58,862 bases of DNA. It comes from an uncultured Bacteroidales bacterium (GTDB lineage Bacteria > Bacteroidota > Bacteroidia > Bacteroidales > JAUNSR01). The stretch covers positions 1-58,862 of the forward strand of contig CAMTON010000011.1 in NCBI GenBank assembly GCA_947074105.1. The letters are read 5' to 3'. The translations under genes were made by a program, and so were the position numbers. This document shows positions 1-58,862 of this stretch, in pieces. The notes beneath the pieces are model-generated. The model did not search any database. It worked only from the letters and a program-made list of their open reading frames with translations, and was not told where the DNA came from. Position 1 is the stretch's first letter. Every line of letters starts with the position of its first letter.

Positions 1-55
1 GATATGATTATGATATGATTATGATATGATTATGATATGATTATGATATGATTAT
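1..55. repeat. Five perfect tandem copies of an 11-bp unit
   Basis: The unit GATATGATTAT is repeated five times without a mismatch, then breaks into AT-rich sequence. The array may continue left of the window. No ORF covers it. Function unknown; a slippage-prone spacer is the simplest reading. Confidence 0.95.
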
Positions 56-175
56 TAAATAAATCAGGAACAACTTAAAATAATTTTCCGGGCTTTAAAT
101 CTTTTAATGTAAAAGGAAATATATCATTTTATTTCAGCTATTCTTTTTCCCGATATTTATAACTTTAATATAACA

Positions 176-224
176 ACAAATACGCCTCTTCAGAGAAATG
201 ATTTCTCCGCAGAGGCGTATTTGT
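176..224. terminator. Strong bidirectional hairpin terminator
   Basis: A perfect 14-bp stem (arms 176-189 and 211-224) encloses a second small hairpin, GAGAAAT/ATTTCTC. T-rich sequence follows on the plus strand and A-rich sequence precedes it. It probably ends a plus-strand gene lying left of the window. Confidence 0.75.
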
Positions 225-476
225 TTTATTGTATAATTAACTCCGGATAAACAATAGACAGTTATTTGGTGATATATTATCCGGCTTACAGATTAAACTT
301 CAATAAACGAAGATATACTTTGAACCCCGTTCATGGTTTGAGCCGAAAGGAGTTATTGACAATACTAAATAAACAGAGATATACTTTGACCCGCTCTTTA
401 TTAATATATTATCCGGCATACACTATCTTTTATTTATAGGCATAATCTGATAAAAGACTTATTATCAGAAATAAAA
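225..476. repeat. Gene-free stretch with two pairs of short direct repeats
   Basis: The 14-mer ATATATTATCCGGC occurs at 272-285 and 404-417. The 13-mer AGATATACTTTGA occurs at 311-323 and 377-389. The order is 1-2-2-1, so this is not a simple duplication. No ORF and no recognisable RNA were found. Confidence 0.6.
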
Positions 477-501
477 AAGGCCCGCTTAAATAGCGAGCCT
501 T
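477..501 (-). terminator. pckA terminator
   Basis: Arms AAGGCCCGCT and AGCGAGCCTT pair with one wobble that is a G-U only in the minus-strand transcript. A T-tract follows in that direction. It lies 27 bases past the pckA stop codon. Confidence 0.85.
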
Positions 502-527
502 CTTTATTATATATTGCAATTAACTGA

Positions 528-2132
528 TTACAATTTTGGACCAGCAGCAACAAGAGCTTTACCAGCTTCGTTTCCTGTAAACTTAGTGAAGTTTTTGATG
601 AAACGACCAGCAAGATCTTTAGCTTTTTCTTCCCACTGTGCAGCGTCAGTGTAAGTATCACGTGGATCAAGGATCTCAGTGTGTACACCTGGAAGTTCAG
701 TTGGAACAACAAAGTCAAACATAGGGATAACTTTTGTAGGAGCATTGTCGATTGCACCTGAAAGGATACCGTCGATGATACCACGAGTATCTTTAATAGA
801 GATACGTTTTCCTGTACCATTCCATCCTGTGTTAACAAGATATGCAGTAGATCCGTTAGCGTTCATTTTCTTAACTAGTTCTTCAGCATATTTAGTTGGG
901 TGAAGAGAAAGGAACGCAGCACCGAAACATGCAGAGAAAGTTGGAGTTGGTTCAGTGATACCACGCTCTGTTCCAGCAAGTTTAGCTGTGAAACCAGAAA
1001 GGAAGTAGTACTGAGCCTGCTCAGGAGAAAGGATAGATACTGGAGGAAGTACACCAAATGCATCAGCAGAAAGGAAAATAACTTTCTTAGCAGGACCTGC
1101 TTTAGATACTGGCTTAACGATGTTATTGATGTGGTAGATTGGGTAAGATACACGAGTGTTCTCAGTTTTAGAACCATCTGTGAAATCGATTTTACCACCA
1201 TCTTCAACTGTTACGTTCTCAAGAAGAGCGTCACGTTTGATAGCAGCCCAGATATCTGGTTCGTTTTCTGAACATAGGTTGATAGTTTTAGCGTAGCATC
1301 CACCTTCGTAGTTGAATACACCTTCGTCATCCCAACCGTGCTCATCGTCACCGATTAGCTGACGTTTTGGATCTGTAGAAAGAGTAGTTTTACCTGTTCC
1401 AGAAAGACCGAAGAAGATAGCAGTATCTCCAGCTTCACCTACGTTAGCAGAACAGTGCATAGAAGCCATTCCACGTAGAGGAAGTAGGTAGTTCATATAA
1501 GAGAACATACCTTTTTTCATTTCACCACCGTACCAAGTGTTAAGGATGATCTGTACTTTTTCAGTTAGGTTGAAAACAACCGCAGTTTCAGAGTTAAGAC
1601 CTAGTTCTTTGTAGTTAGCAGGAGCTTTAGCTCTAGAAGCATTCATTACAACGAAATCAGGCTCACCGAATGCAGCTAGTTCTTCAGCTGTAGGACGGAT
1701 AAACATGTTTGTAACGAAGTGTGCCTGCCAAGCTACTTCCATGATGAAACGTATTTTAAGACGAGTATTTTCGTTTGCTCCACAGAAAGCATCAACTACG
1801 AAAAGACGTTTTTCAGAAAGCTCTTCTGTAGCGATTTCTTTAAGGATATTCCAAGTTTCTGTAGAAAGAGGCTTGTTGTCATTTTTGTACTCTTCAGATG
1901 TCCACCAGATAGAATCTTTAGTGTTTTCATCTTTAACGAAGAATTTATCTTTAGGAGAACGTCCTGTATAGATACCTGTCATTACGTTAACAGCACCCAT
2001 TTCAGTAACCTGTCCTTTTTCAAAACCTTCTAGTTCTGGTTTTGTTTCTTCAGCAAATAACACATCATAAGAAGGATTGTGAACGATCTCTACAGTTCCA
2101 TGAATCCCGTACTTTGATAAATCTAAAGCCAT
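528..2132 (-). CDS. pckA: Phosphoenolpyruvate carboxykinase (ATP)
   Basis: Interconverts oxaloacetate plus ATP with PEP, CO2 and ADP. In anaerobic Bacteroidales it is commonly considered to run in the CO2-fixing direction towards succinate. The 534-residue length is normal for the ATP-dependent family. The nucleotide loop GLSGTGKT is at residues 242-249 and the metal/kinase-2 motif GDDEHGW at 261-267; the substrate-site sequence TGRSPKDKF lies near 56-64. Codon choice is noticeably restricted (repeated GCT, GTA, CGT type codons on the coding strand), as expected of a highly expressed gene. Monocistronic: its own terminator follows, and a possible promoter lies about 220 bases upstream, leaving a long leader. 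Confidence 0.97.
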
Positions 2133-2586
2133 AGTAATTTTAATAATTGAAATTGTTATAAAAATATAATTGAAAAATCTAACTCATTTACCCATTTTTA
2201 ATTGAGATTATCAATAAGAATATCAAGTATCTCAAACAAAAACAAGTTACTCAAAACCTATATTAACATTAAGCAGTATAGCAAGAGGACTGTCTAAAAT
2301 AATATTTGCCTCTCCTTATTAAAGAGAAGGCTCCCCCTTTTTGAGTCGATACAAAAATAGAATAAATAATTAACCTACACCATTAATTAAAGAAAAATTT
2401 CCACAATTAAATTCGTCTTGTTTTTTTAATTTCAGAACGCACTTTTTGCAACTTTACATCAATATAACGCACTGTTAATCAAATATTTAAACAACACATA
2501 ATAACTTTCACAAATACTTAACTTTGATTATACAACATCTTTGTTAAGAAATTTTATGATATAATTAGGCTCAAATGCCAATAAAA
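2133..2586 (-). promoter_or_regulatory. pckA upstream region with candidate promoter and long leader
   Basis: The minus strand reads TATTTTTG at 2359-2352, matching the TAnnTTTG -7 element of Bacteroidota. No convincing -33 TTG was found. A start near 2345 would give a leader of about 213 nt. It contains a GCCTCTC/GAG-A-AGGC hairpin around 2310-2333. The rest, to 2586, is AT-rich with no ORF. Confidence 0.4.
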
Positions 2587-2626
2587 AAGACGCTTACAGA
2601 AAAATATTTAAATCTGTAAGCGTCTT
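2587..2626 (-). terminator. Terminator of the small secreted-protein gene
   Basis: A perfect 14-bp stem (AAGACGCTTACAGA with its complement) around a 12-nt AT loop, followed on the minus strand by a T-run. It lies just past the stop codon at 2653. Confidence 0.85.
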
Positions 2627-2652
2627 CAGTCAAACAAAAGAATTTGTCTATA

Positions 2653-2862
2653 TTATTTTTTAGCGCATTCTTTTTTATCTTTTGTACATTCTGCTTTTTT
2701 ATCACAGTTTTCTGCTTTCTTTTCGTCTTTGCATTCTGCTTTTTTCTCTTTGCTGCAACATTCTTTTTTAGACTTCGGTTTTTCTTTATTTTCTGTCTGT
2801 GCAGAAACTGTTGCTACACCGCAAGCAAGGATCAAAGCGAATGATAGGATAAGTTTTTTCAT
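2653..2862 (-). CDS. Small secreted Lys/Cys/Glu-rich protein
   Basis: A 69-residue product. I chose the ATG at 2862 because it opens a clear signal peptide (basic MKK, hydrophobic core, Ala-rich cleavage region ending VSA-Q); an upstream in-frame start adds 19 residues that spoil it. The mature part of about 48 residues is almost entirely Lys, Glu, Asp, Asn, Thr and Cys, with six Cys spaced in repeating K-x-E-C patterns (ECC, AEC, ENC, AEC, KEC). It would be periplasmic or secreted. The Cys spacing could bind metal or form disulfides, but no family is recognised. A minus-strand TATGTTTG at 2920-2913 is a candidate promoter, and a strong terminator follows. Confidence 0.75.
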   Translation of the reverse strand: MKKLILSFALILACGVATVSAQTENKEKPKSKKECCSKEKKAECKDEKKAENCDKKAECTKDKKECAKK

Positions 2863-3096
2863 CTTACTAAAAATTAAATTGTTTATATAAATAAAATCTA
2901 TCTCGTATTTTGCAAACATAAGGCATTTAAATCTGCCTTATTCTCAAATATATAAAATATATGATAAAAACCAATATCGCATTTAAGAATTTTATATTTC
3001 AGGCTTCTTAAACTCAGCTCTTTAGTTACTTATTTATCTTTCCTTTAATAATATTCATTTCATAAATCTATATATCATAAACTTATGACCATGGAT

Positions 3097-3780
3097 TCAT
3101 TTCCTGCTGTCTCTAAGTACAAGAATAGACTCCGGACCCATATTAAATAAAAGATCAATAATACTCAGATTGGGTCTGAATCCCCATTTCTGGCTGAAAA
3201 GCTGATAATAATCTACATCCTTATATTCCGGATCAAGTAATTTATAATTTTTTTTGGGATGTATATCATATCTGAAATCAAGAAACTCATGCCCGTTTAC
3301 TTCAATCAGATTTTTTTCCGCAGAAGATATTTCTGAGATTTTCTCAGGCAATATAAATTCTTCGGTATATCCGACTTCAGTTTCCATTCCGAGAAGTTCA
3401 CAGATCAGAATTCTCAGTTCCTCATTAAGATCGAAAAGAAAATCATATTTCTTCTCAAAGAAAGGAGCAAAGTCATCCTCATAAAATTCAAAGAACGGAG
3501 TACTGTTATATGTACTCTTTATGGCATACCAATGCTGATGACGCCAGTTTGCATGATCGGAAACACGAATATCCTTTATTCCGCGTTTCATTCCGCCAGA
3601 ACTTTCGACAGGAATAGATAACGACTGAATATCATTGGCAGCTCCGATAAAACAACGGTTTCTGTATGTCTGTTTTATATAATTTTCTTTTGCTTCAATA
3701 AGTATCTTCTTATAATGATACAGTTTTGAATAATATTCCACCGGACCGAGATACGCAGAAGAAAGAATAATAGAATCCAT
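3097..3780 (-). CDS. WbqC-like family protein
   Basis: A 227-residue protein starting MDSIILSSAYLGPVEYYSKL. That matches the usual start of WbqC-like proteins, in which a hydrophobic strand precedes the GPxxYY motif; the longer in-frame start adds 19 hydrophobic residues and is less likely. Further family features are GGxKRxIKDIRVSDHxNWRHQHW (residues about 62-84), the aromatic YEDDFAPFFEKKYDFLFDLNE segment and WGFRPNLSIIDLLFNMGPES near the end. WbqC-like proteins occur beside glycan or lipoprotein-processing genes; their reaction is not established here. It follows lepB as in many Bacteroidales genomes, but a strong hairpin (3884-3924) separates the two. Confidence 0.8.
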   Translation of the reverse strand: MDSIILSSAYLGPVEYYSKLYHYKKILIEAKENYIKQTYRNRCFIGAANDIQSLSIPVESSGGMKRGIKDIRVSDHANWRHQHWYAIKSTYNSTPFFEFYEDDFAPFFEKKYDFLFDLNEELRILICELLGMETEVGYTEEFILPEKISEISSAEKNLIEVNGHEFLDFRYDIHPKKNYKLLDPEYKDVDYYQLFSQKWGFRPNLSIIDLLFNMGPESILVLRDSRK

Positions 3781-3883
3781 AAGAAAATTGTTCGTTATAA
3801 ATAAGATGAAAAAATTAATAAAAGGTTTAATCTGCAATCCTGATTTTATGAAAAAATTCTCATCCGGGATGCAAATAAAAAAA

Positions 3884-3924
3884 TCATAGTTTTGATTCTG
3901 TAAATTATAGAATCAAAACTATGA
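3884..3924 (-). terminator. Hairpin terminator after lepB
   Basis: A perfect 16-bp inverted repeat (3884-3899 with 3909-3924) around a 9-nt loop, with T-rich sequence following on the minus strand. It lies between lepB and the WbqC-like gene and may attenuate or end the dapB-lepB transcript. Confidence 0.8.
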
Positions 3925-3959
3925 TAAAATTTCATTGATAAATAATCAAATGATATAGA

Positions 3960-5447
3960 TTACAGATTATTCACACCTTTAAATAATCTGTTAAGTCGAA
4001 TTCCTCCGTTGAATACAGGCTTATCTTTTTCAAGAGATAACCATACGAAAACAGGCGATCCTACGATATGATCTTCCGGAACAAAACCCCAAGAGCGGGA
4101 ATCCGCGCTTCTGTCTCTGTTGTCACCCATCATCCAGTAATAATCCATCATAAACGTATATGTCGATGTTTCCTCTCCGTTGATATAATACTTTTCGTTT
4201 TTAACTTCCAGCTTATTATCTTCATAATTGACAATACAACGCTGATAAAGAGCCATATTATCAGGAGTAAGCTGAATAGTGGCACCCTTCTTAGGAATCC
4301 ATAACGGCCCGTAATTGGCACGCGTCCAGTTCTCGTCATAACCAAGTGGATAAGTCCCTCCACCCATGAATCCGGGTTCAGGAACTATCTTTTTCACAAT
4401 ACTCATTTTCTCTGCGATCTGAAGAGCCTCCTGAGTCAAAGGAACCTTATATATAGGATTGAATTTACCGTTTGCATTAGGAGTGAAGCCAAGGAATTCA
4501 AGAAGCATCTTTCCTTCACCCGGTCTGTCCTCTGTACTCATATTGCCACTCTCGTCCACAATACCGCGATCATCCTTATTAACGCCAAGAGCTTCCCAGT
4601 TCTGTTCTCCGAAACGTGTACCGTTAGTTTCGATAAAATACGCCAGCTGCATATTCTTCGGATTCTTTATCTTTTCATTATTGATAAAAACCTGATTATC
4701 GATAATCTGAAGAGTATCACCCGGCAGACCTATACATCGTTTCACATAATTCTCTCTTCTGTCAACAGGTCGATATATCACCTCTCCGAATAATCCAGGA
4801 TTACGTCTTATCACCTTTTCTCCGCCATTATAATAACAAAGAGTATAATAGTCCGGATTCTGAATCTTGGTACAGACAGTATCTCCGGCAGGGAAATTAA
4901 ATACCACGATATCATTTCTCTCCACATGTTTAAAACCCTTCAGACGCTTGTACCCCCACTGAGGCCAGTCAATATATGACTTGGTATTCACAACCGGCAG
5001 CGTATGCTGCGCAAGAGGGAAGGAGAGAGGCGTATTCGGAATTCTCGGACCGTAAGTCATCTTGCTTACAAAAAGATAATCACCTACAAGAAGCGACTTC
5101 TCCAGTGAAGATGTCGGAATCTGATAGTTCTGAAAAAAGAAAGTATTGATGAAATACACCGCTACAAGAGCGAAAACTATCGCGTCTACCCATTCCATCA
5201 CCTTCTTAACCGTCTTATTCTTAGATTTTTTCCAGAATGTCCACGGAATAAATTTAGTATAATAGATATCTACTATAAAAGGAAGGATAATAAGAAGATA
5301 AGGGTTACCAACCCATATCACCCATGCGATATAAAGCACGCACCATATTATACAGCGGATAAGCTGTCCTTTCGACGGACGTCTTGAAAAACCTCTTTTG
5401 TTTTCTTCCTCCTGCTGTTCAGGCGTTTTATTTGATTCTGATGTCAT
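3960..5447 (-). CDS. lepB: Signal peptidase I, large Bacteroidetes type
   Basis: Inner-membrane serine protease that removes Sec and Tat signal peptides. Two membrane spans are visible (about residues 31-66 and 88-106). The nucleophile box IPTSSLEKSLLVGD follows (Ser 113 or 114; the SSL spelling replaces the usual SGSM). The catalytic Lys is in YVKRCIGLPGD (Lys 236), and the conserved box GDNRDRSADSRSWGFV is near residue 450. At 495 residues it is much longer than E. coli LepB because of a large insert between the Lys box and the GDNR box, typical of this phylum. It lies 71 bases downstream of dapB and probably shares its transcript. Confidence 0.95.
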   Translation of the reverse strand: MTSESNKTPEQQEEENKRGFSRRPSKGQLIRCIIWCVLYIAWVIWVGNPYLLIILPFIVDIYYTKFIPWTFWKKSKNKTVKKVMEWVDAIVFALVAVYFINTFFFQNYQIPTSSLEKSLLVGDYLFVSKMTYGPRIPNTPLSFPLAQHTLPVVNTKSYIDWPQWGYKRLKGFKHVERNDIVVFNFPAGDTVCTKIQNPDYYTLCYYNGGEKVIRRNPGLFGEVIYRPVDRRENYVKRCIGLPGDTLQIIDNQVFINNEKIKNPKNMQLAYFIETNGTRFGEQNWEALGVNKDDRGIVDESGNMSTEDRPGEGKMLLEFLGFTPNANGKFNPIYKVPLTQEALQIAEKMSIVKKIVPEPGFMGGGTYPLGYDENWTRANYGPLWIPKKGATIQLTPDNMALYQRCIVNYEDNKLEVKNEKYYINGEETSTYTFMMDYYWMMGDNRDRSADSRSWGFVPEDHIVGSPVFVWLSLEKDKPVFNGGIRLNRLFKGVNNL

Positions 5448-5518
5448 ATCGACAAAGTTATATCGTTATTAAAACATTAATGACAAATTCGTATTTATAC
5501 AAATAATATGTGACAGCC

Positions 5519-6235
5519 TTACAGCTTCATCAGATCATCCATTGTATAGAAACCTTTTTTACCGCAAAGAAACTCTGCTGCGACAACAGCACCAAGAGCA
5601 AAACCCTCTCTGCTTTTTGCGTCATGTGTCATAGAAATAGTATCCACATTCGATTCATAAATTATCGTATGTATTCCCGGTACCTCATCTCTTCTGAAAG
5701 CCGTGATTCCAAGTTCATCAGAAGCCGGAGTTTCAGTCTCGTTCCATTTTGCTTTCGAATCCAGATTTTCGATTATTCCTTCTGCAAGAGTAATGGCAGT
5801 ACCACTTGGAGAGTCAAGTTTATGAATATGATGTGTTTCTTCCATTCTTACATCATACTGAGGAAACTTATTCATGACTTTCGCAAGATATTTGTTAAGA
5901 GCGAAGAAGATATTTACACCGATACTGTAGTTTGAAGCATAAAAGAAAGTCTGAGCTCCGTCTTTACATGCAGCTTTTATCTCATCCATTCTCGAAAGCC
6001 ATCCGGTTGTTCCGGCTACTACAGGAACATGCGCAGCAAAACATTTTTCATAATTTTCCATAGCTGCTGTCGGCATTGAAAACTCTATTGCCACATCCGA
6101 AGATTTGAACTCAGGAGAATTAAAATCATCCTGATTATCCTTATCGATTTTAACTGTTATCTGATGACCTCTTTCAAGAGCTATTCTTTCTATAATATGG
6201 CCCATTTTGCCATAGCCGATCAATGCTATTTTCAT
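5519..6235 (-). CDS. dapB: 4-hydroxy-tetrahydrodipicolinate reductase
   Basis: NAD(P)H-dependent reductase of the diaminopimelate/lysine pathway, feeding peptidoglycan. The product starts MKIALIGYGKMG, a direct fit to the family's nucleotide-binding N-terminus. I use that ATG rather than the TTG 21 bases upstream. The substrate/catalytic motif EETHHIHKLDSPSGTA (about residues 130-145) contains the HH pair and Lys of the active site. The product has 238 residues, the usual short form. First gene of a dapB-lepB unit; a minus-strand TATATTTG at 6411-6404 is a possible -7 box. Confidence 0.95.
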   Translation of the reverse strand: MKIALIGYGKMGHIIERIALERGHQITVKIDKDNQDDFNSPEFKSSDVAIEFSMPTAAMENYEKCFAAHVPVVAGTTGWLSRMDEIKAACKDGAQTFFYASNYSIGVNIFFALNKYLAKVMNKFPQYDVRMEETHHIHKLDSPSGTAITLAEGIIENLDSKAKWNETETPASDELGITAFRRDEVPGIHTIIYESNVDTISMTHDAKSREGFALGAVVAAEFLCGKKGFYTMDDLMKL

Positions 6236-6449
6236 ATTTCCGTTTTTATTTTTCAATCGTATCCTTCATGCTCAGAGCTCAAAAGACACCATTATTTATA
6301 AATACCAAATTTTGCGTAAAATTAAGATGAAAAATCGTTATTATCTGAATAAAAAATAAAGAATAATTCAACAATTCCACCACTTTATTGGTTCATAACA
6401 AGACAAATATACTCAATTTGAGCAAACTGAGTAATCAAAATGTGCAGAT

Positions 6450-7724
6450 ATGGAACAAATACTACAATATGCATGGAAATACAGATTGTTTAATCAGGCA
6501 GATCTGCACACTACCGACGGTAAGGATTTCGAAATAATAGATGTAGGAATTCACAATACTGACGGCGGTCCGGACTTCTTTAACGCCAAAATAAAATACA
6601 ATAATACAGTCTGGGCAGGCAATGTTGAGATACACTCCAATTCCTCCGACTGGTATCTTCACTCTCATCATAAGGATAAGAAATATGATTCCGTAATTCT
6701 TAATGTAGTTCTCAATCACGACGGAGAGATCTACCGTACCAATGGTGACCGTATAAATCAGTTTGTCATTGATGTACCTGACGGAATTATGAATGAATAT
6801 AACTTTCTGACCAGGGAAAGCAAAAATATCATTCCTTGTTCAGTCCGTCTTGAAGAAATATCTCCTATTTATATAGAAGACTGGAAAACATCTCTTGTTG
6901 CAGAAAGACTGATATCTAAAGCCGACTATCTGCGTAATCTTGTCGATTATTATACTGGCGACTGGAATAAAGCTTTCTATGTATTCCTTTGCCGAAGTTT
7001 CGGAACCGGAATCAACAGCGACAGTTTCGAACGGATGAGCCGTGCCACTCCGCTCAATTTTTTGAAACGTCATATTGACTCTCTTCTTCAGACTGAAGCG
7101 ATATTGCTCGGACAGGCAGGTTTTCTTGATGAAGAATCAGACAACTCATATTATAATGTATTGAAAAGAGAATATTCAATTCTGAGTGCCAAGTTCTCTC
7201 TTAAACCGATAGAAAAGTCATCCTGGCAGTTTTTCCGTCTAAGGCCAACAGCTTTTCCTTATATAAGGATAGCTATGCTTGCAGCTCTTCTTCATAAGAA
7301 CCCCGATATCTTCTCATATATAATAGAGAACAACACACTTGATAAACTCACAGAAATATTCCGTTTTGACCTTAATCCGTATTGGGAGCGTCACTACAGT
7401 TTCAGTGACAGAGAATCACCATATCTACTCAAACCGGGAAAACAAACCGTTAATTCCATTATTATAAACAGTATAATACCGGCGCTTTTCGCTTACGGTG
7501 AATATTACAATAAAGCAGAATATAAGGAGGCTGCTTTTCGGCTACTTGAGGAAATTCCTTTTGAAAATAATCTTTATGTCAGAAAATTTAAAGAGACGGG
7601 GATAAGGATCAGCAACGCTTACGACTCACAGGCTGTCATTCAGCTTTTCCGTGAATATTGTCAGAAGAAAAAATGTATGTTTTGCCGTTTTGCAATTAAA
7701 CTTATCGGGAAACATTCAATCTAA
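6450..7724 (+). CDS. DUF2851 family protein
   Basis: A 424-residue cytoplasmic protein of the Bacteroidota-restricted DUF2851 family, recognised by its N-terminus (ILQYAWKYRLFN), the D-I-G-x-H-N-T-D-G-G-P-D-F motif near residues 31-43 and W-x-G-N-V-E-I-H (about 55-62). The conserved acidic and His residues in a PD-(D/E)xK-like arrangement hint at a nuclease fold, but that is inference only. A Cys-rich tail (CQKKKCMFCRF) could bind metal. Divergent from dapB; 215 bases separate the two starts. Its own terminator follows. Confidence 0.85.
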   Translation: MEQILQYAWKYRLFNQADLHTTDGKDFEIIDVGIHNTDGGPDFFNAKIKYNNTVWAGNVEIHSNSSDWYLHSHHKDKKYDSVILNVVLNHDGEIYRTNGDRINQFVIDVPDGIMNEYNFLTRESKNIIPCSVRLEEISPIYIEDWKTSLVAERLISKADYLRNLVDYYTGDWNKAFYVFLCRSFGTGINSDSFERMSRATPLNFLKRHIDSLLQTEAILLGQAGFLDEESDNSYYNVLKREYSILSAKFSLKPIEKSSWQFFRLRPTAFPYIRIAMLAALLHKNPDIFSYIIENNTLDKLTEIFRFDLNPYWERHYSFSDRESPYLLKPGKQTVNSIIINSIIPALFAYGEYYNKAEYKEAAFRLLEEIPFENNLYVRKFKETGIRISNAYDSQAVIQLFREYCQKKKCMFCRFAIKLIGKHSI

Positions 7725-7778
7725 AATATTGTATCCGGCAAACGACTTATTGTATTAATCATAACTTATTAAAAAAGC

Positions 7779-7811
7779 AAAGTGACGAGTCCTCGCGGAA
7801 CCGTCACCTTT
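7779..7811 (+). terminator. Terminator after the DUF2851 gene
   Basis: AAAGTGACG pairs with CGTCACCTTT around a small CTCGCGGA-containing loop, followed by a short T-run. It lies 55 bases past the stop codon. Confidence 0.65.
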
Positions 7812-8320
7812 TACAATGTTTTCGTGAACTAATTACTTTTTTTACCTTATTACTATCTACATAAACTAATTTACTGAAAAATCATAGTTTACTGTTAATG
7901 ATTTAATGTGTTATCTGTTGATATAAAATGTGTTAAATTACTTTATCTGATTTAGCCTTTATAGTGAATATAAATGCTTAATGTGTATTATCAATATCTT
8001 TGTATCGCTTTTCGATACTACAAATATATACACGAAACACATCAAAAAAAAGCATTTTTTCGTCAAATAGTGCTATTTATAGCCCAAATCACTAATTTTT
8101 ATCAGTATATAATACACTTATATGATTTGTGAACTATAATCCAACTTTTTTGAATAAAGAAGAGAATTTTGCGGATTTTTCTGAAATTGAGTGTTTTTCT
8201 TTTTGTCGGAAAGAATACTAATTAAAGAATATCATTGAATGGCATAAGTTCTCATTTTTAAGGCTTTCTGTTATTTAAAACGCTCCCGTTATAGTTTTAT
8301 TATATATGAATCAAAAAAAA
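7812..8320. other. 500-bp gene-free AT-rich interval
   Basis: No ORF or RNA gene was recognised. The only notable element is the short inverted repeat GTATCG-CTTTT-CGATAC at 8002-8018, set in AT-rich sequence. It could be an operator or the foot of a small transcript, but nothing in the flanking genes points to either. Confidence 0.5.
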
Positions 8321-8355
8321 TAAGCGTCATACTTCAAAATTGAGTATGACGCTTA
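8321..8355 (-). terminator. ychF terminator
   Basis: A perfect 13-bp stem (TAAGCGTCATACT with its complement) and 9-nt loop. The flanking A-run at 8312-8320 reads as a T-tract on the minus strand. It lies 54 bases beyond the ychF stop. Confidence 0.9.
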
Positions 8356-8408
8356 TTGTTTATTTTGAATTCTTCTTTAACGAAGTATTTTCATTCCTGC
8401 TTCTATGA

Positions 8409-9512
8409 TTACACGTTGAATCTGAAGTGCATGATATCTCCATCCTGAGCGATATACTCTTTACCTTCAACATTCATTTTTCCTGCTTCTTTACAAGCTG
8501 CTTCAGAACCAAGATTAATAAAATCATTATACTTGATTACTTCCGCACGGATAAATCCTTTTTCAAAATCAGTATGGATCACTGCCGCACACTGAGGAGC
8601 TTTACTTCCTTTAAGGAAAGTCCAAGCTCTTACTTCCTGAACACCTACAGTGAAATAAGTTTCAAGATCAAGAAGGGCATAAGCAGCACGGATAAGACGT
8701 GATACACCTGACTCCTCAAGACCGATCTCATTAAGGAACATTTCACGCTCCTCGTAAGTTTCAAATTCTGCGATTTCAGATTCGATCTTAGCAGCTACAA
8801 CAAGAATCTGAGCATCCTCATCCTTAACAGCCTCTCTCACCATATCTACATATTTGTTTCCTTTTACGGCACTTGCCTCATCAACGTTACAAACATACAT
8901 TACCGGCTTGCTTGTAAGAAGATAAAGTTCTTTTGCAGCTTTCTGCTCATCCTTAGTATCAAAAGTCACTGTTCTCGCAGATTTTCCCTGAAGAAGAGCA
9001 TCCTGATATTTTTTAAGAACTTCATACTGAAGTTTTGCAACTTTATCGCCACCTGTCTTAGCCTGTTTCTGAACTTTAGAAATACGGCTCTCGATAGTTT
9101 CAAGATCCTTAAGCTGTAGTTCAAAATCAATGATTTCTTTGTCGCGAATCGGATTTACGCTACCGTCAACGTGAGTGATATTATCATCATCGAAACAACG
9201 CAATACATGAAGGATAGCGTCTGTTTCACGAATATTTGCAAGGAATTTGTTTCCAAGACCTTCACCTTTACTTGCACCTTTCACAAGACCTGCGATATCA
9301 ACGATTTCTACTGTTGTAGGAACGATTCTCTGAGGATTTACAAGTTCAGCAAGTTTATTAAGTCTTTCGTCAGGAACAGTGATAACACCTACGTTAGGTT
9401 CGATAGTACAGAAAGGGAAGTTTGCAGATTGAGCTTTCGCATTCGATAAGCAATTAAACAGAGTCGATTTACCAACATTAGGTAAGCCGACAATACCGCA
9501 TTGTAATGCCAT
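8409..9512 (-). CDS. ychF: Ribosome-associated P-loop ATPase YchF
   Basis: Obg-related P-loop NTPase that binds ribosomes and prefers ATP over GTP. The product has 367 residues, normal for the family. The P-loop GLPNVGKST is at residues 9-17. [20 protein letters not shown] (about 73-92) is the G3/switch region. The NVDE-type motif (about 208-211) replaces the NKxD that gives GTP specificity. A TGS domain ends the protein at about 280-367 (ending [12 protein letters not shown]). It has its own promoter just inside the polA terminator region. Confidence 0.97.
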
Positions 9513-9572
9513 TTAATCTATATTTTAATTATTATTTTATTCGGAAATACCTCTGTAGCGTTAAAAAAACTA

Positions 9573-9610
9573 CGCTCCGGAAAAGAAATTATCCTTCTTT
9601 TTCCGGAGCG
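9573..9610 (-). terminator. polA terminator
   Basis: CGCTCCGGAAAA pairs with TTTTTCCGGAGCG. On the minus strand the stem is followed by GTAGTTTTTTT. It lies 94 bases past the polA stop codon. Confidence 0.9.
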
Positions 9611-9641
9611 CAAAGATACATATTCTTTTGAGAATTATCAA
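9611..9641 (-). promoter_or_regulatory. ychF promoter
   Basis: On the minus strand a TTG (9641-9639) is followed, after a 20-nt gap, by TATCTTTG (9618-9611). This is a good match to the Bacteroidota -33/-7 promoter. Transcription would start at about 9605, inside the stem of the polA terminator, leaving a leader of about 93 nt before ychF. Confidence 0.65.
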
Positions 9642-9703
9642 TTTATATATCTTGACAAACTATAAAGAGCTATTGCCTTATAGTTATATTTATAAAATAA
9701 AGA

Positions 9704-12475
9704 CTAATGAGCCTCAAGCCAGTTATGACCGAATCCGCAATCGGCAGTCAGAGGCACCTTCATTTTACAGGCATTTTCCATTTCGCTGACTACGATTTCT
9801 TTCACTATATCCTTTTCATCATCTGCCACATTAAAGTTAAGCTCATCATGAACCTGCAGTATCATCTTACTTTTAAGATTCTCAGCTTCAAAACGGTCGG
9901 ATATTTTGACCATCGCAATCTTTATTATATCAGCCGCTGTTCCCTGTATCGGAGCATTTATCGCATTTCGCTCTGCATAACCTCTTACAACTCCGTTTTT
10001 TGAGTTAATATCAGGAAGCATTTTTTTACGTCCGAAAAGTGTTTCGACATATCCCTTCTCCCTTGCTTCATTAATCGATTTCTCCATATATTCCTTCACG
10101 GCAGGGAAGGAGCGGAAATATCCGTCGATAAGTTCTTTTGCTTCACTTCTCGAAATATTAAGTCGGCTGGAAAGACCAAATGCTGATATACCATATATTA
10201 TACCGAAGTTCGCCGTCTTTGCCTTAGACCTCATATCACGTGTTACTTCTTCAATCGGAACATGATATATCTTTGCAGCTGTCGCTGTATGAATATCCAC
10301 ACCGGAACGGAAAGCTTCGAGCATATTTTCATCTCCGCTAAGGTCTGCCATTATCCTTAACTCAATCTGTGAATAATCGGCAGAGAAAAACCAAGCACCC
10401 TGATCCGGAATGAAAGCACGTCTTAACTCTCTTCCGATTTCTCCTCTGATCGGAATATTCTGCAAATTTGGATTACTCGAACTAAGTCGTCCAGTAGAAG
10501 CCACCGCCTGATTAAATGAAGTATGTATTTTTTCAGTTTCCTTATTAACAAGGAGAGGTAAAGAATCAACATAAGTGGTAAGCAATTTCTTAAGACCTCT
10601 ATATTCAAGAATAAGACTAATCACCGGATGTTTATCAGCAAGTTTTTCAAGAGTCTCTTCCGATGTGGAATACTGTCCCGTCTTTGTTTTCTTTGCATTA
10701 GTATCCACTTTAAGAATATCAAACAAGACCTCTCCGACAACTTTCGGCGACCCGATATTGAACTCCATTCCTGCAACATCAAAGATCTTTCTTTCTGTCT
10801 CAGCTATTTTTCCTTTCAGCATTTCCGAACTTTCGGCAAGAGCACCCTTGTCGATTCTCACACCGACCATCTCCATTTCAGCAAGTACACGGACAAGAGG
10901 CATTTCTATCTCATCAAAAAGTTTTTCAAGAGATTCACTCTTTAGCATAGGAGCAAACACATTCTTCAGACGCAGCGTCACATCAGCATCTTCCGATGCA
11001 TATTCACATATTACGGGAAGTTCGACGGTTCTCATCGAACGCTGACTTTTCCCTTTCCCGATAAGATCCTCTATAGGAATGGTTTTATATTTTAGATATA
11101 CCTCTGCGAGATAATCCATATTATGACGCTGTTCCGGTTGCAGAAGATAATGGGCGATCATAGTATCAAACATCTTACCCTTAATCTCTACACCGTACCT
11201 TTTCAGCATTATATAATCATACTTTATATTCTGTCCGATTTTCAGAATAGATTCATCCTGTAGAATATCTTTAAATTTACCGACAAGAGCAATTGCCTGC
11301 TCTTTATCGGCAGGAGCGGGGATATAATAACCTTCTTTTTCCTTCACAGAGAAAGAAAATCCCACAAGTTCGGCCTCTATAGGGTCTGTGCCCGTTGTTT
11401 CCGTATCCAGAGCGATTTCTCCGGAGTTTTTCAGAAGAGTCAGCAAAGCAGTCATTTTCTCCTCATTATCAACAAGTTGATATGCGGAACTGAGTGATTT
11501 TGAGCTCTCGAGAGTCGAATATTTTTCATCTTCCGTATCATTGGCCTCAAATACGTCAAAGAGAGAGAGTTGAGCATTAGCAGGTTTTACCGGTTTTGCC
11601 TGATTTTTAAGAATTCTCTCTGCCAGTTGACGGAATTCAAGCTGTTCGAATATCTCTCCGAGCTTTTCTTCATTCAACGGCTCTCTTAAAAGCGACTTTT
11701 CATCAAACGCAATCGGAACGTCAGTTTTTATAGTAGCGAGAAATTTAGAATCCAGAATCTGCTGTTTATTATTTTCAACTTTAGTTTTAAGAGCACCTTT
11801 AAGCTTATCCGTATTCTCAAGAAGATTTTCAATTGTTCCGAATTCACCGATAAGCTTCGCCGCCGTCTTTTCTCCGACTCCCGGGCATCCAGGTATATTA
11901 TCGGCAGTATCTCCCATAAGGCCCAGCATATCTATTACCTGTGACACATTCGAAATACCAAATTTTGCTTCAACTTCTTTCGGCCCCAGAATATCGAAAC
12001 CGGCAGCCATCGTTTTCGGCTTATACATAAATGTATGTTCATCAACAAGCTGTCCATAATCTTTATCCGGAGTCATCATATATGTAGTATAACCTTCAGT
12101 CTCCGCTTTTTTTGCAAGAGTACCAATCACGTCATCCGCTTCAAAACCGGCAACTTCCAGAATCGGTATATTATATGCTTTTATAATCTCCTTTATTACC
12201 GGTATGGATGCTCGAATCACTTCAGGTGTTTCTTCCCTGTGAGCCTTATAAGTATCAAACATCTCATGTCGGAATGTCGGGCCGGAAGGATCAAAACATA
12301 CTGCTATATGAGAAGGATTCTCCTTTTTGAGTACATCTTCGAGAGTATTTACAAAGCCAAAAATCGCAGATGTATTAACACCCTTTGAATTTATGCGCGG
12401 AGCTCTGATAAATGCATAGTAAGCACGATATATCAATGCGAATGCATCTAAAAGAAACAGTTTTTTTTCTTCCAT
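9704..12475 (-). CDS. polA: DNA polymerase I
   Basis: Repair and Okazaki-fragment polymerase of 923 residues. The N-terminal 5'-nuclease domain (residues 1 to about 290) has the FLLDAFALIYRAYYAF and FEADDVIGTLA motifs. The 3'-5' exonuclease domain keeps its metal-binding DTETTG motif near residue 358 (ALDTETTGTDPIEAELVGFS), so proofreading should be active, unlike many Gram-positive PolI. The polymerase domain shows motif A (DYSQIELRIMADLSGD), motif B (RSKAKTANFGIIYGISAFGL) and motif C (QVHDELNF). Monocistronic with its own terminator. Confidence 0.98.
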   Translation of the reverse strand: MEEKKLFLLDAFALIYRAYYAFIRAPRINSKGVNTSAIFGFVNTLEDVLKKENPSHIAVCFDPSGPTFRHEMFDTYKAHREETPEVIRASIPVIKEIIKAYNIPILEVAGFEADDVIGTLAKKAETEGYTTYMMTPDKDYGQLVDEHTFMYKPKTMAAGFDILGPKEVEAKFGISNVSQVIDMLGLMGDTADNIPGCPGVGEKTAAKLIGEFGTIENLLENTDKLKGALKTKVENNKQQILDSKFLATIKTDVPIAFDEKSLLREPLNEEKLGEIFEQLEFRQLAERILKNQAKPVKPANAQLSLFDVFEANDTEDEKYSTLESSKSLSSAYQLVDNEEKMTALLTLLKNSGEIALDTETTGTDPIEAELVGFSFSVKEKEGYYIPAPADKEQAIALVGKFKDILQDESILKIGQNIKYDYIMLKRYGVEIKGKMFDTMIAHYLLQPEQRHNMDYLAEVYLKYKTIPIEDLIGKGKSQRSMRTVELPVICEYASEDADVTLRLKNVFAPMLKSESLEKLFDEIEMPLVRVLAEMEMVGVRIDKGALAESSEMLKGKIAETERKIFDVAGMEFNIGSPKVVGEVLFDILKVDTNAKKTKTGQYSTSEETLEKLADKHPVISLILEYRGLKKLLTTYVDSLPLLVNKETEKIHTSFNQAVASTGRLSSSNPNLQNIPIRGEIGRELRRAFIPDQGAWFFSADYSQIELRIMADLSGDENMLEAFRSGVDIHTATAAKIYHVPIEEVTRDMRSKAKTANFGIIYGISAFGLSSRLNISRSEAKELIDGYFRSFPAVKEYMEKSINEAREKGYVETLFGRKKMLPDINSKNGVVRGYAERNAINAPIQGTAADIIKIAMVKISDRFEAENLKSKMILQVHDELNFNVADDEKDIVKEIVVSEMENACKMKVPLTADCGFGHNWLEAH

Positions 12476-12691
12476 ATTATATATTCTTTTTTATTTATTC
12501 ATTTTCTAAATGCCTGATACTTTAGTTTTTATTTTCACGGGAAGTTCTATAGTCGAACAATGACGGAGTAATAATTGTTTAAACAACACATATTAACTGA
12601 TTTTAACCCAACGATTACAAATAAAGATTAAGCTAATCATACGTTAACAAGTAAATTTACCATAAAATAAAGCATAATAATCTAATATTGC

Positions 12692-12699
12692 TATTTTTG
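12692..12699 (+). promoter_or_regulatory. Candidate -7 box of the polyprenyl synthase gene
   Basis: TATTTTTG matches TAnnTTTG and lies 24 bases before the start codon. I found no TTG at the expected -33 distance. Confidence 0.4.
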
Positions 12700-12722
12700 C
12701 AATATAATATAGTGAAACGCAG

Positions 12723-13697
12723 ATGTTGTCCCAAATTAAATCACCAATAGAAAAAGAGCTTGAAGCTCATAATGTTCTTCTTAAAGAAGCTCTTAGTTCT
12801 TCTGTACCATTAATTGATAGTGTTGTTGATTATTTTCTTACAAGCAAAGGAAAGATGGTTCGTCCCATACTTGTGCTTCTTTCCGCCAAACTTGCAGGAA
12901 ACAGAGAGATAAATGAAACGGCAAAACTTTCAGCGGTTGCACTTGAACTTCTTCACAATGCCAGTCTTATCCACGATGACGTAGTCGATGAAGCAGATTC
13001 AAGACGCGGAATGGCATCTGTAAATAATATGTGGGACAATAAGGTAGCTGTACTTATGGGTGATTTCTTCCTTTCCCGCTGTCTTATCAAATCTACGGAG
13101 ACAGGATCTCAGGAGATTCAGAAAGAACTTGCGCAGCTTGCTTCCTCACTTTCTCAGGGCGAAGTCATTCAGCTTACAAACGCAAGAAGCCGCTCTCTTG
13201 ATGAAGAATCCTATTTTTCTGTAATAAGAAACAAGACTGCTTCTCTTTTCACAACATGCATGAGGGTAGGGGCGATAGCTTCAGAAGCTACGAAAGAAGA
13301 AGTAAATCTTCTGGGAGAATTCGGGGATAAACTTGGAATAATATTCCAGATCAGAGACGACATATTCGATTACTTCGATGATCCTAAAATCGGCAAGCCG
13401 ACAGGCAACGACATACGCGAGGGTAAAATCACACTTCCTCTTCTTTACGCTATCAACAGCGACGACAGTGAAAGCAGCCGTGAAATGAAAAGCATCATAG
13501 AGAAAGAGAGTTATTCGAAAGAGGAAATATCTACTCTTATAAGTTATGCGAAGGATAAAGGAGGAATAGATTACTCATATAATATAATGTCGGAAATTGC
13601 AGCCGATGCAATTAAGATTCTTGACAACTTTAAGGATTCAGAAGCAAAAGAGTCTCTTTCCAAACTTATCAATTATATTATAGTAAGAAATAAATAA
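12723..13697 (+). CDS. Polyprenyl diphosphate synthase (trans, long-chain type)
   Basis: Condenses isopentenyl diphosphate onto allylic primers; the product probably supplies the menaquinone side chain. The first Asp-rich motif is DDVVDEADSRRG (about residues 83-94) and the second is QIRDDIFDYFDD (about 216-227). The residue five positions before the first motif is Ala, a small residue associated with long-chain products. Length is 324 residues. I assign no symbol because chain length cannot be read from sequence alone. It stands alone, with a hairpin shared with convergent deoC. Confidence 0.9.
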   Translation: MLSQIKSPIEKELEAHNVLLKEALSSSVPLIDSVVDYFLTSKGKMVRPILVLLSAKLAGNREINETAKLSAVALELLHNASLIHDDVVDEADSRRGMASVNNMWDNKVAVLMGDFFLSRCLIKSTETGSQEIQKELAQLASSLSQGEVIQLTNARSRSLDEESYFSVIRNKTASLFTTCMRVGAIASEATKEEVNLLGEFGDKLGIIFQIRDDIFDYFDDPKIGKPTGNDIREGKITLPLLYAINSDDSESSREMKSIIEKESYSKEEISTLISYAKDKGGIDYSYNIMSEIAADAIKILDNFKDSEAKESLSKLINYIIVRNK

Positions 13698-13724
13698 TAA
13701 AACATATACATATATAATATAAAG

Positions 13725-13770
13725 AAAGCGTCCTTTCATTATTGAAAAATCAATAAGAAAGGACGCTTTT
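13725..13770. terminator. Bidirectional terminator between polyprenyl synthase and deoC
   Basis: AAAGCGTCCTTTC pairs with GAAAGGACGCTTT, with an ATTATTG/CAATAAG inner extension, and has T-rich sequence outside both arms. It sits between convergent genes. Confidence 0.9.
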
Positions 13771-13796
13771 ATTTTTATCTTATACGAAACTTCAGA

Positions 13797-14690
13797 TTAA
13801 CCGAAGAATTTGATTTCTGATCCAAGAATTTCAGAAAGAAGATTGTTTGCAAGACGACTTGCTCCAAGACGGAACAAATCCTTTGTCAACCACTCTTCTC
13901 CAAGAACACCTTTTACTACAGTATAATATTTCACAGCATCAGCAACAGAAGCAATACCTCCGGCAGGTTTGAATCCTACCTTACGTCCTGTCTTTTCGTA
14001 ATAAGCCTTGATAGCTTTACACATAACATAAGCAGCTTCAATTGTTGCATGAACTTCACCTTTTCCTGTTGACGTTTTGATAAAGTCAGCGTCAGAATAC
14101 ATTGAAAGTATAGATGCTTTCATAATGTTTGAAGCTGTCTTAAGATCTCCGGTTTCAAGAATAACTTTAAGATGAGCATCACGACATGCAGCTTTACATT
14201 CGATGATTGTCTCACACATTTCTTCATATTCTCCCGCAAGAAATTCACCTACCGTCATAACGATATCTATCTCATCAGCACCTGCGGCTACAGCCATAGA
14301 TACTTCCGCTACTTTGATTTCCTGGAATGTCTGTGATGAAGGAAATCCAGCTGCCACTGCTGCGATATTAACGCCTGTAACTTCAAGATTCATTCTCACT
14401 ACATCTGCGAAATTTGGATATACACAAATTGCAGCTACATTATTCAACTCCGGATATTCCGTTTCAAAAGCGTTTACTCTCTGTGTGAAAGCAGCCACTC
14501 TTTCTCTGTTGTCTGTTGTTGCAAGTGTTGTCAGGTCTATAATACCTAACAAAAACTTATGTACATCGGCAGTATTGTTTTTCTCAAAATTTTCTGCCAG
14601 CATTCTTTCCACTTCGCCTTTTATTACGTCATCGTTCAACAAAGTGTCGTATTGACTCAGAACCGCTTTATACTTTTCCTGACCTTCCAT
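13797..14690 (-). CDS. deoC: Deoxyribose-phosphate aldolase
   Basis: Cleaves 2-deoxyribose-5-phosphate to glyceraldehyde-3-phosphate and acetaldehyde in deoxynucleoside catabolism. The Schiff-base lysine is in FIKTSTGKG (about residue 200) and the second active-site lysine in VGFKPAGGI (about residue 240). The catalytic Asp region is EIDIVM. At 297 residues it belongs to the longer E. coli-like group. Convergent with the polyprenyl synthase. In some related genomes deoC follows uvrC-dtd-mazG; here it is separated from them. Confidence 0.96.
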   Translation of the reverse strand: MEGQEKYKAVLSQYDTLLNDDVIKGEVERMLAENFEKNNTADVHKFLLGIIDLTTLATTDNRERVAAFTQRVNAFETEYPELNNVAAICVYPNFADVVRMNLEVTGVNIAAVAAGFPSSQTFQEIKVAEVSMAVAAGADEIDIVMTVGEFLAGEYEEMCETIIECKAACRDAHLKVILETGDLKTASNIMKASILSMYSDADFIKTSTGKGEVHATIEAAYVMCKAIKAYYEKTGRKVGFKPAGGIASVADAVKYYTVVKGVLGEEWLTKDLFRLGASRLANNLLSEILGSEIKFFG

Positions 14691-14876
14691 ACTGTTTTTA
14701 TATTATAAATTATTGAAAAAATATCTCGATATCATTAACCTTATGGTCATTCATACCAATTAGTAAAATTATAAATAAATATACATAACGGTTTTCTATT
14801 ATTACTTTATTAATATCATTTCGGTTTATTTATAAATAGATTATTTATTCTATTTAACCCTACAGCCTGATATTTT

Positions 14877-14993
14877 TTGTGACCCGCGTCCCGTGTCCAT
14901 TAAGTCTCCGGGCGGAACACTTTCTGAAGCCGGAAGGGACTCATAAGAGATTCTTCCGTGATACTGACGTCACCTTGCCGGGAGCCGTCACAA
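14877..14993. ncRNA. GC-rich segment with nested complementarity, possible structured RNA
   Basis: This is an island of high GC in the AT-rich gap between divergent deoC and ybeY. TTGTGAC (14877-14883) pairs with GTCACAA (14987-14993). Inside that, TCCCG (14889-14893) pairs with CGGGA (14979-14983), and CGGAAG (14931-14936) pairs with CTTCCG (14953-14958). The layout is a long rod with internal loops. It does not contain the SRP RNA loop sequence, and I cannot match it to tmRNA, RNase P RNA or a riboswitch. The strand is undecided. Confidence 0.35.
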
Positions 14994-15086
14994 TATGACG
15001 GGAAAATAAAAAAAGCTGTGCATACGTAGTCTTTCATAAACCGAAAAAGCTAATATATCGTTATTCATTAATATGTTAAGAATCAA

Positions 15087-15121
15087 TTTTGCAGAGCGAG
15101 CGATTAAAAACATTATTTTTG
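15087..15121 (+). promoter_or_regulatory. ybeY-mnmG promoter
   Basis: TTTTG (15087-15091) and TATTTTTG (15114-15121) lie 22 nt apart, close to the 19-21 nt spacing of Bacteroidota promoters. They lie 57 bases before the ybeY start codon. Confidence 0.55.
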
Positions 15122-15178
15122 TATTATAGAAGCTGACAAGAAATTTATCAGCAATACAAACTATTAAACAATAAAGCT

Positions 15179-15589
15179 ATGGCTATCAATTTTTATGCGG
15201 AAGGAGTAGCAATGCCCGATCTGAAAAAACCGGAAACAAAAGACTGGATTAAAAATGTCGCGGCATCTTATGGTAAGAAAATAGGAGAGATATCTTTTAT
15301 TTTCTGTAATGACGAAAAAATTCTTGAAGTCAACCGCCAGTATCTTCAACATGATTATTACACTGATATAATCACGTTCGACTATACTGAGAATGACAAA
15401 ATAAGCGGCGATATATTCATCTCCCTTGATACTGTCAGAAGCAATGCGGAAACCTACAATCAGGAATACGAAAGAGAATTGCACCGCGTCATTATCCATG
15501 GAATCCTTCATCTTTGCGGAGTCGACGATCAGACACCGGAGCAAAGAGCTAATATGATAGAGTGCGAAGACAAAGCACTGGCTTTCTAA
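15179..15589 (+). CDS. ybeY: rRNA maturation endoribonuclease YbeY
   Basis: Single-strand endoribonuclease for 16S rRNA 3'-end maturation and ribosome quality control, 136 residues. The metal motif reads HGILHLCGVDD, with the two first His ligands present. The third position, His in the E. coli-type H-G-x-L-H-L-x-G-Y-D-H motif, is Asp here. I believe this Asp is common in Bacteroidota, so the gene is probably functional. It is followed 14 bases later by mnmG and is likely co-transcribed. Confidence 0.92.
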   Translation: MAINFYAEGVAMPDLKKPETKDWIKNVAASYGKKIGEISFIFCNDEKILEVNRQYLQHDYYTDIITFDYTENDKISGDIFISLDTVRSNAETYNQEYERELHRVIIHGILHLCGVDDQTPEQRANMIECEDKALAF

Positions 15590-15603
15590 TATAATTTATT
15601 AAG

Positions 15604-17478
15604 ATGAATTTTGATTATGATGTTATAGTAATCGGAGCCGGTCATGCCGGTTGCGAAGCTGCTCATGCAGCAGCGAAACTTGGTTCAAAAACATGTCTGA
15701 TCACAATGGACATGAATAAGATCGGACAGATGAGCTGTAACCCGGCAGTAGGAGGAATCGCAAAAGGTCAGATCGTAAGAGAGATTGATGCTCTCGGTGG
15801 TATGATGGGAATCGTATCTGATAAGACCGCTATTCAGTTTCGTCTTCTTAATCGTTCAAAAGGTCCTGCGATGTGGAGCCCTCGTTCCCAGGCAGACCGT
15901 CAGAAGTTCATAGATACATGGCGTTCTATTCTTGAAAATACGCCGAATCTTGAAATCTGGCAGGATACCGTAAAAAGTCTTATTATTGAAGACGGAGAAG
16001 TTAAAGGTCTTGTTACAGATATGGGAGTCGAGTTCAAGGCGAAAGCTGTCGTTCTTACATCAGGTACATTCATGAACGGGCTTATGCATTTCGGAAAAAC
16101 TCAGATACCCGGGGGTAGGGTAGCGGAGCCTTCTTCTTACGGGCTTTCGGATCAGCTTAAAGAAGCAGGTATAAAAGTTGAAAGAATGAAGACCGGGACT
16201 CCTGTAAGAATAGACGGAAGAAGCATTGATTTTTCACTTTGTGAAAAACATGAAGGAGACAATGACTTCCACAAATTCTCTTACCTTGACTATAAGACTC
16301 CGATGCTTGAGCAACGTCCCTGCTGGATGACATATACCAATGAGGAGTGTCATGAAGTATTAAGAAAAGGTCTTCCGGATTCACCTTTATATAATGGGCA
16401 GATTCAGTCTATCGGGCCGCGTTACTGTCCGAGTATAGAGACAAAGATCGTTACATTTCCTGATAAGATACGTCATCAGCTTTTCCTTGAACCGGAAGGT
16501 GAGACAACGCAAGAATATTACCTTAACGGTTTCTCTTCATCTCTTCCTATCGACGTTCAGATAGAAGCACTGAAGAAGATTCCGGCTTTAAGAGATGTAA
16601 AAATATATCGCCCGGGTTATGCTATAGAATATGATTTTTTCGATCCAACTCAGCTTAAGCATACTCTTGAAACAAAAGCTATAAACGGACTTTTCTTTGC
16701 CGGACAGATAAACGGAACGACAGGCTATGAAGAAGCCGGAGGTCAGGGTATCATAGCCGGTATCAATGCTCATCAGAAAATTGAAGGAAAAGAACCATTT
16801 GTTCTTGGTCGTGACGAAGCATATATCGGCGTACTTATCGACGACCTCGTAACCAAAGGTGTCGACGAGCCATACCGAATGTTTACATCCCGAGCAGAAT
16901 ACAGAATTCTGCTTCGTCAGGATGATGCAGATATGAGACTTACAACTAAAGGTTACAATCTCGGTCTTGCAGATCAGGAAAGAATGGATCTTCTTAATGA
17001 GAAAAAAGAACACCGCGACCGTATCATAGATTTTTGTAAAAGCTATTCTATAAAACCTGCAAAAGTTAATGAAGCCCTTGAGGCTGCCGGAACCACTCCT
17101 TTGAAGGAGGGATGCAAACTTTTCGGTCTTGTTGTAAGACCTCAGCTTTCTCTTGAAAAAATATCTGAGTTTATTCCGGCGCTTAAAGAGCAGCTTGATA
17201 TGATACCTAACAGAAAAGAAGAGATTACTGAAGCGGCTGAAATCATGATGAAGTATGAAGGTTATATTGAACGTGAAAAAGAGATTGCCGGTAAGATCAC
17301 AAGACTTGAAAATATCAGAATAAAAGGAAAGTTCGATTACTCAAAGATAAATTCTCTTTCGACAGAGGCGAAACAGAAACTGACAAAGATCGATCCTGAA
17401 ACGATAGGGCAGGCATCAAGAATTCCCGGCATTTCGCCTTCGGATATAAATATTCTGCTTGTGCTTTTAGGAAGATAA
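15604..17478 (+). CDS. mnmG: tRNA uridine-5-carboxymethylaminomethyl modification enzyme MnmG (GidA)
   Basis: FAD-dependent partner of MnmE that installs the cmnm5 group at tRNA wobble U34. The FAD-binding N-terminus has VIVIGAGHAGCEAAHAAAKLG-type sequence (residues 7-26). GTFMNGLMHFG and GYEEAGGQGIIAGINAH follow, and the C-terminal helical domain ends PGISPSDINILLVLLGR. The 624-residue length is standard. The gene is often near the replication origin in bacteria, as the old name gidA reflects. Here a parS site lies 270 bases downstream. mnmE is not in this window. Confidence 0.97.
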   Translation: MNFDYDVIVIGAGHAGCEAAHAAAKLGSKTCLITMDMNKIGQMSCNPAVGGIAKGQIVREIDALGGMMGIVSDKTAIQFRLLNRSKGPAMWSPRSQADRQKFIDTWRSILENTPNLEIWQDTVKSLIIEDGEVKGLVTDMGVEFKAKAVVLTSGTFMNGLMHFGKTQIPGGRVAEPSSYGLSDQLKEAGIKVERMKTGTPVRIDGRSIDFSLCEKHEGDNDFHKFSYLDYKTPMLEQRPCWMTYTNEECHEVLRKGLPDSPLYNGQIQSIGPRYCPSIETKIVTFPDKIRHQLFLEPEGETTQEYYLNGFSSSLPIDVQIEALKKIPALRDVKIYRPGYAIEYDFFDPTQLKHTLETKAINGLFFAGQINGTTGYEEAGGQGIIAGINAHQKIEGKEPFVLGRDEAYIGVLIDDLVTKGVDEPYRMFTSRAEYRILLRQDDADMRLTTKGYNLGLADQERMDLLNEKKEHRDRIIDFCKSYSIKPAKVNEALEAAGTTPLKEGCKLFGLVVRPQLSLEKISEFIPALKEQLDMIPNRKEEITEAAEIMMKYEGYIEREKEIAGKITRLENIRIKGKFDYSKINSLSTEAKQKLTKIDPETIGQASRIPGISPSDINILLVLLGR

Positions 17479-17500
17479 AACTACATTATTATATAGATGA

Positions 17501-17525
17501 AAGAGGCCACGGTTTGTGGTCTCTT
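17501..17525 (+). terminator. mnmG terminator
   Basis: AAGAGGCCAC pairs with GTGGTCTCTT (one wobble) around GGTTT and is followed by a T-run, 22 bases past the mnmG stop. Confidence 0.9.
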
Positions 17526-17746
17526 TTTGTTTGTATAATTAACATTAATAAGGATTCTGAATTTTTACGTCTGAATTTTCACTTATAAAAATTTAAACCA
17601 TTATAATAAATCGCAAATGAGAATATATAATTTCAAATTATATCAAAAAGCATTATCTTTACTATCTTGTTTGCCGATTAAACAACACACATCACTCATG
17701 TGTTTTAATCCGACAGGCAGGGAAGATTTAAACTCTTACTTTAAAT

Positions 17747-17762
17747 TGTTTCACGTGAAACA
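17747..17762. promoter_or_regulatory. parS centromere site for ParB
   Basis: TGTTTCACGTGAAACA is a perfect 16-bp palindrome and matches the near-universal bacterial parS consensus TGTTNCACGTGAAACA. It is placed in the mnmG-apt gap. ParB would load here and spread, forming the partition complex; such sites cluster near replication origins. parA and parB are not in this window. Confidence 0.93.
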
Positions 17763-17821
17763 ACATAAAGTAACACTTCAACTTGAAACGTTTATAACAA
17801 AACCAAACCAATAATAAACTA

Positions 17822-18346
17822 ATGGGAATCGAACGTATAAAAGAGAAGATCCGCGTAGTGCCGGATTTCCCTCAAAAAGGAATTTTATTTCGCGATTTAA
17901 CAACAGTATTCAAAGACCCTAAATGTCTTAAAGATCTTTCAGAACTTATGAGCTCTGAATACGAAGGCAAAGGAATCACCAAAGTGGTGGGAATCGAATC
18001 GAGAGGATTCATCATGGGGCCTGTTATTGCAAATGCAGTAGGTGCAGGATTTGTAACTCTAAGAAAACCGGGCAAACTTCCGGCTGAAACAATTCAGGCT
18101 TCTTATCAGAAAGAATACGGAATTGACACAATCGAAATCCATAAGGATGCTCTTACACCTGACGATGTAGTGTTGATCCATGACGATCTTCTTGCAACCG
18201 GCGGAACGATGAAAGCAGCTTACGATCTTGTAAAAAGCTTCGGAGTAAAAAAGATCTATATTAATTTCATTGTAGAACTTGAAGGACTAAACGGAAGAAA
18301 ACTTTTCCCGGAAGGTGTAGAAGTTGATGCTTTGATTAAATATTAA
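17822..18346 (+). CDS. apt: Adenine phosphoribosyltransferase
   Basis: Purine salvage: adenine plus PRPP gives AMP and pyrophosphate. The product has 174 residues. The PRPP-binding motif VVLIHDDLLATGGTM is at about residues 119-133 and the ESRGFIMGP loop at about 58-66. Monocistronic, with its own strong terminator. The 65-codon ORF just upstream (17617-17814) overlaps parS and is not credible. Confidence 0.97.
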   Translation: MGIERIKEKIRVVPDFPQKGILFRDLTTVFKDPKCLKDLSELMSSEYEGKGITKVVGIESRGFIMGPVIANAVGAGFVTLRKPGKLPAETIQASYQKEYGIDTIEIHKDALTPDDVVLIHDDLLATGGTMKAAYDLVKSFGVKKIYINFIVELEGLNGRKLFPEGVEVDALIKY

Positions 18347-18361
18347 TACAAGCCAGCATAT

Positions 18362-18394
18362 AGACGGCCGATTCTTAAAAAGGATCGGCCGTCT
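18362..18394 (+). terminator. apt terminator
   Basis: A perfect 11-bp GC-rich stem (AGACGGCCGAT with its complement) is followed directly by TTTTTG, 15 bases after the stop codon. Confidence 0.93.
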
Positions 18395-18547
18395 TTTTGT
18401 TTGAAATAATTGCAACAATAACATGGTAATCGGAGTTAAATAAAGGAAGAGAGTTTAAGCATAAATAAAACGCTGTGGTTTATTTGCAACAGAATAAAAA
18501 TATCTTGTAATTTGAATTATTAAATAAAAAGGAAAAGTTTATATAAA

Positions 18548-20368
18548 ATGGTTGCGATCAGAAATCCAAGAATAGAACATATAAAAGAGATTATTTCAAT
18601 CATGCCCGAAAGCCCGGGTGTGTATCAGTATTTTGATGAAGACGGAGAAATAATATATGTTGGGAAAGCAAAAAACCTGAAGCGACGAGTTAGTTCTTAT
18701 TTTAATAAAGTTCATGATTCTGTAAGGACAAACCGTCTTGTAAGAAAAATCTACACTCTTAAATATATTGTTGTCAACACAGAGCAGGAGGCACTGAATC
18801 TTGAAAACAATATGATCAAAGCTCATCAGCCGAGATACAATGTTCTTCTTAAAGACGACAAGACTTATCCTTATATATGTATAAAGAATGAAGCATATCC
18901 GCGAATATATATGACAAGAAAAGTCATTAAAGACGGCTCTTCATACTTCGGACCTTATACGAATGTGAAGATGGTATATGCGCTACTTGACCTTTTCCGC
19001 CAGATATATAAAGTGAGAACATGTCCGCTTAATCTTTCACCTCCGGCATTACAGAAAGGAAAGTACAAGGTATGTCTGGAATATCATATAAAAAACTGCA
19101 AAGGCCCGTGTGAATCACTGGTCGATGAAGCAGATTATAATAAGGATATAAAAGATATAAAGGAGATATTAAGAGGCCACACTTCCGATGTCCTGGATTA
19201 TATGATGAACGAGATGATCACTTATTCAGAGAAGCTGAAGTTCGAACAGGCACAGGAAGTAAAAGAAAAATATCTTCTTGTAGAAAAGTATCAGACCAAA
19301 ACATGTATCGTTCAGCCGCAAATCAGCAATGTAGATGTTTACTCTTACCTTGAAGACGAAAACAGTATTTATATAAATTATTTCCATATAATACGCGGAG
19401 CAGTAATCAAGTCATACACCTTCGAATATAAAAGAAGAATGGACGAACCGAAAGAGGAAATACTTTCACTTGCCATTGAGGAAATGAATGAAAGATTCCG
19501 TTCACCGGCTAAAGAATATATCATCCCATTCGAACCGGATTATAAAAAAGAAGGAATCATTTTCACCGTGCCGCAAAGGGGAGACAAGAAGAAACTGCTC
19601 GATCTTTCAGACAAGAATCTTAAGCAGTTCATAATAGACAAACTTAAGCATGCAGAGAAACTGAATCCCGAACAACGAAGTACGAGGATACTGTCGCGTC
19701 TGAAGAAAGATCTTAATCTTCATGAGCTGCCAATACATATAGAATGCTTCGACAACTCAAACATACAGGGAACAAATCCGGTTGCGGCATGTGTAGTATT
19801 CAAAAATGCAAAACCTGCAAAAAGAGATTACAGACATTTCAACATAAAGACAGTGGAAGGTCCTGATGACTTCGCTTCAATGTATGAGATTGTGGGAAGA
19901 AGATACCGACGGCTGGTTGAAGAAGATCAACCATTGCCACAACTTATAGTAATAGACGGAGGAAAAGGACAGCTTCATGCAGCAACAGATGCATTAAAGA
20001 ATCTTGATCTTTACGGAAAGATTCCGATAATAGGAATTGCGAAAAGACTTGAAGAGATATATTTTCCGGAAGATTCCATTCCTCTTTATCTGGATAAGAA
20101 TTCAGAAAGTCTGAAACTGATACAGCAGCTAAGAGATGAGGCACACAGATTCGGTATTACATTTCACAGAAATAAGAGAAGTAAAGGACAGATAGTTTCA
20201 GAGCTTGACGCGATAAAAGGAATAGGTGACGCGACAAAAACTTTACTGCTAAAGAAATTCAAAAGCGTAAAAAAAATAAAAGAAGCAACGATAGACCAAC
20301 TGATAGAAGTTGTCGGACCGGCCAAGGCGAAACTTATAAAAGAAGGTTTAAAGGAAAACACAAAATAA
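18548..20368 (+). CDS. uvrC: Excinuclease ABC subunit C
   Basis: Dual-incision nuclease of nucleotide excision repair, 606 residues. The N-terminal GIY-YIG domain (about residues 20-100) shows SPGVYQYFDEDGEIIYVGKA. The UvrB-binding UVR helices are near 205-240. The RNase H-like C-terminal nuclease has IECFDNSNIQGTNPVA and VIDGGKGQL. A helix-hairpin-helix pair (IKGIGDATKTLLLKKF, VGPAKAKLI) closes the protein. It heads a tight group: dtd starts 18 bases later and the MazG-like gene 14 bases after dtd. Confidence 0.97.
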   Translation: MVAIRNPRIEHIKEIISIMPESPGVYQYFDEDGEIIYVGKAKNLKRRVSSYFNKVHDSVRTNRLVRKIYTLKYIVVNTEQEALNLENNMIKAHQPRYNVLLKDDKTYPYICIKNEAYPRIYMTRKVIKDGSSYFGPYTNVKMVYALLDLFRQIYKVRTCPLNLSPPALQKGKYKVCLEYHIKNCKGPCESLVDEADYNKDIKDIKEILRGHTSDVLDYMMNEMITYSEKLKFEQAQEVKEKYLLVEKYQTKTCIVQPQISNVDVYSYLEDENSIYINYFHIIRGAVIKSYTFEYKRRMDEPKEEILSLAIEEMNERFRSPAKEYIIPFEPDYKKEGIIFTVPQRGDKKKLLDLSDKNLKQFIIDKLKHAEKLNPEQRSTRILSRLKKDLNLHELPIHIECFDNSNIQGTNPVAACVVFKNAKPAKRDYRHFNIKTVEGPDDFASMYEIVGRRYRRLVEEDQPLPQLIVIDGGKGQLHAATDALKNLDLYGKIPIIGIAKRLEEIYFPEDSIPLYLDKNSESLKLIQQLRDEAHRFGITFHRNKRSKGQIVSELDAIKGIGDATKTLLLKKFKSVKKIKEATIDQLIEVVGPAKAKLIKEGLKENTK

Positions 20369-20386
20369 TAAGGAGAAAAGAAAGTT

Positions 20387-20839
20387 ATGAGAGTCGTTAT
20401 TCAGAGAGTATCGGAATCATCGGTAACAATAGAAGGATTAGTAAAATCGGAAATAGGTAAAGGGTTCATGATCCTGGTAGGTTTTGAAGAGTTCGATGGT
20501 ATAAGCGACATAGAATGGGTAAGCCGCAAGATTGTAAATCTTCGGGTGTTCGATGATGAAAACGGAGTGATGAATCTTTCTGTTAAAGATATAAACGGAG
20601 AGATATTACTGATAAGTCAGTTCACGCTTCATGCACTTACCGCAAAAGGGAACAGACCGTCGTATATAAAAGCGGCAAGGCCGGATATCGCTATTCCGCT
20701 TTATGAAAAGTTTATAGAAGTGCTGACAGCGGATCTCGGCAAAGAGATAGGAACAGGAGAATTCGGAGCCGATATGAAAGTAGCCCTTATCAACGACGGC
20801 CCTGTAACGATTCTTATTGATTCTAAAAACAGAGAATAG
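20387..20839 (+). CDS. dtd: D-aminoacyl-tRNA deacylase
   Basis: Hydrolyses D-amino acids (and mischarged glycine) from tRNA. The product has 150 residues. It shows the family start MRVVIQRVSESSVTI, the SQFTL motif (about residues 77-81) and the cross-subunit GNRPSY motif with the usual Pro (about 88-93). Second gene of the uvrC-dtd-mazG-like operon, preceded by an AGGAGA-type ribosome site. Confidence 0.95.
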   Translation: MRVVIQRVSESSVTIEGLVKSEIGKGFMILVGFEEFDGISDIEWVSRKIVNLRVFDDENGVMNLSVKDINGEILLISQFTLHALTAKGNRPSYIKAARPDIAIPLYEKFIEVLTADLGKEIGTGEFGADMKVALINDGPVTILIDSKNRE

Positions 20840-20853
20840 AACAGACAGTTTAT

Positions 20854-21225
20854 ATGGAAACAGAAAGCAAGAAAAACCTAACCATAAAGGAAGCTCAGAT
20901 ATTGGTTGACGACTGGATAAAAAAATACGGTGTCAGATATTTCAGTGAACTTACAAATATGGCAATCCTTACAGAAGAAGTGGGAGAGGTGGCCAGAATA
21001 ATATGCCGCAAATACGGCGATCAGTCTTTTAAGGAAAGCGACAAAGACAAGGAGCTTGCTGATGAGCTCGCGGATGTGTTATGGGTTCTGATATGTCTGG
21101 CTAATCAGACCGGAATTGACCTGACAGATGCGCTTATGAAAAATATAGAAAAGAAAGTAACCCGGGATAAGGAAAGGCATGTAAACAACAAGAAACTTTT
21201 CACGGATAAAGATACGGAGAAGTAA
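20854..21225 (+). CDS. MazG-like nucleotide pyrophosphohydrolase
   Basis: A 123-residue all-alpha NTP pyrophosphatase. The metal-binding pattern is E-E-V-G-E-V-A-R at about residues 41-48, followed by A-D-E-L-A-D-V-L-W at about 69-77. These motifs place it in the MazG/dUTPase-like superfamily; the preferred nucleotide is unknown, with house-cleaning of non-canonical NTPs usual for the family. Last gene of the uvrC operon, closed by a terminator. Confidence 0.88.
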   Translation: METESKKNLTIKEAQILVDDWIKKYGVRYFSELTNMAILTEEVGEVARIICRKYGDQSFKESDKDKELADELADVLWVLICLANQTGIDLTDALMKNIEKKVTRDKERHVNNKKLFTDKDTEK

Positions 21226-21231
21226 TAATGG

Positions 21232-21255
21232 TAAGGAGCAGATATCTGCTCCTTA
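21232..21255 (+). terminator. Terminator of the uvrC-dtd-mazG-like operon
   Basis: A perfect palindrome centred on AGATATCT (TAAGGAGCAG and complement) with a T-run on its 3' side, immediately after the operon's last stop codon. Confidence 0.9.
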
Positions 21256-21276
21256 TTTTTTTTCGGTAGATGAGTT

Positions 21277-21291
21277 TGCAACAAAGTTGCA
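21277..21291. promoter_or_regulatory. Inverted-repeat operator before the metal ATPase
   Basis: TGCAAC-AAA-GTTGCA is a perfect 15-bp inverted repeat ending 12 bases upstream of the TAACTTTG box, where it would cover the -33 region. The downstream operon encodes a Fur-family regulator, so autoregulation by metal is the natural inference. Confidence 0.6.
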
Positions 21292-21303
21292 TAAATCAGA
21301 CCC

Positions 21304-21311
21304 TAACTTTG
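21304..21311 (+). promoter_or_regulatory. -7 box of the metal ATPase-Fur operon
   Basis: TAACTTTG matches TAnnTTTG. The 18-mer CTAACTTTGTATTATAAT (21303-21320) recurs exactly upstream of mutS (27044-27061). A start near 21317 leaves a leader of about 20 nt before the ATG at 21336. Confidence 0.65.
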
Positions 21312-21335
21312 TATTATAATAAAAATTCAAAAGTT

Positions 21336-23309
21336 ATGGCTTGTTCATGTCATTGTAATAATCCGCAGGGTTCGGCCTGCGCCTCAAATGAAGAAAGAAA
21401 AAACTCTTTTTTTTCTTTCAGAGGATCGGAGTATATATCTCCGGTATTTGCAGCAGTAATGCTGTTGACAGGATTCTTTCTTAAATCAAAAAATATAGCA
21501 TGGTTTAAAAACGACCAGTATGTTTTCATATGGTATTTCATTGCTTTCATAGCTATTGCCTTTCCCGTTTTAAAGGAGTCTTTTCATTCTATACGGAAGA
21601 AAGATTATTTCAACGAGTTTACACTTATGACGATTGCCTCGGTCGGTGCCTTCTATATCGGGGAATATCCGGAAGCAGTTGCCGTGATGTTGTTTTATTC
21701 GATAGGAGAATTATTTCAGGAGAAAGCGGTAATGCGTGCCAAAAGAAATATACGCTCTTTACTTGATATCCGTCCGCAAACTGCTACGTTGATAAAGGAG
21801 GGGATCAAAACCATTGTAAGTCCATCTGATGTTTCTGTCGGTGAGATCATAGAAGTAAAAGCAGGAGAAAGAGTTTCTCTTGACGGGATCCTTATTGATG
21901 AAAAAGCATCGTTTAATACATCGGCTCTTACAGGAGAATCACTTCCGAGACTGATAGAAAGAGAAGGTGAAGTTCTGGCAGGAATGATTGTAACAGATCA
22001 GGTCGTAAGGATAAAAATTACGAAACCATATGACAAATCAACACTGTCGGGAATAATAAATATGGTACAGAATGCATCGGAAAAGAAAGCGAAACCGGAA
22101 TTGCTTATGAGAAGACTTGCAAGAATATATACACCTGTCGTGACAGCGCTTGCATTTATGGTAGTAGCTTTACCGTTTATATATTCTCTGATTAATACGT
22201 CTTTCATATACGACTTTAACGAATGGCTTTACAGAGGACTTGTGTTTCTTGTGATATCATGTCCGTGTGCTCTTGTCGTAAGTATTCCGCTCGGGTACTT
22301 CGGAGGAATAGGAGCAGCATCTTCAAGAGGAATACTTTTCAAGGGTGGCAATTATATGGATGCACTGACAAAGATCGACACTATTCTTTTTGATAAAACC
22401 GGGACACTTACAAAAGGAAGTTTTGGAATTAAGGATATCGTTACATTCAACGGTTACGGTAAAGAAGAGTTACTTAGTCTGGCAGCATCAGCAGAATATA
22501 AAAGCAATCATCCGCTTGCAAAGGCGATTGTGAAGGAAGCTCAGGAAAAACATATTTCTTTTTCAGAACCGGATAAAATTAAAGAGATAGCAGGCTACGG
22601 CATAGAGGCTATTTCAAAAGGCTATTCAATTCTTGCCGGAAATATAAAACTGATGAATCGTAATAATATCAGTTATCCTTCAGAAATAAAAGAAGCAAAA
22701 GGGACATCCATATTTATTGCGGCAGATAATATTTTCTTAGGATATATTTCTCTTTCCGACATATTGAAAGAGGACGCAAAACAGACAATAAATGATCTTA
22801 AGCGTAATGGAATAAATAATATTAAAATACTTTCAGGAGACAACAAAAGTACGGTTGATAGCGTTGCGAAAGAATTGACAGTTTCCGACTATTACGGAGA
22901 TTTGCTTCCACAGGACAAGGCTGCAGTAATGGAAAATATAAGAAATGAGGGAAGTGGAAAGATTGCTTTTGTAGGCGACGGGATTAATGATGCTCCGATT
23001 CTTGCGATGAGTGATATCGGAATTGCGATGGGAGCGCTCGGCAGTGATATCGCAATCGAAACTGCGGATGTAGTGATTCAGACCGACAGACTATCCGGAA
23101 TAACAGATGCCATAGAAATTTCGAAGCTGACAAAAAGGGTAGTGTTTCAGAATATCATTATGGCATTCTCGATAAAAATAATAGTACTTTTGTTAGGAGC
23201 AGGCGGAATAGCAACCTTATGGGAAGCAGTCTTTGCCGATGTCGGCGTAGCTCTTCTTGCAATTCTTAATGCTGTAAGAATACAATGGACATATATGAAT
23301 CACAGATAA
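21336..23309 (+). CDS. Zn/Cd/Pb-type heavy-metal P-type ATPase
   Basis: Inner-membrane P1B pump, probably exporting divalent metal. I place the start at the ATG at 21336 (MACSCHC), downstream of the -7 box; the ORF is open further back but crosses the promoter. The product has 657 residues. It has an actuator motif LTGESLP, the membrane metal site SCPCAL, the phosphorylation site DKTGTLTKG and the hinge GDGINDAPILAMSD. The final helix sequence ADVGVALLAILNAVR, with its conserved Asp, is characteristic of the Zn2+/Cd2+/Pb2+ subgroup. It has no HMA domain; instead the N-terminus is a short Cys-rich tail (Cys at 3, 5 and 7, and again near 14). It lies 10 bases before the Fur-family regulator gene. 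Confidence 0.92.
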   Translation: MACSCHCNNPQGSACASNEERKNSFFSFRGSEYISPVFAAVMLLTGFFLKSKNIAWFKNDQYVFIWYFIAFIAIAFPVLKESFHSIRKKDYFNEFTLMTIASVGAFYIGEYPEAVAVMLFYSIGELFQEKAVMRAKRNIRSLLDIRPQTATLIKEGIKTIVSPSDVSVGEIIEVKAGERVSLDGILIDEKASFNTSALTGESLPRLIEREGEVLAGMIVTDQVVRIKITKPYDKSTLSGIINMVQNASEKKAKPELLMRRLARIYTPVVTALAFMVVALPFIYSLINTSFIYDFNEWLYRGLVFLVISCPCALVVSIPLGYFGGIGAASSRGILFKGGNYMDALTKIDTILFDKTGTLTKGSFGIKDIVTFNGYGKEELLSLAASAEYKSNHPLAKAIVKEAQEKHISFSEPDKIKEIAGYGIEAISKGYSILAGNIKLMNRNNISYPSEIKEAKGTSIFIAADNIFLGYISLSDILKEDAKQTINDLKRNGINNIKILSGDNKSTVDSVAKELTVSDYYGDLLPQDKAAVMENIRNEGSGKIAFVGDGINDAPILAMSDIGIAMGALGSDIAIETADVVIQTDRLSGITDAIEISKLTKRVVFQNIIMAFSIKIIVLLLGAGGIATLWEAVFADVGVALLAILNAVRIQWTYMNHR

Positions 23310-23319
23310 ATCATGAACA

Positions 23320-23748
23320 ATGGAAAACAGGAATGATAAATATGAAGAGATATTAAGAAAGAGAGAGATCCGTCCAACGGCTATGAGAATCCTTATTCTT
23401 AAAACTATGATGGATTCTGCAGAAATGGTTTCAATACTTGATCTTGAGAATAAACTGGAGACAGCAGAGAAGTCAACAATATTCCGGACAATATCTTTAT
23501 TCATGATGCACAATCTTGTTCATTGTATAGATGACGGATCGGGATCACTGAAATATGCGGTATGCAATACCGACTGCTCTTGCTCGGTAAAAGAACTGCA
23601 TGCTCATTTCCATTGTGAAAAATGCGACAAGACATTCTGCCTGAAATCAACACCTGTACCTGTAATTGCTCTTCCTGATAAGTTCGTTCTTAACAATATC
23701 AATTATGTACTGAAAGGAGTTTGCGACAAATGCTCAAATAAACAATAA
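23320..23748 (+). CDS. Fur-family metal-responsive regulator
   Basis: A 142-residue winged-helix repressor. The recognition-helix region is AEKSTIFRTISLFM. The metal-binding hinge has HAHFHCEKCDKTFCL with a CxxC, and a second CxxC (CDKCSNK) at the C-terminus gives the structural zinc site. Coupling to a Zn-type exporter, 10 bases apart, suggests it senses the pumped metal. Whether it behaves as Zur, Fur or PerR cannot be told here. The TGCAAC-AAA-GTTGCA site upstream of the ATPase is its likely operator. Confidence 0.9.
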   Translation: MENRNDKYEEILRKREIRPTAMRILILKTMMDSAEMVSILDLENKLETAEKSTIFRTISLFMMHNLVHCIDDGSGSLKYAVCNTDCSCSVKELHAHFHCEKCDKTFCLKSTPVPVIALPDKFVLNNINYVLKGVCDKCSNKQ

Positions 23749-23767
23749 TACAACGATCCAATATAAG

Positions 23768-23799
23768 AAGCTCATAATAAAATCAATTATTATGGGCTT
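23768..23799 (+). terminator. Terminator after the Fur-family gene
   Basis: AAGCTCATAATA pairs with TATTATGGGCTT (one wobble), followed by TTTTTG, 20 bases past the stop codon. Confidence 0.85.
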
Positions 23800-23870
23800 T
23801 TTGATTATAATAAAACCAATTTTATATCAGACTATTATTCTTTCTATTATAAACAGTTTGTAAATTTGTA

Positions 23871-23878
23871 TATATAAT
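23871..23878 (+). promoter_or_regulatory. Candidate -7 box of the hydroxyacid dehydrogenase gene
   Basis: TAAATTTG matches TAnnTTTG and lies 38 bases upstream of the ATG. No clear -33 TTG was found. Confidence 0.4.
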
Positions 23879-23915
23879 TTTATTTAAAAATATTCATTTC
23901 ACATCTCTATTTTCT

Positions 23916-24866
23916 ATGAAGGTATTAGTTACTTACAATATGTTCAGAGACGGTTATTCTGAACTGATAAGCAAATACGATGTTACATTTCCGGCTGAAG
24001 GGAAAGAGTCTTTCACATATGAGGAAGTTCTTGAAGTTATTCATGAATATGATGTACTCCAGTCAATGTATAATTTTCCGGTAACGGCAGAACTTCTTGA
24101 CAAAGGAGTAAATCTTAAAATAGTTTCTAACTATGCCGCAGGATTTGAAAATATAGATGTTGATTATGCAACTAAAAAAGGGATTGTGATAACCAATACT
24201 CCTGATCCGGTAACAGAGCCGACAGCTGATATGGCAATGGGACTTATGCTTTCAGTGATGAGAAGGATTGCTGACTGCGACCGTCGTCTCAGAACAAAAG
24301 ATCTGGAATGGGGACTGCTTAATAACCTGGGTTATTCATTATGGGGAAAGACACTCGGCATCTACGGAATGGGCAGGATAGGACAGGCTCTTGCAAGACG
24401 GGCGAAAGCAGCAGGAATGAAAGTGGTATATAACAACCGTCGTCCTCTTGATCCGAAAATAGAATCTCTATATGATGCCAGATTCGTTTCATTTGAGGAA
24501 CTTATTAAGACATCTGATGTGATATCTCTTAATGCTCCGAATACTCCGGATACTTATCATATAATTAATAAGGAAACGATTAAGTTGATGAAGCCTACCG
24601 CTTCGATTATCAATACGGCAAGAGGTCCGCTTATAGATGAATCTGCTCTTGCGGAAGCATTGAGAAACCGTGAGATTTACGGCGCAGGACTTGATGTGTT
24701 TGAAGGAGGTCATAAGGTCAGTGAAGAACTTCTTGATCTTGACAACGTAGTATTGACTCCTCATACCGGAACTCAGACTTACGATGTAAGAAATGAGATG
24801 GCTGCTTTTGCGTCACAGAATATCATCAACTTCTTCGAAGGAGGAAAGATCTGCAGGGTAAATTAA
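23916..24866 (+). CDS. NAD-dependent D-2-hydroxyacid dehydrogenase
   Basis: A 316-residue cytoplasmic oxidoreductase of the D-isomer-specific 2-hydroxyacid dehydrogenase family. The Rossmann motif GIYGMGRIGQALARRA is at about residues 149-164. The catalytic Arg is in NTARGPLIDE (about 231-240), and the His is in TPHTGTQT (about 283-290). The substrate (D-lactate, glyoxylate/hydroxypyruvate or another 2-oxoacid) cannot be decided. It lacks the ACT domain of long-form SerA. The AlkD-like gene starts 25 bases downstream. Confidence 0.92.
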   Translation: MKVLVTYNMFRDGYSELISKYDVTFPAEGKESFTYEEVLEVIHEYDVLQSMYNFPVTAELLDKGVNLKIVSNYAAGFENIDVDYATKKGIVITNTPDPVTEPTADMAMGLMLSVMRRIADCDRRLRTKDLEWGLLNNLGYSLWGKTLGIYGMGRIGQALARRAKAAGMKVVYNNRRPLDPKIESLYDARFVSFEELIKTSDVISLNAPNTPDTYHIINKETIKLMKPTASIINTARGPLIDESALAEALRNREIYGAGLDVFEGGHKVSEELLDLDNVVLTPHTGTQTYDVRNEMAAFASQNIINFFEGGKICRVN

Positions 24867-24891
24867 ATAATCATTTTTAATCATCGGGAAT

Positions 24892-25656
24892 ATGGCAGCT
24901 TCATATAAGGATGTAAAGGAAAGGCTTTCGGCTTTTTCCAATCCGGAGAAAGTAAAAATATTAAGTTCATTTTTCAAGAGTGCTCCGGGACAGTATGGAG
25001 AAGGCGACATATTCTGGGGTATTCCTGTTCCGGTAAACAGAAACGTTGCGAAAGAATTTAGGGATATTCCGATTGAGGATATTTCATTACTTATAGATGA
25101 TGAGGTTCATGAAGTACGTCTTTGTGGTTTTCTTATTCTTGTTGATAAATTCGCAAAGTCAAAGAACTCGGAAAAGGAGAGAAAAGAAATTGTTGATTTT
25201 TATCTGTCAAAAGCAGAGAAAGCAAACAACTGGGATCTTGTAGATCTTTCATGTCCGAAAATCCTTGGTGAATGGATATCACTTGAAAGGAATAAAAGGA
25301 AGAAGGAGAATCATCCGGAACATGATAAATTCGGAAGCGATATCCTGACTTCATTTTCAAAAGATGAGAATCTGTGGAGGAAAAGAATCGCTATGGTCTC
25401 AACATGGACAATGATGCGACACGGTTACCTTGATGATACATTCGTTCTGGCACTCGCTCTACTTAATGATGAACATGATCTGATAAGAAAAGCAGTAGGA
25501 TGGATGCTTCGTGAAGCAGGAAAAAAAGACGAGGAAAGGCTTGTGGCTTTTCTTGAAGAACACGCACATTATATGCCGAGAACGACACTGAGATATGCGA
25601 TAGAAAAATTTGATAAAGAGAAAAGATTATATTTTATGAATAAGAAAAAGAGCTGA
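24892..25656 (+). CDS. DNA alkylation repair protein (AlkD-like HEAT-repeat family)
   Basis: A 254-residue all-helical protein matching the AlkD/AlkC-type glycosylase family. It has the start FFKSAPGQYGEGDIFWGIPVP and the conserved NNWDLVDLSCPKILGEW segment (about residues 111-127), whose Trp-Asp is the DNA-facing site. WRKRIAMVSTWTMMRHGY and RKAVGWMLREAGKKDE follow; all are hallmarks of this family. It probably excises N3- or N7-alkylpurines. It is likely co-transcribed with the dehydrogenase. The TGA stop lies within the left arm of the terminator stem. Confidence 0.92.
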   Translation: MAASYKDVKERLSAFSNPEKVKILSSFFKSAPGQYGEGDIFWGIPVPVNRNVAKEFRDIPIEDISLLIDDEVHEVRLCGFLILVDKFAKSKNSEKERKEIVDFYLSKAEKANNWDLVDLSCPKILGEWISLERNKRKKENHPEHDKFGSDILTSFSKDENLWRKRIAMVSTWTMMRHGYLDDTFVLALALLNDEHDLIRKAVGWMLREAGKKDEERLVAFLEEHAHYMPRTTLRYAIEKFDKEKRLYFMNKKKS

Positions 25657-25673
25657 CTTTATGTCGGCTCTTT
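25647..25673 (+). terminator. Terminator overlapping the alkylation-repair stop codon
   Basis: AAAGAGCTGAC pairs with GTCGGCTCTTT (one wobble) around a TTTA-containing loop, followed by eight T. The stop codon (25654-25656) is part of the left arm. Confidence 0.9.
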
Positions 25674-25746
25674 TTTTTAGAGTGTATATAATGAAACTGA
25701 TTATTGTTGTTTTTGTATCTTCGTTATAAAATGAAAATATTATTAT

Positions 25747-26979
25747 ATGGTTCTTAATTACATCTGGATCGGACTGATTCTTATTGCTTTTGTAGTGGTG
25801 GCATTGCAGTCGATAATTACGGGTAACATTAATATATGGAGTGAGGTGGTGAATTCCACATTCTCTTCTGCAAAGACTGCCTTTGAAATTTCGCTCGGTC
25901 TGACCGGTGTTCTTTCCTTATGGCTTGGTCTTATGAAAGTGGGAGAAAAGGGAGGAGTTGTTGAAAGATTCGCAAAAATTGTCAATCCTCTTTTTTCAAG
26001 ATTGTTTCCGGGCATTCCTGCTAATCATCCTGCTATGGGTTCGATATTCATGAATATATCAGCCAATATGCTCGGACTTGACAATGCAGCGACGCCGCTT
26101 GGACTGAAAGCAATGAAGGAAATGCAGACACTGAATAAAGAGAAGGATCTGGCAAGTGACGCGATGATTATGTTTCTTGTTCTTAATACTTCGGGGCTTA
26201 CTCTTATTCCGATTAGCGTTATGATGTATCGGGCTCAGTTCGGAGCAGCCAATCCTTCGGATATTTTCCTTCCTATTCTTATAGCTACTTTTTTCTCAAC
26301 TGTAGCGGGTATCATAGCGTGCTGTCTGAAGCAAAGAATAAATATATTTGACAAGGTGATTATCGGAACCATTGCCGGACTTTCATTTCTGATCTTCGGA
26401 ATGATGTTTCTTTTCAGCAGAATGGAACAGAATGAGATCGCTCACTGGTCATCGTTTATTTCAAACTTTATTCTTTTCAGTATAATCGCCGGGTTTATAT
26501 TATCGGGAGTGATAAAGAAAATAAATGTTTTTGATACATTTATAGAAGGAGCTAAAGAAGGATTCCAGACAGCTGTAACAATTATACCTTATCTTGTCGC
26601 GATGCTCGTTGCAGTGGGAGTATTCAGAAGTTCAGGGGCGATGGCATACCTGACCGACGGAATAGCATCTTTGTTTACGGTGATCGGAGTTCCTGCCGAT
26701 TTTGTTGAAGCATTGCCGACAGCATTTATGAAACCTCTCAGCGGAAGCGGAGCAAGAGGTATGATGGTTGATGCTATAAACACTTTCGGAGTGGATTCTT
26801 TTGTCGCTCGTGTAGCATCGACAATCCAGGGCGCAACAGATACAACATTATATATTCTTGCGGTTTATTTCGGAAGTATCGGAATCAGCAGAACACGATA
26901 TGCTGCGGGAATAGGATTGTTTGCTGACGGAATAGGAATAGTAGCCGCTATATTCGTGGCGTATATTTTCTTCAAATAA
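25747..26979 (+). CDS. SpmA/SpmB-type nucleoside-recognition membrane protein
   Basis: A 410-residue polytopic membrane protein joining two Gate (nucleoside-recognition) halves. The N-terminal half resembles spore maturation protein A (FEISLGLTGVLSLWLGLMKV, HPAMGSIFMNISANMLGLDN). The C-terminal half resembles SpmB (GFQTAVTIIPYLVAMLVAVG, ALPTAFMKPLSGSGARGMMVD). Such fused proteins are common in non-sporulating Bacteroidota. The transported or sensed ligand is unknown; an exporter role is family-level inference. Confidence 0.88.
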   Translation: MVLNYIWIGLILIAFVVVALQSIITGNINIWSEVVNSTFSSAKTAFEISLGLTGVLSLWLGLMKVGEKGGVVERFAKIVNPLFSRLFPGIPANHPAMGSIFMNISANMLGLDNAATPLGLKAMKEMQTLNKEKDLASDAMIMFLVLNTSGLTLIPISVMMYRAQFGAANPSDIFLPILIATFFSTVAGIIACCLKQRINIFDKVIIGTIAGLSFLIFGMMFLFSRMEQNEIAHWSSFISNFILFSIIAGFILSGVIKKINVFDTFIEGAKEGFQTAVTIIPYLVAMLVAVGVFRSSGAMAYLTDGIASLFTVIGVPADFVEALPTAFMKPLSGSGARGMMVDAINTFGVDSFVARVASTIQGATDTTLYILAVYFGSIGISRTRYAAGIGLFADGIGIVAAIFVAYIFFK

Positions 26980-27044
26980 ATATTTTTAAGCTTTAAGAGA
27001 ATGAGGCTAAGGCTGAATAGAAATAAAATAACAAGTAAAAAAGC

Positions 27045-27052
27045 TAACTTTG
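27045..27052 (+). promoter_or_regulatory. -7 box of mutS
   Basis: TAACTTTG lies within the 18-mer CTAACTTTGTATTATAAT (27044-27061), identical to the one before the metal ATPase. The start codon lies about 70 bases downstream. Confidence 0.6.
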
Positions 27053-27130
27053 TATTATAATGGCCTGAGTCATCACATAAGATAATAAAAGGCTGAATTT
27101 TAAATTACAGGTAAAAAAGGAGATTTTAAA

Positions 27131-29749
27131 GTGGCAAAAGCAGTTGTTGAAACACCATTAATGAAACAGTATATTGAAATGAAGAGTAAGCATCCGGATG
27201 CTATCCTTCTGTTTCGCGTAGGGGATTTTTATGAAACGTTCTCTCAGGATGCAATAGATACTGCAGCAATTCTCGGTATAACTCTTACCAGGAGAGCAAA
27301 CGGTTCGGCATCGTATGTCGAGCTTGCCGGATTTCCACATCATGCACTGGATACTTATCTTCCTAAACTTGTCAGAGCGGGAAAGCGCGTAGCAATCTGC
27401 GAACAGCTTGAGGATCCGAAAATGACAAAGAAACTTGTAAAAAGAGGTATCACCGAACTTATAACTCCGGGGGTTTCTTTTAATGATAATGTATTAAACA
27501 ATAAAGAAAATAATTTCCTTGCCGGTATAAATTTCTCTTCAAAGAAAGGACATTGCGGTGTTTCTTTCCTTGACGTTTCAACCGGAGAGTTTCTGACGGC
27601 TGAAGGAAGTTTTGAATATATAGATAAGCTTCTTAATAATTTTTCGCCAAAAGAGGTTCTTTTCGAAAAAGGAAAAAAGCAGCTTTTTGAAGAGAAGTTC
27701 GGAAGCAGATATTTCACATTCGAGCTTGATGACTGGATCTTTACTTCTGACGCGGCAAAAGACAGATTACTGAAACAGTTTGAGACAAAGAACCTGAAAG
27801 GGTTCGGTATCGATCAGCTTATTGACGGTATCATCGCATCGGGTGCCTTACTTTATTATCTTGATATAACTAAACATTCAAACGTCGGACATATCACATC
27901 TCTTTCAAGAATAGAGGAAGACGGTTATGTAAGACTTGATAAGTTTACGGTAAGAAGTCTTGAACTTTCGGGAACGATGAACGAGGGAGGTACATCTCTT
28001 CTTAATATTATTGACAGAACTATTTCTCCGATGGGAGGAAGAATGCTGAGACGATGGATTCTTTTCCCTCTTAAAGATGTGAAGCCTGTCGAGGAGCGTC
28101 TTGATGTGGTTGAATATTTTTTCAGAGATCCGGAGCTTAGGGATGAGATAGATTCTCTTCTTAGACTAATAGGGGATCTTGAGAGAATTGTTTCGAAAGT
28201 AGCTGTAGGCAGAGTGAATCCGAGAGAGGTTGTTCAACTTAAAGTTGCACTTAGAGCTCTTGAACCGATAAAGAAATTATGTCTTGATTCGGGACAGTCG
28301 TCCCTTATAAAGATAGGAGAACAGATCTCTCTTTGTGAATCGATAAGAGACAGAATCGATAATGAAATAAATAATGATCCTCCGGTTCTTCTTAATAAAG
28401 GTTCTATTATTAAGACAGGCATAAATTCAGATCTTGACGAATTGAGGAGCATAGCTTTCAGCGGGAAAGATTATCTTCTGAAAATCCAGCAGAGAGAAAG
28501 TGAACATACTGGAATTCCGTCACTCAAGATCAGTTATAATAATGTATTCGGATATTATATAGAGGTGAGAAACACTCACAAGGATAAAGTTCCTTCGGAA
28601 TGGGTAAGAAAACAGACTCTTGTTAATGCGGAGAGATATATCACTCAGGAACTGAAAGAATATGAGGAGAAGATTCTGGGTGCGGAAGATAAGATACTTT
28701 CGCTGGAGGCCAGACTTTTCAATGATCTCGTTCTTTCGCTTGCAGAATATATTCCGAATATTCAGCATAATGCCAATCTTGTTGCAAGGCTTGACTGTCT
28801 GCTTTCTTTTGCAAAGGTCGCACAGCAGAACAGATATATAAGACCGATAATAAATTCTTCTCTCATAATTGATATTAAGCAGGGAAGACATCCGGTTATT
28901 GAAAAACAGCTTCCTGCTGGTGAAAGTTATATTGCAAATGACCTTCTTCTTGATAATGATTCTCAGCAGGTGATAATGATCACCGGTCCTAATATGGCGG
29001 GTAAATCGGCTTTATTACGACAGACGGCTTTGATCACTCTTCTTGCGCAGATAGGAAGTTTCGTTCCTGCGGAAAGTGCGTCTATAGGAGTAGTAGATAA
29101 AATCTTTACCCGTGTAGGAGCGTCCGATAATATTTCGCTCGGAGAATCAACTTTCATGGTTGAGATGAATGAGGCTTCAGATATCCTTAATAATATGTCC
29201 GAAAGAAGTCTTATTCTTTTTGACGAACTTGGCCGCGGTACAAGTACTTATGACGGTATCTCTATTGCGTGGGCTATTGTTGAGAATATTCATCAGAACA
29301 GTAAGGCGAGACCTAAGACTCTTTTTGCAACTCATTATCATGAACTGAATGAGATGGAAAAAACGTATGAAAGAATCGCCAATTATAATGTATCGGTAAA
29401 AGAGGTTGATAATAAAGTAATCTTCCTCAGAAAACTTGTCAGGGGCGGGAGCGAGCATAGCTTCGGTATACATGTGGCAAAACTTGCCGGTATGCCAAAA
29501 AGTATTGTGAAAAGAGCTAATGAGATTCTGAAACAGTTAGAAAAAGAAAACCGACAGGGATCGATATCAAAACCTATTAAGGATATATCACATAGTGCTG
29601 ACGGATATCAGTTAAGTTTCTTTCAGCTGGATGATCCTGTGCTAAGTCAGATAAGGGATGAAATTATCAATCTTGATGTCAATAATCTGACTCCTCTTGA
29701 GGCATTGAATAAGCTTAATGATATAAAGAAAATTCTGAAAGGGAAATAA
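27131..29749 (+). CDS. mutS: DNA mismatch repair protein MutS
   Basis: Mismatch-recognition ATPase of 872 residues. The start codon is GTG, supported by an AAAGGAG ribosome site 7 bases upstream and by the normal N-terminus ([21 protein letters not shown]). The mismatch-wedging Phe-x-Glu occurs in DFYETF (about residues 32-37). Walker A is [13 protein letters not shown] and Walker B is [16 protein letters not shown]. The C-terminal helix-turn-helix is [13 protein letters not shown]. It is monocistronic; mutL is not in the window. Confidence 0.98.
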
Positions 29750-29890
29750 TTGTTCGTAAGAAATATCATAAAACACTGATTCATCATGTTTTAAACAAAA
29801 TGTTTCTTTCTGAGATATTTAATAAAGTGATTTTATTTAATATCGGAAATATTAAATTCTATTTAGCTAATAATCAAACCATTACAACAA

Positions 29891-30439
29891 ATGTCAATTA
29901 AAAACATATGTGTTTACTGCGCATCAAGCTCTGATATCGATAAGATATATTTTGATTCGGCAGAAAAACTTGGAGAGTTGTTTTCTTCAAATAATATAAA
30001 ATGTATCTGCGGTGCCGGCAACAGCGGTCTCATGGGAAAACTTACAGATTCGATGCTAAACAACGGCGGGAAGGTCATAGGTGTAATTCCTAAGTTTATG
30101 GTTGACGGAGCAATGCATCATACTAAACTTAATGATCTTATCATTACAGAGACAATGCATGAAAGAAAAGCTAAGATGGCTGAACTTGCAGATGCCTTCA
30201 TTGCTTTGCCCGGTGGATGCGGAACAATGGAGGAGTTGATGGAAATTATAACCTGGAAGCAACTTAATCTTTTCAATAAGCCGATTATAATTTATAACAT
30301 CAACAATTATTATGATCATCTTATCAAGATGCTTGATCATGCGATAAGTCAGACTTTCATGAGCAAAGAGAATGCTTCGTTATGGGAAGTGGCAAATTCG
30401 GTAGAGGATATCTATAATATTATAAATAAGGAATCATAG
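29891..30439 (+). CDS. LOG-family Rossmann protein (TIGR00730)
   Basis: A 182-residue protein of the lysine-decarboxylase-like/LOG family, a cytokinin riboside monophosphate phosphoribohydrolase homologue. It shows the start CVYCASSSDID, GAGNSGLMG, the catalytic MHERKAKM (Arg) and the signature PGGCGTMEE (about residues 102-110). The family hydrolyses nucleoside monophosphates to a base and ribose-5-phosphate; older annotations as lysine decarboxylase are misleading. It precedes the DUF4271 gene by 68 bases. Confidence 0.92.
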   Translation: MSIKNICVYCASSSDIDKIYFDSAEKLGELFSSNNIKCICGAGNSGLMGKLTDSMLNNGGKVIGVIPKFMVDGAMHHTKLNDLIITETMHERKAKMAELADAFIALPGGCGTMEELMEIITWKQLNLFNKPIIIYNINNYYDHLIKMLDHAISQTFMSKENASLWEVANSVEDIYNIINKES

Positions 30440-30507
30440 ATACAGAGAGGTCATTCTCAAAAAATGGATTAAGTTTATCCAGACTAATGAAACAATAAAG
30501 AGGAAAT

Positions 30508-31401
30508 ATGTCTGAAAAGCATAAAAATATAATATTAAATAATTCCGACAGTATCACCGGAAGTGAAACGTTGAGCAGAGATTATCATTTTTACAATGAC
30601 AGTCTGAAAAGCGATATACGTTCATCCGGAAATATTTTTACTGAAATTGACGGTTTCGATAAAACTTCGGAAATAACATATGCCGAAGAAAATAATGATT
30701 ATATAAAAGGCATACCGAGGGAGGGATATATATTCAATAATGATATCGTAACTACAATGATCATTATATGTTTTCTTCTTTTCGCATATTGCTACAGCAC
30801 TTCTTCGAAGTTTATTGAAAGGATATTTACCGAAATATTTGAAAATACTCCCCGAAAAAGTTTTACGGTTGAATCGACACTGACTCTGCTGAGACTGAAA
30901 GGTGTTATGCTTATAGTGACCTTTATAATAGAGGGGATGGGCTTTTTTTATATTTATGATACCTATATTGAAAAGGTTTATTCTGATATAAGCTCCTTTA
31001 TTTTCATACTTTCTTTCGGATGTTTTTTCTTCACGGTTTATTTAATACAGGTTATAATATTAAGATTAATTGGCTTTATTTTTTCTAACAAGATAAAAAT
31101 AAAGTTACTTGTACAAGGACTTACCAACACAACAATTGTACTGGGTTTGAGTTTGATTTTGCCTGTATTAATTGCAATTTATTACAGTTTATCTTTAAAA
31201 ACTTTCTTAATGATAGTGATTATCCTTTATTTAATAACACGGTTGATGTTTATTTATAAAGGAATTAGGATTTTTTTTAATGGTTTTAATAGTTTAGTTT
31301 ACCTAATTTTGTATCTTTGCGCCATCGAAATAACATCGCTGTTTTTTTATTATAGGATATTATTTCTAATATTAAATGGTATAGAACACAAACTTATATA
31401 G
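30508..31401 (+). CDS. DUF4271 membrane protein
   Basis: A 297-residue protein with a soluble N-terminal region of about 80 residues and then about six or seven membrane spans (from residue 82 on). Family membership is inferred from this architecture and from its fixed position immediately before hemD in Bacteroidales. Function unknown; a link to porphyrin or envelope metabolism is only positional. It ends two bases before the hemD start, indicating translational coupling. Tandem TAATTTTG (31304-31311) and TATCTTTG (31312-31319) inside its 3' end could form an internal hemD promoter. Confidence 0.8.
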   Translation: MSEKHKNIILNNSDSITGSETLSRDYHFYNDSLKSDIRSSGNIFTEIDGFDKTSEITYAEENNDYIKGIPREGYIFNNDIVTTMIIICFLLFAYCYSTSSKFIERIFTEIFENTPRKSFTVESTLTLLRLKGVMLIVTFIIEGMGFFYIYDTYIEKVYSDISSFIFILSFGCFFFTVYLIQVIILRLIGFIFSNKIKIKLLVQGLTNTTIVLGLSLILPVLIAIYYSLSLKTFLMIVIILYLITRLMFIYKGIRIFFNGFNSLVYLILYLCAIEITSLFFYYRILFLILNGIEHKLI

Positions 31402-31403
31402 CT

Positions 31404-32159
31404 TTGAAAATTAAGAAAATTTTGGTTTCACAGCCGAAACCTGCATCAGAAAAATCGCCTTACTTCGATATTGCACAAAAATATGGTGTTCAAATGGAAT
31501 TCAGACCTTTTATCAAGGTTGAGTCTGTAAGTCCTAAGGAGTTCAGACAACAGAAGATTTCCATTCTTGATCATACAGCTGTTATATTTACAGCAAGAAC
31601 AGCAATTGATCATTTCTTCCAGTTATGTGAAGGACTTAGAATTACTGTTCCGGATACAATGAAATATTTCTGTCTTACAGAATCTATTGCCTTGTATCTG
31701 CAGAAATATATTGTTTACAGAAAAAGAAAAATATTCTTTGGCAATACAGGAAAGCTTGACGGATTGATGCCTTCTATTCTTAAACATTCAGGTGAGAAGT
31801 TCCTTCTTCCTATGTCAGATGTTCATAATGACGAACAGACTGCTATACTTGATGCTAATCATATCAATTATACGAAAGCTGTTATGTTCAGAACTGTGAG
31901 CAACGACTTTACCGAAGAAGAAAAGTTCGATTATGATATGCTTGTATTCTTCAGCCCATCAGGAATTAATTCTCTTCTGAAAAACTTCCCGAACTTCGAA
32001 CAGAAGGATATTAAGATCGGATGTTTCGGCCCTACTACTGCGAAAGCGGTAAAAGAAGCAGGACTAAGACTTGACATAGAAGCTCCTACAAAGGAAGCTC
32101 CATCAATGACTGCTGCAATTGACAATTATTTTAAAAATATCTCAAAAGATAAAAAATAA
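31404..32159 (+). CDS. hemD: Uroporphyrinogen-III synthase
   Basis: Cyclises hydroxymethylbilane to uroporphyrinogen III, the branch point of haem, sirohaem and cobamide synthesis. The product has 251 residues. The start is TTG at 31404, two bases after the DUF4271 stop. It gives the family N-terminus KIKKILVSQPKPASEKSPYF, whereas the next ATG would delete that strand. It has the FSPSGINSLL and GCFGPTTAKAVKEAGL motifs of the second domain. Other haem genes are absent. A terminator follows. Confidence 0.9.
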   Translation: MKIKKILVSQPKPASEKSPYFDIAQKYGVQMEFRPFIKVESVSPKEFRQQKISILDHTAVIFTARTAIDHFFQLCEGLRITVPDTMKYFCLTESIALYLQKYIVYRKRKIFFGNTGKLDGLMPSILKHSGEKFLLPMSDVHNDEQTAILDANHINYTKAVMFRTVSNDFTEEEKFDYDMLVFFSPSGINSLLKNFPNFEQKDIKIGCFGPTTAKAVKEAGLRLDIEAPTKEAPSMTAAIDNYFKNISKDKK

Positions 32160-32176
32160 TTGAATTTAAAATATAT

Positions 32177-32227
32177 AGCTCGAAAGCATTGTTATTTTTG
32201 TATCAAACATTAATAATGCTTTCGAGC
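32177..32227 (+). terminator. hemD terminator with a promoter-like loop
   Basis: A perfect 14-bp stem (AGCTCGAAAGCATT with its complement at 32214-32227), then TTTTTT. The 23-nt loop contains TATTTTTG (32193-32200), a -7 box from which rnpA could start. Confidence 0.85.
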
Positions 32228-32233
32228 TTTTTT

Positions 32234-32713
32234 ATGACTATGACAGAACTTAATAATATGCATATCTCAGAAGAGGAAGGAAATAACAACATCGGCAACG
32301 ATAATTGCGGAGGAGATATCATTGACAGACGTCTTACAAAAGAAGAAAGACTTAGCAGCAAAACTTTAATATCTAATCTTTTTACTAAGGGGAATTCATT
32401 TGTATGCTATCCTTTCAGAGTAGTATATTCATTTACATCTCCTGAAGCACAAACTGTGAGTTCTTCTATGTTTGTAAGTGTTCCTAAAAAGAAATTCAAA
32501 AGAGCGGTAAAAAGAAACCTTATAAGACGAAGAACAAAAGAGGCCTACCGCTTAAATAAAAATATCCTGATTGAATCTTTAAAAGAAAAAGATATTAGAA
32601 TAAGCATGGCTATTCTTTATCTTGATAAAGAGATTAAAGATTATCATGAGATTGAAAAATCAATAAAGGATATGCTTTATAAATTAAGGAACAAGGTAAA
32701 TGACAAAGTATAA
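32234..32713 (+). CDS. rnpA: Ribonuclease P protein component
   Basis: Basic protein subunit of RNase P for tRNA 5'-end maturation. It shows the family body LTKEERLSSKTLISNLFTKG, FVSVPKKKFKRAVKRNLIRRR (the RNR signature, here KRNLIRRRTKEAYR) and the C-terminal helix. I start at the ATG at 32234, after the hemD terminator, giving 159 residues. An earlier in-frame start at 32189 lies in the hairpin, and an ATG at 32258 is also possible. The acidic Asn/Glu-rich N-terminal extension of about 30 residues before the RnpA domain is unusual. It precedes yidD; rpmH is not adjacent. Confidence 0.9.
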   Translation: MTMTELNNMHISEEEGNNNIGNDNCGGDIIDRRLTKEERLSSKTLISNLFTKGNSFVCYPFRVVYSFTSPEAQTVSSSMFVSVPKKKFKRAVKRNLIRRRTKEAYRLNKNILIESLKEKDIRISMAILYLDKEIKDYHEIEKSIKDMLYKLRNKVNDKV

Positions 32714-32748
32714 TTCATAAATAAGATTTGCCTAAAACTTAACTTAAT

Positions 32749-32970
32749 ATGAAAAAGATTATAGTCAGCATACTTCTGCTACCGATATATTTCTATCGTA
32801 AGGTAATTTCTCCACTTACTCCGCCGTCTTGCAGATTTGTACCTACATGTTCTCAATATGCAATAGAAGCATTGCAGAAACATGGGCCCGTAAAAGGTAT
32901 GTGGCTAACTTTAAAAAGAATATCCAGATGTCATCCATGGGGTGGAAGCGGATATGATCCGGTCCCATAA
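32749..32970 (+). CDS. yidD: Membrane protein insertion efficiency factor YidD
   Basis: A 73-residue inner-membrane-associated protein aiding Sec/YidC insertion. It has the hydrophobic/amphipathic start [20 protein letters not shown], the conserved C-R-F-x-P-T-C-S-Q-Y motif and the ending [17 protein letters not shown]. It is 35 bases from rnpA and in the usual rnpA-yidD order. Confidence 0.96.
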
Positions 32971-33108
32971 TTCACTGAATAATGATTATATAAAGGAGTT
33001 GAATTAAAAAACTTGTAGATGCTTTCTTCTATGATATAACATATCCTTAAGTATAATTTGTTACGCTTATTTTTGTTGATCATAATAAACGGAGATATAA
33101 TAAAAAAT

Positions 33109-33152
33109 AATATCCTCCATAATTCTTAAATACGGGAATTATGGAGGATATT
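33109..33152 (+). terminator. Long hairpin terminator after rnpA-yidD
   Basis: A perfect 17-bp stem (33109-33125 with 33136-33152) followed by TTTATTT. It lies 138 bases past the yidD stop codon. Confidence 0.8.
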
Positions 33153-33300
33153 TTATTTAAACACAAAAAGGCTAAACTATGTTAGTATTATAATGAACAA
33201 CATAGAAGTATCTGACTTTCTGTAACTTCATAAATAATTTCACAAATAAAGAAACAGGAAAATTATAACGATTAATCATCTTAAATTAAACTACAGATAT

Positions 33301-33963
33301 ATGGATTATATAAATATTCATACGCATCATCTCAATAAAACGGAAGGTATATTTCAAATATTGAATGCAGATATCAGAGAAAAAGACAAACTGGATAAAC
33401 TTGTGGAAGAGAAAAAGATCCATCTAAGTCTCGGTATACATCCGTGGTATATTATTGAAAATAAAATTGCCGAACAGGAAAGAATGATCATGGCACTTGC
33501 AGAAAATGCCAATGTCATGATGATAGGCGAAAGCGGGATAGATCATTTATGCTCGGTAGATATCAAACTACAAATGAAGGTATTTGAGAAAATGATTGAA
33601 ATATCAGAAGAATTTAAGAAACCTCTTATTATTCACAACGTGAAATCAAGTGCCGAAATTATTGAATTTCATAAATCTACAAATCCTTTTCAGCCCTGGA
33701 TAATACACGGATTCAGAGGAAATGAAATTCTTGCCGGTCAGCTCATTGATAAGGGACTTTATCTTTCTTTCGGGTATATATATAATAAAGATGCTGTCAA
33801 ACAAACTCCTATAAATCGTTTATTTATTGAAAATGATGAAGCCACAACAGATATCAGGGAGGTTTACAAAATGATAGCAAAGGATCTTGATATAGAAGTT
33901 AAGGACCTAAAAGAGCAGATAGGAGTAAATCTTGAAAGAATTATCCCTTCAGTTAAACTTTAA
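33301..33963 (+). CDS. TatD-family metal-dependent hydrolase
   Basis: A 220-residue TIM-barrel metal hydrolase. HTHH (residues 6-9) is the first metal site. GESGID (about 77-82) supplies the metal-bridging Glu. The later His residues are in LIIHNVKS and WIIHGFRG. The last Asp expected in TatD's ETDxPY is represented by ENDEATTDIREVY, a divergent spelling also typical of Bacteroidales members. DNA/RNA exonuclease or D-Tyr-tRNA deacylase activity is known for family members; the substrate here is unknown. It stands alone between two strong terminators. Confidence 0.88.
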   Translation: MDYINIHTHHLNKTEGIFQILNADIREKDKLDKLVEEKKIHLSLGIHPWYIIENKIAEQERMIMALAENANVMMIGESGIDHLCSVDIKLQMKVFEKMIEISEEFKKPLIIHNVKSSAEIIEFHKSTNPFQPWIIHGFRGNEILAGQLIDKGLYLSFGYIYNKDAVKQTPINRLFIENDEATTDIREVYKMIAKDLDIEVKDLKEQIGVNLERIIPSVKL

Positions 33964-34051
33964 TATCAATTAAAGCATTATAAATCAGAATATTTTGAAA
34001 AGATATCAGATACGATGATTTAAACATAATATAAAGAAAGGAAATCATTTG

Positions 34052-34102
34052 AAATATTCCGGATCACATCTTTTTTATTAATGAATGTGATCCGGAATAT
34101 TT
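34052..34102 (+). terminator. Long hairpin terminator after the TatD-like gene
   Basis: A perfect 18-bp inverted repeat (34052-34069 with 34085-34102), AT-rich at the base and GC-rich in the middle, around a 15-nt T-rich loop. Confidence 0.8.
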
Positions 34103-34196
34103 ATTAAAATGAATCTTGTATAAATGAAAACAGATACGCAATTAGTAGCCTATGAGATTATAAATTAAATAAATATGAAACACTTAAAAAAATATC

Positions 34197-34204
34197 TAAC
34201 TTTG
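34197..34204 (+). promoter_or_regulatory. -7 box of tyrS with a leader of about 150 nt
   Basis: TAACTTTG matches TAnnTTTG. The leader to the ATG at 34358 carries a GTGA/TCAC pairing near 34283-34304. No T-box signature is recognisable, and none is expected in this phylum. Confidence 0.5.
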
Positions 34205-34357
34205 CAGCTGTTTTCTGCACAATGATTTTTAAAAATTAATATCTGAAAAATAAATAAGAATAATAAACTTCAGATAAGGACGTGAATCAGTAAGAATGAT
34301 CACCGTACTCAGAAAAGATATTTTCAAAGACAGAAAAAATAACTAAAAATTAAATAT

Positions 34358-35650
34358 ATGAATTTCGTAGAAGAATTAAGATGGAGAGGCATGATCTTCG
34401 ATATGATGCCCGGTACTGAAGAACAACTTAATAAAGAAATGACTACTGCTTATGTAGGAATTGACCCTACAGCGGATTCACTTCATATCGGACACCTTGT
34501 ATCCGTTATGATGCTAAGACATTTCCAGAGAGCAGGTCACAAACCTATCGCTCTTATCGGTGGTGCGACAGGTATGATCGGTGATCCGTCAATGAAGTCT
34601 CAGGAAAGAAATCTTCTTGATGAAGCTACACTTCGTCATAATCAGGATTCTATCAAAAAGCAGCTTTCTAAATTTCTTGATTTCGAATCAGATGCTCCTA
34701 ATGCTGCAGAGCTTGTTAACAACTACGACTGGATGAAAGATTTCTCTTTCCTTGAATTTATCCGTCTTGTAGGAAAAAACATTACTGTAAACTATATGAT
34801 GGCTAAAGACTCTGTAAAGAAACGTCTTAGCGGTGAAGGTAAATCAGGTCTTTCATTTACGGAATTCACTTATCAGCTTCTTCAGGGATACGACTTCGTT
34901 TACCTTAATGAGAATAAAAACTGTAAACTTCAGATGGGCGGATCAGATCAGTGGGGTAATATCACCACAGGTACTGAGATGATCAGAAAAATGAACGGAG
35001 GAGAGGCTTATGCTCTTACATGTCCGCTTATCACAAAAGCTGACGGAGGTAAATTCGGTAAGACTGAATCAGGTAACGTATGGCTTGATAAAAAATATAC
35101 TACACCTTACAAATTCTACCAGTTCTGGCTTAATGTAAGCGACGCTGATGCTGAGAAATATATCAAGATCTTTACATCTCTTTCTAAAGAAGAAATCGAA
35201 ACTCTTGTGGCAGAACAGGCTGAAGCTCCTCACTTAAGACCATTACAGAAAAGACTTGCAAAAGAAGTGACTATCATGGTTCATTCTTCTGAAGACTATG
35301 ATGCTGCCGTAGAAGCGTCAAATATTCTTTTCGGAAATTCTACTGCTGATGCACTTAAGAAACTTGATGAAGATACTCTTCTTTCTGTTTTCGAAGGTGT
35401 ACCTACTTTTGAAATTGAGAAAAGCGACATAGATAACGGTATAAAAGCTGCTGATCTTCTTGCTGAAAAAGTAAAAGTTTTCCCTTCAAAAGGAGAGCTT
35501 AGAAAACTTGTTCAGGGTGGTGGTGTATCAATAAACAAAAACAAACTTGCTTCTCCTGAAGAAACTATTGATGCGAGCTACCTTCTTAATGACAAATATA
35601 TCCTTGTGCAGAAAGGTAAGAAAAACTACTTCCTTCTTATTGCCAAATAA
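34358..35650 (+). CDS. tyrS: Tyrosine-tRNA ligase
   Basis: Class I aminoacyl-tRNA synthetase of 430 residues. The HIGH motif is HIGHL (about residues 42-46) and the KMSKS-like loop is KFGKTESG (about 231-238). The tyrosine-binding YxxLQGYDF segment is near 175. A C-terminal S4 RNA-binding domain (about 360-430) ends [18 protein letters not shown]. Codon use is strongly biased, as for other translation genes. Monocistronic. Confidence 0.98.
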
Positions 35651-35744
35651 TCACTTAATTAAATAATTAAGAATTAAAATACTGATTCTTTCAACTGCAG
35701 AGATTTTTACTAAAAACTTTCTCTTTGGAATAATCTGAAAAATA

Positions 35745-35785
35745 AAGCTCTGTGTTTTGACTTTACGGTCTGAAATACAGAGCTT
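35745..35785 (+). terminator. tyrS terminator
   Basis: AAGCTCTGT pairs with ACAGAGCTT; A/T-rich flanks extend the stem and TATTTTAT follows. It lies 95 bases past the stop codon. Confidence 0.7.
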
Positions 35786-35865
35786 ATTTTATATAAAAAC
35801 AGCCTTACAGAGCATTTTAAAGCAGGTTTAATCTTGTTAACAAATTAAAATATAGATAATTCATA

Positions 35866-35896
35866 TTGTATATGAATATATTTCATCGTATATTTG
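35866..35896 (+). promoter_or_regulatory. Promoter of tRNA-Gln(UUG)
   Basis: TTG (35866-35868), a 20-nt gap and TATATTTG (35889-35896): a textbook Bacteroidota promoter about 30 bases upstream of the tRNA. Confidence 0.8.
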
Positions 35897-35925
35897 CATC
35901 GCTTTAGAGATAAAGCACGTTTGAT

Positions 35926-35996
35926 TGTCTCATGGTGTAATGGTAGCACAACAGATTTTGGTTCTGTTTGTCAAAGTTCGAATCTTTGTGAGACAA
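35926..35996 (+). tRNA. tRNA-Gln, anticodon UUG
   Basis: 71 nt without an encoded CCA. The acceptor arms TGTCTCA and TGAGACA pair fully. The D arm is GGTGTAATGGTAGCAC. The anticodon stem ACAGA/TCTGT encloses TTTTGGT, whose middle three bases are TTG. The T arm is CAAAG-TTCGAAT-CTTTG. It has its own promoter and terminator. Confidence 0.97.
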
Positions 35997-36003
35997 CATT
36001 AGA

Positions 36004-36029
36004 AAAGGCTTCAGGTTACTGAGGCCTTT
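36004..36029 (+). terminator. Terminator of tRNA-Gln(UUG)
   Basis: AAAGGCTTCAG pairs with CTGAGGCCTTT (one wobble), then TTTATTTT. It starts 8 bases after the tRNA. Confidence 0.93.
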
Positions 36030-36245
36030 TTTATTTTATATATGTTGCAGTATTTGCAAAACATTTAGAATAAAAAAATCGATTATCCGGTTTATCTTAC
36101 GAATAATTCAATACCTACTTATTATCATACCTTCTTATTTTGCCTTCTGATAAAAAAGAAAATAATGCGTTTGAACTTCATGTTTTAACTATAACTACAA
36201 GTCAAATAAACAGTTATTTATTTTAACTCTTTTATAAAAAAAATA

Positions 36246-36253
36246 TAACTTTG
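36246..36253 (+). promoter_or_regulatory. -7 box of the leucine-rich-repeat gene
   Basis: TAACTTTG ends 23 bases before the ATG at 36277, giving a very short leader of roughly 17 nt. Confidence 0.55.
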
Positions 36254-36276
36254 AGATAAATTTGAAAACGCATAAG

Positions 36277-38595
36277 ATGAAAAAAATTTACACTATCTTA
36301 TTAATTATAAATTCGTTAATAACCTTTACTTCTTACGCTTCGGAAATAACATTACAAACAACAAGCGGTACTTTAAGAAACACAATAAATGAATCGGTTG
36401 CATTATCCGTAACATCATTAACTCTATCCGGAACTATCAATCAGAAAGACATAATCTATATCCGCGATTATTTCAAAAGTCTTGAATTTCTTAATCTGAA
36501 AAACTGCAGCATAACAGAATATTCATTTTTTAAATCTGACGAGATGCCTGAATATTCTTTTTTTCTAGAAGTGGAAAATGAATCAGATGCCGTAAAACTT
36601 AAAAATATCATATTACCGGAAAATCTCAGGACAATAGGAGCAAACAGTTTCCGAAACTGCTGGCATCTTGAAAATATAGAAATTCCTTCTTCTGTAACAT
36701 CGATTAATAAAGGAGCATTCGTAAACTGCAACTCTCTTATATTGACAGATCTTCCTTCTTCAATAGAGAAGATTTCTGAATACGCATTTTTCGGCTGTTC
36801 GGCAATCGACAGCATATTCATACCCGATAATGTAAATATAATAGAGCCGTATGCTTTTTTCGGTTGTAGTTCAATAAGAGGTATAAGACTATCTGACAAT
36901 CTTTCTGTTATTTCAAATTATGCTTTTACGGGATGTGAATCACTTAAGAATATCATTCTTCCCCAACAGATTCACACAATCGGAGAATATGCGTTTTCAG
37001 GTGCTTCAGAACTGAAAAATATCAACTTTCCCGCATCACTTAAATACATAAAAAAGTTTTCTTTCAATAATTGCGCGACTCTTGATAATGTCAATATCAG
37101 CAATGCTTCAACAACACTCGATGAAGGAGTTTTCTCCAACTGCAAGAAACTTAAAAATGTCTCTCTTTCAGAATTTATTAAGGAAATCCCCGATTATTTC
37201 TTTCAGGGAGCCGAATCAATGGAATATATCACTATTCCCGGAAGTTGTAAAAAAATAGGTAAAGGAGCTTTTGCCGGAGCCACATCACTGAGAGAAATAT
37301 CTTTAAGCGAAAAAATCAAAGAAATAGAAGAGATGGCATTTGCAGGATGCAGCAATCTTGCCGATATAACTATTCCTTCACAGACAGAGACAATAGGCGA
37401 CGCTGCCTTTTCGATGTGTATAAGGTTTGAAAATATCGTTCTTCCTTCAAACATAAAGACATTAGGCAGCCATGCATTTTCTTTATGCTCTAATCTTAAA
37501 ACTGTTTCTTTTAATGAAAATCTTCAGTCAATAGGCGAAGGTGCTTTTTCTGATTGCTATATGCTTTCTGATGTCACTCTGCCTGATCAGATTAAAGAAA
37601 TAGGAGAGAGTGCTTTTGAAAACTGTTATGCAATGAATGAGATTCTTATTCCAAACTCAGTAATAAGTCTTGGCAATAAAGCATTCGGATCTGTTGAATT
37701 TAAGAACTCCGTAACAAACCGTCAGCTTAATCCTTTCTCAATAGCACAGGAAACGTTTGACGATAATACTTACAATAATATTGCTCTTAAAGTTCCTTCC
37801 GGTACCAGGGCGAATTATGAAATGCTTTCAGGATGGAATAATTTTAAAAATATCATAGAAGAAGAAATTGAAGGAGGTGAATATATTCTGAAAGTGCTTT
37901 ATAACGACGGAGGATACCTTACTTATAACGGAAACAAGATATTTTCTGAAGATCATATAATATATGATGATTCAAAAGAGTCTCTTTTAAAGATAATCCC
38001 TTACGAAAGCTATAATGTCGGCTCTGTATCACTAAACGGAAATAATGTGTCTCAAAACAATAATGAAGTTATAATATCGGGAATAAACGGTAATTCAACT
38101 CTTGAATGTGAATTCAAAATCAAGGAATATACACTCAGAATAGTTGAAGCTGAAGCAAATTCATATTCAGAACTTCTTGTTGAACACGGTGCTTCTCCAA
38201 GAATCAAGATACAGTCAGTGACAGGTAAGGATCTTCTTTCTGTCAGGATAAACGGTGAAACCGCTACAGATAAGATCACCAACGGCGATTATTATAAGAT
38301 GGAACCTATAAAGGAAAATACAACTATAGTTATAAGTTCTGACGAAGATGTGGCAGTTAAAAATTCAAATATCAAAACTTACGTCAGATACTGGAATATA
38401 GAAAATGAACTTTTCATCGAGTCTGATAAAAAGATAAACCGTATAGAAGCGGTAAATTTCACAGGCCAGATCATCCACACAAATGACGCGCCGGATTATT
38501 CATATATAATTAAATTGGAAAAGCAGAACAGCTATATTATCAACATCTCTTATGAAGACGGAGAGACCGAAACTTTCAAATATCAGATGAAATAA
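36277..38595 (+). CDS. Secreted BspA-type leucine-rich-repeat protein
   Basis: A 772-residue product starting at the ATG at 36277; the in-frame TTG at 36262 coincides with the probable transcript start. A signal peptide (MKKIYTILLIINSLITFTSYA) is followed by about 16 LRR_5 repeats of roughly 23 residues (about residues 95-480). They are recognisable by recurrent IPxxVxxIxxxAFxxC units such as AFFGC, AFAGC, AFSDC and AFENC. Then come beta-rich modules and a final region of about 70 residues (NRIEAVNFTGQIIHT and so on) resembling a T9SS sorting domain. It is probably surface-displayed or secreted. BspA-like repeats bind host or bacterial proteins in some relatives; the ligand here is unknown. 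It lies between two tRNA-Gln genes. Confidence 0.88.
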   Translation: MKKIYTILLIINSLITFTSYASEITLQTTSGTLRNTINESVALSVTSLTLSGTINQKDIIYIRDYFKSLEFLNLKNCSITEYSFFKSDEMPEYSFFLEVENESDAVKLKNIILPENLRTIGANSFRNCWHLENIEIPSSVTSINKGAFVNCNSLILTDLPSSIEKISEYAFFGCSAIDSIFIPDNVNIIEPYAFFGCSSIRGIRLSDNLSVISNYAFTGCESLKNIILPQQIHTIGEYAFSGASELKNINFPASLKYIKKFSFNNCATLDNVNISNASTTLDEGVFSNCKKLKNVSLSEFIKEIPDYFFQGAESMEYITIPGSCKKIGKGAFAGATSLREISLSEKIKEIEEMAFAGCSNLADITIPSQTETIGDAAFSMCIRFENIVLPSNIKTLGSHAFSLCSNLKTVSFNENLQSIGEGAFSDCYMLSDVTLPDQIKEIGESAFENCYAMNEILIPNSVISLGNKAFGSVEFKNSVTNRQLNPFSIAQETFDDNTYNNIALKVPSGTRANYEMLSGWNNFKNIIEEEIEGGEYILKVLYNDGGYLTYNGNKIFSEDHIIYDDSKESLLKIIPYESYNVGSVSLNGNNVSQNNNEVIISGINGNSTLECEFKIKEYTLRIVEAEANSYSELLVEHGASPRIKIQSVTGKDLLSVRINGETATDKITNGDYYKMEPIKENTTIVISSDEDVAVKNSNIKTYVRYWNIENELFIESDKKINRIEAVNFTGQIIHTNDAPDYSYIIKLEKQNSYIINISYEDGETETFKYQMK

Positions 38596-38615
38596 ACTCC
38601 GAATAATCATATAAA

Positions 38616-38643
38616 AATGCCGTTTCTTATCGAAAATGGCATT
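38616..38643 (+). terminator. Terminator of the leucine-rich-repeat gene
   Basis: AATGCCGTTT pairs with AAATGGCATT (one wobble), followed by TTTTTTT, 20 bases after the stop codon. Confidence 0.88.
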
Positions 38644-38680
38644 TTTTTTGCAAAAAAGTGATTTTTTTCTCATCAGGGTA

Positions 38681-38710
38681 TTGTCATTTTAAAATATAGC
38701 GCTATCTTTG
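38681..38710 (+). promoter_or_regulatory. Promoter of tRNA-Gln(CUG)
   Basis: TTG (38681-38683), a 19-nt gap and TATCTTTG (38703-38710). The following CATCGC is shared with the other tRNA-Gln promoter. Confidence 0.8.
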
Positions 38711-38731
38711 CATCGCAATCAAGAAAATGAT

Positions 38732-38802
38732 TGCCTTATGGTGTAATGGTAGCACAGCAGATTCTGGTTCTGTTAGTCTGAGTTCGAATCTTAGTAAGGC
38801 AA
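38732..38802 (+). tRNA. tRNA-Gln, anticodon CUG
   Basis: 71 nt without an encoded CCA. The acceptor arms TGCCTTA and TAAGGCA pair. The D arm is identical to that of the UUG isoacceptor at 35926. The anticodon loop TTCTGGT gives CTG. The T arm is CTGAG-TTCGAAT-CTTAG. It has its own promoter and terminator. Confidence 0.97.
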
Positions 38803-38803
38803 C

Positions 38804-38837
38804 AAAAGCGAATTATCTTAACAGATAGTTCGCTTTT
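38804..38837 (+). terminator. Terminator of tRNA-Gln(CUG)
   Basis: AAAAGCGAATTATCT pairs with AGATAGTTCGCTTTT (one wobble), with T-run continuation. It starts right after the tRNA. Confidence 0.92.
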
Positions 38838-38877
38838 TTGTTATATACATATCTCTTCCTAATAAAAACAAAATTCT

Positions 38878-38885
38878 TAATTTTG
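38878..38885 (+). promoter_or_regulatory. -7 box of the epimerase gene
   Basis: TAATTTTG matches TAnnTTTG and ends 26 bases before the start codon at 38911. Confidence 0.45.
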
Positions 38886-38910
38886 AACCAAATCACTATT
38901 TTCTCAGCAA

Positions 38911-39963
38911 ATGATTATGGAAAACAATATCAGCACTTCAGCTTCTGTAAATAAGAAAAGGAATGTCCTTATCACGGGAGCAGGAGGTTTTATAGGCAGT
39001 TTTATTGTGGAGAGAGCTCTTGAAGAAGAATTCAATACCTGGGCCGGAATAAGAAAAACCACATCTCGTGAATTTTTAACTGATGAAAGAATAAACTTCA
39101 TCGATCTTCCTTTCTATGATAAAGAGAAACTTCAAAGTGCCATAACGCAGCATATTGAGAAATATGGAAAATGGGATATTATCATACATAATCTAGGCAT
39201 TACAAAAACCAATGATATCAATGACTTCGAAAAGATAAACTACGGATTCTGCCGCAATTTTATTGAAGCTCTTATTGAAACGGATTCTGTACCTGAACAG
39301 TTTTTTGTTATGAGCTCTCTGAGCAGTTTCGGACCTGGAGATGAAAAGAATATGACTCCTATTACTCTTTGTGATGAACAAACTCCTAATACGGCATACG
39401 GAAGAAGTAAACTGAAGACAGAACAATATCTTCGTTCTCTTGATAACTTTCCTTACATAATACTTTGTCCGACCGGAGTATATGGTCCGCGAGAAAAAGA
39501 TTATCTTCTTATGTTTAAAACAATAAAGTCCGGCTTTGATTTCAGCGTAGGTTATAAGAAGCAGCAGATCACTTTTATCTATGTGAAAGATCTTGTTGAA
39601 ACTATTTTCAGAGCTATTAAACTCGGTAAGACAAGATGCAGATATATCATTTCTGAAGACAGAGCTTATACATCTACAGAATTCCGTAAGCTTATTCAGA
39701 AAGAACTTAATAAGAAAGTAGTACTTCCGGTAAGAGTCCCGCTGTGTTTTCTTAAAAGCGTTTCTTATATCTCCGAAAAAATATCAGGTATAACAGGAAA
39801 AGCATCCACTCTTAACAGAGATAAATATAATATCATGAAACAGAGAAACTGGATATGCGATATTTCTGCAATAAAAGAAGATCTTGACTTTATTCCTAAA
39901 TATTCACTTGAGGATGGTGTAAAAGAGACTACACAATGGTATAAAGAAAAAGGATGGCTTTAA
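38911..39963 (+). CDS. NAD(P)-dependent epimerase/dehydratase (extended SDR)
   Basis: A 350-residue oxidoreductase. The Rossmann motif is VLITGAGGFIGSFIVERAL (about residues 19-37). The catalytic Tyr/Lys pair is in YGRSKLKTEQYL (about 161-172) and the active-site Ser is in SSLSSFGPG. Overall it resembles UDP-sugar epimerases and dihydroflavonol-reductase-like SDRs; the substrate cannot be assigned. An ATG two codons downstream (38917) is an equal start candidate. Monocistronic with its own terminator. Confidence 0.85.
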   Translation: MIMENNISTSASVNKKRNVLITGAGGFIGSFIVERALEEEFNTWAGIRKTTSREFLTDERINFIDLPFYDKEKLQSAITQHIEKYGKWDIIIHNLGITKTNDINDFEKINYGFCRNFIEALIETDSVPEQFFVMSSLSSFGPGDEKNMTPITLCDEQTPNTAYGRSKLKTEQYLRSLDNFPYIILCPTGVYGPREKDYLLMFKTIKSGFDFSVGYKKQQITFIYVKDLVETIFRAIKLGKTRCRYIISEDRAYTSTEFRKLIQKELNKKVVLPVRVPLCFLKSVSYISEKISGITGKASTLNRDKYNIMKQRNWICDISAIKEDLDFIPKYSLEDGVKETTQWYKEKGWL

Positions 39964-39979
39964 TCCTTATTAAATAATT

Positions 39980-40009
39980 ACAAAGGCATACCCCGTGGTT
40001 TGCCTTTGT
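39980..40009. terminator. Terminator between epimerase and the convergent barrel gene
   Basis: ACAAAGGCA pairs with TGCCTTTGT, with an inner ACC/GGT pairing; T-rich on the plus side. It sits between convergent genes. Confidence 0.75.
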
Positions 40010-40044
40010 TCTTTTATATAATATCATGGAACAGTAATATATTC

Positions 40045-42144
40045 TCAAAACTTATATCTTATCATAGCAGAAACATCTGTTCTGTCACTTCCGTAAATAG
40101 TCTCAAAACCCGTTCCTATAGTATCGGTATCAAAATAGTGAGTATTTGAAAATTTTATCCACACTGTAAGTCGTTTGATTATATCATATTTTATATTGAC
40201 AGCTATTCTCATCCCTTCGCCATAAAGAGAATTAAAACCGAAACTATATGGCATTCCTCTTTCCGTAATATAAACACGTGATGAATAATCATCTGTTGAA
40301 AAAGCAGTAAAAGATATATTTCCCGATAAAGGAAAATTCTTTTTCTGATAACCTACCATGGAAGTAAGGTAAACACCTGATTTTTTTCCGCTTTCGGTAC
40401 CCTTTACCAAAATGTTTCCGCCAACCATACAATTGTAAACTATATTTCCTGCATTTGAGCTCAATGCAATATATCCCTGATGTTTATCAACAGGTGAAAC
40501 ATCATGCGGAGTAAAAAGCAAGGAATCAATAAAAGGCAGAACATAAAATAATGTATCGCCGGAATATGATTTTTCATTACCATATTTTCTCTTAAAACGA
40601 TATGAAAGATTTATCTTCATTTTATTAACAGGCGCACTTTCAAGTTTAAAGAAAAGATCATATCCTTTAGAAGCAGAATCTATACCGTATTTAATAAAAG
40701 GAAAAGAAAAAACATCTATTCCGGTCTTAATCACAGCATCTTTAAAAACCGGAAAATAACAGAACACAGAATATCCCTGCTCATTCTGAAGCGATGAAGA
40801 TTCTGAATATGAACGTCCCCAGAAACTATTGAAATCACGTTGATAATATCTCTGAATAAATGAAAGCCCCGATTTACCGGTAAAGTAAAAAGAAAGCGAA
40901 TTTATTGTTGAAAATGAATATCTGTTTTTAAAATATTCCCGGTCATTCACACATCCCGCAACTTCGGAAGAGAAATCAAAACCTGAAAACTTCACCTTGT
41001 TATAAAGTGAAAAAAGAAGCTGACGGTCGCCACGGAAATAATAAACATTATAAGGTCTTAAAGCAGGTAAAAAATCATTGTTGAAAACATTGGAAACCAT
41101 ATTCAATCCGCACTTATAAACATTGCCGTCATAAATAAGTGATACTCCCGAAGTAAGAAGCGACACTTTATCAATCTTTTCAAGATCAGATACTTTCGAG
41201 TGAAGTCCGTCCTTTTTTATCGATGTAATTGAGTTATCATCACTGATTCCGTCAAATCGTCTGTAAGATATCAACAATGTTAATAACAATCGTGAATAAC
41301 CTGCTTCAACAATTGCACCCTGCAAATAAGAATATTCATCTGTTGAATTATGTCCCGAAAAAGAAGGCATTCGTGAAAGAGAACCGGAAGTATAAAATCC
41401 CTTTCCCATACTGAAACCGTTGTTCATAATAAGTCCCATTCCAAGCCTTGATTTATAATTACCTATTATCACATTCCTTACAATGCCGCGCGGCATAAAC
41501 TGCAGATAACCTGAAAAGAAATCCCCCCATTTTTCCCCCGCATCTTTTTCCACAGTCAACCCTAAACGGAAACGGTTTTTCTGCTCTATATTGATCCTCA
41601 CGTTATTATAAAGCCTGTTGAAAACATAGCTTTTATCCCTGTTGATAACACCTGATGTATCACGTTTTTCAACATAACCTTCTTTACGGTTAATATTTGA
41701 TTTAAAGGTAGTTAATACTGCAGTATTTACCTTTTTAAACCTATTGTTAACAAATTGTTTGTTTACCTGTTTATAATCTCCCGCATAAACGAAAGGAATT
41801 ATCATATTAAAAAGATTTCTGTCTATGCCGTCGATATAAAGAAGTTCATATACACTTTTTACCGGTGCATACAGATACAGATAATACATTATAGATTCAA
41901 TCTGCCGGTCATTAAGAAAAGGTATCCTTTCAAAATCCTTTTTTGTTGCCGAATTAATGTCAATCGGAGAGTCTTTAAGCTCCTGAATATTGTTTTCAAG
42001 ATTGTTGATATCCTGTTCACTAAGTTCATCTTCCGAAATTTCATTTATAATATCATAAACATTATAATCCTGATAATCAATATCCTGAGCATGAATATTA
42101 ATTATAAACATATATGTTGATAATATTATTAACAACCTGTTCAT
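40045..42144 (-). CDS. Outer-membrane beta-barrel protein with N-terminal helix-hairpin-helix motifs
   Basis: A 699-residue protein. A signal peptide (to about residue 19, ending HAQ) is followed by an acidic linker. A tandem helix-hairpin-helix region (about residues 58-116) reads SPIDINSATKKDFERIPFLN and then SVYELLYIDGIDRNLFNMI, like ComEA-type DNA-binding modules. The remaining 550 residues alternate aromatic and polar residues as in outer-membrane strands and end in an aromatic-basic terminus (SAMIRYKF), as expected for an integral barrel. The helix-hairpin-helix part would face the periplasm. The gene overlaps the upstream barrel gene by 4 bases, so the two are translationally coupled. 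DNA handling or uptake is a possibility, not a demonstrated function. It carries a perfect DnaA-box 9-mer at 40155-40163. Confidence 0.82.
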   Translation of the reverse strand: MNRLLIILSTYMFIINIHAQDIDYQDYNVYDIINEISEDELSEQDINNLENNIQELKDSPIDINSATKKDFERIPFLNDRQIESIMYYLYLYAPVKSVYELLYIDGIDRNLFNMIIPFVYAGDYKQVNKQFVNNRFKKVNTAVLTTFKSNINRKEGYVEKRDTSGVINRDKSYVFNRLYNNVRINIEQKNRFRLGLTVEKDAGEKWGDFFSGYLQFMPRGIVRNVIIGNYKSRLGMGLIMNNGFSMGKGFYTSGSLSRMPSFSGHNSTDEYSYLQGAIVEAGYSRLLLTLLISYRRFDGISDDNSITSIKKDGLHSKVSDLEKIDKVSLLTSGVSLIYDGNVYKCGLNMVSNVFNNDFLPALRPYNVYYFRGDRQLLFSLYNKVKFSGFDFSSEVAGCVNDREYFKNRYSFSTINSLSFYFTGKSGLSFIQRYYQRDFNSFWGRSYSESSSLQNEQGYSVFCYFPVFKDAVIKTGIDVFSFPFIKYGIDSASKGYDLFFKLESAPVNKMKINLSYRFKRKYGNEKSYSGDTLFYVLPFIDSLLFTPHDVSPVDKHQGYIALSSNAGNIVYNCMVGGNILVKGTESGKKSGVYLTSMVGYQKKNFPLSGNISFTAFSTDDYSSRVYITERGMPYSFGFNSLYGEGMRIAVNIKYDIIKRLTVWIKFSNTHYFDTDTIGTGFETIYGSDRTDVSAMIRYKF

Positions 42145-43004
42145 CTGTTGATAATATAAGATAGTGAAACAGAAGGAGAGAATCCGAGAACCGTATGATA
42201 CTGACAGGAAAAGTCAGCACGCATATGTCTTATCTTAATTCCTATTCCGGCAGTAGGCATGCGCGGTTCAGTCAGATATCCGATATTGAAATTTAAGCGC
42301 TTAAAAGGTTTCCAGGAAAATGCGCTTTTAAAACAAAACGGTATGTTATAACTTTTTTCAACTTCAAAAAAGAAATCAAGAGTCCGGCTTACTCCATAAG
42401 CGAATCCAAGTGAATAAGAAAACGGCAGATAATAATTATTGTCGGAAGCATGATAGGTTATTGTAAACGGATTAGTTATCAACAATGATAATATAATGTT
42501 TTCAACAGGTTGATAGGTAAGGCCAATATCAGGATATAGGGCAAATATATTTTCTTCATTATCAATATGATCCATACGATAATAATTAAGTCTGACGCCA
42601 AGCGACAGACCTTTACCCAAAACTCTTCCAACAGATAATCCACAGACAGTTTCATTAAAATGTTGATAACCGTAGCGTGTTATCAACACCGAAAAATCGT
42701 TGTTTCCGTTAGTCATTCTGAAACCGGCAAGCATTGTCGATATTTCACTGATCATAAAATTATTGTTTACACCCAACGTCATTATCCGGCGTTTGTAATC
42801 AGGCTTGTCAGAATCGAAATCTATTATTATTGAAGGGTTGATATAGTCGTCGGTGATAGTGAGGATATTTGCAAGAGAGTGGGTCCTTGCACCTGTCATG
42901 TCAGTGATGTCTATACTGTATGCTTTATTAATAATAAGACAGGATAATGATATATAAACAATAAAGGATAATAGAATATGTCGGCTGCATTTCATGATAT
43001 CCAT
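42141..43004 (-). CDS. PorV/FadL-like outer-membrane protein
   Basis: A 287-residue protein (or 284 from the ATG at 42995) with a signal peptide ending at about KAYS. The mature part starts ITDMTGARTHSLANILTI, resembling PorV/PorQ-type T9SS accessory barrels. Beta strands alternate through to the end (FSPSVSLSYIINR). Its stop overlaps the start of the helix-hairpin-helix barrel gene, so they likely form a functional pair. Exact family assignment is uncertain. The gene carries four exact TTATCAACA-type sites, including an inverted pair at 42661-42688, besides those at its boundary. Confidence 0.75.
   Translation of the reverse strand: MDIMKCSRHILLSFIVYISLSCLIINKAYSIDITDMTGARTHSLANILTITDDYINPSIIIDFDSDKPDYKRRIMTLGVNNNFMISEISTMLAGFRMTNGNNDFSVLITRYGYQHFNETVCGLSVGRVLGKGLSLGVRLNYYRMDHIDNEENIFALYPDIGLTYQPVENIILSLLITNPFTITYHASDNNYYLPFSYSLGFAYGVSRTLDFFFEVEKSYNIPFCFKSAFSWKPFKRLNFNIGYLTEPRMPTAGIGIKIRHMRADFSCQYHTVLGFSPSVSLSYIINR
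42661..42688. repeat. Inverted pair of TTATCAACA motifs
   Basis: TGTTGATAA (42661-42669) and TTATCAACA (42680-42688) face each other across 10 bases. It lies inside the PorV-like gene and is part of the regional motif cluster. Confidence 0.8.
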
Positions 43005-43126
43005 TTATTCGTTAACACTAATGGTATAACTATAAGACTTTTTAAAGGTTTGTATAATTACATATTCTTAAACTTATTAACAATGATATGTGAATTGATA
43101 ACATCGTAATGAGTTTGGAAAAAGAC

Positions 43127-43198
43127 GTACAGTTGCGATATTGTCACCGTACGATGGCAATATCGCAACTGTACTGTTGTAATATTACAACAGTACAG
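43127..43198. repeat. Two overlapping perfect palindromes
   Basis: The first is a 17-bp inverted repeat (43127-43143 with 43158-43174, 14-nt loop). The second is a 30-bp perfect palindrome at 43169-43198 with no loop. They share 43169-43174, so the two hairpins are mutually exclusive. They lie in the gap between divergent outer-membrane and DUF4294 genes. There is no good T-tract, so this is not an ordinary terminator. Confidence 0.85.
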
Positions 43199-43427
43199 CT
43201 TTCTTAAAAGCCCCTTCACACAATTAATAATATGACTTTTGCGTTTATATTATAAAGAGATAAAAAATAAATTCCGTGAGTTATATTATTATTACACTTT
43301 AAAACTCAGTTTAATTAATAAAAACCATAAACGGAATAATTATTAAAACTGTCATTACTAACTAAGTAAATAAATTAAAATTGACAGTGTTTAAAAAGTT
43401 ATAACCATAAATTACTGAAACATTATA

Positions 43428-43435
43428 TATATTTG
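43428..43435 (+). promoter_or_regulatory. -7 box almost touching the DUF4294 start codon
   Basis: TATATTTG ends 6 bases before the ATG at 43442, implying a leaderless or near-leaderless transcript. Confidence 0.5.
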
Positions 43436-43441
43436 CCTGTA

Positions 43442-44041
43442 ATGAAATTAAAGCAGCTTATCTATATCACTATTTTTCTTTTAGGCATCACAAAAGCTTA
43501 TTCTCAGTCTGAAGTGAAAAAATTACCCGGCAATATGCAGCGATGTGTTGTCGAGAACGGAGATACGCTGATTATAGTAAATCTTAAAGGTGTTTATTGT
43601 TTTCCTAAAAAGGTATTCAAAAATAAAAATCAGGAGAAAGTTTTCTGGCGTGATGTAAACGATGTAAAAAAAACCCTCCCGCTTGCCAAGCTTGTTCACG
43701 GAATAATGATCGAAACTTATGAATACATGGAAACTCTGCCTGATGATAAAGCAAAAGACAAACATCTTAAGAAGATGCAGAAAGAGCTTTTCGATACATA
43801 TATGCCGGTATTAAAGAAACTGAATTACCGACAGGGAAAACTTCTTATTAAACTTATCGACAGAGAATGTAAATCCTCATCTTATCAACTTATACAGGCT
43901 TATCTGGGAGGTGTGGCAGCAGGGTTTTGGCAAGGTTTTGGAAAATTATTCGGAGTAAGTCTTAAAACCAGCTGGGATGCTGAAGGAAATGATAAAGAAA
44001 TGGAAAGGATCTGTGTAATGGTGGAATACGGATTCATTTAA
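43442..44041 (+). CDS. DUF4294 family protein, exported
   Basis: A 199-residue protein. I use the ATG at 43442; the in-frame TTG 9 bases earlier lies in the -7 box. A signal peptide (MKLKQLIYITIFLLGITKAYS) precedes the Bacteroidota-specific DUF4294 body: FKNKNQEKVFWRDVNDVKK, LPLAKLVHGI, and the conserved QGKLLIKLIDRECKSSSYQL (about residues 139-158). The last part (LGGVAAGFWQGFGKLFG, DAEGNDKEMERI) also fits the family. Function unknown; periplasmic or envelope location inferred. Confidence 0.85.
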   Translation: MKLKQLIYITIFLLGITKAYSQSEVKKLPGNMQRCVVENGDTLIIVNLKGVYCFPKKVFKNKNQEKVFWRDVNDVKKTLPLAKLVHGIMIETYEYMETLPDDKAKDKHLKKMQKELFDTYMPVLKKLNYRQGKLLIKLIDRECKSSSYQLIQAYLGGVAAGFWQGFGKLFGVSLKTSWDAEGNDKEMERICVMVEYGFI

Positions 44042-44050
44042 AATATAAAG

Positions 44051-44080
44051 AAAAGGCCGGTCTTTTAAGATCGGCCTTTT
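44051..44080 (+). terminator. DUF4294 gene terminator
   Basis: AAAAGGCCGGTCTT pairs with AAGATCGGCCTTTT (one wobble), followed by TTG, 10 bases after the stop codon. Confidence 0.9.
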
Positions 44081-44095
44081 TTGTGTCAAATATAG

Positions 44096-44179
44096 TTATC
44101 AACTTATCAACAATCACACAACCCACTGATTATCAATAGCGATATATGGTTATCAACAATAGTTATCAATATATCAACC
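44096..44179 (+). repeat. Iteron-like array of TTATCAAC motifs
   Basis: In 84 bases, six copies face the same way: TTATCAAC at 44096 and 44104 (back to back, period 8), TTATCAATA at 44130, TTATCAACA at 44150, TTATCAATA at 44163 and TATCAAC at 44172. The spacers are AT-rich. It lies in the gap between two genes that end towards each other, so promoter function is unlikely. Such direct arrays are typical of initiator-binding regions. Confidence 0.75.
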
Positions 44180-44193
44180 TATATATAAACAAG

Positions 44194-44225
44194 CCGGAGC
44201 ATGGTAATCGAATACCATACTCCGG
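44194..44225 (-). terminator. Terminator of the TrmH-family gene
   Basis: CCGGAGCATGGTA pairs with TACCATACTCCGG (one wobble) around a 6-nt loop. It lies 25 bases past the minus-strand stop codon. Confidence 0.8.
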
Positions 44226-44250
44226 CCTGTAGTATCTTTTTAAATTTAGC

Positions 44251-44778
44251 TTATCTCAACTGTTTGAAGAAATCCCAGATGATAAGTCCCGTAGTGACAG
44301 ATACATTCAATGAATGTTTTGTACCGAACTGAGGTATCTCAATACATCCGTCACACTTATCAACAATGTGTTGTTGAACTCCTTTTACTTCATTTCCCAT
44401 TACAACAGCATACTTTAAGTTCTTGTCCAGCTGTAGTTTATCAAGCATTATGCTGCCATGGACCTGTTCAACCGCAAACACTTTATATCCGTTATCATGA
44501 AGCTTATCAACAGCTTTGTCAGTATCTTCAAAATATTCCCAGTCAACAGTATCTTCTGCGCCGAGAGCTGTTTTATGAATTTCAGGATTGGGAGGAGGAG
44601 AGCTGATACCGCACAGATATATTGATTCCACTATAAAAGCGTCGGCTGTACGGAATACAGAACCTATGTTATTGAGACTTCGCACATTATCAAGAACTAC
44701 TATCAACGGGATCTTATCTGCCTCCTTGAATTCATCCTTGTTCATTCTGTTCATTTCTAATATTGAAAGCTTCTTCAT
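44251..44778 (-). CDS. TrmH-family (SpoU) RNA 2'-O-methyltransferase
   Basis: A 175-residue SPOUT methyltransferase. Motif 1 is NVRSLNNIGSVFRTADAF (about residues 31-48), motif 2 is VMGNEVKGV (about 124-132), and motif 3 is IEIPQFGTKHSLNVSVTTGL (about 146-165). These form the knotted AdoMet site. It has no substrate-binding L30e-like N-domain, so it is the short form. The target (tRNA or rRNA) is not determinable. Monocistronic; its body contains two TTATCAACA motifs. Confidence 0.92.
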   Translation of the reverse strand: MKKLSILEMNRMNKDEFKEADKIPLIVVLDNVRSLNNIGSVFRTADAFIVESIYLCGISSPPPNPEIHKTALGAEDTVDWEYFEDTDKAVDKLHDNGYKVFAVEQVHGSIMLDKLQLDKNLKYAVVMGNEVKGVQQHIVDKCDGCIEIPQFGTKHSLNVSVTTGLIIWDFFKQLR

Positions 44779-45248
44779 TATCTTGAATTTTATGATACAA
44801 AGATATGTAATGAAAAGGTGTTTAAAAACTCTTGATAACTTATTAATAGAATTGTTGATATATATTTATAACTAATGAAAACTTTAGAGGTCATTTATTT
44901 GCAAAATCCGTTATTCCGCATAGAAAACGTGTTTCTTAAATCTCCAAATATTTAGTCAACAACTTATTGGATGACATTTACACGATTAATTAGTCAGTTA
45001 TCAATATAGAAAGAAGAAGAAAGTTATTAACTTTGCGGTAATCAACAAATAGAGGTGTAAAGCGGTAAAAGCCTGATTATCTGTAATAATGTATGTTGAT
45101 ACATTATTAATAACATGTGTATATTTGACTGGTTCTTCTTGATAAGTTAAAAAGCAAGACATTTAACATAATTCTTTCAACGTTATTAACACCCTATTAT
45201 CATTATAATAAATAAGTTTTAAAAAATAGATAAATAAAAAATATATAT
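44779..45248. promoter_or_regulatory. AT-rich nadA upstream region with two promoter boxes and a hairpin
   Basis: This 470-bp gap is very AT-rich. TAACTTTG (45028-45035) and TATATTTG (45120-45127) are candidate -7 boxes for nadA, giving leaders of about 205 and 115 nt. A perfect 11-bp hairpin (45084-45094 with 45099-45109) has the loop GTTG. Several near-copies of TTATCAACA occur (for example TGTTGATAT near 44853 and TGTTGATAC near 45094). No ORF. Confidence 0.5.
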
Positions 45249-46235
45249 ATGAATAATATAAATATATCTAAGGGATTTGTTGATAAAGCGGTTTGTGTGG
45301 ACAATCTGAAAGAAGAAATCGAAAAACTGAAGAAAGAAAAAAACGCGCTTGTTCTGGCGCATTACTATACCGAGGGTGAAATTCAGGATATAGCCGACTT
45401 TGTCGGAGATTCTCTTGCTCTTGCCCAGTGGGCGAAAAAGACCGATGCTTCAATCATCGTGATGTGCGGTGTTCACTTCATGGGAGAGACTGCGAAGATT
45501 CTTTGTCCTGACAAGAAGGTGCTTGTGCCTGACCTTAACGCCGGCTGCTCGCTTGCCGATTCATGCGATGCTGATGAGTTTGCAAAATTCATAGAAGAGA
45601 ATCCGGGACACACCGTGATTTCTTATGTCAATACGACTGCTGCTGTGAAATATCATACGGATATCGTTGTGACCTCCACAAATGCGCGTCAGATCGTCGA
45701 AAGCCTTCCGGCTGACGAAAAGATCATCTTCGGTCCTGACCGCAACCTGGGTAATTATATCAATTCTATTACGGGTCGCAATATGCTTCTGTGGGACGGA
45801 GCTTGTCATGTGCATGAGAAATTCTCTCTTGAAAAGATTCTTGATCTGAAGAAAGAATATCCGACAGCGAAAGTTCTTGCGCATCCTGAATGTAAAAAAG
45901 TGATTCTTACAGTGGCCGATCATGTAGGTTCGACAGCTGCGCTTCTTAATTATTCGGTAAAAGATGACTGTGATACTTTCATCGTTGCCACAGAATCGGG
46001 CATACTTCATGAGATGCAGAAGAAGTGTCCTCAGAAAAACTTCATTCCTGCGCCTCCTATGGATTCTACGTGTGCCTGCAACGAATGTTCGTTTATGAGA
46101 TTAAACTCGCTTGAGAAGCTTTATAATACGCTTAAATACGAACTTCCTGAAGTGGAGGTTGATGAAGCTATAATTGAAAGATCAAAACTTCCTATCGACA
46201 GAATGCTTGATATTTCGGCAAAACTTGGTTTATAA
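45249..46235 (+). CDS. nadA: Quinolinate synthase
   Basis: 4Fe-4S enzyme that condenses iminoaspartate with dihydroxyacetone phosphate to quinolinate in NAD synthesis. The product has 328 residues. The three cluster cysteines are in VMCGVHFMG (about residue 76), DGACHVHEKF or the neighbouring HPECKK, and CACNECSFMRLN (about 276-287). The substrate loops LAHYYTEGEIQDIADFVGDS and LNAGCSLADSC are present. nadB and nadC are not adjacent. A 200-nt AT-rich leader precedes it. Confidence 0.96.
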   Translation: MNNINISKGFVDKAVCVDNLKEEIEKLKKEKNALVLAHYYTEGEIQDIADFVGDSLALAQWAKKTDASIIVMCGVHFMGETAKILCPDKKVLVPDLNAGCSLADSCDADEFAKFIEENPGHTVISYVNTTAAVKYHTDIVVTSTNARQIVESLPADEKIIFGPDRNLGNYINSITGRNMLLWDGACHVHEKFSLEKILDLKKEYPTAKVLAHPECKKVILTVADHVGSTAALLNYSVKDDCDTFIVATESGILHEMQKKCPQKNFIPAPPMDSTCACNECSFMRLNSLEKLYNTLKYELPEVEVDEAIIERSKLPIDRMLDISAKLGL

Positions 46236-46294
46236 ACATATTCCGAAAGAGAAAAGGTTTATAAACATAGTTGTTGATAAAGTAAGACAATAAA

Positions 46295-46342
46295 AAAACA
46301 GTGATTTCCGGCATTTTGTAATATGCTGGAAATCACTGTTTT
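46295..46342 (+). terminator. nadA terminator
   Basis: AAAACAGTGATTTCC pairs perfectly with GGAAATCACTGTTTT, with a partial inner GGCAT/TGC pairing and T-rich continuation. Confidence 0.88.
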
Positions 46343-46358
46343 GTTTTTATATATTTCA

Positions 46359-46396
46359 GGATAAGGTTATCAACATAGTTGTTAATAACCTTATCC
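46359..46396. repeat. Imperfect inverted repeat containing a TTATCAACA site
   Basis: GGATAAGGTTAT (46359-46370) pairs with ATAACCTTATCC (46385-46396). Inner CAAC/GTTG can also pair. There is no T-tract, and it lies 17 bases beyond the nadA terminator, so it is unlikely to be a second terminator. Confidence 0.7.
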
Positions 46397-46538
46397 GTAC
46401 TAAGTCAGGGCGAAATAATCATACATATATCATATTTAATAACAGAATGCTTATATTGTAGTATATATTTATTAATGTATGATTTGAGAAGGTGTTATTT
46501 TGAATTCAATTTTAATATTCTAAACAAATAATATCAAT

Positions 46539-47189
46539 ATGATTAACACAGTAAAAAGCTATCTTAAAGATATATCATATAAAAACTACGTTATAGCTTC
46601 AGCCATTTGTATATCGGTTGTAATTATTAATATTATCTGTGGTAACGGGTTGCAGCTCCTGTTCTTATTTTCATTTCCTGAAATGGATTTTGATTTACAG
46701 CAATTACTTATTAAAGTATGTAATTATCTCGTATTGATCTTTTGCTGTAAGATATATATGATCAGCAATAAGGGTCAGGAGAAATTAAAACTGTCATTAC
46801 TGTTGTTTTTTCTTGGTGCCATCCTGATAGAAAAGATATGGTTTATATATATGAGGGGATTTGAATATTATTTCATCCCTAATATTTATATAAGCGGATT
46901 AAGAACAGTGGTTGTTACAGCAATACTTGAGGAGATGATATTTCGTAAATGGATGATGGATTATTTAAAATCAAGAAATCTGTCGCCTGTTTTTATAATT
47001 GCCTTTACGACATTTTTGTTTTATATGATGCATTTCAGTTTCGATAATTATATGCTTATAGTTTTAGGATTGATATGCGGTTATGCTTACCGGCGCGGAA
47101 AGAATATAAAATATGCTATCTTTTGTCATGCATTTCATAATCTATTGACTATAGTATATAATCAATATCTGATATCGCAGTCAATGTAA
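46539..47189 (+). CDS. CPBP-family intramembrane metalloprotease
   Basis: A 216-residue polytopic membrane protein with about six spans. Motif 1, EEMIFRKWMMDYL (about residues 130-142), supplies the EExxxR signature. The metal-binding His residues are in MMHFSFDN (about 166-173) and CHAFHN (about 200-205). Homologues include type II CAAX prenyl proteases and bacteriocin-immunity proteins; the substrate is unknown. It ends 4 bases from the convergent comM stop, with no visible terminator. Confidence 0.88.
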   Translation: MINTVKSYLKDISYKNYVIASAICISVVIINIICGNGLQLLFLFSFPEMDFDLQQLLIKVCNYLVLIFCCKIYMISNKGQEKLKLSLLLFFLGAILIEKIWFIYMRGFEYYFIPNIYISGLRTVVVTAILEEMIFRKWMMDYLKSRNLSPVFIIAFTTFLFYMMHFSFDNYMLIVLGLICGYAYRRGKNIKYAIFCHAFHNLLTIVYNQYLISQSM

Positions 47190-47193
47190 ATAG

Positions 47194-48741
47194 TTATTCT
47201 ATTCTGTTTTCCTTATCGAGTATACGATAATTAATAGCTTCCTTTATATGTCTTGACTCTATATTTACCGATCCTTCAAGATCGGCGATGGTTCTTGAAA
47301 CTTTAAGAATACGGTCGTAAGCTCTTGCTGAAAGAGAAAAGGCTATCATAGCCTGTTTCAGCCACTCTAACGATTCTTTGTCAGGAACTGCGAATTTCCT
47401 TAAAAGTCGCGGAGTCATCTGAGCATTGGAATATATGCCCGGTTCATTCTTAAATCGCTGTTCCTGTATTTTTCTTGCTTCTATGACACGTGATCTTATC
47501 TCACTGCTTGACTCTGATTTTTCAGTTGCCGAAATAGTTTCAAAACCAAGAGGTGAAGTTTCTATCTGAATATCTATCCTGTCAAGAAGAGGTCCTGATA
47601 CTTTATTCATATATCTTTTCACATCTTTGCTCATACACTGACAGCTCCTTGTCGGATGATTGAAATATCCGCAGGGACAAGGGTTCATGGAAGCTACAAG
47701 CATAAGGCCTGCAGGATATGTAACAGTCTGACGAGCTCTTGCTATACATATTTTTCTGTCTTCAAGTGGCTGACGCATCACTTCAAGTACTTTCTGCGAA
47801 AATTCGGGCAGTTCGTCAAGGTAAAGGACTCCGTTATGAGCAAGCGAAAATTCTCCGGGAACGGGAGACGCACCTCCGCCGATAAGGGCCGCTGAAGATA
47901 TGGTATGATGCGGAGCCCGGAAAGGTCGTTTAGTAATAAGTCCTGTGCCGGTTGTCTTTCCTGCAACAGAATGTATTTTGGTAGTTTCAAGACTTTCGTC
48001 AATAGATAACGGAGGCAGAATAGTAGGAAGCCTTTTGGCCATCATTGTTTTTCCTGATCCGGGAGGTCCTACAAGAATTATGTTATGAAAGCCCGCAGCT
48101 GCAATTTCAAAGGCACGTTTGACATTTTCCTGCCCTTTCACTTCATCAAAATCGATATCATAATTACATCTTTCATCATAGAAAAGTGATGCCGGATCTA
48201 TTTCTATTCTGTCAAGATCATGGCTGTTGTTGAAAAAGTCGACTACCTGACGCAGATTATCGGCAGCAAGTACCTCGATATTTTCAACCATTGCGGCTTC
48301 ATTACTGTTAGCTCTGGGTACAATGATACCTTTAAAACCTTTTTCCTTTGCTTTTATGGTGATGGGAAGTACGCCTCTTACGGGTTGTATAGTGCCGTCG
48401 AGCGAAAGCTCACCGACCATAAGATAATCTTCAATCTTATCTCTTAATATAGTTAGGGAAGCTGCAAGTATGCCTATTGCAAGAGGAAGATCGAAATGAG
48501 CACCCTCTTTTTTAAGATCTGCAGGAGAGAGGTTGATTACAATCTGATGACGTGGAAATTTAAGACCTATCTGAGTTATTGCTGACTGAATCCGGTCTCT
48601 GCTTTCTCTTATCGTAATATCAGGCATACCGACGATAAGAATTCTTACACCGGAAGAACAATTGGTTTCACAGGTGACGATTTCAGAGTCTATGCCGAAA
48701 ACAGAAGCGGAGTAAGTCTTTGCAAGCATAAGGGTTTTCAA
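47194..48741 (-). CDS. comM: YifB/ComM-family Mg-chelatase-like AAA+ ATPase
   Basis: A 515-residue hexameric helicase-like ATPase that in naturally competent bacteria promotes branch migration during integration of incoming DNA. It has an N-terminal Lon-like domain (residues 1 to about 170). Walker A is GPPGSGKTMMAKRLP (about 220-234) and Walker B is LYLDELPEF. The zinc-binding MNPCPCGYFNHPTRSCQC is near 350-370 and the arginine-finger segment SGPLLDRIDI follows. Non-competent species also carry it, so natural transformation is not implied, although the nearby helix-hairpin-helix barrel makes the idea worth noting. Confidence 0.95.
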   Translation of the reverse strand: MKTLMLAKTYSASVFGIDSEIVTCETNCSSGVRILIVGMPDITIRESRDRIQSAITQIGLKFPRHQIVINLSPADLKKEGAHFDLPLAIGILAASLTILRDKIEDYLMVGELSLDGTIQPVRGVLPITIKAKEKGFKGIIVPRANSNEAAMVENIEVLAADNLRQVVDFFNNSHDLDRIEIDPASLFYDERCNYDIDFDEVKGQENVKRAFEIAAAGFHNIILVGPPGSGKTMMAKRLPTILPPLSIDESLETTKIHSVAGKTTGTGLITKRPFRAPHHTISSAALIGGGASPVPGEFSLAHNGVLYLDELPEFSQKVLEVMRQPLEDRKICIARARQTVTYPAGLMLVASMNPCPCGYFNHPTRSCQCMSKDVKRYMNKVSGPLLDRIDIQIETSPLGFETISATEKSESSSEIRSRVIEARKIQEQRFKNEPGIYSNAQMTPRLLRKFAVPDKESLEWLKQAMIAFSLSARAYDRILKVSRTIADLEGSVNIESRHIKEAINYRILDKENRIE

Positions 48742-48869
48742 TTATAATTAACTCTCTGATTTTAAACTATTTTTTATAACATTTAAATTATGTTTTTTGT
48801 TTTATGAATTCTTTAATTATGAAGATGTTTTATTAAAGAATATTCAGTTTAAAATTGATATATAGACAT

Positions 48870-48877
48870 TACATTTG
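48870..48877 (+). promoter_or_regulatory. -7 box of the GDPD/FAM151-like gene
   Basis: TACATTTG matches TAnnTTTG and lies 38 bases before the ATG at 48916. No -33 TTG is visible at the usual distance. Confidence 0.4.
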
Positions 48878-48915
48878 TATGGTTATTTGTATTTGTAGAC
48901 AAAAGAAGTTATATT

Positions 48916-49650
48916 ATGAAAAGCAAAATTTACTCAGGTCTATTTATTTTGGCTTTGATTTTGGGTCTTTATCCTTTTGTAAAGACCGGATATGAATTGA
49001 GGGGTAACAGTTATAAGAGTGATAACTGGCTTCATAGTGTGAGCATACTGGAAAAATTTAAGATTTATCAGCAGCAGTATGAAAATTTTGAAGTAAGCGT
49101 AGTTTGTAAAAACAGCGGTTCTCTCGAAGCAATTTCTTCTGATAACGACAAGACTAACATTAAACTTGAAGGATTCTTCAGTGAGATGAGGAATAATAAT
49201 GTTCACCTGTGGATAGATCTTAAGAACATCAATGAGGAAAACAAGGTTTTCATATGTGAAAAGCTTGATTCTCTATGTGCCATTTATGAAGTGGAAAAGC
49301 AGAGACTTGTTATTGAAACAAGAGACTGGCAGTCGTTATCCTATCTTACTTCCCACAATTTTTACACATCGTTTTTCCTTGATATTAATGCAAAAGATTT
49401 TAATGAAGAGGAAGCTATGCTTTATGGTAAAATGCTTCGGGAAATAACAGATAAGGGTTATGTAAAAGCTCTTTCTTTCTATTCTGAAAATTATTCTTTC
49501 GTAAGGAATCTTGACATTCAGAATATCGATCTTATGAGATGGGAAGATAAGAAACAGAATAAGAAACTCCCTGTATATTACAGATCATGCAGGCTTGACG
49601 ATGATGAAAATGTCAAGGTGATTCTTATGAATGACAAATGCGAGATATAA
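48916..49650 (+). CDS. Membrane-anchored GDPD/FAM151-like protein, probably non-catalytic
   Basis: A 244-residue protein with an N-terminal signal or anchor (MKSKIYSGLFILALILGLYP). Its body resembles the FAM151/glycerophosphodiesterase TIM-barrel layout: HSVSILEKF, YENFEVSVV, VHLWIDLKNINEENK, RLVIETRDWQSLSYL, FYTSFFLD. In true GDPDs the first strands give His and Glu-x-Asp metal ligands; here the second is Glu-x-Ser, so metal binding looks impaired. Related proteins are often found near polysaccharide genes, but here the neighbours are comM and mnmD. The assignment is by pattern only and uncertain. Confidence 0.5.
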   Translation: MKSKIYSGLFILALILGLYPFVKTGYELRGNSYKSDNWLHSVSILEKFKIYQQQYENFEVSVVCKNSGSLEAISSDNDKTNIKLEGFFSEMRNNNVHLWIDLKNINEENKVFICEKLDSLCAIYEVEKQRLVIETRDWQSLSYLTSHNFYTSFFLDINAKDFNEEEAMLYGKMLREITDKGYVKALSFYSENYSFVRNLDIQNIDLMRWEDKKQNKKLPVYYRSCRLDDDENVKVILMNDKCEI

Positions 49651-49713
49651 TAAAATATTTTTTTTCTAACCATTAAGACTTTAATATTATAGATTAAAAT
49701 TATACTTCTTATT

Positions 49714-49721
49714 TATCTTTG
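49714..49721 (+). promoter_or_regulatory. -7 box of mnmD
   Basis: TATCTTTG ends 23 bases before the start codon; the leader would be about 18 nt. Confidence 0.5.
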
Positions 49722-49744
49722 CTTTCATATTTTCAAAATAAAAG

Positions 49745-50443
49745 ATGAAACATTACGGCAGAGAACTGCAGCAGACAGCTGACGGTACATACACTTTATT
49801 TATTCCCGAAATTGACGAACATTATCATTCCGTCAACGGGGCAATTACGGAAGCTAATCATGTATATATAAAAGAAGCTCTTTTACACAGATTGTATAAA
49901 GGAGCTTCTTTGGTTATTAAAGATAAAGAAATAATAAAAGTACTTGAGGTAGGTTTTGGAACAGGACTTAATGCTTTTCTCACTCTTATCAATGCGATTG
50001 AGAATAACATAAGGATAGAATATGTAACACTCGAACTTTATCCGCTCTCGCAGGATATAATTTCAAAAATAAATTACGGTGCTTTTGTCGATGAACGTTA
50101 TTCCGGACTTTATATGAAGCTTCATGAATCGGAATGGGATAAACCTGTCGAAATAGATAAGAATTTCATTCTTACGAAAAAGAATATCGATCTTAAGGAT
50201 TTTATTTCGGATCCGGTTTTCGATGTTGTCTATTTTGATGCTTTCGCTCCGGATAAACAACCGGAAATGTGGAACGATGAAATTTATAAGAAGATTGTAG
50301 ATTCGATGGCTGAAAACGGAGTAATGACAACTTATTGTGCAAAGGGTGTGGTAAGACGTGGATTCCGTGATGCAGGACTTACTATGGAAAGAATACCGGG
50401 TCCTCCCGGAAAAAGAGAGATGATCAGAGGGTCTAAAATATAA
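49745..50443 (+). CDS. mnmD: tRNA 5-methylaminomethyl-2-thiouridine methyltransferase, MnmD type
   Basis: A 232-residue AdoMet methyltransferase that completes mnm5(s2)U34 in tRNA. Motif I is VLEVGFGTGLNAFLTL (about residues 66-81). The catalytic FDVVYFDAFAPDKQPEMW is at about 159-176, and MTTYCAKGVVRRGFRDAGL follows. It is the stand-alone methyltransferase, without the FAD-dependent oxidase half of E. coli MnmC. It acts downstream of MnmG, also encoded in this window 34 kb away. Confidence 0.93.
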   Translation: MKHYGRELQQTADGTYTLFIPEIDEHYHSVNGAITEANHVYIKEALLHRLYKGASLVIKDKEIIKVLEVGFGTGLNAFLTLINAIENNIRIEYVTLELYPLSQDIISKINYGAFVDERYSGLYMKLHESEWDKPVEIDKNFILTKKNIDLKDFISDPVFDVVYFDAFAPDKQPEMWNDEIYKKIVDSMAENGVMTTYCAKGVVRRGFRDAGLTMERIPGPPGKREMIRGSKI

Positions 50444-50446
50444 CAG

Positions 50447-50488
50447 AATGCCGTTGTCAATATATTTAAGGATATTGATAACGGCATT
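50447..50488 (+). terminator. mnmD terminator
   Basis: AATGCCGTTGTCAATAT pairs with ATATTGATAACGGCATT (one wobble), followed by TTTTTT, directly after the stop codon. Confidence 0.92.
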
Positions 50489-50606
50489 TTTTTATTCATA
50501 TCACAAAGCTCTTTTAGTTAAAGTACACTCATAAAATTGTATAATAGAACCGTTTATTTATTTTTATCCGACATAACACATTTTTATTCCTTATAATTTA
50601 ATCAAC

Positions 50607-52724
50607 ATGAGAAAAACTCTACTTTCGGCATTCTTGCTGTTTAATTCTCTCTTTTTATTCTCACAGACAAAGTCAGTCTATATAGATCCGTTACAGGAAA
50701 GGCAAACTATTGAAGGATGGGGCGTTTCGCTTTGCTGGTGGGCAAATATGTGCGGTAAATGGAATGATAAGAAAATAGATGATATAGTAGATATGCTTGT
50801 AAGTGAGGATGCTCTTAATATGAATATCTTCAGATATAATATAGGAGGGGGAGACGATCCTTCACATATTGACGGTCATATGACTACTGGTAAGGGTAAA
50901 CGTGCCGAAATGGATGGTTTTAAGGATTCCGAAGAATCGGATTATAACTGGAATGCTGATGCCGGACAACGAAAGATAATGCTAAAGATAAAGGAAAAGC
51001 GTCCGGATGCCGTTTTTGAGGCTTTTTCAAATTCCGCTCCTTACTGGATGACTTACAGCGGATGTTCCGCAGGCAATGCAGATCCTAAAAAGGATAATCT
51101 TAAACCTGAATATTATGAACAGTTTGCCGATTATCTTCTGGAGGTATGCAAACATTATAAAGAGGAATACGGCATTGAGTTTAAGACTCTTGAACCGTTT
51201 AACGAATCTCTTTCTTCTTACTGGGATGCCATGGGAAGCCAGGAGGGATGTCATTTTGATGCTTCTTCACAGATAGCTTTTCTTAAAGTCCTTTACCCTA
51301 AACTACTTGACTCCGGTCTTAACACCATAATTTCAGCTTCTGATGAAACGAGTATTTCTGCTTCACTGACAGCATTGAAAGCATATATTAAGGATGAAAC
51401 TGTGATGAATTATATCGGACAGTGGAATACTCATACATATTCAGGAAAAAATTCGGAAAGGGTAAATCTTAAGGAGCTTACTAAGAAACATTCTCTTCCT
51501 TTATGGATGTCAGAGTCAGGATCAGGAGGCGACGGTCTGTCGGGCAATCTGAATATGGCTCAGCGTATGATAAACGATATTAAATTTATGATGCCTCTGG
51601 CATGGATAGACTGGCAGTATATAGAGGAATGGAATGACCAGTGGTGTATGATAAGAGCGAATTTCTCAACTCAGTCTTATTCTGTCGTGAAAAATTATTA
51701 TGTAAGAATGATGGTTACGAAGTTCATAAAGCAGGGTTATACCATTATTGATAATAATGATGACTGTGTGCTTTCGGCAATCAGTCCTGAAAAAGACAGA
51801 CTTGTAATGGTGGTTGTCAATAATACAAATAAATCACAGCTGTACAGATTTGATCTTTCGGGATTTGAAAATCTTTCAGACAGAGCAGAACATTATATGA
51901 CAGATGCTACGCGTGATTGTGCTAAAATCGGAAATCTGCGTATTTTAGATAATGATTCTTTGAACTTCACGTCACCGGCTACTTCTGTTTCAACGTTAGT
52001 TGTAAAATTTGACGGAACAAAAAGTATTTATGAACCTCTTTCCGATGAGAAAAAATATCTTCTTCTTCCAAGAAGTTCTGGAAACTCGGTTGCTCTTGTT
52101 GACGGATATGTAAGACTTAAATCCACAGATATATCTGATTCGCTTAATGTCTGGAATATTTCAACAGATATGAACGGAAAATATTCATTTTATACTTCGG
52201 ATAAGGGAGTAAGAAATTATCTTACCGATGATAATGTCTATTCATTAAAATACGGTAGTCTGATTGACGGATCTTATTCTCAGAAGTTTTCGGTAGAAGA
52301 GTTTGAGCCTGGATTCTTTAAAATAATTTCATGTCGTACTGATAAAAGTTTTGATCTGGAGGGAGAGTCTGTTGATACGGGAACAAAAGTAGGTTTGTGG
52401 GCTTACGGTAATGAAGGTTCTAACGGTCACAGACAATGGAAATTTATAAGAATACCATTTTTCAGAGAGCCAGAAGTTACTGTCAACGGAATATATGATA
52501 TTGTCGGTGATGATATCTTTTTCTGTTACGAGGGTGGGAGCTTAAGATTTAATAATGATGATAACAGCAATCTTTGTATAAATATTTTTAATCCTGAAGG
52601 AAAACTTGTAAAATCATATTCCGGAAAGGATCAGGATGTTATGATTGATATTTCAAAGGGTTTTTATCTTATGGATGTCATAAATAATAAGGGGAGGATT
52701 TCCCGAAAGATTTATCTTAACTGA
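50607..52724 (+). CDS. Secreted GH30-type glycosidase with ricin-like and C-terminal sorting domains
   Basis: A 705-residue exported enzyme. The signal peptide is MRKTLLSAFLLFNSLFLFSQ. The GH30 (beta/alpha)8 domain spans about 25-470, with QTIEGWGVSLCWWANMCG at its start. The acid/base Glu is in FKTLEPFNES (about residue 199) and the nucleophile Glu is in LPLWMSESGSGG (about residue 302). The overall pattern is closest to endo-beta-1,6-galactanase-like GH30 members. A beta-trefoil, ricin-like module (about 480-620) has repeated FxIISxxTDKSFDLEGES and GHRQWKFI features. The last 80 residues (INIFNPEGKLVKSY...GFYLMDVINNKGR) look like a T9SS type A sorting domain. It has its own terminator and no SusC/D neighbours. 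Confidence 0.85.
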   Translation: MRKTLLSAFLLFNSLFLFSQTKSVYIDPLQERQTIEGWGVSLCWWANMCGKWNDKKIDDIVDMLVSEDALNMNIFRYNIGGGDDPSHIDGHMTTGKGKRAEMDGFKDSEESDYNWNADAGQRKIMLKIKEKRPDAVFEAFSNSAPYWMTYSGCSAGNADPKKDNLKPEYYEQFADYLLEVCKHYKEEYGIEFKTLEPFNESLSSYWDAMGSQEGCHFDASSQIAFLKVLYPKLLDSGLNTIISASDETSISASLTALKAYIKDETVMNYIGQWNTHTYSGKNSERVNLKELTKKHSLPLWMSESGSGGDGLSGNLNMAQRMINDIKFMMPLAWIDWQYIEEWNDQWCMIRANFSTQSYSVVKNYYVRMMVTKFIKQGYTIIDNNDDCVLSAISPEKDRLVMVVVNNTNKSQLYRFDLSGFENLSDRAEHYMTDATRDCAKIGNLRILDNDSLNFTSPATSVSTLVVKFDGTKSIYEPLSDEKKYLLLPRSSGNSVALVDGYVRLKSTDISDSLNVWNISTDMNGKYSFYTSDKGVRNYLTDDNVYSLKYGSLIDGSYSQKFSVEEFEPGFFKIISCRTDKSFDLEGESVDTGTKVGLWAYGNEGSNGHRQWKFIRIPFFREPEVTVNGIYDIVGDDIFFCYEGGSLRFNNDDNSNLCINIFNPEGKLVKSYSGKDQDVMIDISKGFYLMDVINNKGRISRKIYLN

Positions 52725-52750
52725 TATTGAATTTTTAAAAGTGAAGAATG

Positions 52751-52784
52751 ACTTATCGTTGCGGTATCTGCCGCAACGGTAAGT
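52751..52784. terminator. Terminator between the GH30 gene and the convergent YqaA-like gene
   Basis: ACTTATCGTTGCGG pairs with CCGCAACGGTAAGT (one wobble) around TATCTG, followed by seven T on the plus strand. It is placed between convergent genes. Confidence 0.92.
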
Positions 52785-52788
52785 TTTT

Positions 52789-53241
52789 TTATTTAAACAG
52801 GTCAATAACGCCAACAGTTATATACATCCATACTATATATTTAAGCAGTTTTCCGATAGCCATCGCAATAGTTACTATTAGTATATTTGACCGCATCAGT
52901 CCGAACACAACTATCATAATGTCGCCTACAAAAGGAAGGAAAACGAAGAATGCGAGCCAGGCTCCTTTGCCTTCAAGGAAGTGATGCACCTTTTCAACTT
53001 TTTCGGGTTTTACTTTCATGTATTTATAGACCCATTTCATCTTGCCAAGATAACCCATGTAATAGCAGGAAACTCCTCCAAGAAGGTTTCCTATAGTTGC
53101 GAATATGATAAGTTTCCACGGACTAAGCCCAAGGGCAAGCAGTGCGCTCATCACTAATTCTGAATTTGCGGGGATAATACTTCCTGCGAGAAACGCGGAA
53201 AGAAGCATACCCCAGTAACCAAGCTCAATGAGTTTATCCAT
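52789..53241 (-). CDS. YqaA-like small DedA/SNARE-associated membrane protein
   Basis: A 150-residue inner-membrane protein with four or five spans. It shows the DedA-superfamily pattern of a re-entrant loop (FLAGSIIPANSELVMSALLALG, about residues 17-38), then GNLLGGVSCYYMGYLG, and the basic F-P-F-V-G-D-I-M region (about 102-110). YqaA proteins are short relatives of the DedA lipid-scramblase/transport family; the substrate here is unknown. It ends within 5 bases of the GH30 terminator. Confidence 0.85.
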   Translation of the reverse strand: MDKLIELGYWGMLLSAFLAGSIIPANSELVMSALLALGLSPWKLIIFATIGNLLGGVSCYYMGYLGKMKWVYKYMKVKPEKVEKVHHFLEGKGAWLAFFVFLPFVGDIMIVVFGLMRSNILIVTIAMAIGKLLKYIVWMYITVGVIDLFK

Positions 53242-53332
53242 TAATTATAATTTAATATTCGGAATCATGTATATTAAATTATTCCTTTCAAAATCGCAGA
53301 ATACAAATTGTCGCTTTATGTGACGGATAAAA

Positions 53333-54322
53333 TTAATATACTATAAGGCCGTAAGTGTAAAGACCTAAAAGAATGGCATTTATACTTATGAACAAAATAG
53401 TGGATAAATTGGTCGTTTTCTGTGTGAAAATATTAGCAAGAAGAAGAGATAGGAAAGAGTAAAGTATAAGCTGATGACATATTATGTTCTGATAATTGAA
53501 GTAACATAATAGGAGTGAAGTCAGTGCTCCGAAAACAGTAACATTTATACAGAGCTGTGTCTTTACCTTAATATGATTGGTTACTATGGAGATAAATATC
53601 GATATGAATGCTATTAACGTTGAGAACCATAGATTGAAGTTTATTATGGTGAAATCAAATATGTCGTCTGTCAGATATATGAAGTTTTCGATATTGAATT
53701 TATTAAAGAATATATCTAGTCTGTCGTTGTAGAAAAAGTATACGAATTCAATCCACTTGATGCTTATTATTCCCAGAAACAGTGCAAGAAGAGATTTGAA
53801 TGAGAAGGATCTCATAAAAATGAATCCGATGATAACAAAAGGTATATAAAATATGATGTTGTTGTTAAGAAGCGAGACAATGCCGAGTATGACACCGGAT
53901 AGGAATGACTGTTCCGCACTTTTTGACTTCTGATAAGAGTTGAAAATAAGAAAGAGTATGCTGATCATCCCTATAAGAAGAACCAGTCCCTGGGATATGA
54001 ATGCAAGTACCGGATTGGCAAGATAGAATGTAATAAGGAAAACAAAAGGAAGATTGCTTTTGTAAAGTGTCAGTGATGCAGATTCATTTAATTTGAAAAG
54101 CATAAATGACGCAAGTAGCATTATGATACAGGCTGTAAAACATGAAAGATAATGATTGGAGTTTATTGGTTCGAATACGGAGTTGAAATAATCATAACTA
54201 TTGATAAGTTCAAAATTATTGTTGGTTAAAAAAGCTGTTACTGTTGTGATGATTAAGCTGATCACTATAGTGACAGGATTGGTAAATCTCCCTTTTATTA
54301 TGTCTTTAAATTCCTGAACCAT
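53333..54322 (-). CDS. Polytopic membrane protein of unknown function (DUF6427-like)
   Basis: A 329-residue protein that is almost entirely hydrophobic, with about nine membrane spans separated by short polar loops; there is no signal peptide and no cytoplasmic domain. It resembles the DUF6427 group of Bacteroidota membrane proteins in length, its F-T-N-P-like start (KGRFTNPVTIVISLIITTV) and spacing, but I cannot confirm membership. It is separated by 91 bases from the YqaA-like gene on the same strand and may be co-transcribed with it. Confidence 0.65.
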   Translation of the reverse strand: MVQEFKDIIKGRFTNPVTIVISLIITTVTAFLTNNNFELINSYDYFNSVFEPINSNHYLSCFTACIIMLLASFMLFKLNESASLTLYKSNLPFVFLITFYLANPVLAFISQGLVLLIGMISILFLIFNSYQKSKSAEQSFLSGVILGIVSLLNNNIIFYIPFVIIGFIFMRSFSFKSLLALFLGIISIKWIEFVYFFYNDRLDIFFNKFNIENFIYLTDDIFDFTIINFNLWFSTLIAFISIFISIVTNHIKVKTQLCINVTVFGALTSLLLCYFNYQNIICHQLILYSFLSLLLANIFTQKTTNLSTILFISINAILLGLYTYGLIVY

Positions 54323-55007
54323 TATTATTAAAGCAATTTTATTTATATCAATTCAAAGCTATTAAATCTATGTGATTAAAAAAAACGTAATTATGATATT
54401 CATCCTCCTTATATTATAAATTCAAAATATTTAAATATTACGAAAAATAAGATTATGAAATATTTATGTATATATATACATTGGTTGTTTATACTGAAGG
54501 GATTATTTTTTAATTTTTTATTATTATCCGTTGATTAATAATTACCATAATTTAGTTTAAACTAATTGTTTATTCGAATTATAATGTAAATTTACGACTG
54601 TATAAATATTATATTATTTTATTAAAATATTTACCTGAAAATATTCCGGAATAATTGAAATATACATCATTATTTTTCTTTAAGACTGCCAAAACATCTT
54701 TCTGACAGTTTTTTAGTAGATTATATATTTAAGCTTTCTTACAAGGAAGAATAGGAAAACTGATTCAAATGTTAATATAAAAATTTATAAATATACATTA
54801 TTGGAATGAATGTGAATTTATTTACAAAATAACATTGTTAAAGTTTTTGCTTTTAATCAAATTGATGTAATTTAGTCGGCATATCAGGTGATTTGATGGT
54901 AAAATGTCATAATAAAGCATTTGATTGTAACAAAATATGCTTATGCGTATTTTGCGTTATTTCGCATAAATATTAAATATTCAGAATACGATTAAAAGGA
55001 ATAAGAT
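54323..55007. other. 685-bp gene-free region upstream of korAB
   Basis: Very AT-rich with no ORF of note. A weak hairpin followed by six T (ACTGCCA/TGACAGT, 54685-54714) could end a short transcript. TTATGCG and CGCATAA form an inverted repeat around TATTTTGCG at about 54940-54968, just upstream of korA, and might be an operator. I found no confident promoter. Confidence 0.4.
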
Positions 55008-56858
55008 ATGTCTGAAAAAACATCTATTATCGAAAAGGATAAAGTGGTAATTCGCTTTTCCGGAGATTCCGGCGACGGTATGCAGCTTGTCGGAACTATT
55101 TTCTCAAATCTGTCTGCGATATTCGGAAATGAAATTTCAACGTTTCCTGATTATCCTGCTGAGATTCGTGCCCCACAGGGAACACTGGGAGGTGTTTCGG
55201 GATTCCAGGTACATATAGGAAAAGGTATTTATACGCCGGGTGATACATGCGATGTTCTGATTGCAATGAATCCTGCCGCGCTTAAAACAAATGCCAAATA
55301 CTGTAAACCGGGTACAGTGATAATTTTCGATGAGGATTCTTTTACTCAGAGCGATCTTGATAAAGCGGATTATAAGACAGCGAATCCTTTTGAGGAAATT
55401 GGTCTTACTAATGTGCAGCTTGTAGGCGTTCCGGTTGAGACTATGGTTAAGAGCTCTCTTGCTGACATGGGACTTGATAATAAGTCAATGTTGAGAAGTA
55501 AGAATATGTTTGCTCTTGGTCTTGTGTGCTGGCTGTTTAACAGAGATCTTGAGCCTGCAATCGAAATGCTGAGAAATAAATTCGGCAAAAAACCTTCTGT
55601 ACTTGAGGCTAATATCAAGGTTCTTACAGACGGTTATAATTATGGTAATAATATTCATGCTTCTGTTTCTACTTATCGTATCGAAAGCGGTGATGCTAAA
55701 CAGAAAGGTATATATATGGATGTAAACGGTAATAAAGCCGTTTCTCTTGGTCTTGTTGCGGCTGCTGAAAAAGCAGGTCTTAATCTTTTCCTTGGAAGTT
55801 ATCCTATCACGCCTGCAACAGATATTCTTCATGAACTTTCAAAACTTAAGGCTTTAGGCGTTAAGACAGTTCAGGCAGAAGATGAGATCGCAGGTATATG
55901 TACTGCTATCGGTGCTTCTTTTGCGGGTGATCTTGCAGCTACTTCAACTTCAGGTCCCGGACTTGCTCTTAAGAGTGAAGCTATCGGCCTTGCGGTAATG
56001 GCTGAAATACCTCTTGTTATTATTGATGTTCAGCGTGGCGGTCCTTCTACGGGTCTTCCTACAAAAACAGAACAGACAGATCTTCTTCAGGCTCTTTATG
56101 GCCGAAACGGAGAGTCTCCTGCAGTTGTTATGTCGGCAACGACTCCTACAGATTGTTTTGATATGGCTTTCATGGCAAGTAAGATCGCTCTTGAGCATAT
56201 GACTCCTGTTATCCTTCTTACTGATGCTTTCATCGGAAACGGTTCTTCAGCATGGAGAATACCTGAGCTTAGCGAATATCCTGAAATCAAAGTTCCTTAT
56301 GTTACTGATGATATGAAAGAAGGCTGGAAGCCTTACAAACGTAACATGGATAATATGGTAAGATATAAAGCTATTCCGGGAATGGAAGGTTTTGCTCACC
56401 GTCTTGGAGGTCTTGAAAAAGATTTCGATTCAAGTGCTATTTCAACTCATCCTGGTAACCATGAGAAAATGACTGATACACGTCAGACAAAAATAGATAA
56501 GATAGCCTATCAGATTCCTTTACTTGAAGTAACGGGTAGTCCTGAAGCAAAAACTCTTGTTGTAGGATGGGGCGGAACAAAAGGTCATATCTATTCTGCT
56601 GTTGAGGAAGTAAATGCTTCAGGTAAAAAAGTTGCTTTTGCTCATTTCAATTATATCAATCCTCTTCCGCTTAATACAGAAGAAGTATTGAAAGCTTATG
56701 ATAAGGTTCTTGTGTGTGAAATAAATAACGGTCAGCTAGCAGCTTATCTTCGAGGAAAAATACCTGGAGTAAATATTCTTCAGTTCAACAGAATGGAAGC
56801 ACAGCCATTCAGAGTTAAAGATATCGTAGAAGCAATCAACAAAATTACGGAGGAATAA
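55008..56858 (+). CDS. korA: 2-oxoacid:ferredoxin oxidoreductase, fused gamma-alpha subunit (KorA type)
   Basis: Oxidatively decarboxylates a 2-oxoacid (probably 2-oxoglutarate) to acyl-CoA with ferredoxin as acceptor; in anaerobes it can also run reductively. The product has 616 residues. The gamma domain is N-terminal (about 10-190, RFSGDSGDGMQLVGTIFSNL, FPDYPAEIRAPQGTLGG). The alpha domain runs from about 220 (SYPITPATDILHELSKL, AEDEIAGICTAIGASFAG, RGGPSTGLPTKTEQTDL). The C-terminal transketolase-like part includes LVVGWGGTKGHI. This gamma-alpha fusion is the usual KorA arrangement. A GGAGGA ribosome site for korB lies in its last codons. Confidence 0.93.
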   Translation: MSEKTSIIEKDKVVIRFSGDSGDGMQLVGTIFSNLSAIFGNEISTFPDYPAEIRAPQGTLGGVSGFQVHIGKGIYTPGDTCDVLIAMNPAALKTNAKYCKPGTVIIFDEDSFTQSDLDKADYKTANPFEEIGLTNVQLVGVPVETMVKSSLADMGLDNKSMLRSKNMFALGLVCWLFNRDLEPAIEMLRNKFGKKPSVLEANIKVLTDGYNYGNNIHASVSTYRIESGDAKQKGIYMDVNGNKAVSLGLVAAAEKAGLNLFLGSYPITPATDILHELSKLKALGVKTVQAEDEIAGICTAIGASFAGDLAATSTSGPGLALKSEAIGLAVMAEIPLVIIDVQRGGPSTGLPTKTEQTDLLQALYGRNGESPAVVMSATTPTDCFDMAFMASKIALEHMTPVILLTDAFIGNGSSAWRIPELSEYPEIKVPYVTDDMKEGWKPYKRNMDNMVRYKAIPGMEGFAHRLGGLEKDFDSSAISTHPGNHEKMTDTRQTKIDKIAYQIPLLEVTGSPEAKTLVVGWGGTKGHIYSAVEEVNASGKKVAFAHFNYINPLPLNTEEVLKAYDKVLVCEINNGQLAAYLRGKIPGVNILQFNRMEAQPFRVKDIVEAINKITEE

Positions 56859-56861
56859 AAA

Positions 56862-57872
56862 ATGGATACTAAATATACAGCAAAGGATTTTAAAAGTGAT
56901 CAGTATGTGCGCTGGTGCCCGGGTTGCGGCGACCATGCTGTAGTGAATACTCTTCAAAAAGCAATGGCGGAACTTGGGAAAGCGCCTCATGAATCTGTGG
57001 TTATCTCAGGTATCGGATGCTCTTCTCGTCTTCCTTATTATATGAATACTTATGGTTTTCATACAATTCACGGTCGTGGTCTTGCTATTGCGACAGGAGT
57101 GAAAACTGCTAATCCTGAACTTGCAGTGTGGTGTATTACCGGTGACGGCGACTGTCTTGCTATCGGTGGTAATCATTTCATCCATGCGGTAAGAAGAAAT
57201 GTAAATCTTAATATCCTTCTTTTGAATAATCAGATTTACGGTCTTACAAAAGGACAGTATTCTCCTACTTCAGAAAAAGGAGCGGTAACTAAATCTTCTC
57301 CTTTCGGAACTGTTGAAGAGCCATTCATTCCTGCTGAACTTACTATGGGAGCACGCGGGACATTCTTTGCTCGTGCCCTTGATGTGGATCTTCCTACTTC
57401 AAAAGATATGATGATTGCTGCTGCTAATTTTAAAGGTGCTGCAGTTGTTGAGATTCTTCAGAACTGTGTGATCTTTAATGACGGCATTCACAAATGGGTT
57501 TCAGACAAAACATTCAGAGCAGAAAAGTCTATCATTCTTGAACACGGGAAACCGATGATCTTCGGTGCAAATAAAGATAAAGGTATCGTTCTTGACGGAT
57601 TCAATCTTAAAGTCGTAAAAATCGGAGAGAACGGAATCACAGAAAAAGATCTTCTTGTTCATGATGCTAAATGTGAAGACAATGCTCTTCATATGAAACT
57701 TGCAATGATGGGTAAAGATGAATTCCCTATAGCATTCGGAGTTATAAGAGCTTATGATGCTCCTGTTTATGACGAAGAAGTAGAGGCTCAGGTCAAAGAT
57801 GTTCAGGCTAAAAAGAAAGAACATACTCTTAGAGATCTTCTTCTTAGCGGAGAAACATGGGAAGTTAAATAA
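56862..57872 (+). CDS. korB: 2-oxoacid:ferredoxin oxidoreductase, beta subunit (KorB type)
   Basis: The thiamine-diphosphate subunit, 336 residues. RWCPGCGDHAVVNTLQKAM (about residues 14-32) carries the CxxC of the family. The ThDP/Mg motif is ITGDGDCLAIGGNHFIHA (about 87-104), followed by NNQIYGLTKGQYSPTS. There is no 2[4Fe-4S] ferredoxin domain. It starts 3 bases after korA, preceded by CGGAGGAATAAAAA, and so is translationally coupled. It closes the operon. Confidence 0.95.
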   Translation: MDTKYTAKDFKSDQYVRWCPGCGDHAVVNTLQKAMAELGKAPHESVVISGIGCSSRLPYYMNTYGFHTIHGRGLAIATGVKTANPELAVWCITGDGDCLAIGGNHFIHAVRRNVNLNILLLNNQIYGLTKGQYSPTSEKGAVTKSSPFGTVEEPFIPAELTMGARGTFFARALDVDLPTSKDMMIAAANFKGAAVVEILQNCVIFNDGIHKWVSDKTFRAEKSIILEHGKPMIFGANKDKGIVLDGFNLKVVKIGENGITEKDLLVHDAKCEDNALHMKLAMMGKDEFPIAFGVIRAYDAPVYDEEVEAQVKDVQAKKKEHTLRDLLLSGETWEVK

Positions 57873-57930
57873 ACTTCTCTTAATTGACGTGACTCCGAAA
57901 GTCCTGCAATTAATTATTAATTGATATATG

Positions 57931-57960
57931 AATGAGCCCGGTAATTATGCCGGGCTCATT
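57931..57960 (+). terminator. korAB terminator
   Basis: A perfect 11-bp GC-rich stem (AATGAGCCCGG with its complement) is followed by a run of T, 59 bases past the korB stop. Confidence 0.94.
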
Positions 57961-58229
57961 TTTTTTACCTCAGTATATTCCCTCAGTATAATATAAGACA
58001 CAAAAGTTATCTTACGTAATCTTATATATAAAATCCGGTTATCGGACTTTTCTTCAAAAGAAAAAAGTGATTTTATAACATGATACTTTTTACTGGCAAA
58101 CTACGTATTTCTTCATAATGACACTGATTATGATAATATTTTAGAATTAGTTATGTTTTTAATAAACTCAATTTTAATATTTTATATGCTAAAGAGAGAT
58201 AACATTAAAATAATATCAAACTTCTTTCT

Positions 58230-58237
58230 TAACTTTG
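58230..58237 (+). promoter_or_regulatory. -7 box of the serine acetyltransferase gene
   Basis: TAACTTTG matches TAnnTTTG and ends 27 bases before the ATG. The preceding 270 bases hold no ORF and are AT-rich. Confidence 0.5.
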
Positions 58238-58264
58238 TACCCTATTAAACTTATTTATTGAACG

Positions 58265-58862
58265 ATGAGTCTCAAAAATTATTCACGGATTGTAACCGAA
58301 ACTGTAAAAAAGCTTTCAGAACAGGACTCTTATAACGGATTGTTTCATCAGCAAAAGGATGATGAACCGTTTCCTTCGGGAGAAATATTATCGGAAATAG
58401 TAGGTATAACAAGAGCTATACTCTTTCCCGGTTTTTTCGGAAAATCAATAATAAATACCAATACAATAAGTTTTCACCTCGGTGTAAATGTGGAGCGTCT
58501 TTATGAACTTCTTTACACTCAGGTTCTTGCCGGACTATGTTTCGGAGACGGATGTTCATATTATGAACATTGTCTGAACACTCTCAGAGAAAAAGCAAAA
58601 AAAATCACAGAACATTTTATCGAATATCTTCCTGAATTAAGAGCACTGCTTGCTCTTGACGTAAAAGCTGCGTATAATAATGATCCCGCAGCTCACAGTA
58701 CGGCGGAAGTGATATTCTGTTATCCGGGACTCAGAGCAATATGTAATTATCGTATCGCACACAAATTACTAAAACTCGGAGTGCCTCTTATTCCACGTAT
58801 GATAAGTGAGATGGCACATAGTGAAACAGGTATAGACATCCATCCCGAAGCAACAATCGGGC
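58265..58862 (+). CDS. Serine O-acetyltransferase (EpsC type), 3'-truncated by the window edge
   Basis: An open frame from ATG at 58265 to the end of the window (199 codons visible). The N-terminal helical region contains LRALLALDVKAAYNNDPAAHS. It continues FCYPGLRAICNYRIAHKLLKLGVPLIPRMISEMAHSETGIDIHPEATIG, the start of the left-handed beta-helix of serine acetyltransferases. The enzyme makes O-acetylserine for cysteine synthesis. The long N-terminus favours the EpsC/CysE long type. The hexapeptide-repeat domain lies beyond the window, so completeness is unknown. Confidence 0.9.
   Translation, partial: MSLKNYSRIVTETVKKLSEQDSYNGLFHQQKDDEPFPSGEILSEIVGITRAILFPGFFGKSIINTNTISFHLGVNVERLYELLYTQVLAGLCFGDGCSYYEHCLNTLREKAKKITEHFIEYLPELRALLALDVKAAYNNDPAAHSTAEVIFCYPGLRAICNYRIAHKLLKLGVPLIPRMISEMAHSETGIDIHPEATIG

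Follow-up and report, generated by a model that had tools for sequence, protein, structure and literature searches.

Origins of replication far from dnaA are common in the Bacteroidetes, and in chromosome 1 of Prevotella intermedia OMA14 the oriC predicted with Ori-Finder/DoriC is a cluster of DnaA boxes that lies where GC skew switches and is distant from dnaA (PMC4755523). Clusters of DnaA boxes near oriC are also known from B. subtilis and S. coelicolor, where they repress untimely initiation (PMC4585315). The locus described here, nadA-trmH-DUF4294, was analyzed in a contig of 58,862 nucleotides (the window, meaning the whole stretch studied) from a 205-contig draft genome of an uncultured Bacteroidales bacterium. 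Like the predicted oriC of P. intermedia OMA14, it has a box cluster, which in related genomes lies at a skew switch, and dnaA is on another contig; it differs from that type of predicted origin in that its boxes are mainly TTATCAACA, extend over 5-6 kb including coding sequence, and are tied in position to nadA-trmH-DUF4294.

A short array of boxes in the convergent gap between DUF4294 and trmH shares with datA/DARS of E. coli and with the B. subtilis and S. coelicolor clusters the character of a non-coding putative DnaA-box cluster near oriC. Unlike datA-type clusters, it lies inside the probable origin zone and is not conserved. Its short same-direction repeats recall plasmid iteron origins, which it does not resemble in its chromosomal context, in its conserved housekeeping genes, in the lack of a Rep-type gene among the neighbours tested, or in its smaller unit of 8-9 bases. 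The array is probably (roughly 0.7) an accessory cluster of putative DnaA boxes within a Bacteroidales replication-origin region.

The array and the box-rich zone around it

The gap between the DUF4294 protein gene (Pfam PF14127; 43433-44041, + strand), a conserved neighbour examined in 80 named loci, and the SpoU/TrmH-family RNA methyltransferase gene trmH (PF00588; 44251-44778, - strand) is 209 bases long and contains six same-direction motifs of the TTATCAAC type between 44096 and 44178, all on the + strand. Three are exact copies (44096, 44104, and 44150) and three have one mismatch (TTATCAAT at 44130 and 44163, ATATCAAC at 44171). Dinucleotide shuffles of the gap contained on average 0.02 exact copies and 0.29 copies with no more than one mismatch, and three exact or six near copies were reached in 0 of 2000 shuffles. 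The array is bounded on the left by the terminator of DUF4294 (44051-44084, + strand; an inverted repeat with its stem at 44051-44080, then T's) and on the right by that of trmH (44189-44230, - strand). The original prediction had described six near-identical motifs facing the same way, two of them back to back with period 8, in a gap between genes that end towards each other and with terminators on both sides; each of these features was borne out, and a second period-8 pair (44163/44171) was found besides the first (44096/44104). Each pair sits in one of two 26-nt copies that are 85% identical and 67 bases apart. With a 9-base site the members of a pair would overlap, so that both period-8 sites may not be occupied together. 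No match to an RNA gene was obtained in the region at the Rfam family gathering score.

The array was looked for in the genomes of close relatives and proved not to be conserved. In the congener G002 the same gap is longer and without TTATCAAC, in the congener G001 it is short and without a TTATCAAC array, and the corresponding gaps of 42 relatives with nadA and trmH contain four TTATCAAC in total. Judged by these comparisons, the small array is a species-specific extra and not a conserved core.

The array is one component of a wider zone, which the original prediction had overlooked. Seventeen exact TTATCAAC copies are present on both strands between 40484 and 46374, from an HHH-protein gene through a gene of 287 amino acids, DUF4294, and trmH to beyond nadA (quinolinate synthase, PF02445; 45249-46235, + strand). 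These 17 copies compare with about 0.5 expected in the interval 40.0-46.4 kb, and the other 52 kb of the window contain 6 exact copies against 4.2 expected. Twelve of the 17 are intragenic, trmH itself containing two exact boxes (44357 and 44504). The genes at 40045-42144 and 42141-43004 have four boxes each, compared with 0.62 and 0.53 in synonymous-codon shuffles (0 of 1000 in each case), and this excess of intragenic copies suggests that the motif is maintained as DNA sequence in this zone. Genome-wide counts were obtained by pattern searches, in which TTATCAACA was found at 160 places in 3.86 Mb (the places listed being the first 100 of these), so that 14 TTATCAACA in 6 kb are far above background.

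Upstream of DUF4294, at 43127-43198, there are two abutting palindromes, one with 24-nt arms that are 92% complementary and one a perfect palindrome of 30 bases; they were not seen in the shorter gap of G002.

The divergent gap between trmH and nadA (44779-45248) is also the nadA promoter region. Its AT content is 76%, compared with 64% for the window, and it is 83% identical to that of G002 over the full 470 bases, whereas four other gaps aligned with those of G002 about as well as shuffled sequence or slightly better. Across 41 trmH-nadA gaps, TATCAAC is present in 34 against 8.6 expected and the canonical TATCCAC in 14 against 2.2 expected. The gap contains a conserved promoter-like element, TAACTTTGC, and promoter function may therefore explain part of its conservation. 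Its identity with G002 and its enrichment in these motifs make the gap the best candidate for the origin core, and a better one than the array.

TTATCAACA is a one-base variant of TTATCCACA, the canonical E. coli-type DnaA box. An intact DnaA is encoded in this genome, on a contig other than the window, and aligns to solved DnaA proteins through the DNA-binding domain, with krdhatvlha in place of the grdhttviha of the best-matching solved DnaA (8btg). Literature searches on whether TTATCAACA acts as a DnaA box in Bacteroidales, and on the Parabacteroides origin, returned nothing usable.

Motif enrichment, GC skew, and parS across the Bacteroidales

The locus was compared in a sample of 80 named Bacteroidales loci around DUF4294. 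The two most enriched 8-mers from -1 to +2.5 kb of DUF4294 were TATCAACA (150 vs 25) and TTATCAAC (138 vs 28), and box density peaked at 8-9 per 10 kb, compared with about 1 farther away. Enrichment goes with linkage to nadA: density was 1.01 per kb at linked and 0.18 per kb at unlinked loci (p = 3e-11, a value that overstates the number of independent events because the genomes share ancestry), and three boxes per 4.5 kb were reached at 33 of 43 linked loci and at 4 of 37 unlinked ones. Near DUF4294, the nadA-linked loci contain 144 intragenic boxes as against 43 in synonymous shuffles, and distant genes also showed a slight excess (36 boxes vs 25). A pair search across other families led to the same nadA-trmH-DUF4294 locus. 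G006, in which linkage to nadA has been lost, served as a negative control and had neither boxes nor a skew switch at the locus.

Averaged over the 80 loci, GC skew changes sign at this locus, and longer stretches show the switch more clearly. In G020, G051, and G130, three genomes belonging to other families, the skew switch and the box peak coincide at nadA-trmH-DUF4294 to within about 5 kb. In G020, 50 kb of negative skew give way to 50 kb of positive skew at 90 kb, close to DUF4294 (90.7 kb). The skew of G051 switches at about 100 kb, and nadA-trmH-DUF4294 occupies 101.4-103.5 kb, in a 5-kb bin with seven boxes. For G130 the corresponding positions are about 20-25 kb (switch) and 26.4-28.4 kb (the three genes, with five boxes). 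At coarser resolution, the switch of G129 falls somewhere from 970 to 1060 kb; DUF4294 of this genome is at 1013.5 kb, where boxes are few. In Massilibacteroides vaginae the switch is displaced from the locus by roughly 100-200 kb. Over 10-kb flanks, box density was not a significant predictor of how large the skew change is (p = 0.14 and 0.25).

In the window itself, orientation-corrected fourfold-site skew flips at about 15 kb and not at 44 kb, and does so in the genes of either strand. The flip adjoins ybeY-mnmG-parS and coincides with the deoC/mnmG junction. deoC and mnmG have the same orientation in G129, G020, G001, and G130 and point apart in this genome and in G002. From the skew flip and the gene orders, an inversion breakpoint may be placed between deoC and ybeY-mnmG, at 14691-15178 (about 14.7-15.2 kb, with ybeY-mnmG on its right), common to G002 and not to G001; the flip would then be the place where the inversion juxtaposed two stretches of old, opposite skew. 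The flip was also considered as an origin, and was rejected on account of its few boxes and the gene-order breakpoint at the same place.

A perfect parS, TGTTTCACGTGAAACA, is located in the mnmG-apt gap (17747-17762, + strand), adjoining mnmG/gidA (TIGR00136; 15604-17478, + strand); no second perfect copy occurs in the genome. In seven of the eight genomes with both elements placed (this genome, G129, G020, G130, G001, G152, and G006), the best parS is on the DUF4294 contig, at a distance of 13-101 kb; in G002 it is on another contig than DUF4294, whose contig is 24 kb long. G153 was left out of this count since its DUF4294 is unplaced.

Because of the motif enrichment, the skew switch in other families, and the nearby parS, the locus is most likely a chromosomal origin region, with the motif as its putative DnaA box. 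The same three lines of evidence support, for the locus, the original prediction of initiator binding rather than gene regulation; they do not extend to the iteron-like array as the functional unit.

Similar arrays elsewhere and the role of the array

This genome also has compact arrays of TTATCAACA in further convergent gaps, as dense as the window array or denser: one of seven same-direction boxes between nadC and asnB, downstream of nadC (C29, 9743-9959), and one between ansA (asparaginase) and an RND-pump gene (C84, 4038-4237). The xerD/sufS convergent gap (C111) contains a weaker array of the same motif, and arrays in other convergent gaps were also found in G004. Both compact arrays recur in G002, where their spacers differ (nadC/asnB, C28, 17492-17667; ansA/RND, C19, 16392-16627), and this retention of sites while spacers vary likens them to datA and to the B. 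subtilis and S. coelicolor clusters. Skew is nearly constant along the G002 contig with the nadC array, and no array after nadC was seen in other families. The C29 array was considered as an origin and rejected, its G002 ortholog lying in near-constant skew and its counterpart being absent from other families. Arrays of the C29 and C84 type could be DnaA-titrating clusters.

Other repeats were noted in the course of these comparisons. In G108, six TTATCAAC occur within 400 bases (C1, 1652490-1652890), flanked by a gene that has no Pfam match and by one for a tyrosine phosphatase; this is a one-contig genome with DUF4294 at 271 kb, and the cluster is a possible relocated origin or satellite cluster. 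Two Barnesiella genomes have an identical 29-base box pair, TTATCAACAAAAGGGGGCACTTATCAACA (G153, C15, 27271-27299; G154, C12, 49266-49294). A different repeat of about 22 bases, beginning TTATCAACTGATAACTTGCG, is found in G002 (C14, 33708-33759; C27, 23433; C37, 22663-22720).

The arrays elsewhere bear directly on the alternative that survives best, namely that the window array titrates or regulates DnaA in the manner of datA or the B. subtilis clusters, lies near the origin by chance, and has no role in initiation. It gains from the arrays in other convergent gaps (C29, C84, and C111), from the retention of two of them in G002 despite differing spacers, from the near-constant skew around the nadC array of G002, and from the known near-oriC clusters that repress untimely initiation (PMC4585315). 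Against it, the window array lacks the conservation seen for those of C29 and C84 and is situated inside the origin zone, not apart from it, which leaves this explanation rather improbable though worth weighing. A functionless local repeat expansion, in which a 26-nt unit was duplicated in an AT-rich gap, would fit the two 26-nt copies and the lack of conservation, but what was duplicated is precisely the motif for which the surrounding 6 kb and the relatives show enrichment, and arrays of this motif with different spacers are present at other places in the genome; such an origin for the array is unlikely. The original prediction had taken the array as an iteron-like core initiator-binding element of the origin, in keeping with its phased same-direction copies in an untranscribed gap and with the other evidence for an origin region, but this is very unlikely given its absence from the same gap in two congeners, the four boxes in the gaps of 42 relatives, and the lack of a Pfam match to a Rep-type gene among ten neighbouring genes. 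That the motif is a transcription-factor site for DUF4294, trmH, or nadA is scarcely credible, since only the boxes in the trmH-nadA promoter gap speak for it, while the array is downstream of both flanking genes and between terminators, and the boxes extend over 5-6 kb, including the inside of genes, and coincide with the skew switch.

The accessory-cluster reading is thus preferred, with DnaA as the presumed binder. The origin region would comprise about 5-6 kb around nadA-trmH-DUF4294, within which DnaA would bind many dispersed boxes. Duplex opening would most likely take place in the AT-rich trmH-nadA gap, and the transcription-quiet DUF4294/trmH gap may provide extra sites that load or hold DnaA beside this core. 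The array itself is perhaps dispensable. More tentatively, the origin of these Bacteroidales may be of a dispersed kind, in which DnaA boxes are selected over several kb, both within genes and in gaps, and are backed in some lineages by satellite arrays that are gained and lost between species in distant convergent gaps.

Significance for Bacteroidales origins

For gut Bacteroidales, most origins are predictions that have not been mapped, and dnaA is of little use as a landmark. It would be unusual for boxes to be maintained within genes in the face of synonymous drift. The combination of nadA-trmH-DUF4294, a nearby parS, and TTATCAACA would allow origins to be located in metagenomes and draft genomes, which is needed for estimates of growth rate from read coverage.
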